64,000 nt of DNA from an uncultured Tenacibaculum sp. (lineage in GTDB: Bacteria > Bacteroidota > Bacteroidia > Flavobacteriales > Flavobacteriaceae), in NCBI GenBank assembly GCA_947504185.1, contig CANNGJ010000008.1, forward strand, positions 44,321-108,320, read 5' to 3'. Below the pieces are notes generated by a model. It worked only from the letters and a program-made list of their open reading frames with translations, did not search any database and had not been told where the DNA came from. Position numbers and translations under genes: made by a program. How positions within the stretch are numbered: position 1 is the stretch's first letter; the number at the start of each line of letters is the position of its first letter. Positions 1-64,000 of this stretch are shown piece by piece.

Positions 1-884
1 CTGGAAGCGTTAATTAGATTAATATCTGGATTTGAAAGATCAAATTGGTATAAGTTTGCTCGCCCGCCATTTGAGGAAATACCAGTAGCAATGTATAGTT
101 TGTTTCCAGATATTGAAAATTCTACACCATAACCATTATCAAAGCTTAAATTAAGTCTTCTTCCATTTGATATTGTACCTAAATTTGAATCAAAATCATA
201 GATGTAAGAACCAGATTCTGCAGCAGCCATAGCTAATTTTGTACCATCAGGAGAAGTTTTTAAGTAACCTCTACTAGCTAAGTTTATTAAAGAATTGGAC
301 ATTGGTGATGTTATTGAGCTACTACTAACTCCAGATGTAGTTACTTCATATGAATAGAAATTATTTAAATCAGCAGTAATTACCCATATTGCATCACAAC
401 TTTTACCAATAACAGCTGTTATTTTTTCTGTAGCAGTAGTTGTTAAAGAAACGTTTTTAGTAATTATATCCCCATTACCAGCATTTAAATTCATGTCTAT
501 TATTGAATAGTTTACTCCATGCATATCGTTTTCTTGTGCATCAACAGTAAAAAGGTAATAGATGTTAGAAATTGTAGGGTTTGGAACTATTAAAGCAGAT
601 TGTGAACTAGAATTATTACCAAGTAAACCAGTTCCATTCGGCATAATATTGTTATTTCTATTCCACACAGTTGTTCCGTCTGAATAAAAAAGTAGGTTTC
701 CACTTTCGTCAGAAATAGAAGAGCATCCTTCGAGGGTGTTTAATTGGCCGTTAGTGAGTGCAACTGGATTACCTGTGTTAAAACTTATTCCTGCATTTCT
801 ACCAAAGTACCAATTATTTGCTTCTTGTTGAGATTGAATAAAAGAAGCATAAAGGAGAAAAAAAAACATGATTATTTTTCTCAT
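1..884 (-). CDS. Partial secreted protein (3' end outside window), N-terminal paralogue of the 1022-3883 product
   Basis: Open minus-strand frame from ATG at 884: MRKIIMFFFLLYASFIQSQQEANNWYFGRNAGISFNTGNPVALTNGQLNTLEGCSSISDESGNLLFYSDG... Not in the ORF track because it runs off the edge. Matches the WYFGRNAGIDFN...GNLLFYSDG start of the neighbouring gene. Confidence 0.85.
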   Translation of the reverse strand, partial: MRKIIMFFFLLYASFIQSQQEANNWYFGRNAGISFNTGNPVALTNGQLNTLEGCSSISDESGNLLFYSDGTTVWNRNNNIMPNGTGLLGNNSSSQSALIVPNPTISNIYYLFTVDAQENDMHGVNYSIIDMNLNAGNGDIITKNVSLTTTATEKITAVIGKSCDAIWVITADLNNFYSYEVTTSGVSSSSITSPMSNSLINLASRGYLKTSPDGTKLAMAAAESGSYIYDFDSNLGTISNGRRLNLSFDNGYGVEFSISGNKLYIATGISSNGGRANLYQFDLSNPDINLINAS

Positions 885-977
885 TAGTAGTAGTTTAGCT
901 ACAAAGGTAAATTAAACTGCGATTATTTTTTAAGGTAAATAACTGATTTTAAGTAAAATAAATATTTAATAAAAAAG

Positions 978-1010
978 TCGGATAAATTAATTTATCCGAT
1001 TTTTATTTTT
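978..1010. terminator. Intrinsic terminator (palindrome TCGGATAAATTAATTTATCCGA flanked by A and T runs)
   Basis: Perfect 22-bp palindrome with T-rich tail, downstream of the minus-strand partial gene's upstream region and next to the stop of 1022-3883. Confidence 0.6.
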
Positions 1011-1021
1011 TAATTGAAAGA

Positions 1022-3883
1022 TTATTTTCTTAAAAGTGAAAAGTGACCAGATTTCTTACGAACTTTTCCTCTAATATCAATTAATTCAGCATTGTACCAA
1101 TAATCATTTGAAGGAAGTAATTTTCCATTATATACTCCATTCCACCCAGAAGCATTTTTATCATTTATTTTATAGATAAGTTTACCATAACGATCAAAAA
1201 TTTGAACATTTACAGTTTGGTAATAGTTATTGTCAACCCCTAATATTTTCCAAGTATCATTATGAGTATCCCCATTAGGAGTAAGGTGTCGTTGAAAATA
1301 AATGGTAGAAATCTGATTTGAAGATACTATACCACAGCCATTTCGATCTCTAATTGATATAGAGTTTAATCCAGGAGGAATATCAGTAAAAGTAAATGTT
1401 AGGTTTTTATCTCCTTTTATAAAATCACTTAGATTAGTACTATTCAAAGCATACTCATAATCACCAATACCATCAACAGTAATTTCAATTTTATTATTTG
1501 TAGGATTATCATTATCATCAGAAGACTTAATATTTACAATTAAAGCTTTGTTGGATTCTTTAACATAAAAAGTGTTATATCCAATGCAAGGTTGACTAAT
1601 GTTAGGGTGAGTTCTATAAGCTTCAACTTTATATTCTCCTGCAAAGTTAGCATTATGTATAGCTGCGATTTGATTAGGGATTAAGACTCCGTCTAGATAC
1701 CATTTGTAGCTGTCTGAGACAATTCCTGTACTTGCATCTAATTCTATTGTACGAGGTTGAGGGTTTAGCCTAGGATTATCTATGCATAAAATAGATTCAT
1801 TTAAATTACCTTGAGGAACGGGTATTTTTTCTACAAAAATTTTAAAACGACCAACCGCTTCGCAAGAATTAACTCCTTTGTTAGATACTCTTACATATAC
1901 ATCTGAGTTGTTGGTAAACAAATCATCATTATATGGTGGTAAAATTTGATTTGTTTGTAGTGATGCATCATTAGGAGTGCGATAATATTCAAAATCATGC
2001 GTAGTTTCTGATAAGGCTCCTCCAGAATTATTAATGATTTGTTGTGTTTTTAAAGAGAAATCAAAAAAACTATTATTACTACCTATGCTAAATTTAGCAT
2101 CAGGTTTAGAAGCGTTTTCATCTAACTCACAAACATATTCATCAGAACAAGAAGTTAAACCTGTTGGATTTACTTGTAAGTCTATAGTCTCAGTTTGATA
2201 ACATTTTGTTACGGTATTAGTTACTCTAACAACTACAGTATGGTTTGTAGCGATTCTATTTGTATAATTTGTTTTGTTGATGGGGTTTTGGAAAGTAACA
2301 TCAGTAGTTTCAAAGAAATCAAATTCTAAATTAGAAGGATCATTTACAAGCTCAGGTTCTTTTGTTTCTAAATTAAACGAAGCATAACCGTCGATAGGAT
2401 TATTGTCAAAATCACATTGAATATAGGTAGGGATTTTATTAATAGTTGGTTTAGGTTCAAAGTTTATTTGAACTTTACCAGTATATGTTTTTCCACATTC
2501 AGAAGTGGATTCTATCTTGACTTCATATAAACCGCTACCAAAATTAGTATTATCAACTGTTAAAACTCTCGTATTTGCTATTTCAACCCCATCTTTAAAC
2601 CAAGTGTGTGTTGAAGAAGCAAGATTTAGTTCGGGCTCAATCATATAAGAATCTCCAATACAAAAAGTTTGATTTGTGTTATTTAAAGTTATTCCTGTAG
2701 CTGTATTTATTAGTTTTACTGGGGCAAAAAACGATTGAATAAAAGGAGGTAATCCTTGAGAGCTTATACGTCCATTTAGATCTATTGCTTGGTGCGTGTA
2801 TATAACTTCATTAGCATTGGCTTCTATGTTTTCTAGAGCCCCTAAAAAGCTTTTATTTGGTAAAGAAAAATAAATTTTTTGATCAGGTCCAAGTTGAAGA
2901 GCACCCCTGAAGCCATTTTGCTGTGTAATTATCTCTTTTGTTAGAGCGACATTTCTGGCTTGTAAATCAAATTGAAAAATATTATTAGTATTAGTAGTAG
3001 GGAAGTAGTTAGAAGAATATAATTTTGTTGATTGTTGCGAGAATTCAACTCCATAAGGTACTCCATCTGTATTTGGGTTTGTTAGAAATATGCCGTTAGA
3101 AACGATTTTTCCAGTTGTATTATCAAAATCAAATAAAACAAGTCTCCCATTACCTGTAAAAGCACCTCCACCAGCTGTAAAATCAGCTAAAGCAACTTTG
3201 GTACCATCAGGTGAAACTTTTAAATAGCCTCTCTTGTCATTTAAAAAATATGAAGAACGAGAGGTAATAGGATTTGTTGAGTCTACTCCATTTTTATTAA
3301 TCTTATATGCATAAAAGGCACTTTCTACCATAGATAAAATCCAAAATTCTGTACAGTCTTTACCTTGAACTGCAGTAATTTTTTCAGACCAATCCCAATC
3401 TCTACCCTCAGATAAGTTTACTGGGCCAGAAACAATCTCTCCTTCATCACCTTTAGAAATATCAACAGTATAATAATTAAAACCGGGGTTTTCAGGGTAG
3501 CCACTAGTTCCAACAAAATTTGTACCTACAGTAAATATATAATAGATGTTTTTATCTTCTGGATTTGGAACTATTAACCCAGATTGAGAACTAGAAGGAT
3601 TTCCTTGTAAATTATCTGCAAGTCTACCGTCCGAATACTTCATTAGCTCATGTCTAGCTGTCCAAACTTTTATACCGTCCGAGTAAAATAAAAGATTTCC
3701 ATTTTCATCTGATATAGTAGAGCATCCCTCATCCGTATTCAATTTCCCTTCGGTTAAAGCTGTTGGCGGGCTAGTATTAAAATCAATTCCAGCATTACGT
3801 CCAAAATACCAAACATTTGCTTCTTTTTGACTATAGAGTGAAGTAGATAATATTAAAAATAAAGAGAATAGTAGTTTTTTCAT
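1022..3883 (-). CDS. Secreted protein with T9SS type B C-terminal sorting domain
   Basis: Signal peptide MKKLLFSLFLILSTSLYS; C-terminus HLTPNGDTHNDTWKILG...VQIFDRYGKLIYK...GWNGVYNGKLLPSNDYWY typical of type B sorting (gliding-associated C-terminal) domains. Confidence 0.9.
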   Translation of the reverse strand: MKKLLFSLFLILSTSLYSQKEANVWYFGRNAGIDFNTSPPTALTEGKLNTDEGCSTISDENGNLLFYSDGIKVWTARHELMKYSDGRLADNLQGNPSSSQSGLIVPNPEDKNIYYIFTVGTNFVGTSGYPENPGFNYYTVDISKGDEGEIVSGPVNLSEGRDWDWSEKITAVQGKDCTEFWILSMVESAFYAYKINKNGVDSTNPITSRSSYFLNDKRGYLKVSPDGTKVALADFTAGGGAFTGNGRLVLFDFDNTTGKIVSNGIFLTNPNTDGVPYGVEFSQQSTKLYSSNYFPTTNTNNIFQFDLQARNVALTKEIITQQNGFRGALQLGPDQKIYFSLPNKSFLGALENIEANANEVIYTHQAIDLNGRISSQGLPPFIQSFFAPVKLINTATGITLNNTNQTFCIGDSYMIEPELNLASSTHTWFKDGVEIANTRVLTVDNTNFGSGLYEVKIESTSECGKTYTGKVQINFEPKPTINKIPTYIQCDFDNNPIDGYASFNLETKEPELVNDPSNLEFDFFETTDVTFQNPINKTNYTNRIATNHTVVVRVTNTVTKCYQTETIDLQVNPTGLTSCSDEYVCELDENASKPDAKFSIGSNNSFFDFSLKTQQIINNSGGALSETTHDFEYYRTPNDASLQTNQILPPYNDDLFTNNSDVYVRVSNKGVNSCEAVGRFKIFVEKIPVPQGNLNESILCIDNPRLNPQPRTIELDASTGIVSDSYKWYLDGVLIPNQIAAIHNANFAGEYKVEAYRTHPNISQPCIGYNTFYVKESNKALIVNIKSSDDNDNPTNNKIEITVDGIGDYEYALNSTNLSDFIKGDKNLTFTFTDIPPGLNSISIRDRNGCGIVSSNQISTIYFQRHLTPNGDTHNDTWKILGVDNNYYQTVNVQIFDRYGKLIYKINDKNASGWNGVYNGKLLPSNDYWYNAELIDIRGKVRKKSGHFSLLRK

Positions 3884-3935
3884 TTCTAAAAAAAATTTCT
3901 TGCTATTGTAGAACAGCTAAACTACTTAAAACCCT

Positions 3936-4784
3936 CTATAAATCTCTCTTTTTTAACAAAAAATATGAAGCATATATAAAGATAAAGGTCCAAACAAGAA
4001 CAATTATTATATTTAAAAACCCAACAGAATAGTCTTTAGTAAAGTTTTCGCCAATTTGACTTGCTACTGATTTTACAGCTCCTAATCTAGTAAACGGTTC
4101 TTTTATTAAGTTAGCCATTGACTCTAAAGGGAAAAATTGCATAATAGAATTTACAGCTTCGTCAGTACTTGTTTTAATGTTTTTAAACGTCCAGTATAAA
4201 TACCCTTTAAAAATACTCTCCACAATTAACCAAACTATCATTGCAGCTACTGCAAAAGCTGAACGTTTAATTAGAATTCCTAAAAATAATCCGAATGAGA
4301 AAAAACCAACAAGTTTTATAAAAAAAGCAAATAAATAACCTAAATCAGAAAATATTATTGATAGTTCATTAAAATCAGAATAAATTGAACCTAAAATAAG
4401 AGATACAAAGAAAACAAAAATCGTAGAAAAAAAGGCAAAAGCAACAACAGTATAAAATTTAGAAAGAATAAATTCTTTTTTACTTAATCCATCAATTAAA
4501 TTTTGTTTTAATGTTTTGTAGCTATATTCATTAGCCATCATTGAAACTATAACAAGTAATAAGAAAAACTTAAAAATAGCAGCCATGTAAGTACTAAAGT
4601 GCCATATATACGGGAAATTGAAAATTCCTTGATCAGCTAAATGAAATTTTATAGGGCCTATATCGAACTTTATAGCAGCAATTAATGCGATTGATGTTAA
4701 TAAAGCAAAATATATGATAGATAAAGCTTTACTAGCTCTGTTATGTTTTAATTTATGAAATTCTATACTTAAAAGACGTAGCAT
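3936..4784 (-). CDS. ABC-2 type transporter permease
   Basis: Multi-TM protein directly downstream of an ABC ATPase in the same orientation. Confidence 0.85.
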   Translation of the reverse strand: MLRLLSIEFHKLKHNRASKALSIIYFALLTSIALIAAIKFDIGPIKFHLADQGIFNFPYIWHFSTYMAAIFKFFLLLVIVSMMANEYSYKTLKQNLIDGLSKKEFILSKFYTVVAFAFFSTIFVFFVSLILGSIYSDFNELSIIFSDLGYLFAFFIKLVGFFSFGLFLGILIKRSAFAVAAMIVWLIVESIFKGYLYWTFKNIKTSTDEAVNSIMQFFPLESMANLIKEPFTRLGAVKSVASQIGENFTKDYSVGFLNIIIVLVWTFIFIYASYFLLKKRDL

Positions 4785-4792
4785 ACTATTGA

Positions 4793-5689
4793 TTAGTTAT
4801 TGTTAGTTAAATCTAAAAATTGTTGTTCTAAACTTGGTTTTCTTTTAATCAAATGTGATAAAGTAATGTTGTTGTTAAAAAGGAATTGATTGATTTCTGA
4901 AGCTGATAACTCAGAAGTTAAATTTGCAATTAAAATTCCATTTTCTTCTTTAATATTTGCTATTGAAGGATGATTTTCTAAATGCCTAATCAACTCCTCA
5001 TTATCTTCTGATTCTAACTCAAAATACCCGTTTGAAGTTGTCATTTCATCAACACGACCACTATACAACTTTACACCATTTCTTATAATTAAAACATGAG
5101 AACAAACTTTTTCAACTTCATCAAGTAGGTGAGAGGCTAATAAAATTGTAGTTCCGTTTTTGGCAATATCTTTTATAATTTGACGAATTTCATGAATTCC
5201 TTGTGGATCTAATCCATTGGTAGGCTCATCTAAAATTAAAATCTCAGGATCGTTTAACAACGCTGAAGCAATTGCTAAACGTTGTTTCATCCCTAAAGAA
5301 TAAGTTTTAAACTTGCTGTTTCTTCTTTCAAAAAGATTAACAACTTTTAATTTTTCTTCAATTTTATCATATGAAACTCCCTTGATTTTACAAATCAATT
5401 GTAAATTTTGAACAGCTGACATATATGGGTAAAAGTTAGGTCGTTCAATAATAGCTCCTACTTTTTTTAGTGCCTCATGGGTTGATAGTTTTCCATCAAA
5501 CCAACTGAAGTCTCCTGAAGTTCTGTTAACTACATTTAAAATAATACCTAAAGTGGTTGATTTTCCACTTCCGTTGGGCCCTAAAATACCGTATACTTCT
5601 CCTTTTTTTATATCGAAAGAAAGATTGTTTACTGCGTGGACTTTACCGTATTTTTTATCGAGGTTTTTTATTGATAAAATTGTTTCCAA
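4793..5689 (-). CDS. ABC transporter ATP-binding protein
   Basis: Walker A GPNGSGKST, signature YSLGMKQRLAIA, Walker B LILDEPTNGLD. Confidence 0.95.
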   Translation of the reverse strand: METILSIKNLDKKYGKVHAVNNLSFDIKKGEVYGILGPNGSGKSTTLGIILNVVNRTSGDFSWFDGKLSTHEALKKVGAIIERPNFYPYMSAVQNLQLICKIKGVSYDKIEEKLKVVNLFERRNSKFKTYSLGMKQRLAIASALLNDPEILILDEPTNGLDPQGIHEIRQIIKDIAKNGTTILLASHLLDEVEKVCSHVLIIRNGVKLYSGRVDEMTTSNGYFELESEDNEELIRHLENHPSIANIKEENGILIANLTSELSASEINQFLFNNNITLSHLIKRKPSLEQQFLDLTNNN

Positions 5690-5751
5690 GTTTTTCGGTT
5701 TTGTTGATTATAAGTATTTGACGACTTAGTAGAATTATTGTTACAATTTAT

Positions 5752-5793
5752 AAAAAAGAAAAGACTTCCTTTTGTGGAAGTCTTTTCTTTTTT
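5752..5793. terminator. Bidirectional intrinsic terminator
   Basis: AAAAAAGAAAAGACTTCC-ttttgt-GGAAGTCTTTTCTTTTTT, 18-bp perfect stem. Confidence 0.85.
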
Positions 5794-5805
5794 GATGTTG
5801 GTTTT

Positions 5806-6504
5806 TTATGCTTTTTCAATCAATCTAAAACCTTCACCATGTATGTTTAAAATTTCGACATTTTCATCTCCTTTTAAATATTTACGAAGTTTAGCAATGT
5901 AAACATCCATACTACGAGAGGTAAAGTAGTTGTCATCTCTCCATATTTTTGTTAATGCTAATTCACGTGGCATTAAATCATTTTTATGAATAGCTAACAT
6001 ACGTAGTAGCTTACTTTCTTTAGGTGATAATTTCTGAGTCTCCCCACCATTAAGTGAAAGGTGGCGAAGTTTAGAGTTAAATTCAAATCCTCCAATTTTA
6101 AACTCAAACTCATCACTTTCATTTGATTTTTCGTTTTCTTTACGTTGTAAAATCGCTTTGATTTTATGTAATAAAACTTCTGAATCGAAAGGCTTGTTTA
6201 AATAATCATCAGCACCTACTTGATAGCCTCTTAAAACATCTTCTTTTAATGTTTTAGCTGTTAGGAAAATAATAGGAATTTCTTTGTTTGTTACACGAAT
6301 GTCTTGTGCTAAAGAAAAACCATCTTTTCGAGGCATCATTACGTCTAAAATACATAAATCATATTCAGCATTTTTAAACATAATCAATCCATCTATTCCG
6401 TCTTTAGCATGTGTTACATTATAGTCGTTTAATGCTAAATAATCTTTAAGAACTGTTCCGAAATTCGGATCGTCTTCTACTAATAATATTTTTTTACTTC
6501 CCAT
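5806..6504 (-). CDS. OmpR-family response regulator
   Basis: Receiver domain (LLVEDD, LDVMMP, NKPF) plus winged-helix output domain. Confidence 0.95.
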   Translation of the reverse strand: MGSKKILLVEDDPNFGTVLKDYLALNDYNVTHAKDGIDGLIMFKNAEYDLCILDVMMPRKDGFSLAQDIRVTNKEIPIIFLTAKTLKEDVLRGYQVGADDYLNKPFDSEVLLHKIKAILQRKENEKSNESDEFEFKIGGFEFNSKLRHLSLNGGETQKLSPKESKLLRMLAIHKNDLMPRELALTKIWRDDNYFTSRSMDVYIAKLRKYLKGDENVEILNIHGEGFRLIEKA

Positions 6505-6514
6505 TTTTGTTAAT

Positions 6515-8080
6515 TTATATTAATGGTAATTTAACTGTAAATATGCTTCCTTTGCCTTTTTCACTCTCAACATAAACGGTTCCATGATGGCTGTCTACAA
6601 TTTCTTTTACATAGGCTAAGCCTAAACCGTGACCTTTTACGTTGTGAATATTTCCTTTATGTTCTCTATAAAATTTATCGAAAACATATTTTTGAGCATT
6701 TCTACTCATACCTATCCCTTCATCTTTTACTTTAAAGATAAAATATTTATTTGTACTCTCTGTGTAAACATCAATTCTTGGTTCATTTTCAGAATATTTT
6801 AAAGCATTTTCTAACATGTTTACAATAATGTTTATTAGGTGAAATTGATTTCCTAAAACCTCAGTTGAAATTGCTTTAAAATGTGTTGTAACACTTCCTT
6901 TTTTATCATCTACTAATAGTTGAATGTGTTCAATAGCTTCTTCAATAATGTCGTGCATATCTGTAGCATCCTTACTAATTTCTATTTGATTTTTTTCTAA
7001 CCTTGAAATTCGTAGCACATTTTCTACTTGACCATGCATGCGTTTATTTTCCTCTCTAATCATTTGAACATAACGCTTAACTTTCCCTTCATCTGATATG
7101 ATTTTTGGGTTTTTAATAGCATCTAATGCTAAATTTATAGTAGCAATAGGTGTTTTAAACTCATGCGTCATATTGTTAATAAAATCAGTTTTTATTTCTG
7201 ATATCTTTTTTTGACGTATTAATTGGTATAATGATGCTGAAAATGCTGCAATAATAATACCAATAAACAACAAAGAGAGCCCTAAAATTTTCATCATTCC
7301 AGAAATCAAACTTTTACGTTCGTTAGGGAATTTTATATGTAATTTATATTTACTATTTCCATTTTCGTCTTCTAATAATGGATAGTATTTATCATCAGCC
7401 TGGATATTAAAATACCCGGATTTTAATTGTGTTGCTAGTCCATCTTCGTAAACACCATATTTAAAATCTTGAGTAATATTCATTTTAGCTAACTCTTCTT
7501 TTAAAGTTCTGTTTAATTCTTTATTACTGATTCGATGGTGAATCGGTGAATAGTGCTTACTTTGATTAAACATATATTCCATTTGCTGCTTGTTCCAGCT
7601 TGGGTATAGCTTAAAGTTTGTCAGCTGACTCTCTTTTAGAAAAGGCTTGAAATCTTTATTTTCAGATTTAATAACTTGAGAGAAAAAAATATCTTCTTTA
7701 CCGCTATACCTTTTTAAAACTATAGTATCACTATTAATAAAATCGCCTGGTATTTTAACACCTTCCTCTAAAACTGTTCCAGCAAAAGAGAACTTTTTTT
7801 TACTTGTTGTGTCTATTTGCTGAAAAATAAAAGTTTTAATCTCTGCGTCAGTTCTAAGCTTATCGTTTTTAAAAAACTCACTAGTGTTAAGAGTAAATTC
7901 TTTGTATTCTCTTTCTTTAATTTTTTCAGATGTTCTACCAAGAGCAATTGTAACATTGTTTTCAAATTGCTGTTGTTTACTTTTTATTGCGTCTTTAATC
8001 CAATAGACTTGAACAGAGATAATTCCTATTAAAGAAATACTCATTAAAACAACAATAAGAATAAAGATTTTTTTACTCAT
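6515..8080 (-). CDS. Sensor histidine kinase
   Basis: H-box NNMTHEFKTPIATI, N-box NMLENALKYS, G-boxes VKDEGIGM and GHGLGLAYVK; two TM segments. Confidence 0.95.
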   Translation of the reverse strand: MSKKIFILIVVLMSISLIGIISVQVYWIKDAIKSKQQQFENNVTIALGRTSEKIKEREYKEFTLNTSEFFKNDKLRTDAEIKTFIFQQIDTTSKKKFSFAGTVLEEGVKIPGDFINSDTIVLKRYSGKEDIFFSQVIKSENKDFKPFLKESQLTNFKLYPSWNKQQMEYMFNQSKHYSPIHHRISNKELNRTLKEELAKMNITQDFKYGVYEDGLATQLKSGYFNIQADDKYYPLLEDENGNSKYKLHIKFPNERKSLISGMMKILGLSLLFIGIIIAAFSASLYQLIRQKKISEIKTDFINNMTHEFKTPIATINLALDAIKNPKIISDEGKVKRYVQMIREENKRMHGQVENVLRISRLEKNQIEISKDATDMHDIIEEAIEHIQLLVDDKKGSVTTHFKAISTEVLGNQFHLINIIVNMLENALKYSENEPRIDVYTESTNKYFIFKVKDEGIGMSRNAQKYVFDKFYREHKGNIHNVKGHGLGLAYVKEIVDSHHGTVYVESEKGKGSIFTVKLPLI

Positions 8081-8201
8081 TATTCAAAAATAAATCAATA
8101 AAATGAAGGGGTATTCGGTTTTAACTTAGATTAACAAAGTTACTGAAAAATTAAGATAATTTTAAGAAAAATGATTGCTATAACATAAAATATTTGGATT
8201 T

Positions 8202-8780
8202 TTATGTTAAATAATTATGGATTTTTAATACTTGAGCTTCTGTGTCGGAAAGAATTATGTTTTTGATTACGTAGTGAGATTGCAAAGTTTTTTTATTTTG
8301 CGACCATTGATTTTTAATTCTATTTTTAATAGCTTCAATAGTTGAATTATCTCTTTTCTTAACTCTTTGGATTCTTAAGTCTTCTGGAGCTGTTACTGTT
8401 ATTATTTTATCACAAAAAGAATTGCTTCCATTTTCGAATAAAATGGCATTCTCATATAAAATATATTTTTTATTTGAGTTTTGTTTTATAAAATCTTGCA
8501 AATGATTATTTACAATAGGATGCACAATAGTATTTAAAACTGTTAGTTTTTCTTTATTTTTAAAAACTATATCAGCTAAATAAGGTCTGTTAAGTTGATT
8601 ATTCTTGTAAGTATCATTCCCAAATTCTGAAATTAATTTTGTTTTAATTTCGTTAGAAGAATTCATTAAATTTTTAGCTTCATCATCAGCTATATAAATA
8701 GCAATATCTTTAAATTGAGAAAACATTTTTACAACAGTAGATTTTCCACTACCTATACCTCCTGTAATACCTACAACCAT
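8202..8780 (-). CDS. coaE: Dephospho-CoA kinase
   Basis: MVVGITGGIGSGKSTV P-loop and typical CoaE length and motifs. Confidence 0.95.
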   Translation of the reverse strand: MVVGITGGIGSGKSTVVKMFSQFKDIAIYIADDEAKNLMNSSNEIKTKLISEFGNDTYKNNQLNRPYLADIVFKNKEKLTVLNTIVHPIVNNHLQDFIKQNSNKKYILYENAILFENGSNSFCDKIITVTAPEDLRIQRVKKRDNSTIEAIKNRIKNQWSQNKKTLQSHYVIKNIILSDTEAQVLKIHNYLT

Positions 8781-9709
8781 TATTCGTGAATTAAAAAGTC
8801 AATTTTATCGGGAACAACTCTTACTATAGTAACTAAATCTGAGTGTGATTGAACTCTTGGAGTTAAATATGAAATTCCTTTAGTGTTGCTTTCATTATAA
8901 TCACATTCAACATTAAATAAATCAGGAGTTATTTTATTGAAATTTGTAAGCCCTACCTTGTATATTAGTTTTATTTTTTTAGGAAAAATATTTATTCCTT
9001 CAGGGGCATTTTTTATAGTTACTGGAATTTCAATTTCACCTTCAGTAAATTTATCCACAGCAACAATAATATCAACCTCTTTATTGGTTATTTTAAAGCT
9101 ATCGTTTTTAGGAATAATTATTTTAGATTTTATATTTATGCTTTCAGAAACATTTTTTAAATCTAATTTTTCAAGGTTTAAAAATGATATATTTTTCAAC
9201 TCTGTTTCATCTCCTGATATCAATATACTGTCAGGCTTTATTGTGATTGGTTTAGCTAAGTCAAACCCAAGTTGAAACGTGATATTTAAATTTGATTTTA
9301 AAGGAATGTTTTTAGAAGTTAATGTTCCTATTTTTAAAGGAATACTATCTTTTTGTGTTTGGATTAACTCTATGCCCGATTTTAATTGACTTTGAATATT
9401 AGCGTGTAAGTTTTTTGAAAGAAAATAATAATTATTTCCTGTTTTTCTATTCACTTTTTCTATATCTAATTGTAAAGGTTCATTACTAATGTTTGTAGAA
9501 AGTAAATTAAAGCCTGTTCCTTTTACCAATAAATTTATGCTTTTTAAAGGGATGTTTATAAGTGTTTTTTGCTGAGGTAAGTTTATATAGTTAATATCGT
9601 AATTTACTTCACTAGTGTAAGTTTTAGATAGGTTGATTAGAACCCAAAAAAATAGTGAGGCAACTAAAAAGCCAAAAAAAGTTTTAGGTATGTTTAAGTT
9701 TTTTTTCAA
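8780..9709 (-). CDS. YbbR/CdaR-domain-like protein
   Basis: Single N-terminal TM and YbbR-like repeats; sits between coaE and yajC as is common in Flavobacteriia. Confidence 0.75.
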   Translation of the reverse strand: MKKNLNIPKTFFGFLVASLFFWVLINLSKTYTSEVNYDINYINLPQQKTLINIPLKSINLLVKGTGFNLLSTNISNEPLQLDIEKVNRKTGNNYYFLSKNLHANIQSQLKSGIELIQTQKDSIPLKIGTLTSKNIPLKSNLNITFQLGFDLAKPITIKPDSILISGDETELKNISFLNLEKLDLKNVSESINIKSKIIIPKNDSFKITNKEVDIIVAVDKFTEGEIEIPVTIKNAPEGINIFPKKIKLIYKVGLTNFNKITPDLFNVECDYNESNTKGISYLTPRVQSHSDLVTIVRVVPDKIDFLIHE

Positions 9710-9742
9710 ATTAAAATATATTATGCAATCTACATAAAAAAC

Positions 9743-9773
9743 AAAAAAGAGAGCTTTAAAGCTCTCTTTTTAT
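9743..9773. terminator. Intrinsic terminator
   Basis: AAAAAGAGAGCTTTAAAGCTCTCTTTTT palindrome. Confidence 0.8.
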
Positions 9774-9787
9774 AATAAATATTACTG

Positions 9788-10108
9788 TTATTTTTTAATA
9801 TCAGTATTGTATTTTTTACTTAGCTCCATTGAAATAGCAGAGCGTTCAAATTTAATTTTACCTGCTCCAGTTTCAATTGTAATAGTATTGTCGTTGTCGT
9901 TGATTTCAACAATTTTTCCATGAATACCACTAGAGGTTACGACTTTAATTCCTTTTTTAACAGTTGTTTGAAATTGTTTTTCTTTTTTTTGACGACTCAT
10001 CTGAGGACGAATAATTAAAAAATAAAAAACACCAATCATAGCAATAAAAGGAAGCATACTCATGATACTTTCTTGAGTACTTGCTTGTAAAAAAATAGTT
10101 GTAAACAT
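9788..10108 (-). CDS. yajC: Preprotein translocase subunit YajC
   Basis: Single TM followed by RPQMSRQKKEKQF and GIKVVTSSGIHGKIVEI motifs. Confidence 0.95.
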   Translation of the reverse strand: MFTTIFLQASTQESIMSMLPFIAMIGVFYFLIIRPQMSRQKKEKQFQTTVKKGIKVVTSSGIHGKIVEINDNDNTITIETGAGKIKFERSAISMELSKKYNTDIKK

Positions 10109-10109
10109 A

Positions 10110-10577
10110 TTATACAGTTTTCTTTTTAGGAGTTACCATTCCAGAAATTTTAACTACCTCTCTACCTTTTTCAGTATTGGTTGTTAAAGTAATTGACTTA
10201 GATTGCTTATTTGGTTTACCGCTAGTATTAAAACTTACTTGAATATCTCCAGTTTTTCCAGGAGCGATTGGTTCTTTTGGCCAAACTGGGACGGTACATC
10301 CACAACTTGCTTGTGCATTTGTGATAACTAAATCACTTTTACCTGTATTTGTAACAACAAAAGTAGTTTTAACAACGTCACCTTCTTTAACAGTTCCAAA
10401 GTCAAATTCTTCTTTATCAAAAGAAATAGTAGGTGCTCCTAAGCTAATAGAGTTATCTCTTTCTTCAGCTTTTACTACATTCTCTTTTTTTACTTTCGAT
10501 GATGCATTTCCTTGTCCGCAAGAAACTAACATTCCTGTTGAAACAACTAATGCAAGCGCTACTGCTATTTTCTTCAT
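10110..10577 (-). CDS. DUF1573 domain-containing lipoprotein
   Basis: Lipobox LVSCG; FDFGTVKEGDVVKTTFVVTNTGKSDLVITNAQASCGCT. Confidence 0.9.
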   Translation of the reverse strand: MKKIAVALALVVSTGMLVSCGQGNASSKVKKENVVKAEERDNSISLGAPTISFDKEEFDFGTVKEGDVVKTTFVVTNTGKSDLVITNAQASCGCTVPVWPKEPIAPGKTGDIQVSFNTSGKPNKQSKSITLTTNTEKGREVVKISGMVTPKKKTV

Positions 10578-10618
10578 TTTAAAAATAATTTATTTAATTC
10601 GTTGTAAAAATAATAATT

Positions 10619-11557
10619 TTATAATAATCCTCTACCAATTTTAACCATTTGGTTTGATGATAAATAATCTTTTGCTAATTTATCTAATACTCCGTTAATG
10701 AAATATCCACTTTTGTTGGTTGAATAATCTTTAGCTAATTCTATGTATTCATTAATACTTACTCTACTTGGAATAGAAGGAAAATGTAAAAATTCTGTAA
10801 TTGCCATTTTAATGATAATCATATCAATATCAGCTATTCTATCAGCTTCCCAGTTAGGGGTTTTAGCAATAATATCCTCTTCGTATTTGTGTTGGTTTAA
10901 TACTGTTTTAGTAAATAAATCAGATACAAATATTTTATCTTCATTGTCTTTATATAAACTTCCTAAAATAAAAGGTTTTTTAGGGCTTTGTTTGTTAAGT
11001 GTTTTAACAATCCATGTGTTTACAAAAGGAATATCATCTACCCAAGAAATCATTTTATCTTCAAAATAATCTGCTAACTTTTCGTTAGGAGCTACAATCT
11101 CTTTAAAGAAATCAATAACAAAAGCTCTGTCTACATTATATGAATCTTCAATAGTATTCATGTATTTTTCATAGATGTCACTTTTTTGTAAGTCATCTAA
11201 TAAAATTTTAATGTACTCGTCATCAAGCTCCCAATAGTTTAATTTATTAAGTTCAAGATATCCTTCTAAACTTACACTTTCGTTAAGTAAGTTGATTAAC
11301 TTATTATTAATAAATTTATTATTTGGATTTAGTTCTTCTTTGGTAGCTAGAATTTTCTTTTTAGCAAGCGCTGTTCTTTTATTGGCTAGCTTTTGAACTT
11401 CTACTAATAACTGAAGATTTAAAACGTACAAGTCGTACATTTTTTGAATACTGTGTTTTAAGAATTTTTCTTCTTTAACAATATCATCATTGTGCGATTG
11501 CTGCATTGCATAAACCGACTGCATTACTTTAACTCGAATATGTCTTCTGTTAATCAT
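10619..11557 (-). CDS. nusB: Transcription antitermination protein NusB
   Basis: MINRRHIRVKVMQSVYA and C-terminal PSRVSINEYIELAKDYSTNKSGYFINGVLD typical of Bacteroidota NusB. Confidence 0.9.
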   Translation of the reverse strand: MINRRHIRVKVMQSVYAMQQSHNDDIVKEEKFLKHSIQKMYDLYVLNLQLLVEVQKLANKRTALAKKKILATKEELNPNNKFINNKLINLLNESVSLEGYLELNKLNYWELDDEYIKILLDDLQKSDIYEKYMNTIEDSYNVDRAFVIDFFKEIVAPNEKLADYFEDKMISWVDDIPFVNTWIVKTLNKQSPKKPFILGSLYKDNEDKIFVSDLFTKTVLNQHKYEEDIIAKTPNWEADRIADIDMIIIKMAITEFLHFPSIPSRVSINEYIELAKDYSTNKSGYFINGVLDKLAKDYLSSNQMVKIGRGLL

Positions 11558-11575
11558 TTTAAAGAACTTTAAAAA

Positions 11576-11608
11576 AAAGAGCGATAGAAACTATTTCTAA
11601 CGCTCTGC
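11576..11608 (-). terminator. Intrinsic terminator downstream of the 11635-12735 gene
   Basis: Minus strand GAGCGTTAGAAATAGTTTCTATCGCTC followed by a run of T. Confidence 0.8.
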
Positions 11609-11634
11609 AAAAGTAAAACTTTTTTATTTTTTAT

Positions 11635-12735
11635 CTAGTTATTTTGCTCTTTTTTACGAGCATCAATTCTACCTTGCGCAATATTAAATGCTGCCTGGTG
11701 AGTAGTGATGTTTTCTTTCTCAGCTAAGTTAAAGATATCTAGTGTTGTATTGTAAATGTTTTCAGTTCTTTTTATGCTTTCAGCTTTGTCATAACCAACA
11801 ACTTCTGCATACACATTAATAATCCCACCAGCATTAATTAAGAAATCAGGAGCATAAGCAATTCCTCTTTCTTGTAACATTCTACCATGCTTTAATTCGT
11901 CAGCTAATTGGTTGTTTGCTGCACCAGCAATTACTTTAGCATTTAATTGAGCAATTGTATTATCATTTACAGTTGCACCTAATGCACATGGAGCATAAAT
12001 ATCGATATCTAAACCGTAAATATCATTACCTAATACTACGTTAGCACCGTATTTTTTACTTAATTCTTCTAAACGAGCTTCGTTAATATCGTTTAAGATA
12101 ACTTGAGCTCCTTCATCAGTAATATGTTTTACTAAAGTTTCACCAACGTGTCCTACACCTTGAACTAAAACTTTTTTTCCTTCTAATTTCTCTGTTCCGA
12201 ATTTATATTTAGCAGCAGCTTTCATTCCCATGTATACTCCGTATGCAGTTACAGGAGAAGGGTTTCCAGATCCGCCAATAGCTTCAGAAACACCTGTTAC
12301 GTGTGGAGTAACTTCACGGATAATATCCATGTCGCGAGTTTCCATACCAACATCTTCAGCTGTAATGTATTTTCCACTTAAAGAATTTACATACTCACCG
12401 AACTTACGCATTAAGTCGTCGTTCTTTTGAGTTTTTGCATCACCAATAATAACAGCTTTACCACCACCAAGGTTTAAACCTGTAATTGCTGATTTATATG
12501 TCATACCACGAGATAAACGTAATACATCATTAAGAGCATCCCATTCACTTTTATATTGCCACATTCTAGTACCTCCTAATGCAGGTCCTAAAGTTGTATT
12601 ATGAATACCAATTATTGCTTTTAAACCTGTATCTTCGTCGTTACAAAAAACGATTTGCTCGTGATTGTCAAAAGATAATTGACCAAATACAGGGTCGTTC
12701 TTAAGGTCTTTAGTATCAATGATTTCTGATGTCAT
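11635..12735 (-). CDS. Leu/Phe/Val/Glu-type amino acid dehydrogenase
   Basis: GPALGGTRMW, LNLGGGKAVI, VQGVGHVGETLV motifs. Confidence 0.9.
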   Translation of the reverse strand: MTSEIIDTKDLKNDPVFGQLSFDNHEQIVFCNDEDTGLKAIIGIHNTTLGPALGGTRMWQYKSEWDALNDVLRLSRGMTYKSAITGLNLGGGKAVIIGDAKTQKNDDLMRKFGEYVNSLSGKYITAEDVGMETRDMDIIREVTPHVTGVSEAIGGSGNPSPVTAYGVYMGMKAAAKYKFGTEKLEGKKVLVQGVGHVGETLVKHITDEGAQVILNDINEARLEELSKKYGANVVLGNDIYGLDIDIYAPCALGATVNDNTIAQLNAKVIAGAANNQLADELKHGRMLQERGIAYAPDFLINAGGIINVYAEVVGYDKAESIKRTENIYNTTLDIFNLAEKENITTHQAAFNIAQGRIDARKKEQNN

Positions 12736-12898
12736 TCTTAGTTGTTTTTAATTTGAAATTGTTTTATTAATCTCAAAAATTCGAGCACAAAAGTACGAAA
12801 TCGTTAAAACATAAGCAAAAAAAGTAGTCTTAATTATGTTATGTTTAACAAAAGCCCTTTTAAAACTTTAATTTTTTAATCAAAAGAATAATTTAATC

Positions 12899-14653
12899 TT
12901 GAAATCATTACAATACCTTAATAAATTTTTTATAAAACATAAATGGAGATTGTTAATAGGGGTGTTTATCACAGTTTTAGCTAAGGTTTTAACACTTAAG
13001 ATTCCAAATTTTGTAGGAGAATCCTTAGATATAGTTGAAGATTATCAGTTAGGTAAAATCACTGATATATCAGAAGTTAAAAGTGTATTACTAAATAATA
13101 TCTTATTAATTGTTGGAGTCGCTTTATTAGGTGGTTTTTTTACTTTTTTAATGCGACAAACTATTATAGTAATGTCTCGTAAAATTGAGTTTGATTTAAA
13201 AAATGAGATTTATCAACAATATCAGCGTTTATCAATTGGTTTTTATAAAAAAAATAGAACGGGTGATTTAATGAATCGAATTAGTGAAGATGTGTCTAAA
13301 GTACGTATGTATTGTGGACCTGCTATTATGTATTCGTTGAATATGCTAATTTCATTTATTGTCGGATTTACAGAAATGTATGCAATCTCACCAAAGCTTA
13401 CTTTATATACAATGATTCCATTTCCAATCTTATCGGTCTCAATATTTATATTAAGTAAACAGATAAATAAAAAAAGTACAGTTGTTCAACAGTACTTATC
13501 AAAGTTAACAACTTTTAATCAAGAGTTTTTTTCAGGGATTAATGTTGTTAAATCTTATGCGATAGAATCTAATGTTATTAGTTCTTTTGACAAAATTTCT
13601 GATGCTAGTAAAGAAAAGAATATCGATTTATATAAAGTACAAGCATTGTTTTTTCCATTGATGATTTTATTGATAGGTATTAGTAATATTATCGTTTTAT
13701 ATATTGGAGGGAAACAATATATAGCAGGAGAAATTCAAATAGGAGCTATAGGAGCATTTGTAATGTATGTTAATATTCTTACATGGCCAGTTGCTGTTGT
13801 TGGTTGGGTAACTTCTATGGTACAGCAAGCGGAAGCTTCTCAGAAAAGAATAAATGAGTTTCTAGAGGAAGTACCAGAAATTTATAATAAAGTTAGTATT
13901 GCAACAAAAATAAATGGAGGTGTCGAATTCAAAAACGTATCTCTAGTTTATGATGATACTAATATAACTGCATTAAAAAATATTAGTTTTAAAGTTGATG
14001 AAGGAGAAACTTTAGCAATTTTAGGTAAAACAGGAAGTGGAAAATCTACTATAATCAACTTAATAGCTCGATTGTATGATGTTACAAGTGGTGAGGTTTT
14101 AATCGATGAGAAAAATATTAAAGATTGTAACTTATATGATGTCCGCAATCAAATAGGATTTGTACCTCAAGACCCTTTTCTGTTTTCTGATACTATAGAG
14201 AATAATATTAAGTTTGGTAAAGAAAATGCTACTGAAGAGGAAATTATTGAAGCTGCTAAGAATGCTGTAATACATGAAAATATTATTGGATTTAAAGATG
14301 GTTACAAAACGATTTTAGGTGAAAGAGGAGTTACTTTATCAGGAGGACAAAAACAAAGAACTTCTATAGCAAGAGCAATTATTAAGAATCCTGAAATATT
14401 AATTTTTGATGATTGTTTATCAGCTGTAGATACTGAGACAGAAGAACAAATATTATCGAATTTAGAGCGAGTATCTAAAAATAAAACGACAATAATTATT
14501 AGTCATCGAGTTTCATCAGCAAAAAATGCAGATAAAATTATAGTTTTAGACGAAGGAAATATAATTCAGCAAGGTGTTCATAATCAATTAATAGCAGAAA
14601 AAGGTTATTATAAAGAGTTGTATGAACAACAGCTTTTAGAAAAAGAAATGTAG
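12899..14653 (+). CDS. ABC transporter, fused permease and ATPase
   Basis: Exporter TM domain plus LGKTGSGKST, LSGGQKQRTSIARA, ILIFDDCLSAVD. TTG start. Confidence 0.95.
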   Translation: MKSLQYLNKFFIKHKWRLLIGVFITVLAKVLTLKIPNFVGESLDIVEDYQLGKITDISEVKSVLLNNILLIVGVALLGGFFTFLMRQTIIVMSRKIEFDLKNEIYQQYQRLSIGFYKKNRTGDLMNRISEDVSKVRMYCGPAIMYSLNMLISFIVGFTEMYAISPKLTLYTMIPFPILSVSIFILSKQINKKSTVVQQYLSKLTTFNQEFFSGINVVKSYAIESNVISSFDKISDASKEKNIDLYKVQALFFPLMILLIGISNIIVLYIGGKQYIAGEIQIGAIGAFVMYVNILTWPVAVVGWVTSMVQQAEASQKRINEFLEEVPEIYNKVSIATKINGGVEFKNVSLVYDDTNITALKNISFKVDEGETLAILGKTGSGKSTIINLIARLYDVTSGEVLIDEKNIKDCNLYDVRNQIGFVPQDPFLFSDTIENNIKFGKENATEEEIIEAAKNAVIHENIIGFKDGYKTILGERGVTLSGGQKQRTSIARAIIKNPEILIFDDCLSAVDTETEEQILSNLERVSKNKTTIIISHRVSSAKNADKIIVLDEGNIIQQGVHNQLIAEKGYYKELYEQQLLEKEM

Positions 14654-14734
14654 TGTTTCGTATTGTTAAGTCAATTATTTTGTTAGATTTGTTGAGCAAA
14701 TTTAAGTAAACAACTATTATTTAAGAACCGAATT

Positions 14735-15094
14735 ATGGGCGAGAGAGTAGAACAAGAAGAGATTTTTTCTCAAGTTTTAAGAGCAGGAAGAAGAACGTAT
14801 TTTTTTGACGTTAGATCTACAAAAGCAGACGATTATTACTTAACTGTAACTGAAAGTAAAAAATTTACACATGATGATGGGTCTTTCCATTATCAGAAGC
14901 ATAAAATTTATTTATACAAAGAAGATTTTTCTGATTTTCAAGAGATGCTTACCAAAGCAACCGATTTTATTGTAAACGAGAAAGGTTCTGAAGTAATTAG
15001 TGAGCGTCACCAAAAAGATTATAAAAAAGAAGAAAGCGTTGAAGAAACTACAACTACAGAGAGTTTTACAGACGTTTCTTTTGAAGATATTTAG
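14735..15094 (+). CDS. DUF3276 / PUR-alpha-like nucleic-acid-binding protein
   Basis: GRRTYFFDVRSTKADDYYLTVTESKK...HKIYLYKEDF, typical of Bacteroidota PUR proteins. Confidence 0.85.
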   Translation: MGERVEQEEIFSQVLRAGRRTYFFDVRSTKADDYYLTVTESKKFTHDDGSFHYQKHKIYLYKEDFSDFQEMLTKATDFIVNEKGSEVISERHQKDYKKEESVEETTTTESFTDVSFEDI

Positions 15095-15117
15095 CAGAAG
15101 ATTACTGTTAGCAGACG

Positions 15118-15150
15118 CTAAACACAAATTCTAAAATTTGTGTTTAGTTG
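15118..15150 (+). terminator. Stem-loop, probable terminator
   Basis: CTAAACACAAATT-ctaa-AATTTGTGTTTAG, perfect 13-bp stem after the 14735-15094 gene. Confidence 0.5.
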
Positions 15151-15188
15151 TGACTGCTTAAAAAAATCAATTCAAATTCAATTTACAC

Positions 15189-15227
15189 TCAAAAACTGCC
15201 ATCGTTTTAAAAACAATGGTGGTTTTT
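15189..15227. terminator. Probable bidirectional terminator
   Basis: AAAAACTGCCATCGTTTTAAAAACAATGGTGGTTTTT, imperfect stem (G-U tolerant) with flanking A and T runs, between convergent transcription units. Confidence 0.5.
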
Positions 15228-15231
15228 ACTT

Positions 15232-15369
15232 TTAAACAAGTGATTTTATTTTAGTAGGTAATTTCGAAGAGAATTCTAACTTTAATAATTGTTTGTAAGT
15301 TAGTGTTCTTCCTACTTTGCTATTTAATTTGTCGTTTTCTGGATTATTTCTAAGTAATTTATTTCTCAT
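15232..15369 (-). CDS. Hypothetical small protein (45 aa), below ORF-track cutoff
   Basis: ATG at 15369: MRNKLLRNNPENDKLNSKVGRTLTYKQLLKLEFSSKLPTKIKSLV, stop; purine-rich AGGAGAAATAAA upstream. Confidence 0.4.
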   Translation of the reverse strand: MRNKLLRNNPENDKLNSKVGRTLTYKQLLKLEFSSKLPTKIKSLV

Positions 15370-15471
15370 AAGTAGCTATTTTATTTCTCCTAAAGATAAT
15401 AAAATAATTACTGATTATGAGATTGTTATGTTATATTAAAGTTAAAATCTTTTTTCAGAAGAGGCTTTTTC

Positions 15472-16506
15472 CTATAAAATGTTTTTCATAGTATTAGTTT
15501 TTGCAACTGTTTCTTCCCATTCTTTTTTAGGATTACTGTCTTTAGTAATTCCACCACCAACAAAAATAGTAGCAGTATTATCTTTAACTTTCATGCAACG
15601 GAGGTTCACAAAAAGTTCAGAAGTTTTTTTTAAGTTTAGTTCACCTAAAAAGCCAGTGTAAAACTCACGGCTATAATTTTCTTTTTCAAGAATGAATTTT
15701 TTAGAAGGTTCTAAAGGCAAGCCGCAAACTGCAGGAGTAGGGTGTAAGGTTTTTATTAAAACTGAATTATCTACGTTTTTTTGACCTGCGATTACGGTTT
15801 GCAAATGCAATAAGTTTCCAGCTTTTATAGTTTTAGTTTCAGATGTGTTTACTGTATTACAAACTTTTGAAAGTTTATCTGTAATATAGTCGGTAACAAA
15901 TTGTTGTTCTTCTATTTCTTTTGTTTGCCAAGTTGCTTTTACAGAGTTATTAAAAACCTGTGTGCCGGCTAATGACATGGTAGAGAACATATCATCATTA
16001 ATTTTCACTAAAGTTTCAGGGGTAGCTCCTAGCCACATTCCAACTTTTGGGTGAAACCATAAATAAACAAAAGCAGTAGGGTAGGTATTCAATAGTTTTT
16101 TTAAAGTCTCTAAAGGTTTAAATCTTTCAATTTCAATTTCTTCCTTTCTAGATAAAACTACCTTCTTAAATAAGCTATTTTCAATAGCATCAATTCCTTT
16201 TTGTACTAACTGAGTATGATTTTTTTCTGATGAATAATCAATGTCAAAATTATTACTAGTAATTAAACTGTTATCTATGTTAATTTCTTCTTGAGTAAAA
16301 AGAGATTGATTTTCTGGAATTAAAACAGAAGGATTTTTATCATTAAAAGGTGCAAAAATAAACCCACTTTCATTATAGTTTTCTGAGGTATATAAATCTA
16401 CATTATTTTGAAACCAACCTTTAATAGTTGTTGAATTAGGTTTGCTGTAAACAACAAAAGGAAGTTTGTTAGCTAAAGCCTTTTCTATCTGTGAAAATAT
16501 ATTCAA
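15472..16506 (-). CDS. menF: Isochorismate synthase (chorismate-binding enzyme)
   Basis: KVVLSRKEEIEIE, HPTPAVCGLPLEPS, YSREFYTGFLGELN, FVGGGITKDSNPKKEWEET. Confidence 0.85.
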   Translation of the reverse strand: MNIFSQIEKALANKLPFVVYSKPNSTTIKGWFQNNVDLYTSENYNESGFIFAPFNDKNPSVLIPENQSLFTQEEINIDNSLITSNNFDIDYSSEKNHTQLVQKGIDAIENSLFKKVVLSRKEEIEIERFKPLETLKKLLNTYPTAFVYLWFHPKVGMWLGATPETLVKINDDMFSTMSLAGTQVFNNSVKATWQTKEIEEQQFVTDYITDKLSKVCNTVNTSETKTIKAGNLLHLQTVIAGQKNVDNSVLIKTLHPTPAVCGLPLEPSKKFILEKENYSREFYTGFLGELNLKKTSELFVNLRCMKVKDNTATIFVGGGITKDSNPKKEWEETVAKTNTMKNIL

Positions 16507-17351
16507 TCTAATTGTTTTAATAATTCGTGTTTTATTTCTTTAAAATTACTCCATACTAGGCCGTGTCCAGCATCTTTTATGCGAATCAATTCAAATTGAT
16601 TTTTTGGTAATTGATTTTGTAAAAAGGTTGAATTTTCAAAAGGAACAATCCAATCATTGGTTCCATGAATACTTATAACTTTATTAGGAGAAGATTTCCA
16701 ATTATTTTCAAAATTCTGCAAATCGTTTTTATGTGATATTTTTTCTTTTGAAGCTTCTTTCCAAATACCAGGAATTAACCATCTAGTTAAGTTTGATTTG
16801 TATAAGTTAACTGCCCAAGGCATAGGTTCTACCTTGCTATAAACAGCAGGAGCTAGTAAAATAACTTTGTTTATTTTTTCTTTTATAGCTAAAGCAATTG
16901 GTCCGCCATAAGAATAACCGAGTAGTATAGTTTTATTAGATTTTAGGTTTTTGATGATGTCATTCAACATATCTCGTTCAAAAGCAATACTTTCTTGCAC
17001 GGAATTTTTATCTTCAAAATTATAACCAATTCTGTCGTATGAAATCATGTTTACTTTATTTAAAAGTAAGCTGTCTTGCATGTATTCAATAAAGTCGATA
17101 GATGAACCTATTGTGCCATGAACAAACACTAAAGTGGGTAAAGTAGTATCTTTTTTAATTGTTAATTTTCGGTATTTAAAACCATTGAAATTTTCTTGAG
17201 TAATAATCGGTTTGATTGTTTTATTAAATTTTTCAAGAATAACTTTATCAGATTTAGGAGCTGTAAAACTTGAAAATAAATAGTAAATAACTACAAGAGC
17301 TACTAAAATAAAAATGCTAGTAAATTTTAATATTTTTTTAAATAGAGGCAT
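16503..17351 (-). CDS. Alpha/beta hydrolase with N-terminal TM anchor
   Basis: LVFVHGTIGSS, nucleophile elbow LLGYSYGGPIAL, catalytic D in NDWIV, catalytic H in DAGHGL. Confidence 0.85.
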   Translation of the reverse strand: MPLFKKILKFTSIFILVALVVIYYLFSSFTAPKSDKVILEKFNKTIKPIITQENFNGFKYRKLTIKKDTTLPTLVFVHGTIGSSIDFIEYMQDSLLLNKVNMISYDRIGYNFEDKNSVQESIAFERDMLNDIIKNLKSNKTILLGYSYGGPIALAIKEKINKVILLAPAVYSKVEPMPWAVNLYKSNLTRWLIPGIWKEASKEKISHKNDLQNFENNWKSSPNKVISIHGTNDWIVPFENSTFLQNQLPKNQFELIRIKDAGHGLVWSNFKEIKHELLKQLD

Positions 17352-17352
17352 G

Positions 17353-17790
17353 TTATTTCTTATCTAAAACAATATTGATAATCTTACAAAGTGAGATTAA
17401 ATTATTTTCTTCATCAACAATTTTAACTTCCCATAAATGTGTTGTTCTTCCTTGATGAATCGCTTTTGCTGTGGCAAAAACTTCACCATCTCTTTTACTT
17501 TTTAAATGATTAATACTTAATTCAATTCCTTTTACAATTTTACCTGTATCGTTTAAGAAAAAAGCGGATGCGCTGCTACCTACAGTTTCAGCTAAAGCAG
17601 CAGTTGCGCCACCATGTAAAATACCATAAGGCTGATGCACTTTTGAATTCACAGGCATTTTTGCAGTAATATAATCAACTCCCACATCTGTAAACTCAAT
17701 ATTTAAAGTTTCCATTAAAGTATTTTTGCTTAAACCATTAAGTGTATCAAGAGATTGTTGCTTATTCATTTTGTTAAATTTATCATTCAA
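17353..17790 (-). CDS. Hotdog-fold (PaaI-like) thioesterase
   Basis: PYGILHGGATAALAETVGS; adjacent to isochorismate synthase, so possibly the DHNA-CoA thioesterase of menaquinone synthesis. Confidence 0.85.
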   Translation of the reverse strand: MNDKFNKMNKQQSLDTLNGLSKNTLMETLNIEFTDVGVDYITAKMPVNSKVHQPYGILHGGATAALAETVGSSASAFFLNDTGKIVKGIELSINHLKSKRDGEVFATAKAIHQGRTTHLWEVKIVDEENNLISLCKIINIVLDKK

Positions 17791-17825
17791 AAATACGTAT
17801 TTTTGTGAGGACTAAAAATGATAGA

Positions 17826-18317
17826 ATGTATAAAGTACGAGTAATATTAGATACGAAAGAAGATGTGATTAGAACCTTATTGATTGATGAGGCTAAATCA
17901 TTAGAACATTTACATTTTGAGATTGCAAAATCATTTGGTTTTGATGGACAAGAAATGGCTTCTTTTTATCGTACCGATGAAGAATGGAATCAAGGAGAAG
18001 AAATTCCGTTGTTTAATATGGCAGAAGCAGGAGAAGAAATTTCTATGGCTACTTGTGGAATAAATGAAACCTTACCTTTTGCAAACGATAAGCTGATTTA
18101 TGTATACGATTTCTTGCAGATGTGGACGTTCTATGTAGAGCTTGTTGAGTTGTCTGATGAGGTGGTTGCAGAAGTTAAAACAATCTTATCAGTAGGCGAA
18201 ATACCTGAAGAAGCTCCAGAAAAAGAATTTGTAGCTGATGACCTTTTAGGAGGTGCTGATGATGAATTTAAAGATAATTTTGAAAGTTTAGACGATTTCG
18301 ATTTTGATAATTACTAA
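17826..18317 (+). CDS. Plasmid pRiA4b ORF-3-like domain protein
   Basis: MYKVRVILDTKEDVIRTLLIDEAKSLEHLHFEIAKSFGFDGQEMASFY; start trimmed from the track's 17805 GTG to ATG 17826. Confidence 0.7.
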   Translation: MYKVRVILDTKEDVIRTLLIDEAKSLEHLHFEIAKSFGFDGQEMASFYRTDEEWNQGEEIPLFNMAEAGEEISMATCGINETLPFANDKLIYVYDFLQMWTFYVELVELSDEVVAEVKTILSVGEIPEEAPEKEFVADDLLGGADDEFKDNFESLDDFDFDNY

Positions 18318-18320
18318 AAT

Positions 18321-18941
18321 ATGGCACAATTTATAAAGTTATATAACGACAATCCGAGTGAAAAAGAGATAGCTAAAATTGTAAAAGTTTTACAAAATGG
18401 AGGTCTAGTAATTTATCCAACCGATACGGTATATGGTTTGGGTTGTGATATAACAAATACCAAAGCCTTAGAAAAAGTGGCGAAAATAAAAGGAGTGAAG
18501 TTAGAAAAATCTAACTTTTCTTTTGTTTGTAATAATTTAAGTCACTTATCAGATTATGTAAAGCAAATAGATACTGCTACCTACAAAATACTTAAAAGAG
18601 CTTTGCCTGGACCTTATACATTTATTTTACCAGGAAGTAATTCGCTACCAAAGGTGTTTAAAAAGCGTAAAACGGTTGGTATTCGTGTACCGGATAATAA
18701 TATTGCAAGAGCGATTGTAGAAGCTTTAGGTAACCCCATAGTTTCTACATCTATTCATGATGAAGACGAAGTAATTGAGTATACAACCGATCCTGAATTA
18801 ATTTTTGAAAAATGGCAAAGTCTAGTTGATGTCGTTGTTGATGGCGGTTTTGGAGACAACCATGCGTCTACAGTAATCGATTTAACAGATGGAGAGCCAG
18901 CAATAATTCGTGAAGGTAAAGGAAGTTTAGATATTTTGTAA
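18321..18941 (+). CDS. L-threonylcarbamoyladenylate synthase (Sua5/YciO/YrdC)
   Basis: GGLVIYPTDTVYGLGCD, PGPYTFILPG, RKTVGIRVPD, STVIDLTDGEPAIIREGKG. Confidence 0.9.
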   Translation: MAQFIKLYNDNPSEKEIAKIVKVLQNGGLVIYPTDTVYGLGCDITNTKALEKVAKIKGVKLEKSNFSFVCNNLSHLSDYVKQIDTATYKILKRALPGPYTFILPGSNSLPKVFKKRKTVGIRVPDNNIARAIVEALGNPIVSTSIHDEDEVIEYTTDPELIFEKWQSLVDVVVDGGFGDNHASTVIDLTDGEPAIIREGKGSLDIL

Positions 18942-18948
18942 AATTTGA

Positions 18949-19014
18949 AGCTATTTCCTGCTTTCCGCACTCGCTCTCTGCGAGGAGCTCAAACAAATGC
19001 TACAATCAGGGCTA
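18949..19014. repeat. Intergenic palindromic element (CTATTTCCTGCTTTCCGC...CAATCAGGGCTA type)
   Basis: Partly complementary ends and an internal CTCGC-tctct-GCGAG hairpin; resembles a recurrent intergenic repeat of Bacteroidota from memory. Confidence 0.5.
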
Positions 19015-19074
19015 AGTCTTCTTATGAATTTTACTCTAACTTAACCATTCTTTTTTGTGGTAACTTTATTTAAG

Positions 19075-19103
19075 GTCATTCCGAATTTATTTCGGAATCT
19101 CAC
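19075..19103. repeat. Short intergenic palindrome GTCATTCCGAATTTATTTCGGAATCTCAC
   Basis: ATTCCGAA-tttat-TTCGGAAT stem; resembles REP-like elements of Flavobacteriia from memory. Confidence 0.4.
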
Positions 19104-19122
19104 AGCAATAGGTAATGATAAA

Positions 19123-20121
19123 TTACTTTAATTCTTCAAACTTTTTTCTGCCTAATGCAAAATATTGCCAAATGACAGAAGTGTGTAAAAAATAATTCTT
19201 CTTTTTATCTAATTGCTTACGCTTCTTTAAAAACTTAAAGAAGTTTTTATAAAAACTAAAATGCGCTTTTACAATAGCCCAAGTATGTAGCGGTTTTAAT
19301 TCGAATAAAAACTTAACTCCGGCAATTCCGTCAAGAATTAAGCGAGAAAATATTACCAAAGCAACTGTTCGAGTTGGTACATTTTTAAGCAGCGTTAATA
19401 AACTATTTCTAAAGTTTAAATATGTTTTCCTTGGGTTGATGTTTTCAAGTGTAGCACCACCAACGTGATATACGGTTGAAGTACTAACATATTTTATGTC
19501 AAACCCTTTGTTTTGTGTACGCCAGCATAAGTCAATTTCTTCTTGATGCGCAAAATAATCTTCATCAAAACCTTGTAGTTCTTGAAATACAGTAGAGCGG
19601 ATAAAAAAGCAAGCACCAGAAGCCCAAAAAATATCAGCAGTGTCATTAAACTGACTCTGATCAGTTTCTAAAGTCTCAAATAAACGACCTCTGCAATATG
19701 GGTAACCGAAAGCATCAATAAAACCACCTGCTGCACCAGCATATTCAAATTTTGTTTTGTCTTTGAAGTCTAAAATTTTAGGTTGAATGATTGCTGTATT
19801 TTCTTCTTCTTTAAAAGTTTTTAAAACTGGTGTTAGCCAATTTTGGGTGACTTCAATATCAGAATTTACTAAGCAATAAATATCTGTATCAATATGTTGT
19901 AAAGCATCATTATATCCTTTAGCATAACCACCGTTTGTAGTGTTTTGAACAATTTTCACGGAAGGGTAATGTTGTTTGATAAATTCAATAGAATCATCAG
20001 TAGAAGCATTATCAGCTACATAAACTTCAGCTTCTTTAGAACTAAATTCTATGACAGATGGTAAAAACTGTTCTAACAATTTTTTACCATTCCAATTTAA
20101 TATAACGATTGCTGTTTTCAC
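19123..20121 (-). CDS. Glycosyltransferase family 2
   Basis: TAIVILNWNGKKLLEQFLPSV, YVADNASTDDS, CLVNSDIEV, FWASGACFFIR. Confidence 0.9.
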   Translation of the reverse strand: MKTAIVILNWNGKKLLEQFLPSVIEFSSKEAEVYVADNASTDDSIEFIKQHYPSVKIVQNTTNGGYAKGYNDALQHIDTDIYCLVNSDIEVTQNWLTPVLKTFKEEENTAIIQPKILDFKDKTKFEYAGAAGGFIDAFGYPYCRGRLFETLETDQSQFNDTADIFWASGACFFIRSTVFQELQGFDEDYFAHQEEIDLCWRTQNKGFDIKYVSTSTVYHVGGATLENINPRKTYLNFRNSLLTLLKNVPTRTVALVIFSRLILDGIAGVKFLFELKPLHTWAIVKAHFSFYKNFFKFLKKRKQLDKKKNYFLHTSVIWQYFALGRKKFEELK

Positions 20122-20139
20122 AAAGACAAACTTATGTTT

Positions 20140-20589
20140 TTATTCTGATTTGTAAGAAGGAATGTCTTGTAAAAAAACATAGGTTTCCTTTTCTTTATCT
20201 AACATGCAAAAAAAGTGTTGTAGCCCGTTGGTTACAATTAAGTAATTCGCATTTAGCTTTAAATTATAGCGTGCAATCTGGTCAAAAGTAGCTTGGGTAA
20301 TTTTAATATTCGGAGCTTTACATTCTACAATAATATTCGGTGTGCCGTCTGAAGAAAAGAGAACAATATCGGTACGTTTTTTTAAATTGTTAATGGTCAG
20401 TTGTTTTTCAATAGCAATTAAAGAAACAGGATAGTTTTTTTCTTGAATTAAAAACTGCACAAAATGTTGACGTACCCATTCCTCAGGAGTTAACACCACA
20501 TGTTTTTTTCTCAAATTATCAAAAATAAGCGTCTTATTTTCGTTACTTTTGAGCTTGAATGCATAGGATGGCAGATTGAGTTTTTGCAT
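20140..20589 (-). CDS. Stand-alone HsdR N-terminal-like (PD-(D/E)XK) domain protein
   Basis: KKRTDIVLFSSDGTPNIIVECKAPNIKITQATFDQIARYN matches the HSDR_N nuclease core; no hsdM or hsdS nearby. Confidence 0.75.
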   Translation of the reverse strand: MQKLNLPSYAFKLKSNENKTLIFDNLRKKHVVLTPEEWVRQHFVQFLIQEKNYPVSLIAIEKQLTINNLKKRTDIVLFSSDGTPNIIVECKAPNIKITQATFDQIARYNLKLNANYLIVTNGLQHFFCMLDKEKETYVFLQDIPSYKSE

Positions 20590-20606
20590 ACCTCAAAAGT
20601 AAGAAA

Positions 20607-21611
20607 ATGAACGAGATAAAATCTATTATATCAGATATTAAAGACGGTAATATAAAACCCATTTACTTTTTAATGGGAGAAGAACCGTATTATATTGATA
20701 AGGTTTCTGATTATATTGAAAAGAATGTGTTAGATGAAGCTGAAAAAGGCTTTAATCAAGTGGTGATGTATGGTCGTGATGTTTCTATTGAAGAAATTGT
20801 TTCGTCAGCAAAGCGTTATCCAATGATGGCAGAACGACAAGTGATCATTGTAAAAGAAGCTCAAGATTTAAGTCGTACAATTGATAAAATTGCAACTTAT
20901 GCAGAGAACCCACAGCCTACTACGGTGTTGGTTTTTAATTACAAATATAAGAAGCTAGATAAACGTAAAAAATCGTACAAAACCATTGCTAAAAACGGAT
21001 TGATTTACGAGAGTAAAAAAATGTACGATAACCAAGTAGCTGATTGGATTCGTCGTGTTTTAGGAGGTAAGAAATATCAAATAGAACCAAAAGCAGCTCA
21101 GATGTTGGTTGAGTTTTTAGGAACTGATTTAAGTAAAATATCTAATGAACTTGATAAGTTAATTTCTGTTTTATCTGCTGATACTATTATTAACGATAAG
21201 CATATTGAAGAGAATATCGGAATCTCTAAAGACTTTAATAATTTCGAATTGCGCAAGGCTGTTGGTCAACGTGATATTGTAAAAGCAAATAGAATTATTA
21301 ATTATTTTGCTCAGAATCCTAAGAATAATCCTTTGGTGATGACGATTTCGTTGTTAAATAGTTTTTTTACACAGTTACTAATGTATCATGGTTTAAAAGA
21401 TAAATCGAAAGCATCGGTAGCAAAAAACTTAGGAGTGAATCCTTATTTTGTAGATGACTATAGTTCTGCTGCTCGTAATTATCAAATGCGAAAAGTATCG
21501 CAAGTAATTACTTTATTACGTGATGCAGATGTAAAGAGTAAAGGGGTAGGGGCAAATGGAATGCCACAAGCTGATATTTTAAAAGAGTTGCTGTTTAAGA
21601 TTTTGCATTAG
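20607..21611 (+). CDS. holA: DNA polymerase III subunit delta
   Basis: PIYFLMGEEPYYIDKVSDYIE...MMAERQVIIVKEAQDL; typical HolA length. Confidence 0.9.
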   Translation: MNEIKSIISDIKDGNIKPIYFLMGEEPYYIDKVSDYIEKNVLDEAEKGFNQVVMYGRDVSIEEIVSSAKRYPMMAERQVIIVKEAQDLSRTIDKIATYAENPQPTTVLVFNYKYKKLDKRKKSYKTIAKNGLIYESKKMYDNQVADWIRRVLGGKKYQIEPKAAQMLVEFLGTDLSKISNELDKLISVLSADTIINDKHIEENIGISKDFNNFELRKAVGQRDIVKANRIINYFAQNPKNNPLVMTISLLNSFFTQLLMYHGLKDKSKASVAKNLGVNPYFVDDYSSAARNYQMRKVSQVITLLRDADVKSKGVGANGMPQADILKELLFKILH

Positions 21612-22190
21612 ATGAAAAATAACTCTGTACTTATTGGTGAGTTTAAAGAATTGCTCTTGTCTTCTGAAGAGTTAGAGTTAATCTTATCAGGATATAAGAC
21701 AGTTAGCTTTAAAAAGGGAGAGTATCTTATTAAGCAAGGTGCTATTGTTAATAATTATTACTTAGTTGAAAAAGGTTTTTTACGATCGTTTGTAATTGAT
21801 GTTAATGGTAATGAAGTAACAACCAATTTTTATTTAGAAGGAAGTATGATTTTAGAGGAGACTTCTTTTTTTTTAAGAACACCAACCAAAGAATATATAC
21901 AAGTTGTTGAAGATTGCGAGTTATGGGTAAAAGATTTTGACACTTTTCAAGAACATTTTAATACATCTGAAAAATATAGGGAATGGGGAAGAGCCCATTT
22001 AGCTCAAAACTTTTTTGCATTTAGAGAGCATAGTTTGACTATGATTACTGAGACTGCTACAAATAGATATAAAACTTTGTTAGATAATAGGCCAGAGATT
22101 ATTAAAAAAGCATCGTTAAAACATATAGCTTCATTTTTAGGAATTACTGATACTTCGTTAAGTAGAATACGAAAAGAATTAGTGAAATAA
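21612..22190 (+). CDS. Crp/Fnr family transcriptional regulator
   Basis: Cyclic-nucleotide-binding-like N-terminus and C-terminal HTH KHIASFLGITDTSLSRIRKEL. Confidence 0.85.
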   Translation: MKNNSVLIGEFKELLLSSEELELILSGYKTVSFKKGEYLIKQGAIVNNYYLVEKGFLRSFVIDVNGNEVTTNFYLEGSMILEETSFFLRTPTKEYIQVVEDCELWVKDFDTFQEHFNTSEKYREWGRAHLAQNFFAFREHSLTMITETATNRYKTLLDNRPEIIKKASLKHIASFLGITDTSLSRIRKELVK

Positions 22191-22254
22191 TTTCTTGTCA
22201 TAAGGCAAGTTTTTCATTGTTTTTGTAGTTTATTTTTGAATAAACACCAAAAAT

Positions 22255-22926
22255 ATGATTCCAAATTTGCCACTGTACATTTCTATTTCGTTTGTAGTAC
22301 TTGCTATTTACGCTGTTTTTATTTTTTCAAAGTCCAATAATTTAAAGCCAAGTACACTGCCTATTGTTTTAGGATGGTCAATATTTATATGCGTGTTATC
22401 TTATTTAGGAGTCTACCATTATCAAGAAGGAGATTCTTTATCTCGTTTTGGGTTAGTATTGATTCCTATAATAATCTTTATTATTTATTTACTTAGAGAT
22501 AAATCGTTTTATAAAGATCGAGATTTTCGTTGGAGCACAGCTGTGCACATGGTTCGTTTGCCTGTAGAATTATTATTATATCAATTAGCAATAAGAGAAT
22601 GGCTGCCAATGGAAATGACTTACGAAGGCTGGAATTTTGATATTATTCCAGGAATAACATCAATTATCTTAGTAATTTATATGAACTATAAAGAAGTGAA
22701 CAGAAAACTGTTGTTAGCATGGAATATAATGGGGTTATTCTTGATTTTATTTATTCTAACAAACGGGTTTTTATCTCAAGAATTATTATATCAAAAATTT
22801 GGATATTCTGTGGCTAATAAAGGAATTGCTTACTCACCAATTATATTACTGGCGGGCGTTATTGTACCAATAGTAATATATACGCATATAAGTGATATTA
22901 TCTTATTAGTGAAATGTAAAGACTAA
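22255..22926 (+). CDS. Conserved hypothetical integral membrane protein
   Basis: Intact ORF with about 6-7 TM segments. Confidence 0.65.
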   Translation: MIPNLPLYISISFVVLAIYAVFIFSKSNNLKPSTLPIVLGWSIFICVLSYLGVYHYQEGDSLSRFGLVLIPIIIFIIYLLRDKSFYKDRDFRWSTAVHMVRLPVELLLYQLAIREWLPMEMTYEGWNFDIIPGITSIILVIYMNYKEVNRKLLLAWNIMGLFLILFILTNGFLSQELLYQKFGYSVANKGIAYSPIILLAGVIVPIVIYTHISDIILLVKCKD

Positions 22927-23116
22927 CGTTTAGTATAAGAAATCGTAGGGCAGGTGATAAGCACTATCGTTTCGGTTTATTACTTAGCTAAATATAAATA
23001 TTTTGCTTTTATTTTTCACTTAAATGCCAAATTTTATATTTAGCGGACTTTGTTAATACTCACAGAACTTTCGGTTTAGCACAAATGCCCTATGTTTTTT
23101 ATACCTTGTTGTATGC
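22925..23116. repeat. Structured intergenic element, attC-like (AAC...GTT ends, nested inverted repeats)
   Basis: Outer IR agtataagaaatcgtagggca (22932-22952) vs tgccctatgttttttatacc (23086-23105); inner IR gctaaatataaatattttgc (22987-23006) vs gccaaattttatatttagc (23026-23044); ends TAACG and TTGTTGTATGC. Confidence 0.6.
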
Positions 23117-23121
23117 AGTAC
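23108..23121. repeat. Left copy of 14-bp inverted repeat bounding the three-gene module
   Basis: GTTGTATGCAGTAC; reverse complement of 24780-24793 is GTTGTATGCAATAC (13/14). Confidence 0.65.
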
Positions 23122-23125
23122 TACT

Positions 23126-23419
23126 TTACAATCTGAAAATGTATTCAGCTGTTTGTTCAGTAATGAAATTTAATTCTTTTTCTTCCTCAAAAGTAAAATA
23201 ATTCAAATGCAATGGATACATTGTTTCTAAAGACTTAAATTCTTGTTTGATTATTGGAATTTGGTTTTGATTTTTATAGATAAGTAATATATCCACATCA
23301 TTAGCCATTGTTGAATTTCTGAGAATGGACCCGAATATTAAACAATCTAATTTTTCAATCTTAGATTCTAATTTTTTTTGAATACTCCTTAAATCTGTTT
23401 TTATTTCTTCCAAGTCCAT
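23126..23419 (-). CDS. Minimal nucleotidyltransferase (pol beta/MNT-like) domain protein
   Basis: LDCLIFGSILRNSTMANDVDILLIYKN, the GS...DVD nucleotidyltransferase signature; overlaps the upstream ORF by 19 nt. Confidence 0.75.
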   Translation of the reverse strand: MDLEEIKTDLRSIQKKLESKIEKLDCLIFGSILRNSTMANDVDILLIYKNQNQIPIIKQEFKSLETMYPLHLNYFTFEEEKELNFITEQTAEYIFRL

Positions 23420-24063
23420 TGTCTATTCAATATTCCTAAGAGTTCGCCCCATTTAAATACTTTTATGTTTATAGAATCTGCTAAATTTTCTGCAGAAGTT
23501 GTAATACCACCATTTGGGTTTGATTTTAAAATGGCATCAAATTTATTAAATTGGTTAATTGCATTTCGAACAGATTCTATTCCTATATCATAATCTTCGA
23601 GAGCAATTATTGTTACTGTTTCTAAACCATAACGCTCTATTTCATAACGTTTGTTGTCTAGTTTTTTTACGGATGAAACTTTTGTATGTTGTTTTAAACC
23701 TCTAGTTATAAAATGTACTTGAGGTGGTATATATGGATGGTTATTATTTTGACGAAGTACTCTAAATAAATCTCCAAAGCCTCCAATTACCTTTTTCTTT
23801 TTATTAAGAAATTCAAATATACTTCCCTGTATCCAAGGTTCTTTTACTGTGTGTAAAATGAAGTCTACATCTTGATTATCTAAAATAGATTTAATGTCAG
23901 TTAGATTTATTTCAGATAAAGTGATTTTTATAATCTTAATGGTCTTTTGTCCTTCTATCCGATTTATTTTTAGAAGAGAATTGGATATTACCTCTGAAGA
24001 AGAAATATTCTTGTTATCATCTAGTTTGTCTATAATCCATTCAAATGTAGTTTGTCTTGCCAT
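23401..24063 (-). CDS. Hypothetical protein, central gene of the HNH/NTase module
   Basis: Intact 220-aa ORF co-directional with both neighbours; family not recognised. Confidence 0.6.
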   Translation of the reverse strand: MARQTTFEWIIDKLDDNKNISSSEVISNSLLKINRIEGQKTIKIIKITLSEINLTDIKSILDNQDVDFILHTVKEPWIQGSIFEFLNKKKKVIGGFGDLFRVLRQNNNHPYIPPQVHFITRGLKQHTKVSSVKKLDNKRYEIERYGLETVTIIALEDYDIGIESVRNAINQFNKFDAILKSNPNGGITTSAENLADSINIKVFKWGELLGILNRQWTWKK

Positions 24064-24065
24064 AA

Positions 24066-24761
24066 TTACTCGTTAAATATATTACTGAATGCACTTGGAA
24101 ATCTACTAGCATCAATTTCAATTTTGTTAATGTGTCTAGATTCAAAATCCAAAACGTGTTGTCTGAATAATTCTACAGTAATAATTTCTTTTTCTGTTAA
24201 TAATTCATAATTTTCATCAATTATGTTAATCAATTTTCTGTTGTTTGGTAGAATACATTGTTGAATTTTTGATAACCAAATTTTAGGTGTTTCGCTTTCT
24301 GGATTAAATCTAGAATCAGTAAGAGGTCCATAAGTTTCAAAAACTGTTTTATTTTGAGTTAGTATTGGAAAGATATTTCTTCTAGCTTCTTGTCTTGTCT
24401 CATAGTGTTTAATTTTAAACAGCGATTTTATTTTATTACTATGATTGTTTTTCCATTTTAAAATGAGGTTTTTAGGAAATTCAGATTCTGCCTTATCAAT
24501 TTGAGTATGGCAAGTAGGACATAATAGTATCAGGTTTTCGAATAAACTTCTTTCTTCTTTAGAAAGTTTTTTATTAGCTCTCGGACCTTCATCACTATCA
24601 CTTATAATATGTGCCATTTCCGCTATATGGAAATCTGACTCACCAACGGTCAAAAATAGATTTGTGGTACAACTAGGATTTTGACAATAGCCACCTGAAT
24701 CAGCAAAGAGCATTAATTTGGTATGAGCATTTGGATAAGCTCTTCCTTTTGTACAAGCCAT
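24066..24761 (-). CDS. HNH endonuclease
   Basis: SGGYCQNPSCTTNLF...IAEMAHIISDSDEGPRANKKLSKEERSLFENLILLCPTCHTQIDK: zinc-binding HNH domain of the type seen in several defence effectors. Confidence 0.85.
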   Translation of the reverse strand: MACTKGRAYPNAHTKLMLFADSGGYCQNPSCTTNLFLTVGESDFHIAEMAHIISDSDEGPRANKKLSKEERSLFENLILLCPTCHTQIDKAESEFPKNLILKWKNNHSNKIKSLFKIKHYETRQEARRNIFPILTQNKTVFETYGPLTDSRFNPESETPKIWLSKIQQCILPNNRKLINIIDENYELLTEKEIITVELFRQHVLDFESRHINKIEIDASRFPSAFSNIFNE

Positions 24762-24779
24762 TTATTTTCTCTTTTTTTC

Positions 24780-24793
24780 GTATTGCATACAAC
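24780..24793. repeat. Right copy of 14-bp inverted repeat bounding the three-gene module
   Basis: GTATTGCATACAAC, inverted relative to 23108-23121 with one mismatch. Confidence 0.65.
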
Positions 24794-24813
24794 TGGTTAT
24801 ATATAAATAAAAC

Positions 24814-24850
24814 ATACTGTTATCCGGATTTAAAAAACGGATAACAGTAT
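24814..24850. repeat. Perfect 13-bp stem-loop
   Basis: ATACTGTTATCCG-gatttaaaaaa-CGGATAACAGTAT, between divergent genes. Confidence 0.8.
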
Positions 24851-25046
24851 ATTTATGTTGTTTTTTGAGAAAAAGAGACGTGCAATCAGAATTTAATCTA
24901 ATTAGCTCAAATTAACATATACTACTGTGAGTTTTAGCAATCTTTTTCTTCACTCAAATATAGTAAAATCAATAAATTATTAGAAAGAAAGTTTTTAATA
25001 AGTTATGCACAGATTTTGCTAATTTCGCCATTCAAAATTAAGATGT

Positions 25047-26678
25047 ATGATTACTGTAGATCAATTAACGGTTGAGTTTAGTGGAAAGACCTTATTTAAA
25101 GATGTTTCGTTTGTAATAAACGAGAATGATAAAATAGCTTTAATGGGTAAGAATGGAGCAGGAAAATCTACTATGATGAAAATTATAGCAGGAGTTTCTA
25201 AAGCGACTAAAGGAGGTGTTCGTAGTCCGAAAGATACAGTAATCGCTTATTTACCACAGCATTTATTAATGGAAGATAAATGCACGGTAAAAGAAGAAGC
25301 ATCGAAAGCTTTTGAAGCTGTGTTTACCATGAAAGAAGAAATGGAGTCGTTAAATAAACAGTTAGAAACGCGTACCGATTACGAATCGGATGAGTATATG
25401 AAAATTATAGAGCGTGTTTCTGATTTAGGAGAAAGTTATTATGCTTTAGAGGAAGTAAATTATGAGGCTGAGGTAGAAAAAGCATTAAAAGGTTTAGGTT
25501 TTAAACAAGATGATTTTAATCGATTAACTTCTGAGTTTAGTGGTGGATGGCGTATGCGTATTGAGTTGGCTAAAATTTTACTGCAAAAACCAGATTTAAT
25601 TTTATTAGATGAGCCTACCAATCACGTAGATATCGAGTCAGTTATTTGGTTAGAAAACTTCTTATTAAACAAAGCTAAGGCAGTAGTAGTAATTTCGCAC
25701 GATAAAGCGTTTATCGATAATATTACCAATAGAACTATTGAGGTTACTATGGGTACGATTCACGACTATAAAGCAAATTATTCTCATTATTTAGAATTGC
25801 GTAAAGAGCGTCGTTCGCATCAAATAAAAGCTTACCAAGAGCAACAGAAAACAATTGCTGATATAAAAGGATTTATTGAACGTTTTAAAGGAACCTATTC
25901 TAAAACAAATCAAGTAGCATCGCGAGAGCGAATGTTAGAAAAGATTGTTCCGATTGAAATTGATGAGGTAGATACTACTTCTTTAAAGTTACGCTTTCCT
26001 CCATCGCCACGTTCTGGAGATTACCCTGTGAAAGTTGAAGGGTTAACAAAGCAATATGGAGATTTAACCGTGTTTAAAGATGCTAGTTTTTCAATTGCTC
26101 GCGGAGAAAAAGTATCGTTTGTTGGTCGTAACGGAGAAGGAAAATCAACCATGATTAAAGCAATTATGGGTGAAATTGATTTTGATGGTGAATGTGGTTT
26201 AGGGCACAATGCTAAAGTTGGATATTTTGCACAAAATCAAGCTTCATTATTAGATCCTGAATTAACGGTATTTCAAACGGTAGATGAGGTTGCTGAAGGA
26301 GATATACGTACACAAATAAAAAATATTTTAGGGCGTTTTATGTTTGCTGGTGATGATATTGATAAAAAAGTAAAAGTGTTATCTGGTGGAGAGAAAACAC
26401 GTTTGGCAATGGTAAAACTATTGTTAGAGCCTGTAAATGTGTTGATTTTAGATGAGCCAACAAACCATTTAGATTTACGATCAAAAGATGTAATTAAAGA
26501 AGCCTTATTACATTTTGATGGAACTTTAATTTTGGTATCTCACGATCGTGATTTCTTACAAGGCTTATCACAAAAAGTATTTGAGTTTAAAGACAAACGT
26601 GTTATTGAACATTTTGAAACGATTGATGCCTTTTTAGAACGTAATAACATAAATGCTTTAAAAGAGATTGATTTATAG
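25047..26678 (+). CDS. ABC-F family ATPase
   Basis: Two ATPase domains (GKNGAGKST and GRNGEGKST; LILLDEPTNHVD and LILDEPTNHLD), no TM domain. Confidence 0.95.
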   Translation: MITVDQLTVEFSGKTLFKDVSFVINENDKIALMGKNGAGKSTMMKIIAGVSKATKGGVRSPKDTVIAYLPQHLLMEDKCTVKEEASKAFEAVFTMKEEMESLNKQLETRTDYESDEYMKIIERVSDLGESYYALEEVNYEAEVEKALKGLGFKQDDFNRLTSEFSGGWRMRIELAKILLQKPDLILLDEPTNHVDIESVIWLENFLLNKAKAVVVISHDKAFIDNITNRTIEVTMGTIHDYKANYSHYLELRKERRSHQIKAYQEQQKTIADIKGFIERFKGTYSKTNQVASRERMLEKIVPIEIDEVDTTSLKLRFPPSPRSGDYPVKVEGLTKQYGDLTVFKDASFSIARGEKVSFVGRNGEGKSTMIKAIMGEIDFDGECGLGHNAKVGYFAQNQASLLDPELTVFQTVDEVAEGDIRTQIKNILGRFMFAGDDIDKKVKVLSGGEKTRLAMVKLLLEPVNVLILDEPTNHLDLRSKDVIKEALLHFDGTLILVSHDRDFLQGLSQKVFEFKDKRVIEHFETIDAFLERNNINALKEIDL

Positions 26679-26687
26679 AAATATATA

Positions 26688-27815
26688 TTATGGTTTTTTC
26701 TGTTCTGAAAACTTCTCAGTTAAAAGATTCCATAAAGTTGAATATCCATTATCGTACCCTAAAGCCCAAATACCGACGCCACCAAGTTTGTTTTGCTGAA
26801 TCCAATCGTATTTTTGTGAAAGTGATTCAGTGTTTTCAAACCATATTTGTCGATAAGCACCTTCTTTTTTAAAACTTAAATAAGAAGCTCCGCTTTTATT
26901 GTCAAAATGTACAGGGATTTTTAAAGAATCAATGTAGAGTCTTTTTATAGTGCTATAGGTTGGATTGGATTTGTATTTTAAAACTTTAGCAGGTACTTTT
27001 TCAGATTTAGTATACCATTCTACACCGTAATAAGGTAATCCGACAATTAATTTGTTAGATACTATACCTTGTTTAAGGTAGTAGTTTACAGAATGCTCCA
27101 ATCCGTTTCCAAATTTTTGAGTATTCTTTAACGGGCTTATAGGTCCGGTTTCTGTACTAAAATCACCATAATAATCATATCCCATTAGTGTATAAAAATC
27201 AATGGAAGAGTTTAGTTTTTTAATATCAAAAATGTGATGCCAATCATTTGCATATAAACATAAGGATATTAAGTAGTTTGGGTTTTCTTTTTTTAATTGT
27301 TTAGAAACCTTGCTAATAAAGTTTGTAAATAAGTTTTTGTCTTTTTTAGAAATCCCTTCAAAATCGATATTAATACCATCAGCCTTCCTATAAGCTAAAA
27401 GCTCCACTAGATTTTTAATTAATGTTTCTTGAGCTTTGGAATTGTTTAAGAATACAGTGTTGTTTTTAGTACCAAAATTAGAAACAGATAAAAAAACTTT
27501 ACAATTATGAACTTTAGCACTATCAATTAAACTTGTAGTTTTCCATTGATGTATACTCTTGTATGAGCCTGTTTCTGGTTTTATAGTATATGAGAAGTAT
27601 GAGAGCCCCCAAAGCATTGAGAAATTATAGTTTTTATACAAATTATCATTAGAAGGTAGGTGCCAGCCAAATGTTTTATAATTAGGATTTCTATTCCTTT
27701 TTTTATGCTTGCTGCTTTTGCTAGATACAATTGTATCTCTCGATTTATTATAAGGTTTGTCAGCTTTTCTTTTACAATTAATTACTACTCCTAAAAGTAG
27801 AAAAGCATACATTAT
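26688..27815 (-). CDS. Glycoside hydrolase family 18-like lipoprotein
   Basis: DGINIDFEGI catalytic motif; FYTLMGYDYYG; lipobox in MYAFLLLGVVINC. Start trimmed from the track's 27893, which overlaps the next gene. Confidence 0.85.
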   Translation of the reverse strand: MMYAFLLLGVVINCKRKADKPYNKSRDTIVSSKSSKHKKRNRNPNYKTFGWHLPSNDNLYKNYNFSMLWGLSYFSYTIKPETGSYKSIHQWKTTSLIDSAKVHNCKVFLSVSNFGTKNNTVFLNNSKAQETLIKNLVELLAYRKADGINIDFEGISKKDKNLFTNFISKVSKQLKKENPNYLISLCLYANDWHHIFDIKKLNSSIDFYTLMGYDYYGDFSTETGPISPLKNTQKFGNGLEHSVNYYLKQGIVSNKLIVGLPYYGVEWYTKSEKVPAKVLKYKSNPTYSTIKRLYIDSLKIPVHFDNKSGASYLSFKKEGAYRQIWFENTESLSQKYDWIQQNKLGGVGIWALGYDNGYSTLWNLLTEKFSEQKKP

Positions 27816-27834
27816 TATCTTTAAAGGTGAAGAT

Positions 27835-28725
27835 TTAGTTAATACCACAACATTTTTTATATTTAAGTCCGCTGTTACATAAACAAGGATCATTTCTAGA
27901 AATATCTAATTTTTTAAGGTGAAGATTCATATCATCCATGTCTTGTTTAAATATTTTTTCTAGTAATAAGTATAATTCAGGATGCTTTCTAGCTAATAGT
28001 TTTGGACGTTCAAAAAAGTACTCACTTGCAACTGAAAAGAATTCTGCTTTGTTAGTACCTCCATATGGATTTATATCTGAGGTTTTGTTATAGATATCAT
28101 CAATTTTTTGATTCATTAAATCTATCCAAGGTATTGTATATTGCTTTTCTAATAACGCATTTGGTATTCCATCAATATTTCCATCTAACTTGTCAATTAG
28201 GTGAATAAATTCATGAATTGCAGTATTCTTTTTATCAGATTCATTGCTAAACCCTAGATGTAAAGCAGGTTTAGATAAAATCATCTTATTATTTAAATAG
28301 CCATTACCAACCATTCCTAATATTCTACGATTATCACCTTCGATTTCAAAATGTTGATTAAACATATCTGGATATAAAATAATCTCTTTAATATTTGGGT
28401 ATTTCCAATCAGGGAAATTAAAAATCGGGATTATCGCACTTGAAGCAATTAAAAGTTTATCGGTAATATCAACTGAAGTTTTAACACCAATTATATCACA
28501 ATTTAATAAGAATTCTTGAACTTTAAATTCAAATAAATTTTTCTCTTTGTTTGATAAAGCATTGTAAAAAGCTACTTTTTGTATTAAAATATTTTTCCAT
28601 TTACGAGGAAAATTAACAGAAGGAATTATCCATGAAGATGATTTGCTTTTAGAGCTATTAATCATGAAAAAGAGGAGAGTAATAATAGCTATCAGTATAA
28701 AAAAAAGTATCATTTTTGTAGGCAA
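27835..28725 (-). CDS. Zinc-dependent peptidase (MtfA-like) with C-terminal SEC-C motif
   Basis: HEFIHLIDKLDG metallopeptidase motif; C-terminal RNDPCLCNSGLKYKKCCG SEC-C zinc motif. Confidence 0.8.
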   Translation of the reverse strand: MPTKMILFFILIAIITLLFFMINSSKSKSSSWIIPSVNFPRKWKNILIQKVAFYNALSNKEKNLFEFKVQEFLLNCDIIGVKTSVDITDKLLIASSAIIPIFNFPDWKYPNIKEIILYPDMFNQHFEIEGDNRRILGMVGNGYLNNKMILSKPALHLGFSNESDKKNTAIHEFIHLIDKLDGNIDGIPNALLEKQYTIPWIDLMNQKIDDIYNKTSDINPYGGTNKAEFFSVASEYFFERPKLLARKHPELYLLLEKIFKQDMDDMNLHLKKLDISRNDPCLCNSGLKYKKCCGIN

Positions 28726-28783
28726 TTTATTTTAATACGAATATAAAGAAGGAATTGTAAACTAAAATTAAATTGTTATCATA

Positions 28784-28815
28784 AAAAAAAACTCGCCAAA
28801 ATGACGAGTTTTTAT
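28784..28815. terminator. Intrinsic terminator
   Basis: AAAAACTCG-ccaaaatga-CGAGTTTTT stem with flanking A and T runs. Confidence 0.75.
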
Positions 28816-28842
28816 TTTATATAAACGAAAAGTTACTTTTAA

Positions 28843-29889
28843 TTACTTGCTAGTATCAGCTTTGTCTACTATAATTCGGTTTTCTCTATTCGCTAATTCC
28901 CATGCAGTATGAAAAACTAAACGCGCTCTGTTTTCTAACATTTCGTAGTTAATTTTGTCAGGAGTATCACTAGGTTGGTGATAATCAGCATGTGTTCCAT
29001 TAAAGTAAAAGATAATAGGAATGTTATGCTTTGCAAAATTATAATGATCAGAACGATAGTAAAAACGATTCGGATCGTTTTCGTCGTTGTATTTGTAATC
29101 TAAATCGATGTTTGTATATTTTGTATTCATCGCTTCAGATATGTTATGTAATTCGGTACTTAATTTGTCAGCACCGATTAAATATACATAATTAGGGTTT
29201 CCTTTATGACGATCATCAACTCTACCAACCATATCAATATTTAAATTAGCAACAGTATTTGCTAATGGAAAAATTGGGTTTTCGGTATAGTATTTAGAAC
29301 CTAATAAACCTTTTTCCTCACCAGTTACGTGTAAGAAAACAACAGAACGTTTTGGTCCTTTGCCAGCCTCCGCAGCTTTTTTAAAGGCTTCAGCAATTTC
29401 TAAAATAGCAACAGTACCAGAACCATCATCATCAGCTCCGTTATAAATTTCTCCGTTTTTAACACCTTCGTGATCTAAGTGTGCAGAAATAACAATTACT
29501 TCATCAGGTTTTTCAGATCCTTTAATGTAAGAAATTACATTTTCTGAATCTTTTAAAGTTATACCACGACGATTATTACTTAAATATTCTGATGGTACTT
29601 CTTGAAAATAATCATCAGCACCTAAAGGAGATTCAATTCCTTGGTTAACATAAAAATCTTTTAAGTATTTAACAGCTTTTTTTTGTCCAGGTTCACCAGT
29701 ATTACGACCTTCAAATTCATCAGAAGCATATATAAATAAATGTTTTCCTAAGTCTTTAGCAGTAATGGTTTTAGCAAATTTCTCAGAATAATCTACATTT
29801 GAATCATTATCGTTGCCTGTTGTTTCTTTGCTCGATCCACAAGCTACAAGTGCAACAGCACCTGCGATGTATAATAATTTTTTCATCAA
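28843..29889 (-). CDS. M28 family metallopeptidase (lipoprotein)
   Basis: Lipobox ALVACG; VISAHLDHEG, YNGADDDGSGTVAILE, HVTGEEKGLLGS. Confidence 0.9.
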   Translation of the reverse strand: MMKKLLYIAGAVALVACGSSKETTGNDNDSNVDYSEKFAKTITAKDLGKHLFIYASDEFEGRNTGEPGQKKAVKYLKDFYVNQGIESPLGADDYFQEVPSEYLSNNRRGITLKDSENVISYIKGSEKPDEVIVISAHLDHEGVKNGEIYNGADDDGSGTVAILEIAEAFKKAAEAGKGPKRSVVFLHVTGEEKGLLGSKYYTENPIFPLANTVANLNIDMVGRVDDRHKGNPNYVYLIGADKLSTELHNISEAMNTKYTNIDLDYKYNDENDPNRFYYRSDHYNFAKHNIPIIFYFNGTHADYHQPSDTPDKINYEMLENRARLVFHTAWELANRENRIIVDKADTSK

Positions 29890-29953
29890 TATTTAATTAA
29901 GTTTTTGGTTTGATTAGCTCTCAAAAATAACAATTTGCCACTAAGACTCAAAT

Positions 29954-30790
29954 TTAATTTTTCTTTATGATGAATTGTTCTAATGTTTTGTTAAAACTTA
30001 TGAGTTCTTTTGGGAACAATTTTTCAAAGGCATTTTGATTGATAAGTTCTTTAGATGTTCCGCTATAAATCTCTTTTTCAGAGAGTAATATAAATTCATC
30101 AGCGAGTTGAATAGCAAGGTTTACCTCATGCGTAGAGATAATAATTGTTTTTCCGGTTTTCTCAACTAGTTTTTTTAACAAAGAGAAAACTTTAAAAGTA
30201 TGGTGAATATCAAGATGAGCAGTAGGCTCATCAAGAATTATAATTTCGGTATCCTGAGCCAAAGCACGCGCAATTAAAACACGTTGCAATTGTCCGTCAC
30301 TTAATTCATAAAAACGTTTGTCTTTTAAATGAACGATTTCAGTTTCTTCAATAGCCCAAAGTACTTTTTTTAAATCTTTAGGAGATAACTTATCGATCCA
30401 ATTGGTGTACGGTTGACGTCCTAATGCAATCAATTCAAAAACGGTTAATTGACTTAAAGGCAAGCGCTCGGTAAGTACCAAACTTAAAGAAGTTGATAAT
30501 TCTTGATTAGTATAGGTTGAAAGCTCTTTTTGATTAATTTTTATACTTCCTTCTAAAGGTTTTTGAACTTTAGAAAGTGTACGTAATAAAGTTGATTTTC
30601 CAATTCCGTTTTTACCTAATAAAGCAACAAATTTTCCTTTCTCAACAGATAAGTTGATATTAGCAGCAATAACAGTTTGCTGCTTTTTAGTTTGATAGCC
30701 TATAGAAAGGTTTTTAGTTTCTAAAACGATATGTTTTTCTGAGTTACTCAAAATTAAACGTAAATTTTCTTTTTTCTTATTAGTAACCAA
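29954..30790 (-). CDS. ABC transporter ATPase (FecE-like; iron/heme/cobalamin type)
   Basis: LLGKNGIGKSTLLRT, LSDGQLQRVLIARAL, IILDEPTAHLD; overlaps a FecCD permease. Confidence 0.9.
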   Translation of the reverse strand: MVTNKKKENLRLILSNSEKHIVLETKNLSIGYQTKKQQTVIAANINLSVEKGKFVALLGKNGIGKSTLLRTLSKVQKPLEGSIKINQKELSTYTNQELSTSLSLVLTERLPLSQLTVFELIALGRQPYTNWIDKLSPKDLKKVLWAIEETEIVHLKDKRFYELSDGQLQRVLIARALAQDTEIIILDEPTAHLDIHHTFKVFSLLKKLVEKTGKTIIISTHEVNLAIQLADEFILLSEKEIYSGTSKELINQNAFEKLFPKELISFNKTLEQFIIKKN

Positions 30791-31785
30791 ATTACGACAG
30801 GTGCTCCAAATAAAGAAGTTATAGCATTTATTGGTAAGGTAAATTCACTTGTTGGTAATTGAGCGATACTATCGCAAATTAATAAAACAATAGCTCCAAT
30901 TAATGCAGTTGCTGGAATTAGTATTTTATGGTTTGAAGTTAAAAATAGCATTTTAGCAATATGTGGTACAGCTAGTCCAACAAAAGCGATAGGTCCAGAA
31001 AATGCAGTGATAACTCCAGTTAGTAAACTTGTAATTAAAAGAATGATATTTCTGCTTTTTTTAATGTTAATTCCAAGGCTTTTAGCGTAGTTTTCACCTA
31101 GTAAAAAACTATTTAAAGGTTTTATAACAGTAAAAGTGCTAAGTATACCGATGGTGTATATTGTTACAAATATCGATAGTTCTGTCCAGGTTAAGTTACC
31201 TAAACTACCAAAGCTCCAAAACATATATTGTTGTATTTGTTCAGCTTCACTAAAATAAGCAAGTACAGAAATTACTGCTGATGTTAAAGATCCAAACATC
31301 AATCCTATAATCAGAATAGACATAGTGTTTCTAACTCTGTTTGCAGCGATTATTACGGCAGATAAAACTAAAAAAGCACCAATACTAGCTGCAATTGCTA
31401 GTGCCCAATTTGAAAAACTAGCCAATAAAAAAGCACCACCAAAAATACTAGACCCTAAGATAAGTAAAGCAACTCCTAAACTAGCACCAGAAGAAATTCC
31501 TAGTACAAACGGACCAGCAAGTGGGTTACGAAATAAGGTTTGCATTAATAATCCGCAAATAGATAATCCAGAACCTACCATAACTGCGGTAATCGCTTTT
31601 GGTAAACGAAAATTTAAAATGATGGTTTGCCAGCTATCTTTTGAAGCAACTCCTCCAGTTAAACTTTTAAAAATATCTTCAAGAGGAATTGAAACTGAGC
31701 CTAAACTGATATTTAAAAATAAAAAACTAAACAGAAGAACTGATAGTATAAGAAAGTGTTTAGTATATTTATTTGAAGAATTCAA
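30754..31785 (-). CDS. FecCD-family ABC transporter permease
   Basis: RLPKAITAVMVGSGLSICGLLMQTLFRNPLAGPFVLGISSGASLG. Confidence 0.95.
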   Translation of the reverse strand: MNSSNKYTKHFLILSVLLFSFLFLNISLGSVSIPLEDIFKSLTGGVASKDSWQTIILNFRLPKAITAVMVGSGLSICGLLMQTLFRNPLAGPFVLGISSGASLGVALLILGSSIFGGAFLLASFSNWALAIAASIGAFLVLSAVIIAANRVRNTMSILIIGLMFGSLTSAVISVLAYFSEAEQIQQYMFWSFGSLGNLTWTELSIFVTIYTIGILSTFTVIKPLNSFLLGENYAKSLGINIKKSRNIILLITSLLTGVITAFSGPIAFVGLAVPHIAKMLFLTSNHKILIPATALIGAIVLLICDSIAQLPTSEFTLPINAITSLFGAPVVIWLLIRKKKIYV

Positions 31786-32364
31786 TTAGTTTAAAGACTT
31801 TAAAAATTCTACTAATTGTTGAATTGCTAATCCTCGATGGCTAATTGCGTTTTTTTCTTCTGATGTCATTTCAGCAAATGATTTTGTATAACCTTCTGGT
31901 TTAAAAACAGGATCGTATCCAAAACCTTTTTCACCTTGCTTTTTATTTAGAATTTCACCTTTACAAATCCCGTCAAATAAAAACTGATTACCATCTAAAT
32001 TTAAACAAATACTTGTTCTAAACTGTGCTTTTCTATTTTCTTTACCTTGTAATTCAGTCAATAGCTTTTGCATGTTATTTTCTGCATTTGCGGGTTCGCC
32101 TGCATAACGAGCAGAATATACTCCAGGAGCTCCTTGTAAACTATCCACTTCTAAACCTGTATCATCAGCAAAACAATTATACCCAAACTTTTCGGTGATA
32201 TAATTTGCTTTAATTTTAGCATTTCCTTTTAAAGTACTGGCAGTTTCTTCAATATCATCAAAGCAGTTAATATCTTTTAAGGAAAGTAATTGAATAGAAC
32301 TTGGAAGCATTTTTTGTACTTCGGCTAATTTATTTAGGTTGTTAGTTGCAAAAACGAGTTTCAT
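31786..32364 (-). CDS. rdgB: XTP/dITP diphosphatase (RdgB/HAM1)
   Basis: [55 protein letters not shown]. Confidence 0.95.
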
Positions 32365-32418
32365 GTTGCTAAATTAATCAATTTAAAGTGAGAAAATAAA
32401 ATACTAAAAGTAGCTGTG

Positions 32419-32892
32419 CTACTCATGATGGTAAGGCTCATTACGTAAAATAGTATACCCTCTATAGATTTGCTCAACAATAAATAAACGAATCATTTGA
32501 TGGGAAAATGTCATTTTAGATAATGATATTTTTCCTTGTGATTTTTTATATACTGCATCAGAAAAACCATAAGGCCCACCAATAACTATAACTAACTGTT
32601 TTAAACCAGAGTTCATTTTCTTTTGAAGGTACTGAGAAAATTCAATAGAAGTAAAATGTTTTCCTTTATCATCTAATAAAACCAATTGATCTGTATTCTG
32701 GAGCTTCGATAAAATCAATTCACCTTCTTTTTCTTTTTGCTGAGATTCGCTAAGGTTTTTAACATTCTTAATATCAGGAATTATTTCTAATTCAAATTTT
32801 ATATAATGTTTTAGCCTTTTTTGATAGTTGTCAATTAACTGAATCAAATTTTTGTCATCAGTTTTACCAATAGCAAGTAGTTTTATCTTCAT
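32419..32892 (-). CDS. rlmH: 23S rRNA pseudouridine(1915) N3-methyltransferase RlmH
   Basis: IKLLAIGKT..., VIGGPYGFSDAVYKKSQGKISLSKMTFSHQMIRLFIVEQIYRGYTILRNEPYHHE. Confidence 0.95.
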   Translation of the reverse strand: MKIKLLAIGKTDDKNLIQLIDNYQKRLKHYIKFELEIIPDIKNVKNLSESQQKEKEGELILSKLQNTDQLVLLDDKGKHFTSIEFSQYLQKKMNSGLKQLVIVIGGPYGFSDAVYKKSQGKISLSKMTFSHQMIRLFIVEQIYRGYTILRNEPYHHE

Positions 32893-32960
32893 ATTGCAAA
32901 ATTAAGAATTCATAATTCATAATTGATTAGTATTTTAGCATATATAATTTTAGTGAACAA

Positions 32961-33821
32961 ATGATTTCAAAAGAACAATTTAATAAAGAGTTAGATTTAA
33001 TAATAACGAATGCAATTCGTGAAGATATCGGAGATGGTGACCATACATCTTTGTCGTGTATACCTAACGATGCTACTGGTAAAGCAAAATTATTAGTAAA
33101 GGATGAAGGGATTATAGCTGGTGTTGAATTTGCTAAAATGGTTTTTAATTATGTAGATGCTGATTTAGAAGTGGAAACTTTAATTAATGACGGAGATGAA
33201 GTGAAGTATGGAGATATCGTTTTTTATGTTTCAGGTAAATCACAATCTATTTTAATGGCTGAACGTTTAGTGTTAAATGCAATGCAGCGTATGAGTGCTA
33301 TTGCTACCAAAACTAAGTTTTTTACAAATTTATTAGACGGAACTAAAACTAAAGTATTAGATACTCGTAAAACAACTCCAGGAATTAGAGCCTTAGAAAA
33401 ATGGGCGGTTAAGATTGGAGGAGGAGAGAATCATCGATTTGCTTTATACGATATGGTAATGATTAAAGATAATCATATTGATTTTGCAGGAGGAATTACT
33501 CCGGCAATTACAAAAACAAAAAACTATTTAGCTGAAAAAGGGTTAGATATTAAGATTATAGTAGAAGCTCGTAGTTTAGAAGAAATCAAAGAAATTTTAT
33601 CGAATGAAGGCGTGTATAGAATCTTAATAGATAATTTTAATTACGAAGATACTCGTAAAGCAGTAGCTTTAATTGGAGATAAATGTTTAACCGAATCTTC
33701 GGGAGGAATTAACGAAAAAACAATTCGTGAGTATGCTGAATGTGGGGTTAATTTTATTTCATCAGGAGCCTTAACACATTCGGTATATAATTTAGATTTA
33801 AGTTTAAAAGCAGTAGATTAA
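32961..33821 (+). CDS. nadC: Nicotinate-nucleotide diphosphorylase (carboxylating)
   Basis: EDIGDGDHTS, LDTRKTTPGIRALEKWAVKIGGGENHR, MIKDNHIDFAGG. Confidence 0.95.
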   Translation: MISKEQFNKELDLIITNAIREDIGDGDHTSLSCIPNDATGKAKLLVKDEGIIAGVEFAKMVFNYVDADLEVETLINDGDEVKYGDIVFYVSGKSQSILMAERLVLNAMQRMSAIATKTKFFTNLLDGTKTKVLDTRKTTPGIRALEKWAVKIGGGENHRFALYDMVMIKDNHIDFAGGITPAITKTKNYLAEKGLDIKIIVEARSLEEIKEILSNEGVYRILIDNFNYEDTRKAVALIGDKCLTESSGGINEKTIREYAECGVNFISSGALTHSVYNLDLSLKAVD

Positions 33822-33836
33822 TTTAATATTAGTAAA

Positions 33837-35939
33837 ATGAAAAAACATATAATCATAGTAGCAACTATAGTGTTGGCTATCTCTTGTAATACTAAAGAGA
33901 CTAAAAAAGAAAGTAAAGAAGAGATGATAGAAAATCCTTTATTAGTTAAAAGCACGCTAGATTATGGTGCGCCAGATTTTACTAAAATTAAAGATGAGCA
34001 TTTTATGCCTGCTATTATAGAAGGTATGAAAGTGCAGAATGAAGCAATTCAGAATATAACAGAAAATAAAGAAGCACCAACATTTGAAAATACGATTATT
34101 GCTTTAGAAGAAAGTAGTAAAACCTTAGATAATGTTACAGCTGTTTTTTACGGATTAGCGGGAGCACATACAAACGATACTATCAAGGAAATTCAAAAAG
34201 AATTAGCGCCAAAATTTTCTAAGCATAATGATGATATTTTATTAAACACCGAATTGTTTAATAGAATAAAAACTGTTTATAATAATTTAGAGAGCTTAAA
34301 TTTAGATGCTGAATCTGCTCATTTAGTAAAAGAATACTATAAAAACTTTGTAAAAGCTGGAGCAAACCTTTCTGAAGATAAAAAGGAAAAATTAAAAGAG
34401 ATCAATTCTGAAATAGCGAGTTTATCAAACGATTTTGGTAAAAAGTTGTTAGATGCTAGTAAAAAAGGTGGAGTTGTAGTTTCTGATAAAGAAAAACTGA
34501 AAGGATTTTCTGAAGAAAAAATCAAATCCATAGAAAAAGATGGTAAGTATGAAATTCAGTTAATTAATACTACGCAACAACCTTCTTTACAGTCGTTAGA
34601 AGATAGAAATGTTCGTAAAGAGTTATTTGAAAAGTCAATTCACAGATCAGATGATGGTGATTATAATACTAGCGATTTAGTAAAGAAAATGGTTGCTTTA
34701 AGAGCGCAGAAAGCAAAAATATTAGGTTTTGATAACTACGCTAGTTGGAGTTTACAGGGTACTATGGCTTCTACACCAGCTAAAGTTTTTGAAATGTTTA
34801 CAGGGTTAATACCTGGTTCATTAGATAAAGCAGCTTCAGAAGTAAAAGAAATTCAAGCTGAGATTAATAAGAACGGAGGAGATTTTAAACTAACTCCTTA
34901 CGATTGGAACCATTATGCTGAAAAAGTACGTAAGTCTAAATACAATTTAAATGAAGAAGAAGTAAAACCTTATTTCGAAGTGACAAATGTTTTAGAAAAA
35001 GGTGTTTTCTACGCAGCTACTGAATTATACGGAATCACATTTAAAAAGCGTGATGATATTCCAACCTATCATCCAGATGTTGTAGTCTATGAAATTTTTG
35101 AAGAAGATGGTAGTCCATTAGGATTGTACTATGGAGATTTCTTTGCAAGAGATAGTAAAAGAGGAGGAGCATGGATGAGTGCTTTTGTAAAACAATCTAA
35201 ATTACGTAATCAAAAACCAGTAATTTACAATGTATGTAATTCTCCTAAACCAGCCGAAGGAGAACCTGCATTAATTAGTTTTGATGAGGTGGAAACAATG
35301 TTCCATGAGTTTGGGCATGCGCTGCATGGTTTGTTCGGAAATCAAAAATATGCTTCAATTTCAGGTACTAGTACTTCAAGAGATTTTGTAGAGTTTCCAT
35401 CGCAGTTTAACGAAAACTGGGCAACGCATCCTGAGGTTTTAAATAATTATGCTTTGCATTATAAAACAGGTGAAGTAATTCCAGATTCTTTATTGAAGAA
35501 AATTAAAGATGCAGGAACTTTTAATCAAGGGTATTCAATGATAGAAAACTTGTGTTCATCTAGTTTAGATATGAAATGGCACACAATTTCTGCTGATGAT
35601 AAAATTGAAGATGTTGCTAAGTTTGAAGAAGATGCTTTAAAACAAATGAAATTAAATGTTGATGAGGTGCCACCAAGATATCGTTCAACCTATTTTGCAC
35701 ATATTTTTAGTGGAGGTTATGCAGCAGGTTATTATTCGTATTTATGGACAGAAATGTTAAGTCACGATGCCTACGATTGGTTTAAAAACAATGGATTATT
35801 AACTCGTGAAAACGGACAAAAATTCCGTGAGCAAGTATTATCAAAAGGAAATACGATGGATTATGCTGAAATGTACAAGACATTTGCTGGTAGAGATCCA
35901 AAAGCTGCTCCTATGTTAAAAGCACGTGGATTAAAGTAG
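33837..35939 (+). CDS. M3 family metallopeptidase (Dcp-like lipoprotein)
   Basis: HEFGHALHGLFG zinc motif; lipobox AISC. Confidence 0.9.
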   Translation: MKKHIIIVATIVLAISCNTKETKKESKEEMIENPLLVKSTLDYGAPDFTKIKDEHFMPAIIEGMKVQNEAIQNITENKEAPTFENTIIALEESSKTLDNVTAVFYGLAGAHTNDTIKEIQKELAPKFSKHNDDILLNTELFNRIKTVYNNLESLNLDAESAHLVKEYYKNFVKAGANLSEDKKEKLKEINSEIASLSNDFGKKLLDASKKGGVVVSDKEKLKGFSEEKIKSIEKDGKYEIQLINTTQQPSLQSLEDRNVRKELFEKSIHRSDDGDYNTSDLVKKMVALRAQKAKILGFDNYASWSLQGTMASTPAKVFEMFTGLIPGSLDKAASEVKEIQAEINKNGGDFKLTPYDWNHYAEKVRKSKYNLNEEEVKPYFEVTNVLEKGVFYAATELYGITFKKRDDIPTYHPDVVVYEIFEEDGSPLGLYYGDFFARDSKRGGAWMSAFVKQSKLRNQKPVIYNVCNSPKPAEGEPALISFDEVETMFHEFGHALHGLFGNQKYASISGTSTSRDFVEFPSQFNENWATHPEVLNNYALHYKTGEVIPDSLLKKIKDAGTFNQGYSMIENLCSSSLDMKWHTISADDKIEDVAKFEEDALKQMKLNVDEVPPRYRSTYFAHIFSGGYAAGYYSYLWTEMLSHDAYDWFKNNGLLTRENGQKFREQVLSKGNTMDYAEMYKTFAGRDPKAAPMLKARGLK

Positions 35940-35957
35940 TTTTTTGTTGTAAAAAAA

Positions 35958-36004
35958 AGCTAAGGTACAAAGTTCTTAAAGTTAGGACTTTGTACCTTTG
36001 TTTT
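35958..36004 (+). terminator. Intrinsic terminator
   Basis: AAGGTACAAAGTTC-ttaaagtta-GGACTTTGTACCTTTGTTTTTT. Confidence 0.8.
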
Positions 36005-36957
36005 TTAACATTGTATGTAAAAAGAAAATGACCAAACGAATAGAAAGCAAACTAGATAAAATACCAATACTAAATTTATTGGTAGCTTTTGGAAAGAAAA
36101 TTAAGATTCCAGGGCTAGAAGGAATGTCTTTATACGACGTTTTAGAAATGTACATAATTGGTATTGTAAAAGGCGCTTTAACTACAAGAGCTGGTGGAAT
36201 TGCATTCAGTTTCTTTATGGCAATTTTCCCATTTATGCTGTTTATTTTATCGTTGATTCCTTACATACCCATTGAAGGATTTCAAGATAATTTGTTTGGA
36301 TTGATTCAAGAAATGTTACCTCCTAAAACCTTTAATGCAGTTGATGGTGTTTTAAAAGATATTATTAACAATCAGTATGGCGGCTTACTATCTTTTGGTT
36401 TTTTAGCATCTATTTTTTTAATGACAAATGGTGTAAATGCTATTTTCGGTGGATTCGAATATTCCTACCATGTAAAAGAAATGAGAAATGTTTTTAGAGC
36501 TTATATTGTTTCTTTAGGAGTTTCGTTATTGATGTCTTTTTTCTTGATAGTAACAGTGGTGTTAATCATTTTTTATCAAGTAGCCTTAGGAAGAATAGAC
36601 AAAGCAGGTTGGCTAGATACTGCAGATTTAGACTTGTTTTATTGGGGGAGAGGATTATTATTCTTACTAATGATTTTTACTATTGTATCACTTTTATTTC
36701 GCTTTGGTACCAAACAAGGAAAGGAAGTGCGATTCTTTTCACCTGGAGCAATATTAACCACCATATCATCTTTATTTACATTTTACCTTTTTGGTATTTA
36801 TGTAGAAAAATTTGCAACATATAATCAGTTATACGGTTCTATAGGTACTTTGTTAATATTAATGCTATTTGTTTGGTTAAATGCAATTATCCTATTGTTA
36901 GGATTCGAATTAAACGCATCTATTTATCGACTAAAACGAAGAAATAAAACTTCATAA
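35998..36957 (+). CDS. YihY/BrkB family inner membrane protein
   Basis: Multi-TM; GGIAFSFFMAIFPFMLF and GIYVEKFATYNQLYGSIGTLLILMLFVWLNAIILLLGFELNA. True start likely MTKRIESK at 36028. Confidence 0.9.
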   Translation: MFFNIVCKKKMTKRIESKLDKIPILNLLVAFGKKIKIPGLEGMSLYDVLEMYIIGIVKGALTTRAGGIAFSFFMAIFPFMLFILSLIPYIPIEGFQDNLFGLIQEMLPPKTFNAVDGVLKDIINNQYGGLLSFGFLASIFLMTNGVNAIFGGFEYSYHVKEMRNVFRAYIVSLGVSLLMSFFLIVTVVLIIFYQVALGRIDKAGWLDTADLDLFYWGRGLLFLLMIFTIVSLLFRFGTKQGKEVRFFSPGAILTTISSLFTFYLFGIYVEKFATYNQLYGSIGTLLILMLFVWLNAIILLLGFELNASIYRLKRRNKTS

Positions 36958-37045
36958 TCTATTTTTTAATTCAGATATTTGCGCTCTCAATGCATTTATT
37001 TGCTTTTTAATATTAAACAATCATTTTTATAATTCATAAGTAACT

Positions 37046-38713
37046 ATGAAAGTAGGAATTCCAAAAGGAACAAGAGATTTTTCGTCAGAAACAGTAGCCA
37101 AACGAAACTATATTTTTAATATAATTAAACATTCGTTTGAAAACTTTGGGTTTCAACCTATCGAAACTCCAAGTTTTGAAAACTCTTCTACTTTAATGGG
37201 AAAGTATGGAGAAGAAGGGGATCGTTTGATTTTTAAGATTTTAAATTCTGGAGATTATTTTAAAGATGTAAGAAAGAAAGTTTTTGATCAAGGTGAAATA
37301 ACTCATATTTTTTATAATACATTTAATGTACTTGAGAGACTTATTGAAAATGGAGCAGAAATTGAATCAGTAGAGGAAGAAATTATTGATATTGTTGAAA
37401 ATTATAAAGGAATAAAATCTGCCACTCAAAAGGTTTTATTAAAGGTTTTTAGTGATAATAAAGCAAGAATTTCTGAGTATTTTAAGGAGTATAATGATAA
37501 GGGTGAGTTCCCTACAGAGTTTAATAAATCTCAGACTTTTAAAATTAACTTTTTAAATGAAGTTTTAAAAGAGTATTTAATAGAGATTAAAGTTTTAGAT
37601 TCAAAATCTAGTACTTCTTTAATCTCTGAAAAAGCTTTGCGTTACGATTTAACAGTGCCATTTGCACGTTATGTTGTACAACACCAAAATGATATTACAT
37701 TTCCATTTAAACGTTACCAAATTCAACCAGTTTGGAGAGCCGATCGTCCACAGAAAGGACGTTTCAGAGAGTTTTATCAATGTGATGCCGATGTGGTTGG
37801 TAGCAAATCTTTATTACAAGAAGTAGAGTTTGTACAATTATACGATACTGTTTTTAGTAAGTTAGGTTTAAATGGTACGACTATCAAAATTAACAATCGT
37901 AAAATATTATCTGGTATTGCTGAGGTAATAGGCGCATCAGACAAATTAATCGATTTTACAGTAGCTTTAGATAAGTTAGATAAAATTGGTAAAGAAGGTG
38001 TTGTTAAAGAAATGCTAGCGAAAGGGATTTCTGAAGAAGCAATTAAAAAGGTAGATCCGTTATTTAACTTTTCAGGATCGAACCAAGATAAATTAAATGC
38101 TTTAAAAGAAATGTTAAGCGCTTCTGAAGAAGGTTTACAGGGAGTAGAAGATTTACGCACGGTTGTAAATATGATTGAAGAAATAGGATTGTCATCTGCT
38201 TCATTAGAATTAGATGTAACCCTTGCTCGTGGATTAAATTATTATACAGGTGCAATTTATGAAGTAGCTGCACCAGAAGATGTAAAAATGGGTTCTATCG
38301 GAGGTGGAGGTCGTTACGACGATTTAACTGGAATCTTCGGGTTAAAAGATGTCTCTGGAGTAGGAATATCATTTGGCTTAGATCGTATTTATTTAGTAAT
38401 GGAAGAGTTAGGTTTATTTGAAACTGTTCAATTACCAAAACCAAAGGTATTATTCTTAAACTTTAATGAAGAAGAGAATTTATTAAAGATAAAGGCAATT
38501 AAAAGTTTAAGAGAAAACAATATAAAATCAGAATTATATCCTGATACCGCTGTAAGTAACAAACAACAAAAAAAGCAATGGAAATACGTTACCAACAGAG
38601 CTATAGAGTTTGTAGTAACTGATGTTGATAATGGTGCGTTTGTTTTAAAAAATATGAATAATGGAGAACAAACTACTTGTTCTTTAAACGAATTGATAAA
38701 TAAAGTACAGTAA
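37046..38713 (+). CDS. hisS: Histidine--tRNA ligase
   Basis: [57 protein letters not shown]. Confidence 0.95.
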
Positions 38714-38757
38714 ATTAACAGCAATGTTGTAAATTTGCGCCCTAATAATAGAAAGAA

Positions 38758-39450
38758 ATGTTTGAAGTGAACAGCAACAAAATGAATGACGAGAGAACTG
38801 AGGAAATAGGAGAGAACCACATCGGTACATCGGCTAAAACGCCATTACGTGCTGATGCGTTTGATATTTCTGACAAAGAAAAAATAGCTAGGATTCAAGA
38901 TAGCGTAAAAGATATCTTAGAAACTTTAGGAATGGATTTAACAGACGATAGTATGCAAGGAACACCAAAACGTGTTGCAAAAGCTTTTGTTAATGAAATT
39001 TTTATGGGGCTAGATCCTAAAAATATGCCAAAAGCATCAACGTTTGACAATAATTACAATTACGGTGAAATGTTGGTTGAAAAAAATATCGTTGTATATT
39101 CTACTTGCGAGCATCACTTATTACCAATTATTGGTCGTGCACATGTAGCGTATATTTCTAACGGAAAAGTAATCGGTTTATCAAAAATGAATCGTATTGT
39201 AGAGTATTTTTCTAAAAGACCACAAGTGCAAGAGCGTTTAACAATGCAAGTTGTACAAGCAATGCAAGAAGCTTTAGGTACTCAAGATGTAGCATGTGTT
39301 ATTGATGCGAAGCACTTATGTGTAAATTCTCGTGGAATTAAAGATATCGAAAGTTCAACAGTAACTGCTGAATTTGGAGGTAAATTTAAAGATAAAGAAA
39401 CGAAACGTGAGTTTTTAGATTACTTAAAAATGGATACTGATTTTGATTAA
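38758..39450 (+). CDS. folE: GTP cyclohydrolase I
   Basis: TPKRVAKAF, STCEHHLLPIIGRAHVAYI, VIGLSKMNRIV, RPQVQERLT. Confidence 0.95.
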   Translation: MFEVNSNKMNDERTEEIGENHIGTSAKTPLRADAFDISDKEKIARIQDSVKDILETLGMDLTDDSMQGTPKRVAKAFVNEIFMGLDPKNMPKASTFDNNYNYGEMLVEKNIVVYSTCEHHLLPIIGRAHVAYISNGKVIGLSKMNRIVEYFSKRPQVQERLTMQVVQAMQEALGTQDVACVIDAKHLCVNSRGIKDIESSTVTAEFGGKFKDKETKREFLDYLKMDTDFD

Positions 39451-39470
39451 TTTATAATCACTAAATATAT

Positions 39471-39508
39471 AAAAGTCGATTTGCAATTTTGTAAATCGAC
39501 TTTTTTTT
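39471..39508 (+). terminator. Intrinsic terminator
   Basis: AAAAGTCGATTT-gcaattttgt-AAATCGACTTTTTTTT. Confidence 0.85.
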
Positions 39509-39538
39509 GAGTTAAATAAAAGAAAATGAATATTTTAG

Positions 39539-39568
39539 TTGTTATTAGTAAAATTGGCACTATCTTTG
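39539..39568 (+). promoter_or_regulatory. Bacteroidota-type sigma promoter upstream of first csp copy
   Basis: TTG (39539-39541), N19, TATCTTTG (39561-39568), matching the TTTG/TAnnTTTG consensus. Confidence 0.6.
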
Positions 39569-39620
39569 CAAAACAATAAATGTTGTTAGCACTTAAGCGA
39601 GCAACGCATAATTTTTTACA

Positions 39621-39812
39621 ATGAATAAAGGTATAGTAAAATTCTTCAACGAATCAAAAGGATTCGGATTTATTACAGAAGAAGGAAACAACAAAGAACA
39701 TTTTGTACACGTTTCAGGATTAATCGACGAAGTACGTGAAAACGACGAAGTTGAATTCGAATTACAAGATGGAAGAAAAGGATTAAACGCTGTTAACGTA
39801 AGAGTATTATAA
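39621..39812 (+). CDS. Cold-shock domain protein (copy 1)
   Basis: MNKGIVKFFNESKGFGFITEEGNNKEHFVHVSGL, RNP1/RNP2 motifs of CspA family. Confidence 0.95.
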   Translation: MNKGIVKFFNESKGFGFITEEGNNKEHFVHVSGLIDEVRENDEVEFELQDGRKGLNAVNVRVL

Positions 39813-39844
39813 TATATATTATTACCAGAGTAAACTTTTTAATG

Positions 39845-39876
39845 AGAAGCCTATCAAATATTTGATAGGCTTCTTT
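39845..39876 (+). terminator. Intrinsic terminator of csp copy 1
   Basis: AGAAGCCTATCAAATATTTGATAGGCTTCTTT. Confidence 0.85.
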
Positions 39877-40023
39877 ATTTTTAAGAACTAAATTATTGTA
39901 TAAATATATTACTAGAAAAACCTGTAGTTATAATAAAATTGATTGGTTTTAAAAGTTTGGCACCACATTTGCGGCTCAATAAATGTTGTTAGTACTTAAA
40001 CGAGCAACATATAATTTTTTATA

Positions 40024-40215
40024 ATGAATAAAGGTATAGTAAAATTCTTCAACGAATCAAAAGGATTCGGATTTATCACAGAAGAAGGATCAAACAAAGA
40101 ACATTTTGTACATGTGTCAGGATTAATCGACGAAATTCGTGAAAACGACGAAGTTGAATTCGAATTACAAGATGGAAGAAAAGGATTAAACGCTGTAAAC
40201 GTAAGAGTATTATAA
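40024..40215 (+). CDS. Cold-shock domain protein (copy 2, tandem duplicate)
   Basis: Differs from copy 1 by two residues (N/S, V/I) and 9 nt by eye. Confidence 0.95.
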   Translation: MNKGIVKFFNESKGFGFITEEGSNKEHFVHVSGLIDEIRENDEVEFELQDGRKGLNAVNVRVL

Positions 40216-40244
40216 TATATATTATTACCAGAGTAAACTTTTTA

Positions 40245-40277
40245 AAGAAAGCCTATCAAATATTGATAGGCTTTCTT
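40245..40277 (+). terminator. Intrinsic terminator of csp copy 2
   Basis: AAGAAAGCCTATCAAATATTGATAGGCTTTCTT. Confidence 0.85.
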
Positions 40278-40302
40278 ACTTTTAAAAACTAAATATTTTA
40301 GA

Positions 40303-40503
40303 ATGAAAGACGGTAGAAATAGAAAAGATGTTACTATTGGTAGCGAAGTTGAGGTTGTTCAGAAAAACCATCAAAGAACAGGAGAACTTACTGCTGGTAT
40401 TGTAAGTAGATTATTAACAAAATCATCAAACCACCCTCATGGAATTAAAGTGCAATTAGAGTCTGGAATTGTTGGAAGAGTGAAGAATATAAAAGAGAGT
40501 TAA
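40303..40503 (+). CDS. YwbE family protein
   Basis: RKDVTIGSEVEVVQKNHQRTGELTAGIVSRLLTKSSNHPHGIKVQLESGIVGRV. Confidence 0.85.
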   Translation: MKDGRNRKDVTIGSEVEVVQKNHQRTGELTAGIVSRLLTKSSNHPHGIKVQLESGIVGRVKNIKES

Positions 40504-40509
40504 AGTAAA

Positions 40510-40722
40510 TTAACTCTCTCTATTTTGTTTTAACTTTTTTACTCCATCAGCTAAAAACCAACCAGCAAATAATCCGTGAACTAACAAGAAAATATACTTG
40601 TTTTCTGTTTTAAAATTAAAAAGTACTCTATAGCTGTCTTGATCTTTAAAAAACTGTAAAAAAGTACCAACAATAATAAAAATACCAAAAGTTATGTATA
40701 TAAAAGGTAGTACTTTTTTCAT
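40510..40722 (-). CDS. Small membrane protein, hypothetical
   Basis: 70-aa ORF with two TM segments, adjacent to the next minus gene (overlapping by 1 nt). Confidence 0.65.
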   Translation of the reverse strand: MKKVLPFIYITFGIFIIVGTFLQFFKDQDSYRVLFNFKTENKYIFLLVHGLFAGWFLADGVKKLKQNRES

Positions 40723-41624
40723 TAGTGAATAGGTATTTTAATCGTATATTCTTTTCTGCTTTTATTATTCAATTTGGTTTCTCGTAACCATGGATTTACT
40801 AATTTTAAATCCTTATAAGTTATTCCGTAGTTTTTAGCAAAGTTTGCAATATTTGTAATTGCAGTATCCACTTTTACGTCATAAGTATGAGGATGCGTAT
40901 ATAAATCATCTTGATCGTACACAAAACCATATTTTTTAGGATTCGATAATACTTCTTTCAAAGCTAAAATTCTAAAAATATATCTGCCTGTTTCAGTATT
41001 TAAAAGTAAGTCATAATAATCATTAGCTTTTTGTTGTCTCATACGTTGAGATATTCTACCATTACCAGCGTTGTATGCAGCAGCAGCTAGTGTCCAAGAA
41101 CCTAATTTTTTCTTTGCTCTTTTTAAGTATTCAGCAGCAACCCTAGTTGATTTCTCTAAATTATAACGTTCATCAACATTTCTGTTTACCTCTAAACCGT
41201 ATTCACGACCCGTAGCTGGCATAAAATGCCAATATCCAGCAGCTCCTTTTGATGACGGAATATTAATTAGTGCACTTTCTGCCACGCATAAATATTTAAA
41301 GTCGTCTGGTAAACCATATTTAGCTAACAAAGGTTCAATAATTGGAAAGAACTTGTTTGCACGTTTAATCAATAACAATCCATTCGATTGCCAATAGGTA
41401 TTTACTAATAACTCACGGTCCATTCGTTCTTTAATGTCTGCTTTTTCTAACGGAACACGTTCGCCAGCTAATTCCATATAGTTTGGAATTTTAACAGCTT
41501 TTATTTCGTAGCTTTCAGCTACATTTTTTACTTCTTGTATATTGGATTGGCTTATTGTGTTTGTAAATAAAATACCTGCGAAAGCTATACTAGATAGTGA
41601 TAAAAAACGTATAGATTTATTCAT
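40722..41624 (-). CDS. Lytic transglycosylase (SLT domain, MltD-like)
   Basis: LCVAESALINIPSSKGAAGYWHFMPATGREYGL, AAAAYNAGNGRI. Confidence 0.9.
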   Translation of the reverse strand: MNKSIRFLSLSSIAFAGILFTNTISQSNIQEVKNVAESYEIKAVKIPNYMELAGERVPLEKADIKERMDRELLVNTYWQSNGLLLIKRANKFFPIIEPLLAKYGLPDDFKYLCVAESALINIPSSKGAAGYWHFMPATGREYGLEVNRNVDERYNLEKSTRVAAEYLKRAKKKLGSWTLAAAAYNAGNGRISQRMRQQKANDYYDLLLNTETGRYIFRILALKEVLSNPKKYGFVYDQDDLYTHPHTYDVKVDTAITNIANFAKNYGITYKDLKLVNPWLRETKLNNKSRKEYTIKIPIH

Positions 41625-41664
41625 TTTTCTTTTCTTTTTTATTTTGTTGGTGTTATTTAGGTAC

Positions 41665-42330
41665 TCAATGATTCAAAAAGCATTCCTTTTCTAAAATCCT
41701 AGAAATAGTTTTTGCTTTATTTAAAATCATAATGTGTGTACCGTTTTCTATTTCGATATATTCTTTTATATGTTTCGTCGGAAATATTTCATCTTTATTT
41801 CCATGTATGTGTACTACATTTGGCAGCGGTTCTTTTTGTTGCCAATGCAGTACATTGTGTATAGCCCATTGCAAATATTGTTTATCTCTAATAGATAAAT
41901 ATAGTTTGTACAATTCGGCTCTTTTCTTTAAATAATCATTAAAGAAATAATGTTCATAGCTTTCTATATTCGCTATTATTTTTGAGGGAAAAAGCTTATA
42001 AGCTCGTGTTAACTGAGCTATTTTTAAGCGTTTAGGTAATTCTTTATTGGTCTTTATGCTTGAAATGATGATTACTTTTTCGCATTCAATAAGTTTACTC
42101 ATTTCTTGCACCATAACGCCACCAAAAGAAACACCAACTAATATAGGGTTTTTATGTTGAATATTAGCACACATTCTTTGTGCATATTCTTGAATATTCT
42201 CATTTATTGATGTTGGCAATAACCAATCTAAAAAATGAAGTTCAAAATGTTCTTCAGGTAAAGAAATATACTCGAATATTTTTGTGTTGGCAGCTAAACC
42301 AGGAACAAAATATACATGAGTTTTAAGCAT
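41665..42330 (-). CDS. Alpha/beta hydrolase-like protein
   Basis: VYFVPGLAANTKIF, PILVGVSFGGVMVQEM, HIHGNKDEIFP. Confidence 0.8.
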   Translation of the reverse strand: MLKTHVYFVPGLAANTKIFEYISLPEEHFELHFLDWLLPTSINENIQEYAQRMCANIQHKNPILVGVSFGGVMVQEMSKLIECEKVIIISSIKTNKELPKRLKIAQLTRAYKLFPSKIIANIESYEHYFFNDYLKKRAELYKLYLSIRDKQYLQWAIHNVLHWQQKEPLPNVVHIHGNKDEIFPTKHIKEYIEIENGTHIMILNKAKTISRILEKECFLNH

Positions 42331-43073
42331 TATTCAATCAGCTTTTTGTCTAATAAAATGCCTTCAATATATTCATGAACGTTAATTAATTCATCAGGAA
42401 TACTGTCATTCCATAAACGAATTTTAATTTGTTTTCCGTTATGATTTATAAAAGTACTAGCTAAATCTGTTATCCTAGGGTTATCATAAACTTCTTTAAA
42501 ACTTTCAAAATCTCCTTGGCTTAATAGTTTATTAAGCTTTGTTAATTGTTCTTCTGTGAGTTTAAATTCTCTTTTTCCTTTTTCAAGAACATATTGAATT
42601 CCGTTATAAATAACATTTCCTTCTTTATCAATATCTAGGGTATATACAGGGCAATCACCAAAACAAGGAGTTTTTCTCATAGAAATTAATCTATTTTCAT
42701 ATTCTTCTTTAATATTATTGATGGTAACTATTTGGTTCTTTTCTACAGATTTAAAAGTGCCAGATTCTTTTAAACGTTTTGTCCAAAAATCTACTTTATC
42801 TTTTGGTACGGTAATTAAAGCTATTTTTAAATCTTTTTGATCAAAAATTAATTTATCCCAGTTAAGTCCGCTATTGGTAATTAATGCTTTAGCATCCTCA
42901 ACTTTTTTAGGGTTGTTTAAAACAAGAATTAATTCATTATTGATAACCATTTCAGGAGTTTTATCTTCTACTTCAACAATAGTTTCTTTTTCTGTAGTAT
43001 TACTTTTTTTGTCTTTTTTAGGAGCTGCACAGGCAAATGTTAAAGCAAAAATGGATAACAGTAAATATTTCAT
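42330..43073 (-). CDS. DUF6438-like domain lipoprotein
   Basis: Lipobox LTFACA; ISMRKTPCFGDCPVYTLDIDKEGNVIYNGIQYV. Confidence 0.8.
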   Translation of the reverse strand: MKYLLLSIFALTFACAAPKKDKKSNTTEKETIVEVEDKTPEMVINNELILVLNNPKKVEDAKALITNSGLNWDKLIFDQKDLKIALITVPKDKVDFWTKRLKESGTFKSVEKNQIVTINNIKEEYENRLISMRKTPCFGDCPVYTLDIDKEGNVIYNGIQYVLEKGKREFKLTEEQLTKLNKLLSQGDFESFKEVYDNPRITDLASTFINHNGKQIKIRLWNDSIPDELINVHEYIEGILLDKKLIE

Positions 43074-43108
43074 AATTTTTTTTTGATGGGTTTTCTAGCT
43101 ATGACAAT

Positions 43109-44443
43109 TTAAGCAATAACTTCTTTATTAACAAAGTCAAAACGAACTAAACCATCTTCATCTATTTTTGTTAAGGTAACTGTATGTAAAGTATTTACTA
43201 ATTCTGGGTTCCAAGGAGCTTTTACTTTTACATAGTTCTGTGTAAATCCGTGGATATAACCTTCTTTATTTTCACTCTCAAATAAAACGGTTAAAGTATT
43301 CCCTATTTGAGTTTCATAAAAGGCTCTGCGCTTTTTTACTGATAGTCCACGTAACATTTTACTTCGCTTAGCACGTGTTTTCTTAGGAACTACACCATCT
43401 ATATGAATAGCTTCGGTATTTGGTCTTTCAGAATAGGTGAAAACATGTAAATAAGAAATGTCCATTTCGTTTAAGTAATTGTAGGTTTCTAAGAAAAGCT
43501 CATCTGTTTCTCCAGGAAAACCAACAATAACATCAACCCCGATACAGGCGTTTGGCATTACTTCTTTTATTTTACTTACTCTATTAGTATATGTTTTAGT
43601 TAAATAACGGCGTTTCATTTTCTTTAATAATTCATCGCTACCTGATTGTAGTGGAATATGAAAATGAGGAACAAACGTTTGAGAATTAGAAACAAAATCT
43701 ATGGTTTCGTCTTTTAATAAATTCGGCTCGATAGACGAAATTCGTAAACGATGAATTCCTTCAACAGTATCCAATTCTTTTACAAGTTCTAAAAAGGTAT
43801 GCTCGTGTTTTTTATTACCAAATTCACCTTTACCATAATCACCAATATTTACTCCGGTTAATACAATTTCTTTAATTCCTTTTTCAGAAATCTCTTTGGC
43901 ATTATTCAATACATTTTCTAAAGTATCAGAGCGAGAAATTCCACGTGCTAGAGGAATAGTACAATAGGTACATTTATAATCGCAACCATCTTGTACTTTT
44001 AAAAAAGCACGAGTACGGTCGCCAATAGAATAAGCCCCTACATATGAATCTGCTTCTTCAATTTCACAAGAATGTACTTCACCAACATCATTTTTAGTTA
44101 AGTCGTTTATATAACTAGTAACATTAAATTTTTCGGTTGCACCTAGAACTAAATCTACACCATCTACAGCCGCTAATTCTTCAGGTTTTAACTGCGCATA
44201 ACAGCCAACACCAATAACAAAAGCTTCTTTATTTTTCTTTAAAGCAGATTTTACAATAGATTTAAATCGTTTGTCAGCATTATCAGTCACCGAACATGTA
44301 TTAATTACATATACATCCGCTTTTTCTTCAAACTCAACACGGTCAAAACCTTCATTCACAAAATTTCTTGCAATGGTAGAAGTTTCAGAAAAATTTAATT
44401 TACATCCTAAAGTATAAAAGGCTACTTTTTTATCTGCATTCAT
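43109..44443 (-). CDS. mtaB: tRNA t6A37 methylthiotransferase MtaB
   Basis: YTLGCKLNFSETSTI, radical-SAM DGCDYKCTYCTIPLARG, TRAM-like C-terminus. Confidence 0.9.
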   Translation of the reverse strand: MNADKKVAFYTLGCKLNFSETSTIARNFVNEGFDRVEFEEKADVYVINTCSVTDNADKRFKSIVKSALKKNKEAFVIGVGCYAQLKPEELAAVDGVDLVLGATEKFNVTSYINDLTKNDVGEVHSCEIEEADSYVGAYSIGDRTRAFLKVQDGCDYKCTYCTIPLARGISRSDTLENVLNNAKEISEKGIKEIVLTGVNIGDYGKGEFGNKKHEHTFLELVKELDTVEGIHRLRISSIEPNLLKDETIDFVSNSQTFVPHFHIPLQSGSDELLKKMKRRYLTKTYTNRVSKIKEVMPNACIGVDVIVGFPGETDELFLETYNYLNEMDISYLHVFTYSERPNTEAIHIDGVVPKKTRAKRSKMLRGLSVKKRRAFYETQIGNTLTVLFESENKEGYIHGFTQNYVKVKAPWNPELVNTLHTVTLTKIDEDGLVRFDFVNKEVIA

Positions 44444-44476
44444 TCCTGTACATTTATAGTTTGCAAAAATACAATA

Positions 44477-44983
44477 TTGAAAATGATTTTTGAAACGAAA
44501 AGATTACAAGTTAGAAAGCTTCAAATAGCTGATTTAAAATCTTTTTACGAATTAGAGAGTAACCCAAATATATTGCAATATGCAACTGGCGAACCTAAGA
44601 ACTTAAAAGAAAGTAAAGAGAATTTATTACAGTTAATCAATCGTTATGATAGTCTAGATAATGATTTTTGGATTTATACAATTGAGCGTAAAGAAGATAA
44701 TGTATTTGTAGGTACCGTAGCTTTGATAAAAGATGAAGAAGGGAATGATGAGATTGGTTACCGCTTTATAGAGAGGTTTTGGGGAAAAGGGTATGCAACC
44801 GAAATTTGTGAAGGATTGATTGATTATTGTAAATCAATTGGAATAGAGAAAATTATAGGTTGTGTGGTAGATGTTAACATAGCGTCTGCCAAAATATTAA
44901 AGCGTTTTAATTTTAAAGAAGTTGAAAAATTTGTTAGTGATGATATTGGTTTGCCAGAAACAAAATATGAATTAAAATTATGA
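44477..44983 (+). CDS. GNAT family N-acetyltransferase
   Basis: TKRLQVRKLQIADL, IGYRFIERFWGKGYATEICEGLIDY; likely start MIFETKRL. Confidence 0.9.
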   Translation: MKMIFETKRLQVRKLQIADLKSFYELESNPNILQYATGEPKNLKESKENLLQLINRYDSLDNDFWIYTIERKEDNVFVGTVALIKDEEGNDEIGYRFIERFWGKGYATEICEGLIDYCKSIGIEKIIGCVVDVNIASAKILKRFNFKEVEKFVSDDIGLPETKYELKL

Positions 44984-45303
44984 TAGAAGATTCTTTAAAA
45001 CCACCTTACTATGCCGTTGTTTTCAGTAGTACATTGTCTGATGATTTAGCTGGCTATAAGGAAATGACTGAAAAAATGGAAGCTTTAGCTAAAGCGCAAG
45101 AAGGATATTTAGGAATTGAATATGCTCGAGAAGAAATAGGTATAACAGTTTCGTATTGGGATAGCTTAGAAGCTATTACAAAATGGAAACATAACATAGA
45201 ACATACAGAGGTTCGTGAAAAAGGAAGGGCTACTTGGTACAAAAAATACCAAGTAAGAATCTGTAAAGTTGAGCGTGAATATGGATTTGATAAAAAGATA
45301 TAG
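44980..45303 (+). CDS. Antibiotic biosynthesis monooxygenase-like protein
   Basis: YYAVVFSSTLSDDLAGYKEMTEKMEALAKAQEGYLGIE...VSYWDSLEAITKWKHNIEH. Confidence 0.85.
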   Translation: MIEDSLKPPYYAVVFSSTLSDDLAGYKEMTEKMEALAKAQEGYLGIEYAREEIGITVSYWDSLEAITKWKHNIEHTEVREKGRATWYKKYQVRICKVEREYGFDKKI

Positions 45304-45309
45304 TTAGAG

Positions 45310-45822
45310 ATGTATGCAGTAATGTCAAAAATATTATCTAAGTTTTTTAAACAACATACTATTTTTAAATATGGGTTTAATATTTCGCCAATGTATCGTA
45401 GGTCTACGGGGCGAATTATTGAAGTCTCAGAAGATTTATTAAAAGCAAGAGTAAAGATTCCTATTAGTTATAAAAATAAGAACTATGTAGGTTCTATTTT
45501 TGGAGGTAGTTTGTTTTCTGCCACCGATCCAGTTTTTATGATTCAGCTAATGAATATTTTAGGAAATGATTATGTTGTGTGGGATAAAAGTGCTGAAATT
45601 AAATTTAAAAGACCAGCAAAATAAAATTCTTATGTAGATTTTATTTTTTCTAAAGAAGAGATAGTTGGAATCAAAGAACGAATTAAAGAAGAGAAAGAAA
45701 TCGATTTACAAAAGGAAATTAAAATTACCAATAAAGATGCTTCAACGGTATATGCAGAAGTATCTAAAATTATATACATTGCAGACAAAAGCTATTATAA
45801 AAATAAGAGAAAGAAGAAATAA
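45310..45822 (+). pseudogene. DUF4442-like gene interrupted by one in-frame TAA at 45622-45624
   Basis: ...AEIKFKRPAK*NSYVDFIFSKEEIVGIKERIKEEKEIDLQKEIKITNKDASTVYAEVSKIIYIADKSYYKNKRKKK*: the same frame stays open and coherent past the stop. Confidence 0.7.
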
Positions 45823-47413
45823 ATACCTATTACTATTTATACTTCTAGTAAGTATTTCTTCTTGCACAAAAAAGAAAAGAAGCTATACAGATGCTCAAGT
45901 TTTTCGTTATAATGAACATTCAAATATTACTTCATTAGATCCTGCTTTTGCAAAAGATCAACGTAATATTTGGGCAGTCAATCAATTATATAATGGGTTG
46001 GTGCAATTAGACGATAGTTTGAAGGTACAACCAGATATAGCTAAAAGTTGGACGATTTCAGAAGAAGGAAAAACTTATCAGTTCATTTTAAGAAACGATG
46101 TTAAGTTTCATAAACATGGTTTATTTGGAAAGGATTCTACTAGAAAAGTAAACGCAAATGATTTTAAATATTCTTTTGATAGATTATTAGATAAAAATGT
46201 AGCTTCTCCTGGAGGTTGGGTATTGCAAAATATTAGAGATTTTAAAGCAGAAAGTGATTCTGTTTTTACGATTAATTTGAAACAACCATTTCCACCTTTT
46301 TTAGGGTTGTTGGCAATGAAATATTGTTCGGTTGTACCAAAAGAAGCTGTTGAATATTTCGGGAATACTTTTAGAGCAAATCCAATAGGTACTGGCCCTT
46401 TTCAATACAAGTTATGGGTAGAGAATACGAAGTTAGTATTGCGTAAGAATCCTCTCTATTTTGAACGAGATAAAGAAGGAAACAACTTACCTTATTTAGA
46501 AGCCGTAGCAGTTACTTTTTTACCAGATAAACAAAGTGAGTTTTTACAATTTATTCAAGGGAATATTGATTTTATGAAAAGTTTAGATGCTTCTTATAAA
46601 GACGATATTCTAAATACAGATGGCACTTTAAAGAAAAAGTATATAGATAAAATTACCATGCAAACAGGGGCTTATTTAAATACTGAGTATTTAGGGATTT
46701 ACTTAGATGGAAAAAAAAGTTTGCCTACCCAATCGAAGTTAATTCGTCAAGCAATTAATTATGGTTTTGATAGAGAAAAGATGATTAAGTTTCTTAGAAA
46801 CGGAATTGGAACCCCTGCTACAAGCGGTTTTATTCCGAAAGGTTTACCGTCGTATAACAATCAAGAAGGATATTCTTATCAACCAGAAAAAGCAAAAATA
46901 TTGGTTGAGCAATATAAAACAAAAACAGGGAATACTTCACCACAAATTATCATTACTACCAACAGTAATTATTTAGATTTGTGTGAATTTATTCAAAGAG
47001 AATTACAAAAAATAGGATTAGAAACTAAAGTAGATGTAATTCCGCCATCTACTCTAAGACAAGGAAAAGCAAGTGGTAAATTGCCAATTTTTAGAGCCAG
47101 TTGGATTGCCGATTATCCAGACGCAGAAAATTATGTATCCTTATTTTATAGTAAAAACTTTACACCTAACGGTCCGAATTATACGCATTTTAAGAATGAG
47201 GAGTTCGATGAGTTATACGAAGAATCTATTAAAGAAGTTAATGTGGCTAAGCGTTATAAATTATACCAAAAAATGGATAGTATTATAATAAACGAAGCTC
47301 CGGTAGTTCCTTTATATTACGATGAGGTAATTCGTTTTAGTCAAAAAAATGTACAAGGATTGGGAATTAACCCTATTGATTTGTTGAACTTAAAAAAGGT
47401 TAGAAAAGAGTAA
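45779..47413 (+). CDS. ABC transporter substrate-binding protein, family 5 (lipoprotein)
   Basis: Probable TTG start giving MQTKAIIKIRERRNKYLLLFILLVSISSC; TSLDPAFAKDQRNIWAVNQLYNGLVQLDD, GTGPFQYKLW. The track's start (45665) reads the preceding gene out of frame. Confidence 0.85.
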   Translation: MQTKAIIKIRERRNKYLLLFILLVSISSCTKKKRSYTDAQVFRYNEHSNITSLDPAFAKDQRNIWAVNQLYNGLVQLDDSLKVQPDIAKSWTISEEGKTYQFILRNDVKFHKHGLFGKDSTRKVNANDFKYSFDRLLDKNVASPGGWVLQNIRDFKAESDSVFTINLKQPFPPFLGLLAMKYCSVVPKEAVEYFGNTFRANPIGTGPFQYKLWVENTKLVLRKNPLYFERDKEGNNLPYLEAVAVTFLPDKQSEFLQFIQGNIDFMKSLDASYKDDILNTDGTLKKKYIDKITMQTGAYLNTEYLGIYLDGKKSLPTQSKLIRQAINYGFDREKMIKFLRNGIGTPATSGFIPKGLPSYNNQEGYSYQPEKAKILVEQYKTKTGNTSPQIIITTNSNYLDLCEFIQRELQKIGLETKVDVIPPSTLRQGKASGKLPIFRASWIADYPDAENYVSLFYSKNFTPNGPNYTHFKNEEFDELYEESIKEVNVAKRYKLYQKMDSIIINEAPVVPLYYDEVIRFSQKNVQGLGINPIDLLNLKKVRKE

Positions 47414-47418
47414 GTAAA

Positions 47419-47832
47419 TTATTTTTTTAACCCTTCAAGAAGCTTACGAGCAGTTACTGTATCGTAAATAATTTTCAGCTTCTTTATTTTAAGGTTTTGA
47501 TCAAAATCTATAATATCAACCACATCAAATGCTACTTTGGAATTATTTATCATAGTCCATTTATAGGTAAAATATAAAGCAACACTGTTTGTGTTTTCAT
47601 CTTCAAAAATATTTAGTAAATGAAGTTCAGAATTTGTGGTGTCATTATTTAATTTCTTATAAAATGCATCCGCTTTTTGTATTCCATATAACGGAGAATC
47701 CACTAAACCATTTTCTGTAAACAATTCAATAACTTTTTTGATGGCACCATTTTCTAAATGTTCCATGTACTTTTTTGCGATTTGTTTTTTTGTGGATTTG
47801 CTCATTTTAGAACTAATTTTAATTTTCTCCAA
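47419..47832 (-). CDS. NTF2/SnoaL-like protein
   Basis: KKYMEHLENGAIKKVIELFTENGLVDSPLYG, NTF2-like fold pattern. Confidence 0.7.
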   Translation of the reverse strand: MEKIKISSKMSKSTKKQIAKKYMEHLENGAIKKVIELFTENGLVDSPLYGIQKADAFYKKLNNDTTNSELHLLNIFEDENTNSVALYFTYKWTMINNSKVAFDVVDIIDFDQNLKIKKLKIIYDTVTARKLLEGLKK

Positions 47833-48922
47833 TTAATCCTAAACATAATTTTAAACGAATAATTTTCTTCACTGATTGATATACTTGTTGTTTGTAAGCA
47901 GTATCTTTTTTCATTTCGTTAAGAATAGAATTGATGGTTTTTGTTTCGTTAATAGGCATTAATAGCATATCGTTTCCTGCTTTTGATGCCAATAAAGGAG
48001 CATCATTAATAATAGTAACCGCTTTCATTATATTTAAAGCATCAGTAATTATAAGTCCTTTAAAACCTAATTCATTCTTTAATAGATTAGTAACTATGTT
48101 TCTAGAGCAACTAGCAGGCAAACCGTTCGTATTATATTTAGAATTGTTAGTTATGGTAATATGAGCCATCATTATAGAAAGAACACCAGATTCTATAAGA
48201 GGAGGATATATTTCTAACTCTTGTAACTTTCCATCGATGTAAACGGATTTTTTATGCGTATCGCCTTTCACTAAACCATGACCTGGAAAATGTTTAGCTG
48301 TAGCAATAATTCCTTGTTTTTGAGTTGTATTAATAAACTGTTTACTTAGCTCAATCACTTTTTGTTTATCATTTCCGAAACTTCGGTTTTTAATCGCTTC
48401 GTTTTGCGGGCTTACATCAGCGACAGGTGCAAAATTTTGACGAAAACCAATTTCTAATAATTCATTATTTATAATTCGAGCAATAGAATCAGATTGACCA
48501 ATCGTTTTGATGTCAATTGTATTAATAACTGGAGCAGTTCCTTTTAATCTGCCATTGAACAAACTGGGTTCAGCATCGATTGAATATAATAATGGCAAGT
48601 GTTTTTTTGTGGTATTAATTGCATTAAGGCTGTCAATTAATTTTTTATGATTTTCTTTTGTGCCTTTTAAAAATACAACACCTCCAATTTTATTTTTCTT
48701 TGCTAAATTTAAAACTACACTATTTGGTTTTCCAAGTTCTCCAGCAGAAGTAACAATCATTTGTGCTACACGAGCAGTATCATTTAAAGATTGAAAAACT
48801 TCATCTACTCTATGTTCTAAAATAGGATTGTAATTATAAAAATCTTGTAATTTATTTGACTGACCTTTTATGGATGAAAAAATAGTTGTCAGAAATAAAA
48901 TTGTTACTATTGATTTTTTCAT
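47819..48922 (-). CDS. Glycoside hydrolase family 3 (beta-N-acetylhexosaminidase-like)
   Basis: NFAPVADVSP, KHFPGHGLVKGDTHK, GLIITDALNI. Confidence 0.9.
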   Translation of the reverse strand: MKKSIVTILFLTTIFSSIKGQSNKLQDFYNYNPILEHRVDEVFQSLNDTARVAQMIVTSAGELGKPNSVVLNLAKKNKIGGVVFLKGTKENHKKLIDSLNAINTTKKHLPLLYSIDAEPSLFNGRLKGTAPVINTIDIKTIGQSDSIARIINNELLEIGFRQNFAPVADVSPQNEAIKNRSFGNDKQKVIELSKQFINTTQKQGIIATAKHFPGHGLVKGDTHKKSVYIDGKLQELEIYPPLIESGVLSIMMAHITITNNSKYNTNGLPASCSRNIVTNLLKNELGFKGLIITDALNIMKAVTIINDAPLLASKAGNDMLLMPINETKTINSILNEMKKDTAYKQQVYQSVKKIIRLKLCLGLIGEN

Positions 48923-48945
48923 TTTAATATTTTATAGGTTAACAA

Positions 48946-50085
48946 TTAAGATACTAAACTCTTAATTTTCTGTTTTATAGTTGCTTTAATATCTTTAGGA
49001 TAAGTTCTGTCTCCATGAAAAACATCAGCCATAGCTTCACTAAAACGTTGTCCAAATTTTTTCAGTAATAAATTACGAATCGTTTTTTGTCCGTAAAACC
49101 ATTTAGAAAGCCATAAACCTGTAGTGAGTTCAGGTAATAAGTTTTCTTCTAATTTCTCAATATATAGTTTTTCTGCCAATTCATAATTTTGCTCACTTTC
49201 AATAATAGCTTCAGCTACTAATTTACCACTATAAATAGCATTAGAAATTCCTTCAGCTGTAATAGGATCCGCAAAACCAGCTGCATCTCCAATTAAAAAC
49301 ACATTGTTTTTTACAAAACCGTCGGTACGTGGGGCTACAGGAATTTGAAATCCGTGTTGCGATTCACTAATAACTTCATTAATACCTAGGGTTTGCATGT
49401 ATTCTTGATAAAACTTTTTTAGGTTTATTTTTGTTCTTTTAGCAGAAGCAACGCCAATAGATAAATGCTTTTTCTTTGGAAAACTCCAAGCATATCCATA
49501 AGGGATAGCATCAATATCAAAACGAACTTCTTTTGATAAACGTTCAAAATCAGCATCAGAGACTTCTACTTCATATTCTAAAGCAGGAATTAATTTTCGA
49601 GTATCTTCTTTCCATCCAGCCATTTTAGCAGTAGGGCTCAAAGCTCCATCTGCAGCAATTGCAAAATTAGCGGTAAGATTTCCTTGTGAAGTTTCTAGCG
49701 TAACAATATTGTTATTAAAAGAAAGCCCTTTTAGTTTATGATTCTCCAACAAAGTAGCGCCAAATTCTTTGGCTTTTTGGGTAATTAAATTATCAAAAGA
49801 ATCGCGCATTATCATAGATATTGTAGGCTCTTCTCTTGTTGTTTTAAAATGTAATTTATCTCCTAAATAAATATCAACCGTATGAAATTCTTTTTCAATA
49901 ACTTCAGAAATATCAAAAGGCAGGTCTTTACGACCTCTGTATACAAAGCCACCACCACAGGTTTTATAACGAGGCAAGGTTTCTTTCTCAATAATAACGG
50001 TTGATATACCTTGTTTGGCTAAAAGAAAAGCTGTCGAAGCTCCAGAAGGTCCACTACCAATAATTGCAACATTGTAATGTTTCAT
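48946..50085 (-). CDS. Geranylgeranyl reductase family FAD-dependent oxidoreductase
   Basis: VAIIGSGPSGASTAFLLAKQG, KTCGGGF, FLIGDAAGFADPITAEGISNA. Confidence 0.9.
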   Translation of the reverse strand: MKHYNVAIIGSGPSGASTAFLLAKQGISTVIIEKETLPRYKTCGGGFVYRGRKDLPFDISEVIEKEFHTVDIYLGDKLHFKTTREEPTISMIMRDSFDNLITQKAKEFGATLLENHKLKGLSFNNNIVTLETSQGNLTANFAIAADGALSPTAKMAGWKEDTRKLIPALEYEVEVSDADFERLSKEVRFDIDAIPYGYAWSFPKKKHLSIGVASAKRTKINLKKFYQEYMQTLGINEVISESQHGFQIPVAPRTDGFVKNNVFLIGDAAGFADPITAEGISNAIYSGKLVAEAIIESEQNYELAEKLYIEKLEENLLPELTTGLWLSKWFYGQKTIRNLLLKKFGQRFSEAMADVFHGDRTYPKDIKATIKQKIKSLVS

Positions 50086-50247
50086 AGATTTTTAGTTAGG
50101 TTATTGGTAAAAGTACAGTTTTCCGTAGTATAATCCGAATCAACATCCTCGATTTAAGGGTATGAGATATGCCTCCAAAAAAATATTTTTCATTTTTGGA
50201 GATAAGCCTTAGAAATTAAACTGTTGGCTATCGCCCCGCGATTAAAA

Positions 50248-51261
50248 TTACCAATGTAAACGTGTCATAATAGGGTAGTGATCAGATAACTTAACAGTGT
50301 TGTAAGTTTTATATTGGTTTATAATAGCATTCGAATCTGTTAAAATAAAATCGATACGCATTGGGTAAATATATCTGAAAGATTTACCTAAGCCAATTCC
50401 GCTTTCAATAAAAGTATCTTTATTATTGGCAGCTAATTTTTTATAGATCCAAGAATAGGCAGTGTTATTAAAATCACCGCAAATAATTTTTTTTCCTTTC
50501 CAAGAATATTGATGTTGTAATATAAGTTCTGTTTGATCTACCTGCTTTACAAAACCATTTGATAAACGTTTAAACAAACGTTCAGAATCTTTTTCACCAA
50601 AGTTTTCTTTTTTAGGATTGATTTTTAATGATTCTAAATGGACATTATATACTCTAATAGTGTCTTTATTTTTAACAACATCAACAAAAATGGTATTATT
50701 GGCACTGTTTTTAAAATTCAAGGTACCTGAGTTTACAATTGGATATTTTGAGTAAATAGCTAATCCAAATTGATTCGTTTTCGATTTTGTTTTAATGTAT
50801 TTATACGGAAGTTTTATATCTAATAATTCAGACTGATAAAACTCTTGCATGGCAATTATATCAGGACTTTCTTTATTGATGAATTCATATATTTTTTGCT
50901 CGGTAGTAACATCATCTTCATGTTTGTAATGATTAAACAAACGAACATTATAGCTCATAACCTTTAAATCATTGTTTAAAATAATTTCCTTTTTAGAAAA
51001 TTTAATAAGCGGAGGAGCTACAAACCAACCTATGATTAATATTAATAAAGAGAGTAAAGCATTTTTATGAAGTTTAATTAACCAATACACAAAAAAGCCG
51101 ATGTTTACGATTACTAATAGCGGAACAAATAAACTAAAAATAGCAAAAGCAGGTATTGTTTTTGGTGAAATATACGGAAGCACAAAAGACAATAACAAAA
51201 CAGTTGCGAAAACTGAATTGATAAAAAATAAAAGTTTTTGTACAATCGAATATTTCTTCAT
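50248..51261 (-). CDS. Endonuclease/exonuclease/phosphatase family protein with N-terminal TM segments
   Basis: LKVMSYNVRLFN, IIAMQEFY, IICGDFNNTA, LSDHYPIMTRL. Confidence 0.9.
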   Translation of the reverse strand: MKKYSIVQKLLFFINSVFATVLLLSFVLPYISPKTIPAFAIFSLFVPLLVIVNIGFFVYWLIKLHKNALLSLLILIIGWFVAPPLIKFSKKEIILNNDLKVMSYNVRLFNHYKHEDDVTTEQKIYEFINKESPDIIAMQEFYQSELLDIKLPYKYIKTKSKTNQFGLAIYSKYPIVNSGTLNFKNSANNTIFVDVVKNKDTIRVYNVHLESLKINPKKENFGEKDSERLFKRLSNGFVKQVDQTELILQHQYSWKGKKIICGDFNNTAYSWIYKKLAANNKDTFIESGIGLGKSFRYIYPMRIDFILTDSNAIINQYKTYNTVKLSDHYPIMTRLHW

Positions 51262-52122
51262 CTACTTCTTTCCTTGTTTAAATAAAAACTCTTTTTCCTC
51301 TTTAGTTAGTGTGTCGTAACCAGATTTTCCAATTTTATCAAGAATAGCATCTATTTTTTGTTGGTTATTAGTTTTACTAACTGTTTTTTTAGAAGGTTTA
51401 TTGCCTGATTTATAAACAGTTTTTAAAGGCTTTTCTTTTCTCTTGAATAAGTCTTTAATAGGTTCGAAAATTTCTAATTTTTTATTACTAGCACTTCGCA
51501 CGTATAAAAAGCCAAAAATAGCGCCACCGATGTGTGCTAAATGTCCACCAGCATTTCCTGCTGGAATTTGAATTACATCAATAGCAATCCAAATACAAGC
51601 TAAAACCCAGAGTTTAACATAGCTTACTAATGGAAATTTTAATTGATAATTAGGAATGTAAGTAGCTATACCAATAAAAATAGCAGAAATACCTGCGGAT
51701 GCTCCTAACAACACACTATTATCAGCAACTCGTTGTAATGCGGGGAAAAAATTGTAGCTAGCTATAAAAATAATTCCTCCAAAAAGGGTTCCTAGTAAAT
51801 AGAAATTTAATAGTTGCTTAGAGGTGAAATATTGTTTGAATAAATGACCTATATAAAATAAAGCAATTAGATTTAATAATATGTGTAAAAAGCTAGTGTG
51901 TAAAAAACCATAAGTTATAATAGTCCAAGGTTTTGATAAAAAGTCATTGAAATTAGCAGGTAAGGCAAACCATTCTACTAAGAAATTACTGTTTGATTGA
52001 AATAAAAAACCAAAAGTATTCGTAATAAAAACCAATAAAAACACAGCTAAATTTGCGTAGATAAGTTGCTCTACAATCCCAGCATTTTTGAACCGATATT
52101 TTAAATTTTGTAATACTTCCAT
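51262..52122 (-). CDS. Rhomboid family intramembrane protease
   Basis: GFLHTSFLHILLNLIALF, VLLGASAGISAIFIG, GGHLAHIGGAIFG. Confidence 0.9.
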   Translation of the reverse strand: MEVLQNLKYRFKNAGIVEQLIYANLAVFLLVFITNTFGFLFQSNSNFLVEWFALPANFNDFLSKPWTIITYGFLHTSFLHILLNLIALFYIGHLFKQYFTSKQLLNFYLLGTLFGGIIFIASYNFFPALQRVADNSVLLGASAGISAIFIGIATYIPNYQLKFPLVSYVKLWVLACIWIAIDVIQIPAGNAGGHLAHIGGAIFGFLYVRSASNKKLEIFEPIKDLFKRKEKPLKTVYKSGNKPSKKTVSKTNNQQKIDAILDKIGKSGYDTLTKEEKEFLFKQGKK

Positions 52123-52161
52123 AGCTTTTCTTTTTCTAAAAAGGAATTACTCTTTACTAAA

Positions 52162-52887
52162 TTAATGAAATTTAAATTGATTTTTTTTCCAGTACCAAGC
52201 AATTATAAAACCAATAATAGCTCCACCGATATGTGCAAAATGTGCAATATTACCTATTGAGTATTTTGTAACTCCAAAGAAGAAATCTCCAGCAATCATT
52301 AAAGGAATAAAATATTTTGCAGCAATAGGAACAGGGAAAAATATCAAAGCTAATTTAGCGTTAGGGAACATCAATCCGAAGGCGACTAAAACGCCATAAA
52401 TTGCCCCAGAAGCACCAACAGCAGGAGTATGATACAAACTGTAAAACTCACTCATGGTTTGGTTAGATAAAGTAATTAAGCTTTCGTTATATTGCCCTGA
52501 ACTTAAAATGTTTTGTATTTCAGAAGAAGAGACTCCCATTGAGATTAATTGCTCGTAAATCCCATTAAATTGGTAGTAGTTTACAAGTGTATAAATTAAT
52601 CCAGCACCTATACCAGCAGAAAAATAAAAAAACAAAAATTTATTTCTACCCCACATTTGTTCTAAAGGTGTACCAAAAGCCCACAGCGCGTACATGTTAA
52701 AAAGTAAATGAGCAGGTCCACCATGCATAAACATATGCGTAATATATTGCCAAACCCCAAAATGTTCGTTTGTAGGATAGTGTAGTGCAAAAATATTTGT
52801 TAAGTCTAAGTTTAATAACTGGGGAGCAAAATAAAGAATCACGTTAATGATTATTAAATGCTTTATAGCGTCCGTTAATTTTGGCAT
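52162..52887 (-). CDS. Rhomboid family intramembrane protease
   Basis: HMFMHGGPAHLLFNMYALWAFG, AVGASGAIYGVLVAFG, AHFAHIGGAIIGF. Confidence 0.95.
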   Translation of the reverse strand: MPKLTDAIKHLIIINVILYFAPQLLNLDLTNIFALHYPTNEHFGVWQYITHMFMHGGPAHLLFNMYALWAFGTPLEQMWGRNKFLFFYFSAGIGAGLIYTLVNYYQFNGIYEQLISMGVSSSEIQNILSSGQYNESLITLSNQTMSEFYSLYHTPAVGASGAIYGVLVAFGLMFPNAKLALIFFPVPIAAKYFIPLMIAGDFFFGVTKYSIGNIAHFAHIGGAIIGFIIAWYWKKNQFKFH

Positions 52888-52896
52888 AATTTGATT

Positions 52897-54744
52897 TTAT
52901 TTATTAAAAATGGAATCAATTTCGTTTAATGTCAATGTTTTAAACGTAGCTTTTCCAAATGGTGATGTGTTTGGTTCTTTACAAGAAAAAAGGTCATTTA
53001 CTAAATTCTCTTGTTCTTTTATAGATAGTACTGTTCCTGTTTTTATAGCTAACGATTTTGCAAAAGATTTAGCCATTACATCAAAATGACTAAAACTTGT
53101 GTTTGGTACTTCTAATTTAATATCGTCTAATAATTGTTCTAAGATTAAAGTAATCTGACTTTCAGTAATTGAAGTTGGAATTCCACCAATAACCACACTT
53201 TCTTTTGTAAACTGATCAAACATAAAACCAGCACTTTCTAAATCAGATTTTATGGTATAAATCATTTCAATATCTGCAGAAGAAAAAGAAATACTTACAG
53301 GAAATAGTAATTGCTGACTGCTCGCTTCTTTTACGGTAATGTTTTCTAAAAACTCTTCATACAAAACACGTTGATGTGCTAATGATTGATTAATTAAAAC
53401 AACACCAGACTTTATAGAACTTAATAAATACTTTTTTTGAATCTGAAAAGTTTTACCTGTTTCAGTTTCTTGTTGAGATTCAAAAAGTTGTTCTTGTTGT
53501 ATTGAAGGTGTAGATTCTATATTTGTATACAAAGCTTCCCAATTGCCAGTATCTTTTTTAAAGTTAGATTGGTAAGTATTAGAGTTACTTTTAGGTGTTG
53601 AATTTGTTTCAGACTTATAATCTGTTTCTGTTTTAAAAGGATTAAATGTAGGGTCTACAGTAATCGGTGGAACAGAAGATGAACCATTTTTTTTATTATA
53701 ATTATACGGAGTATCTAACGTCGCATCTCTATCAAAATCTAAAACTGGTGCTACGTTGTACTGCCCTAAACTATGTTTAACAGTAGCACGTAAAATTGCA
53801 TATAAAGCTTTTTCGTTATCAAACTTTATTTCCGTTTTTGTAGGGTGAATGTTAATATCGATACTATTCGGAGGCACTTCTAAATACAAAAAGTACGAAG
53901 GATGCGATCCGTGTTCTAATAAACCTTCGAAAGCATTTACCACAGCGTGGTTTAAATATGAGCTTTTAATAAATCGATTGTTTACAAAAAAGAATTGTTC
54001 TCCACGTTTTTTCTTAGCAAATTCTGGTTTCGCAACAAATCCGTTTACAGTAATAATATCAGTTTGTTCAGAAATAGGAACTAATTTCTCGTTCATTTTA
54101 GCTCCGAAAATAGCTACAATTCTTTTACGTAGATTGCTCTTTTTTAAATGATAAACTTCATTGTTGTTATGATGTAGTAAGAATGAAATATCTGGATGCG
54201 CTAAAGCTACTCTCTGAAATTCATCTACTATATGACGCGTTTCAATTGTATCAGACTTTAAAAAGTTACGACGCGCAGGAATATTGTAAAATAAATTTTT
54301 AACAGCAATGCTAGTTCCTTTTGCTGTTGAAACAGTTTCTTGAGAAACTACTTTACTTCCTTCAATTTTTATTTGAGAACCTAGTTCTTCGTTTTCTTGT
54401 TTGGTTTTTAATTCAACATGAGCAATCGCAGCTATTGATGCTAAAGCTTCACCACGAAAACCTTTAGTGTTTAAATTAAATAAATCTTGGGCATCTTTAA
54501 TTTTAGAAGTTGCATGACGTTCAAAGCTTAAACGAGCATCTGTTACACTCATCCCTTTACCATCGTCAATTACCTGAATTAAAGTTTTACCAGCATCTTT
54601 TATTAAAAGCTTAATAGAAGTAGCACCAGCATCAATCGAATTTTCAATTAACTCTTTAACTACCGAAGCAGGACGTTGTACTACTTCACCTGCAGCAATC
54701 TGATTCGCAACATGATCAGGAAGTAATTGTATAATATCTGACAT
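52897..54744 (-). CDS. mutL: DNA mismatch repair endonuclease MutL
   Basis: MSDIIQLLPDHVANQIAAGEVVQRPASVVKELIENSIDAGAT, TKGFRGEALASIAAI. Confidence 0.97.
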   Translation of the reverse strand: MSDIIQLLPDHVANQIAAGEVVQRPASVVKELIENSIDAGATSIKLLIKDAGKTLIQVIDDGKGMSVTDARLSFERHATSKIKDAQDLFNLNTKGFRGEALASIAAIAHVELKTKQENEELGSQIKIEGSKVVSQETVSTAKGTSIAVKNLFYNIPARRNFLKSDTIETRHIVDEFQRVALAHPDISFLLHHNNNEVYHLKKSNLRKRIVAIFGAKMNEKLVPISEQTDIITVNGFVAKPEFAKKKRGEQFFFVNNRFIKSSYLNHAVVNAFEGLLEHGSHPSYFLYLEVPPNSIDINIHPTKTEIKFDNEKALYAILRATVKHSLGQYNVAPVLDFDRDATLDTPYNYNKKNGSSSVPPITVDPTFNPFKTETDYKSETNSTPKSNSNTYQSNFKKDTGNWEALYTNIESTPSIQQEQLFESQQETETGKTFQIQKKYLLSSIKSGVVLINQSLAHQRVLYEEFLENITVKEASSQQLLFPVSISFSSADIEMIYTIKSDLESAGFMFDQFTKESVVIGGIPTSITESQITLILEQLLDDIKLEVPNTSFSHFDVMAKSFAKSLAIKTGTVLSIKEQENLVNDLFSCKEPNTSPFGKATFKTLTLNEIDSIFNK

Positions 54745-55028
54745 TAGTTGTTTTTTGATAAAAAGATTGAAAGATCGAAATCGATAATGAATAAAAATAA
54801 CAATACTAAAATAATAATTATAATAACAATTGTTTTATTAATTCCTCCATTTTCAGAATTCTTAAACTCATCAATAGCGGTACTGAGTTTACCTTTTATG
54901 CCTTTACTTTTTCCGACTGTCGAACGAAATTCATCGAACTTATGTTTTACTTCATACGGGTTTCCTTCGCCTTTATAGTAGCGAGGTTTGTAATCGAATT
55001 TTTTGTTTTCTCTCTTTATAAATCCCAT
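54744..55028 (-). CDS. Hypothetical protein with C-terminal TM
   Basis: MGFIKRENKKFDYKPRYYKGEGNPYEVKHKFDEFRSTVG...; start trimmed from the track's 55076 to an internal ATG. Confidence 0.7.
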   Translation of the reverse strand: MGFIKRENKKFDYKPRYYKGEGNPYEVKHKFDEFRSTVGKSKGIKGKLSTAIDEFKNSENGGINKTIVIIIIILVLLFLFIIDFDLSIFLSKNN

Positions 55029-55207
55029 AAAATACTGCTTCTTTTGAATGCTATAGTGCAACAAAAATCGCACCAAATTAAGACGAATTTCAAAGTTACT
55101 GAATTATAGAGAGGCGGTCAAAAATTATCACTAAATTAAAGTTAAAAAAAACGCCAAAACAATTAATGTTATGGCGCTTTCTATTAATATAATCTTGTTT
55201 TCTATAC

Positions 55208-55714
55208 TTAGAAACCTAATGAGTTAGAAGGCTTGTCTAAATTTTTAATAGCAGCCATTTTAATTGCAGCTACAGCACATTCAATACCTTTGTTTCCTAG
55301 TTTTCCACCAGAACGATCTATTGATTGTTGTTTAATGTTGTCAGTTAGTACGCAAAAAATTACAGGAACATCGTATTTAATGTTTAAATCTACAATACCT
55401 TGTGTAACGCCATCACAAACAAAATCGAAATGTTTTGTTTCTCCTTGAATTACATTTCCTATGGCTATAACGGCATCTACTTTTTGAGTTTCTACCATTT
55501 TTTTACAACCGTACACTAATTCAAAACTACCAGGTACATCCCACGAAACAATATTGCTCTCTTCTGCACCACAATCTAAAAGTGTTTCAATAGCACCTTT
55601 GTGCATGTTACCTGTAATATCAGGATTCCATTCTGAAACAACAATCCCAAATCGAAAAGATTTCGCATTTGGGATTGAAGCTTTATCATAATAAGATAAA
55701 TTTGTTGTTGCCAT
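55208..55714 (-). CDS. ribH: 6,7-dimethyl-8-ribityllumazine synthase
   Basis: FGIVVSEWNPDITGNMHKGAIETL, VPGSFEL, AIGNVIQGETKHFDFVCDGVTQGI. Confidence 0.95.
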   Translation of the reverse strand: MATTNLSYYDKASIPNAKSFRFGIVVSEWNPDITGNMHKGAIETLLDCGAEESNIVSWDVPGSFELVYGCKKMVETQKVDAVIAIGNVIQGETKHFDFVCDGVTQGIVDLNIKYDVPVIFCVLTDNIKQQSIDRSGGKLGNKGIECAVAAIKMAAIKNLDKPSNSLGF

Positions 55715-56496
55715 TATTGAGCATATTTTGCGCTATTGATATATTTTTCAATATCTCTACCTTGATCGGTATTAGCATATTTTGTCTTAATGGTTGTGTA
55801 TAATTTTTCAGCTGTACTATACTTCTTTAATTCCATTGCAGTTTGTGCTGCTTTAAATAAAAATAAAGGAGAAGTAAACTGATTGTCTTGCTTGTTAGCA
55901 GCTTTTTCGTAATATTCTAAAGCATCTTCTGGTTGATTAATGTCAGCAAAAGCATCACCAATAGCACCTAAAGCTGTAGGGCCTAATAATTCATCATCAG
56001 AATTAAAATCACTTAAATGCTCAATAGCTTGTTCGTACTTCTTCATTTTTAAATAAGAAATACCAGCGTAATAGTTTGCTAAGTTTCCTGCTTTAGTACC
56101 GCTAAATTGAGAAGCGATATCAACAAAACCGTATTTTCCGTCACCACCTTCTAAACCTAAAGTGTATAAAGAATCAGCAGCAACACCAGCAGATGTGGCA
56201 GCTTTGTCGAAAAATGATCTTGGATAAGCTAATTCGTTAGAAGCTTCTCTTTGAGTAGGTTCTGCAACGAATTTGTTGTAAGCTAAATAAGCTAAAATTA
56301 AAGCAGCGATAGTTACCAATCCGTAAAATAATGGTTTGCTGTTTTTTTCAATCCATTGTTCAGATTTGTTTGCAGTATCGTCTAAAGTATTAAATACTTC
56401 AGCAGTAGTACTTTGAGTTTCGTCAAAAGTTTCTTCTACCTCTTTTGCAACCTTTTCTTTCTTAGGTTTGTAACCTCTTTTCTTGTATGTAGCCAT
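55714..56496 (-). CDS. Tetratricopeptide-repeat membrane protein (YfgM-like)
   Basis: Single TM plus TPR-like repeats; overlaps ribH by 1 nt. Confidence 0.85.
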   Translation of the reverse strand: MATYKKRGYKPKKEKVAKEVEETFDETQSTTAEVFNTLDDTANKSEQWIEKNSKPLFYGLVTIAALILAYLAYNKFVAEPTQREASNELAYPRSFFDKAATSAGVAADSLYTLGLEGGDGKYGFVDIASQFSGTKAGNLANYYAGISYLKMKKYEQAIEHLSDFNSDDELLGPTALGAIGDAFADINQPEDALEYYEKAANKQDNQFTSPLFLFKAAQTAMELKKYSTAEKLYTTIKTKYANTDQGRDIEKYINSAKYAQ

Positions 56497-56610
56497 AATT
56501 GCTTAAAAATTAGTGGCGACAAAAATAGTTTTTTTAATTGGATTTTAAAAGCCGATTATTAGTAAAATTTTCGATATTTTGCGCTTTCTTTTCCGAAATA
56601 ATTTTCATTC

Positions 56611-57693
56611 ATGTATTTGCAAAAAATATCACTGGTAAATTTTAAGAATATCAAAACACAATCTTTTGATTTTCAAAAGAAAATAAACTGTTTTGTAGGT
56701 AATAACGGAATTGGGAAAACCAATGTGTTAGATGCAATTTACTACTTGTCGTTTGCAAAAAGTTACTTTAATTCGATCGCTGGACAGAATATTCGTCATG
56801 GTCAGGAGTTTTTTATGATTGAAGGAGATTACCTTTTAAATGATAGAAATGAGAAAATTGTTTGTTCTTTAAAAAGAGGGCAAAAAAAGGTGTTAAAACG
56901 TAATGGAAAAGCCTACGAGAAATTTTCTGAACATATTGGTCAGTTACCTTTAGTAATTATATCTCCTGCAGATAGAGATTTAATTGTTGAAGGAAGTGAT
57001 ACTAGAAGGAAGTTTATTGATGGAGTTATTTCTCAGCAAGATAAAAAGTATTTACAAGGATTAATTTCGTATAATAAGATAGTAAGTCAGCGAAATGCAT
57101 TGTTAAAATATTTTGCCGCAAATAGAACTTTTGATGCATTAAATTTAAAAGTGTACGACGAGCAATTGGTGGAATATGGTAGTGTTATTTATAATAAGCG
57201 TAAGGCTTTTTTAGAAGAGTTTGTGCCTATTTTTAATGAGAAGCATCAAATTATTTCTGGAGCTAAAGAAGAAGTTAATCTGCGTTATAAAAGTCAACTC
57301 CATGATGTTTCTTTTGAAACTCTATTGGCGAATAGTATTGAGAAGGATAGAATGTTGCAATACACATCGTCTGGGGTTCATAAAGATGATTTGAATTTTG
57401 AAATAGGAGATTACCCTATTAAAAAGTTTGGATCTCAAGGGCAGCAGAAATCATATTTAATTGCATTGAAGTTGGCACAGTTTGAGTTTATTAAAAAGCA
57501 ATCGAATGTAACACCGATTTTATTATTAGATGATATTTTTGATAAGCTAGACGAGAATAGGGTCTCGCAAATTGTAGATTTGGTGAATAATGATGCCTTT
57601 GGACAAATTTTTATCACTGATACTCATTTTGAGCGTACAGAAGATGTGATAAAAAAGAGTAACCAAGAGTATCAAATTTTTAAGTTAGATTAA
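56611..57693 (+). CDS. recF: DNA replication/repair protein RecF
   Basis: [21 protein letters not shown]...[23 protein letters not shown]-terminal [28 protein letters not shown]. Confidence 0.95.
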
Positions 57694-57697
57694 AAAA

Positions 57698-57994
57698 ATG
57701 GCAAAAAGAGAAAACGATAGTTTTTCGATTAAAGATTTATTAGGTAGCTATATAAAAGAAGGTGGCTTAAATAAAGGGTTTCAAAAAATCCATATAGAGG
57801 AAGCTTGGGAAAAGATGATGGGCCCAGGAGTTGTTTCTTATACACAAGAGGTTAAAATACAGAATAAAACGCTAATTGTTCGTTTGTCTTCTTCAGCTTT
57901 AAGAGAGCAATTAAGTTATGGTAAAGAAAAAATTATACGAATGATTAACGAAGAAATGGGTGAGGAGTTGGTGAAGAAACTAATGTTGGTGTAG
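57698..57994 (+). CDS. DUF721 domain-containing protein
   Basis: Short protein downstream of recF with EAWEKMMGPGVVSYTQEVKIQNKTLIVRLSSSALREQL. Confidence 0.85.
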   Translation: MAKRENDSFSIKDLLGSYIKEGGLNKGFQKIHIEEAWEKMMGPGVVSYTQEVKIQNKTLIVRLSSSALREQLSYGKEKIIRMINEEMGEELVKKLMLV

Positions 57995-58007
57995 TTTTTA
58001 AGAGTGG

Positions 58008-58134
58008 TTAACGGCCTCGACTATGAGTAGTTGCATGGTTTAATACTTAACTTTGCAAGTACAAACCAAGTTGGAAATTCCGCAGGAATTTCCAAAGTAA
58101 ACGAGAACAAGCAATTAAATGTACACGTTGTTAG
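58008..58134. repeat. Structured intergenic element with AACG...CGTT ends and central palindrome
   Basis: Central TTGGAAATTCC-gca-GGAATTTCCAA (58071-58095, perfect); ends TTAACG (58008) and CGTTGTTAG (58126-58134). Confidence 0.6.
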
Positions 58135-59120
58135 CCTTTCGTTTTGTTAAAGGTGATTCCATATAATTTAATAACGATTTCATTTCCATTATTCACTATT
58201 GTGTTAAAATGTATGTCACTATTGATTAATTTTGTTTCTGATAAAAAATAAGATTTACCAATATCTGTATTAGAATTATTTTTATATAGTAATTGGTTAT
58301 CCTCTATATAAATGGTAACTATTAGTCCTGGAGCTTGTTCAGTAGTCCAATCTCCAGTTAGCGTCTTTGCAATTACTGAGTCAAACCCTAAAAGAGTATA
58401 GTCTATAGGTTTATTTAATAATTTTGCAATCCCTTTATAACATATAATTGCCTCTTGCATATAATAAAAAGCATGCTGGAAGTGTTCATTTACACCAGAA
58501 TTTGATAAAAGTCTAACATCCGATTTATATCTACTATCGTTATATAAATAATCAATGATTTCTTGTTGATTAAAATTAATTCCCCATGAATAATTGTAGA
58601 GGTTATACTTAATAATATCATTAACCAATTGAATCATTTTAGTCCTCATGCGATCTATATAGCTCTTTTTTTGGTTAAGTGCATATAATTCTTTCATTAT
58701 TTCGTTGTACTCGACTGGAATAGCATCAGACATTTGAACTAATTTATTGTAAGCATTATTTGATAAATCAATTTTGGTTGTTTGTTGTGTTAATGAATAA
58801 TATGATCTCCAGTTGTTTTGGTATTCTTCTCTGTTAAGGCTTGTATTTAAAACTAAAAAAGTTAATGAATCTTTTTCTTCATAGAATAAACCAGCATTCT
58901 TTATAGATTTAATGTCAGATGCTAATTCTCCTAATAACTCTTCAAATACGATTAAAGTTTTAGCCTCTGATTTTTTTCTCTCATTATTATTATTTAAAGT
59001 TAAAGCAATTAAGATACCAACTACTACAAGTACAATCTCTCCAATTGCATAGATTAGGTATTTACTGAATTTATTTTCAGATAGTAAGTTTTGTCGAATT
59101 TTTCTAAATAATTTTATCAT
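58131..59120 (-). CDS. DUF6090 family membrane-anchored protein
   Basis: MIKLFRKIRQNLLSENKFSKYLIYAIGEIVLVVVGILIALTLNNNNE, the characteristic Flavobacteriia N-terminus. Confidence 0.85.
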   Translation of the reverse strand: MIKLFRKIRQNLLSENKFSKYLIYAIGEIVLVVVGILIALTLNNNNERKKSEAKTLIVFEELLGELASDIKSIKNAGLFYEEKDSLTFLVLNTSLNREEYQNNWRSYYSLTQQTTKIDLSNNAYNKLVQMSDAIPVEYNEIMKELYALNQKKSYIDRMRTKMIQLVNDIIKYNLYNYSWGINFNQQEIIDYLYNDSRYKSDVRLLSNSGVNEHFQHAFYYMQEAIICYKGIAKLLNKPIDYTLLGFDSVIAKTLTGDWTTEQAPGLIVTIYIEDNQLLYKNNSNTDIGKSYFLSETKLINSDIHFNTIVNNGNEIVIKLYGITFNKTKG

Positions 59121-59283
59121 TAGAGGCTGGTTTCTCTAAAGATAATATATTAAATTAACATGTGTTTGGGATAATGAATGTCAACCTATTTAGGGATATG
59201 AATCCGTTTTAATAATTTATATTCAGCATTAACTATATATTAGAAATAAGTTTAAGAATCAAACTAAAATTAAAAACAAAAAA

Positions 59284-59311
59284 CTCGTTACGATTAGGTA
59301 ACGAGCTTTTA
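59284..59311. terminator. Intrinsic terminator downstream of ndk
   Basis: CTCGTTAC-gattag-GTAACGAG with T/A flanks. Confidence 0.75.
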
Positions 59312-59333
59312 TATATGTTAAGAAGTTGTTTTC

Positions 59334-59753
59334 TTAGAACATTTCTCTACCAGAAAAATGGAAAGCACCTTCGATAGCAGCATTCTCATCAGAATCAGAA
59401 CCGTGAACAGCGTTTTCTCCGATTGAAGTAGCAAACATTTTACGAATAGTTCCTTCAGCAGCTTCAGCTGGGTTTGTAGCACCAATTAAAGTTCTAAAAT
59501 CTTCAACAGCATTATCTTTTTCTAAGATTGCAGAAATGATTGGTCCACGAGTCATAAACTCAACTAATTCTCCAAAGAAAGGACGCTCACTGTGTACAGC
59601 ATAAAAAGCTTCAGCATCACGCTTAGTCATTTGAGTTTTCTTCATTGCTACGATTCTAAAACCTGCAGCGTTAATTTTTTCTAAAATAGCACCAGTGTGT
59701 CCGTTTTCAACACCGTCTGGTTTAATCATTGTAAAAGTTCTATTTGTTGCCAT
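59334..59753 (-). CDS. ndk: Nucleoside diphosphate kinase
   Basis: [38 protein letters not shown] active site. Confidence 0.97.
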
Positions 59754-59870
59754 TATTAATGTAATTAATATCTGTAATAAATAATTTTAATTTTATTGTC
59801 TACACAGACTCTGTGTAAATCGGCGCGAAATTACATAAAATTTTTAATTTAAATTGTATCTTCGCCACTT

Positions 59871-60899
59871 ATGATTTTGAAACACTTTAAAGAACTACAA
59901 GAATTTTTATCGCAACCTAAAAATATTGTGATAATTGGTCATAGAAATCCAGACGGTGATGCTGTTGGCTCAACCTTAGGTTTAAAGCATTATTTTGATA
60001 AAAAAGGGCATACTACACAGGTGTTAATGCCAAATGAGTATCCAGATTTTTTACATTGGATTCCAGGTTCTGAAACCGTAAAACGTTTCGATCGTCAAAA
60101 TACCCAAAGTGTAAAAGCTTTAGCAAAATCAGATATCGTTTTCTTATTAGATTTTAATGCGTTGCATAGAGTAGGTACTGATGTGCAAAATACTTTAGAA
60201 AAGTATGAGAATGATTTTGCATTGATAGATCATCATCAGCAACCAGATGATTTTAAGTACATGTATTCAGATACTACGATGTCATCAACTTGCCAGATGG
60301 TGTATAATTTCATCGTAATGATGGGAGATACTGATTTGATTGATAAAAATATTGCGACTTGTTTGTATACAGGAATTATGACTGATACAGGTTCATTCCG
60401 TTTTAGATCTACCACAAGTACTACACACCGTATTATTGCAGACTTAATTGATAAAGGAGCTGAGAACGATAGAATTCATAGTAATGTACACGATGCGAAT
60501 TCGTATAGTAGATTATTGTTGTTAGGGCAAGCTTTGAGTAATATGAAAGTACTACCAGAGTATAAAACAGCATTTATAACCTTAACAGAAGAAGAGAAAA
60601 AACGTTTTAATTTCGAGAAAGGAGATACTGAAGGTGTTGTTAATTATGCGTTATCTTTAAAAGGAATTGTATTTGCTGCTATTTTTATTGAAGATGTAGA
60701 GCAAGGAATTATAAAAATGTCACTCCGTAGTAAAGGAAAATTTTCTGTAAATCAGTTTGCTAGAAATTACTTTAATGGAGGCGGACATGATAACGCGGCA
60801 GGAGGTAAAAGTTTAGAATCTATGGAAGATACGATTACTACATTTAAATCGTTATTGCCTAAGTATCAAAAAGAATTAGAAATGTCTTATGAAGCATAA
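59871..60899 (+). CDS. DHH/DHHA1 phosphoesterase (NrnA-like oligoribonuclease/PAP phosphatase)
   Basis: GHRNPDGDAVGSTLGL, DFNALHRVG, LIDHHQQPD, GGGHDNAAGG. Confidence 0.92.
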   Translation: MILKHFKELQEFLSQPKNIVIIGHRNPDGDAVGSTLGLKHYFDKKGHTTQVLMPNEYPDFLHWIPGSETVKRFDRQNTQSVKALAKSDIVFLLDFNALHRVGTDVQNTLEKYENDFALIDHHQQPDDFKYMYSDTTMSSTCQMVYNFIVMMGDTDLIDKNIATCLYTGIMTDTGSFRFRSTTSTTHRIIADLIDKGAENDRIHSNVHDANSYSRLLLLGQALSNMKVLPEYKTAFITLTEEEKKRFNFEKGDTEGVVNYALSLKGIVFAAIFIEDVEQGIIKMSLRSKGKFSVNQFARNYFNGGGHDNAAGGKSLESMEDTITTFKSLLPKYQKELEMSYEA

Positions 60900-61422
60900 A
60901 TTTTTATTTTTTATTTTTTTAATGTTGATCGGGGTTTCTTGTAAAAAACCAGAAGCAAGAAGACCAAAAAAACATGGTACGACAAACTTTTATAAAGAGG
61001 TTATAGAGAAAAATAAAAAGCTAAATACTTTAGAAAAAAAACGTTTAGAGAAATTAATATCGTTAGATACGATTCGTAAATATCACTCTTCAGCTAATGG
61101 GTTTTGGTATGCTTATGTTAAAAAAGACACAGTAAATACTAATTTCCCGAAATTTGAAGATATTGTTCAAATTCAATATAATATCACGGATATTAATGGG
61201 AATATTATTTACGATAATCAAGAGAGAGTTTATAAAGTAGATAAAGAAGATTTTATTCCCGCTTTACAAGATGGAATAAAGTTGATGAAAAAGGGAGAAA
61301 CTATTACATTTGTCATTCCATCATATAGAGCTTTTGGAGTTGTAGGAGATGGAAATAAGGTAGGAGTTAACCAACCAATAAAAAGTACAGTAACATTAAT
61401 CGATATAAAATCAAATAAATAA
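60889..61422 (+). CDS. gldI: Gliding motility-associated FKBP-type peptidyl-prolyl isomerase
   Basis: Lipobox GVSC, KKPEARRPKKH start and FKBP core; order downstream of the DHH gene. Confidence 0.85.
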   Translation: MKHKFLFFIFLMLIGVSCKKPEARRPKKHGTTNFYKEVIEKNKKLNTLEKKRLEKLISLDTIRKYHSSANGFWYAYVKKDTVNTNFPKFEDIVQIQYNITDINGNIIYDNQERVYKVDKEDFIPALQDGIKLMKKGETITFVIPSYRAFGVVGDGNKVGVNQPIKSTVTLIDIKSNK

Positions 61423-61424
61423 AA

Positions 61425-62198
61425 ATGAAATTAACAAAAATTTTAGCAATTGCAGTTGTAGGTTTATCAATTGTATCGTGTAGTAATAGCGAGTTTAAAA
61501 CAAAAAGTTCATTAGCTACTGAGGTAGATTCTGTGAGTTATGTTTTAGGTTTAGATATGGCAAATAAAATTAAAACAAATTTTGATGAAATGGATCAAGG
61601 TTTATTTGTTCAAGGGTTTAGAAATGGTATGGATTCAACAAACCTTTTAGTAGAGTCAAAAGATATCAATAATATTTTAAGGTCATTTTTTCAAAAGAAG
61701 CAACAAGAGAAAATGAAGCAGCAGCAAGCTGAACAAGCAAAAAAAGCTGAAGTTCAATTTGGAGAGAATAAAAAAGCAGGAGAGAAATTCTTAGTTGAAA
61801 ACAAAACTAAAGATGGTGTAATAACTACTGATAGTGGTTTACAGTATAAAGTTTTAAAAGAGGGTAAAGGTGAGGCTCCTAAAGCTACATCTAAAGTAAA
61901 AGTTCATTATCACGGTACTTTAACTGACGGAACTGTTTTTGATAGTTCTGTAGATAGAGGAACACCTAGTGAGTTTGGAGTAAATCAAGTTATTAAAGGG
62001 TGGACTGAAGGTTTACAATTAATGAAGCCAGGAGCTAAATATAAATTTTTTATTCCTCAAGAATTAGGTTATGGTGCTAACCCAAGACCAGGAGGTAAAA
62101 TAAAGCCTTTTGATACTTTAGTTTTTGATGTAGAGTTATTAGAAGTAGTTCAACCTTTAGGGCAAGGGCATTCGAAAGGAGACGGTCACGGACATTAA
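61425..62198 (+). CDS. FKBP-type peptidyl-prolyl isomerase (Mip-like lipoprotein)
   Basis: Lipobox IVSCS; YHGTLTDGTVFDSSVDRGTPSEFGVNQVIKGWTEGLQLM; His-rich tail GHSKGDGHGH. Confidence 0.92.
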   Translation: MKLTKILAIAVVGLSIVSCSNSEFKTKSSLATEVDSVSYVLGLDMANKIKTNFDEMDQGLFVQGFRNGMDSTNLLVESKDINNILRSFFQKKQQEKMKQQQAEQAKKAEVQFGENKKAGEKFLVENKTKDGVITTDSGLQYKVLKEGKGEAPKATSKVKVHYHGTLTDGTVFDSSVDRGTPSEFGVNQVIKGWTEGLQLMKPGAKYKFFIPQELGYGANPRPGGKIKPFDTLVFDVELLEVVQPLGQGHSKGDGHGH

Positions 62199-62264
62199 TT
62201 AAAAACTAATATAAAGAAACATCAACCTTAACAGTTGGTGTTTTTTTATTTAAAATAAATAAAA

Positions 62265-63311
62265 ATGAAATTTTTAAAATACTTATTAATAGTAGTTATT
62301 CTTGTATCATGTAAATCTGTAAAATATCCAGATCTTGAAAATGGGCTGTACGCAGATATTCAAACAAATCAAGGAGATATTTTAATAAAATTGCATCAAA
62401 AAGAAATGCCAATGACGGTGGCTAACTTTGTTTCATTAGCAGAGGGTAACAATCCAGAAATGACAGATTCTTTGAAAGGAAAACCTTATTATGATAAAAC
62501 AAAATTTCATAGAGTTATTAAGAATTTTATGGTTCAAGGAGGAGATATAACTGGTACAGGTGGTGGAAACGCTGGTTATCGTTTTGCAGATGAATTTCCT
62601 TTAAATGAAGAAGGAAAACTAATATACTCTCATGATGGACCAGGAGTATTATCTATGGCGAATTCTGGACCAGAGACCAATTCAAGTCAGTTTTTTATCA
62701 CACATAAAGAAACTCCATGGTTAAATGGAAAGCATTCAGTTTTTGGACGTGTATTAAAAGGTCAAAATGTAGTTGATACAATTCAGCAAAACGATTATAT
62801 AAAACACGTAGATATTATTAGAATAGGAGAGGATGCAAAGAAATTTAATGCTCCAACTATTTTTGAAAAAGAGATAGCTAATGTAGAAAAGAAAAGAGAG
62901 GAAAGAAAGAGAGTTCTTGAGAATAAGAAGAGAAAATTCCAGGAAGATATGGGAGTTAATAAATCTACTCCAACAGATTCTGGTTTAAGAATTTTAAAAA
63001 TAAAAGAGAATTCTTCGGGGAAAAAAGTAGTCGCACATAAATCAACTTCAATCCATTATACTATTTATTTAGCTGATGGAAATAAGATACAGTCTTCAAA
63101 AGATAAAGGAGAGGTGTTTACTTTTCAGTTGGATGATGAATCAAAGCCAATGATTGCTGGTGTAAAAGAAGGAGCTTTAAAGTTGAGAGAAGGTGAAAGT
63201 GCTAGACTGTTTATTCCTTACTATTTAGCGTATGGAGAGAGAGCAGTTGGACCATTCCCAGCAAAATCGGATGTTATTTTTGAAATTGAAGTATTAAAAG
63301 TAGGTAAATAA
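62265..63311 (+). CDS. Dual-domain isomerase: N-terminal cyclophilin fused to C-terminal FKBP
   Basis: Cyclophilin FHRVIKNFMVQGGDITGTGGG, NSSQFFITHKETPWLNGKHSVFGRV; C-terminal FKBP SIHYTIYLADGNKIQSSKDKGEVFTFQLD. Confidence 0.9.
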   Translation: MKFLKYLLIVVILVSCKSVKYPDLENGLYADIQTNQGDILIKLHQKEMPMTVANFVSLAEGNNPEMTDSLKGKPYYDKTKFHRVIKNFMVQGGDITGTGGGNAGYRFADEFPLNEEGKLIYSHDGPGVLSMANSGPETNSSQFFITHKETPWLNGKHSVFGRVLKGQNVVDTIQQNDYIKHVDIIRIGEDAKKFNAPTIFEKEIANVEKKREERKRVLENKKRKFQEDMGVNKSTPTDSGLRILKIKENSSGKKVVAHKSTSIHYTIYLADGNKIQSSKDKGEVFTFQLDDESKPMIAGVKEGALKLREGESARLFIPYYLAYGERAVGPFPAKSDVIFEIEVLKVGK

Positions 63312-63313
63312 TT

Positions 63314-63883
63314 TTGATAGATACAATTATACAAAAAGATCAAGAGTTTCTTATATTCCTAAATAATTTAGGAAGTGAGCAATGGGATGGATTTTGGTTA
63401 ACAATCACCAATCAATTTTCGTGGACCCCTTTATTTATTTTTATTTTCTATTTAATTTTCAAGCAGTTTGGTTTGAGGAAAGGAGTTTTTGCGCTTTTAT
63501 TTATAACAATATTAATAGCTTTCTCTGATCAGTTTACAAACCTAATTAAGAATACTACTCAAAGAATTAGACCTTGTAATGTAGAGGAGTTAAGAGCTTA
63601 CTTAAGAACATTTTCTTATAGGCCAAGAGGATATAGTTTTTGGTCTGGTCATGCTTCTCTTTCTACTACAATAACGGTTTTCTTAATTTTACTTTTAAGG
63701 AAGTATTATAAAGGAATGTTTTTATTAATTCTATTCCCATTATTTTTTGGATATAGTCGTATGTATTTAGGAGTACATTTTCCTATAGATGTTTTTTCTG
63801 GATATACGTCAGGATTACTTTTTGGTGTACTGTTTTATAAACTATATCGTCTTTTAGAAAATAGAATATTCGTTAAGTTTTAA
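63314..63883 (+). CDS. PAP2 family phosphatase
   Basis: KNTTQRIRPC, WSGHASLSTT, SRMYLGVHFPIDVFSG. Confidence 0.92.
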   Translation: MIDTIIQKDQEFLIFLNNLGSEQWDGFWLTITNQFSWTPLFIFIFYLIFKQFGLRKGVFALLFITILIAFSDQFTNLIKNTTQRIRPCNVEELRAYLRTFSYRPRGYSFWSGHASLSTTITVFLILLLRKYYKGMFLLILFPLFFGYSRMYLGVHFPIDVFSGYTSGLLFGVLFYKLYRLLENRIFVKF

Positions 63884-63955
63884 GATTTTGAGTTTACTAT
63901 ATAAAAAAGGATTACCAATTGGTTAGTCATGGTCGGAAGAAATTCCGGCCATTTT

Positions 63956-64000
63956 TTATGTTTCAAAATGGTCTAAATTGCCTTGACAATCAACAACAAT
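63956..64000 (-). CDS. Partial CDS, C-terminal 14 codons of a protein extending past the window
   Basis: Minus-strand frame ...IVVDCQGNLDHFET stop, following a terminator-like ATGGTCGG...CCGGCCAT at about 63930-63952. Confidence 0.35.
   Translation of the reverse strand: MVVDCQGNLDHFET

Follow-up and report, generated by a model that had tools for sequence, protein, structure and literature searches.

The locus described here is best interpreted as one captured gene cassette, whose three genes form an uncharacterised system that most likely acts against phages and in which a guarded DNase would be combined with Xer-type mobility; to this reading we assign a probability of approximately 50%. 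It is located in a 64,000-nucleotide stretch of DNA from an uncultured Tenacibaculum sp. (hereafter the window).

The three-gene locus and its inverted repeat

The genes for an HNH endonuclease (231 aa; 24066..24761), a so-called middle protein (220 aa; 23401..24063) and a minimal nucleotidyltransferase (NTase; 97 aa; 23126..23419) are all encoded on the minus strand; 2 nt separate the first two ORFs, and the last two overlap by 19 nt, the overlap being suggestive of coupled translation. The trio is flanked by holA, a crp-like regulator gene, a membrane protein gene (memb; 22255-22926) and an ABC-F ATPase gene. The three ORFs with their coordinates and spacing, as given in an earlier annotation made from the letters alone (the first-pass annotation), were all re-derived, as were its holA, crp-like and ABC-F flanks, to which memb is now added.

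The inverted repeat that was reported to bracket these genes, GTTGTATGCAGTAC (23108) and GTATTGCATACAAC (24780), indeed matches at 13 of 14 positions, and its arms, when flanking letters are included, are 27 nt long at 78%. In AT-rich DNA a bare 13/14 repeat is weak evidence, being only moderately unlikely by chance (4 of 60 shuffles, 200 x 200 nt), while it is stronger evidence at the edges of an operon (none of 3000 shuffles when confined to 31 x 45 nt beside the genes). The repeat is taken as real because the general rule for cassette ends, outlined below, holds across related loci.

Conservation and distribution of the trio

Scanning of 84,980 genomes with an HNH alignment yielded 76 loci, and the partner genes were detected by iterating HMMs of the middle protein and the NTase over the ORFs around each HNH gene. 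The middle gene was found next to the HNH gene in all 65 full-length HNH relatives, representing as many species' genomes, and the NTase gene in all 64 of these loci whose contig continues, the exception (L030) being a contig end; the co-occurrence in other genomes that had been proposed as a check is therefore complete. The gene order is constant among these relatives, which belong to Bacteroidota, Pseudomonadota, Actinomycetota, Omnitrophota and other taxa, and the distance matrices computed for HNH, middle protein and NTase are correlated (r = 0.93, 0.90 and 0.90; Mantel p = 0.001). Ten loci with an N-terminal HNH only possess neither a middle nor an NTase gene, one of them (L084) being cut by a contig end. 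Computational analysis thus establishes the HNH/middle/NTase trio as a conserved unit.

Trios of the same order are present on plasmids of Vibrio and Phaeobacter (tblastn with the middle protein as query), with further plasmid trios in Polymorphobacter, Ensifer and Rhizobium, and all three genes occur in nine of nine plasmid loci and eight of eight IMG/VR contigs with a full-length HNH. Viral contigs gave no matches to the HNH C-terminal alignment (A4) or to the middle protein alone, whereas the larger HNH alignment did find viral-contig loci. Within the family, the middle protein was detected in two of 301 genomes, one of them holding a fragment.

A trio remnant in another Flavobacteriaceae genome (L019, G045:C11, 2530-3030) consists of the NTase and the end of the middle protein, the HNH gene not being found there. 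The NTase of a Rhizobium leguminosarum trio (L022, 6609-6980) is apparently frameshifted, with the middle and HNH genes intact, while in an Actinomycetota trio (L086, 6690-7211) a deletion fuses the N-terminal part of the middle protein to an NTase without the GS motif. HNH domains of the same type also precede small proteins and large ATPases, apparently as parts of ABC-three-component systems (L093-L095, L098-L100).

Predicted folds and active sites of the three proteins

The HNH protein matches the Pfam HNH family (25.3 bits) and, with its N-terminal part only, the PADLOC families SAVED_HNH (5.7e-26) and PDC-M68A (9e-29); its AF2 model (pLDDT 83) returned Cap5 at a Foldseek probability of 1.00, and a resemblance to EcoKMcrA was also observed. 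The Cap5-type HNH domain covers approximately residues 7-120, the PADLOC and PDB matches stopping near residue 120, and its HNH and zinc residues are kept in 36-37 of 37 members. The last 110 residues are helical in the model and show no SAVED domain; this modelled helical C-terminal domain is predicted to be new and specific to this HNH family, replacing SAVED.

Among 37 NTases, 20-23 match Pfam Polbeta/NTP_transf_2, and the nearest solved structures are MNT proteins (1ylq, 9.6e-8, and the MntA-type 5yep), not CD-NTases. GS, DxD and E79 are invariant in all 37 members, while the third catalytic position is D, H or E, with His in 13 of the 37, including the window copy. Judged by these sequence features, the NTase is of the minimal MNT type.

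The middle protein, represented by 37 members, belongs to no Pfam or PADLOC family, PADLOC returning one weak hit. Its AF2 model (pLDDT 93.7) consists of two repeats of helix, three strands, helix, strand, helix, strand, helix, for which Foldseek returned the RPB5 N-domain (probability 0.95-0.99), a phage restriction endonuclease (0.98), a Mrr domain (1.00) and MspJI, with weak E-values, high probabilities and consistent names. The RPB5 N-terminal domain, MspJI, Mrr-type proteins and phage restriction endonucleases share the restriction-endonuclease fold, and the middle protein is predicted to comprise two tandem folds of this type (Mrr/MspJI/RPB5-N-like). A D...ExK motif was not seen among the residues conserved in the 37 members, and the protein is therefore probably catalytically inactive. 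Short forms of 127-137 aa, encountered in genome loci, contain the second domain only. The first-pass annotation had placed here an unknown protein instead of a HEPN partner: it is indeed not HEPN, yet it is now predicted as two inactive restriction-endonuclease-type folds.

Cassette ends and the attC-like element

Read on the minus strand, the cassette opens with G|TTGTATGCAATAC and ends with GTACTGCATACAAC, followed by an element that closes at ACTAAACG|TTAG. The right arm of the repeat (24780..24793, plus strand; GTTGTATGCAATAC on the minus strand) corresponds to the cassette 5' end, and the left arm (23108..23121, plus strand; GTACTGCATACAAC on the minus strand) to an R''-like 3' end of its coding part. 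The whole predicted gene cassette spans 1,866 bp (22927..24792, minus strand) and has G|TT at each boundary, in keeping with the cassette rule. The attC-like element of ~188 nt, CAACAAGGTATAAAAAACATAGGGC ... GCCCTACGATTTCTTATACTAAACG|TTA (22926..23113, minus strand), is recognised from its repeat copies and its ssDNA fold (z = -2.2). Matches to it occur in 53 of 151 Flavobacteriaceae genomes, with identities reaching 94%, and other copies lie on contigs C52, C46 and C41 of the window's own genome, 17 copies having a mean column identity of 86%; Rfam assigned it to no RNA family, the sole hit being a chance miRNA.

Flavobacteriaceae cassettes start with GTTR and end with YAAC and a 100-200-nt attC-like hairpin, and in related loci start and end match over 9-10 nt, after which a fixed mismatch occurs. 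For 78 of 150 comparable 3' sites, an upstream partner identical in the first 9 nt or more was found, as against 7.3 matches (maximum 12) when ends were swapped between loci. All 49 pairs with a 10-nt match have A against G at position 11, in which the window pair is identical, and a second class of ends has its mismatch at position 10 (A against T in 22 of 29). Furthermore, in arrays of other genomes the next cassette begins at the junction that closes the preceding element. The core boxes of the window, ATACAAC and GTTGTAT, are not of the strict RYYYAAC/GTTRRRY form, the family form being nnnYAAC/GTTRnnn. With inverse-repeat ends, a 3' hairpin site and G|TT junctions, all of which are found in integron cassettes, the locus has, on computational evidence, integron-like ends and geometry. 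The acquired cassette suggested by the first-pass annotation is thus strongly supported, its concrete form being an integron-like gene cassette.

Two short-form trios of other Bacteroidota (L051 and L060) likewise look like cassettes, having ends of this type, and L060 is flanked on both sides by an attC-like site. Cassette ends were not found within 300 nt of most of the Bacteroidota trios inspected (L026-L029, L059, L080 and L083), and no attC or VCR was seen beside the Vibrio trio L007 when its sequence was read by eye. On contig C52 of the window's own genome, two adjacent cassettes (L017), one encoding a monooxygenase-like protein with an AraC-type regulator, the other a DNA cytosine methyltransferase, both follow the end rule. 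Dense cassette arrays, several of them showing 13/14 end matches and short, mostly uncharacterised genes, were observed at L145, L137, L134 and L193.

Recombinase platform and probable insertion site

Several arrays start just after a tyrosine recombinase gene (~360-390 aa) of the same direction. At most of 22 loci, which form a chosen, non-random sample with a recombinase near the elements, and on contig C41 of the window's own genome, a GTTR start lies ~15-135 nt after the recombinase stop, in the position of an attI site; L184 and L187 do not have such a start shortly after the stop. The C41 platform (L195, 98-10558) consists of a recombinase gene (9449-10558, minus strand) followed by codirectional cassettes that encode, among others, Crp-like regulator, nitroreductase-like and serine-hydrolase-like proteins.

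The canonical integron integrase model TIGR02249 exceeded its cut-off in none of 151 Flavobacteriaceae genomes, the platform recombinases scoring 187-210 bits against a cut-off of 265. Against NF040815, which NCBI labels XerA / integron integrase, they score 188-232, at or near its cut-off, and ~42 IntI model positions have no counterpart, positions 178 to 239 being spanned by 18 aa in one example (G124). By sequence, the platform recombinase is classed as Xer-type and not as IntI. We infer from their relative position that the recombinase acts on the attC-like element: the Xer-type enzyme of the C41 platform would recognise the attC-like hairpin, excise cassettes as circles and insert them at the G|TT of the attI-like site.

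An attI-like insertion point, TTATATATAACCA|G (24793..24806, minus strand), borders the HNH cassette and resembles the attI of the C41 platform, the two reading CATATAACGA|GTTGG on C41 and TATATAACCA|GTTG at the HNH cassette, as judged by eye. Given these C41-like letters, insertion of the HNH cassette probably took place at an attI-like site next to memb. The predicted empty site reads ...AAAGACTAA|CTGGTTATATATAAATAAAACATACTG..., and a terminator-like hairpin outside the cassette (24810..24854, plus strand; inverted repeat I2, 86% over 22 nt) is probably the original terminator of memb, its position fitting what this empty site requires. Five relatives of the genus keep the holA-memb order, with crp found in four of them, and do not carry the trio in the stretches examined; the empty-site comparison that had been proposed is borne out as regards this absence, but yielded no clean empty site, other genes being present there.

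The system resembles an integron in its G|TT bounds, inverse-repeat ends, 3' hairpin site, tandem codirectional arrays and recombinase with an attI-like platform, while it differs in that its Xer-type recombinase has neither the IntI score nor the IntI insert and is codirectional with the cassettes, in that a fixed mismatch follows the 9-10 nt over which its ends agree, and in its long sites of 100-200 nt. It is very unlikely that the repeats represent instead a transposon-like or dispersed REP-type element, as opposed to integron-like recombination sites. The absence of canonical IntI and the 72 of 150 sites without a detectable partner would fit such an element, but it would not account for the ordered head-to-tail arrays with coinciding junctions, the fixed position of the mismatch, or the codirectional recombinase found directly upstream with an attI-like site, in the window's own genome as elsewhere. 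A complete Bacteroidetes integron is reported only from Salinibacter (PMC9024848), and Bacteroidota are listed, with no detail, among the integron phyla (PMC8618304).

Relationship to known systems

Of the trio, only the HNH and NTase domains have a name in PADLOC, Pfam and NCBIfam, the middle protein having none, and in the open-access papers searched neither the trio nor this cassette system nor Flavobacteriaceae integrons were found described. The view that the trio is not a named system thus stands for every library and paper searched, and none of the outcomes that the first-pass annotation had set against its own proposal (the locus in all relatives, no co-occurrence, a known system) was encountered.

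With Cap5 the trio has in common an N-terminal HNH DNase domain, in which the zinc and catalytic residues are the same, but it has an unrelated helical domain in place of SAVED, no CD-NTase and an extra restriction-endonuclease-type partner. Assignment to CBASS was rejected on the size of the NTase (97 aa, compared to ~300 aa and two domains in OAS-like CD-NTases) and on the effector, whose C-terminal half is helical, with no SAVED or other ligand-binding domain. The trio resembles HEPN-MNT (type VII) pairs in having a minimal pol-beta NTase, with GS...DxD in 37 of 37 members and likely a nucleotidylating regulator, next to a nucleic-acid-cutting partner. It differs from them in its DNase HNH in place of the HEPN RNase, its third protein and its NTase gene, which comes last, whereas MNT-HEPN pairs usually start with the MNT gene (PMC3710099); HEPN-MNT was rejected, the partners being an HNH and a double restriction-endonuclease-type fold. 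The PADLOC family PDC-M68 shares the HNH N-terminal domain, but leaves the C-terminal part of the HNH protein unmatched and the middle protein with its one weak hit. A methyltransferase, as expected of restriction-modification, is absent, the cassette holding the three genes only.

Proposed function

Defence neighbours on plasmids include Shedu, ABC-three-component, DRT3 and MNT-HEPN systems, and 120 ORFs flanking the trios gave hits to GajA, DruB, LmuA/LmuB (Lamassu), a type I methyltransferase, PDC-M68B (two) and PDC-S14, whereas 52 further ORFs of the window, a small control from one genome, gave mads-type hits only (mad3, mad8). PDC-M68B was seen in two flanking ORFs (alignment A11), although PDC-M68A itself is an HNH relative of the trio family. 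Based on the Cap5-type HNH, the MNT-type NTase, the defence genes near several homologues and the spread on plasmids and viral contigs, the trio is probably a previously undescribed anti-phage system, and the possible anti-phage or TA-like role put forward in the first-pass annotation stays the most plausible guess. It is improbable that the trio has no anti-phage role and serves mobile elements as a plain toxin-antitoxin or stability module: its occurrence on plasmids, viral contigs and cassettes, and the look of a TA pair that a nuclease beside an MNT presents, would suit such a module, while the defence genes near several copies argue against it and three strictly conserved genes would be unusual for a simple TA.

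In the proposed mechanism, which draws on the analogy with HEPN-MNT pairs (PMC3710099) and on the gene overlap, the HNH protein would be a DNA-degrading effector, and the middle protein, as a dead double restriction-endonuclease fold, would bind the HNH protein, and perhaps nucleic acid as well, in the role of adaptor or sensor. The NTase would switch the complex on or off, as in HEPN-MNT pairs, possibly by nucleotidylating a partner such that the nuclease remains silent until infection; activation would then destroy DNA and stop phage spread. The conservation of the active-site residues of both HNH and NTase in the 37 members counts in favour of this guarded DNase, while the terminal position of the NTase gene and the His variant of its third catalytic residue count against it.

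The NTase could alternatively produce, upon infection, a nucleotide signal sensed by the HNH C-terminal domain or the middle protein, in a miniature version of CBASS. The HNH domain is shared with Cap5, an effector controlled by cyclic dinucleotides, and the NTase is weakly similar to CBASS cyclases (16.4 bits against NCBIfam CBASS_cyclase_b, cut-off 200). Such signalling is nevertheless rather improbable, given an NTase of ~97-110 aa that amounts to a bare palm domain and whose closest solved relatives are of the MNT kind, and the absence of SAVED.

A restriction-like activity, in which the double fold of the middle protein would recognise a feature of foreign DNA and guide the HNH cut, with the NTase as accessory regulator and no cell suicide, would be in line with the modification-dependent MspJI and Mrr-type domains among the Foldseek neighbours of the middle protein and with the likeness of the HNH protein to EcoKMcrA. 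We consider it unlikely, since a methyltransferase is absent from the module and a catalytic motif from the middle protein, since the short form has a single domain, so that two-domain DNA recognition is not essential, and since this activity would leave the strict conservation of the NTase active site unexplained.

Implications

At slightly less than even odds, we suggest that Flavobacteriaceae and some other Bacteroidota possess an integron-like system that integron models miss (Xer-type recombinase, long attC-like sites, fixed mismatch) and that shuffles defence modules, including a new immune trio whose Cap5-type DNase is under the control of a minimal NTase and a pseudo-restriction-enzyme. 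If the trio serves in defence, it would constitute an unlisted system distributed over several phyla, with a DNase effector under minimal-NTase control and no second-messenger machinery. If the cassette reading is true, integron-like gene capture would be common in Flavobacteriaceae and invisible to IntI searches, and large sets of cassette genes would become accessible, the 9-10-nt ends with their mismatch providing a simple search rule.
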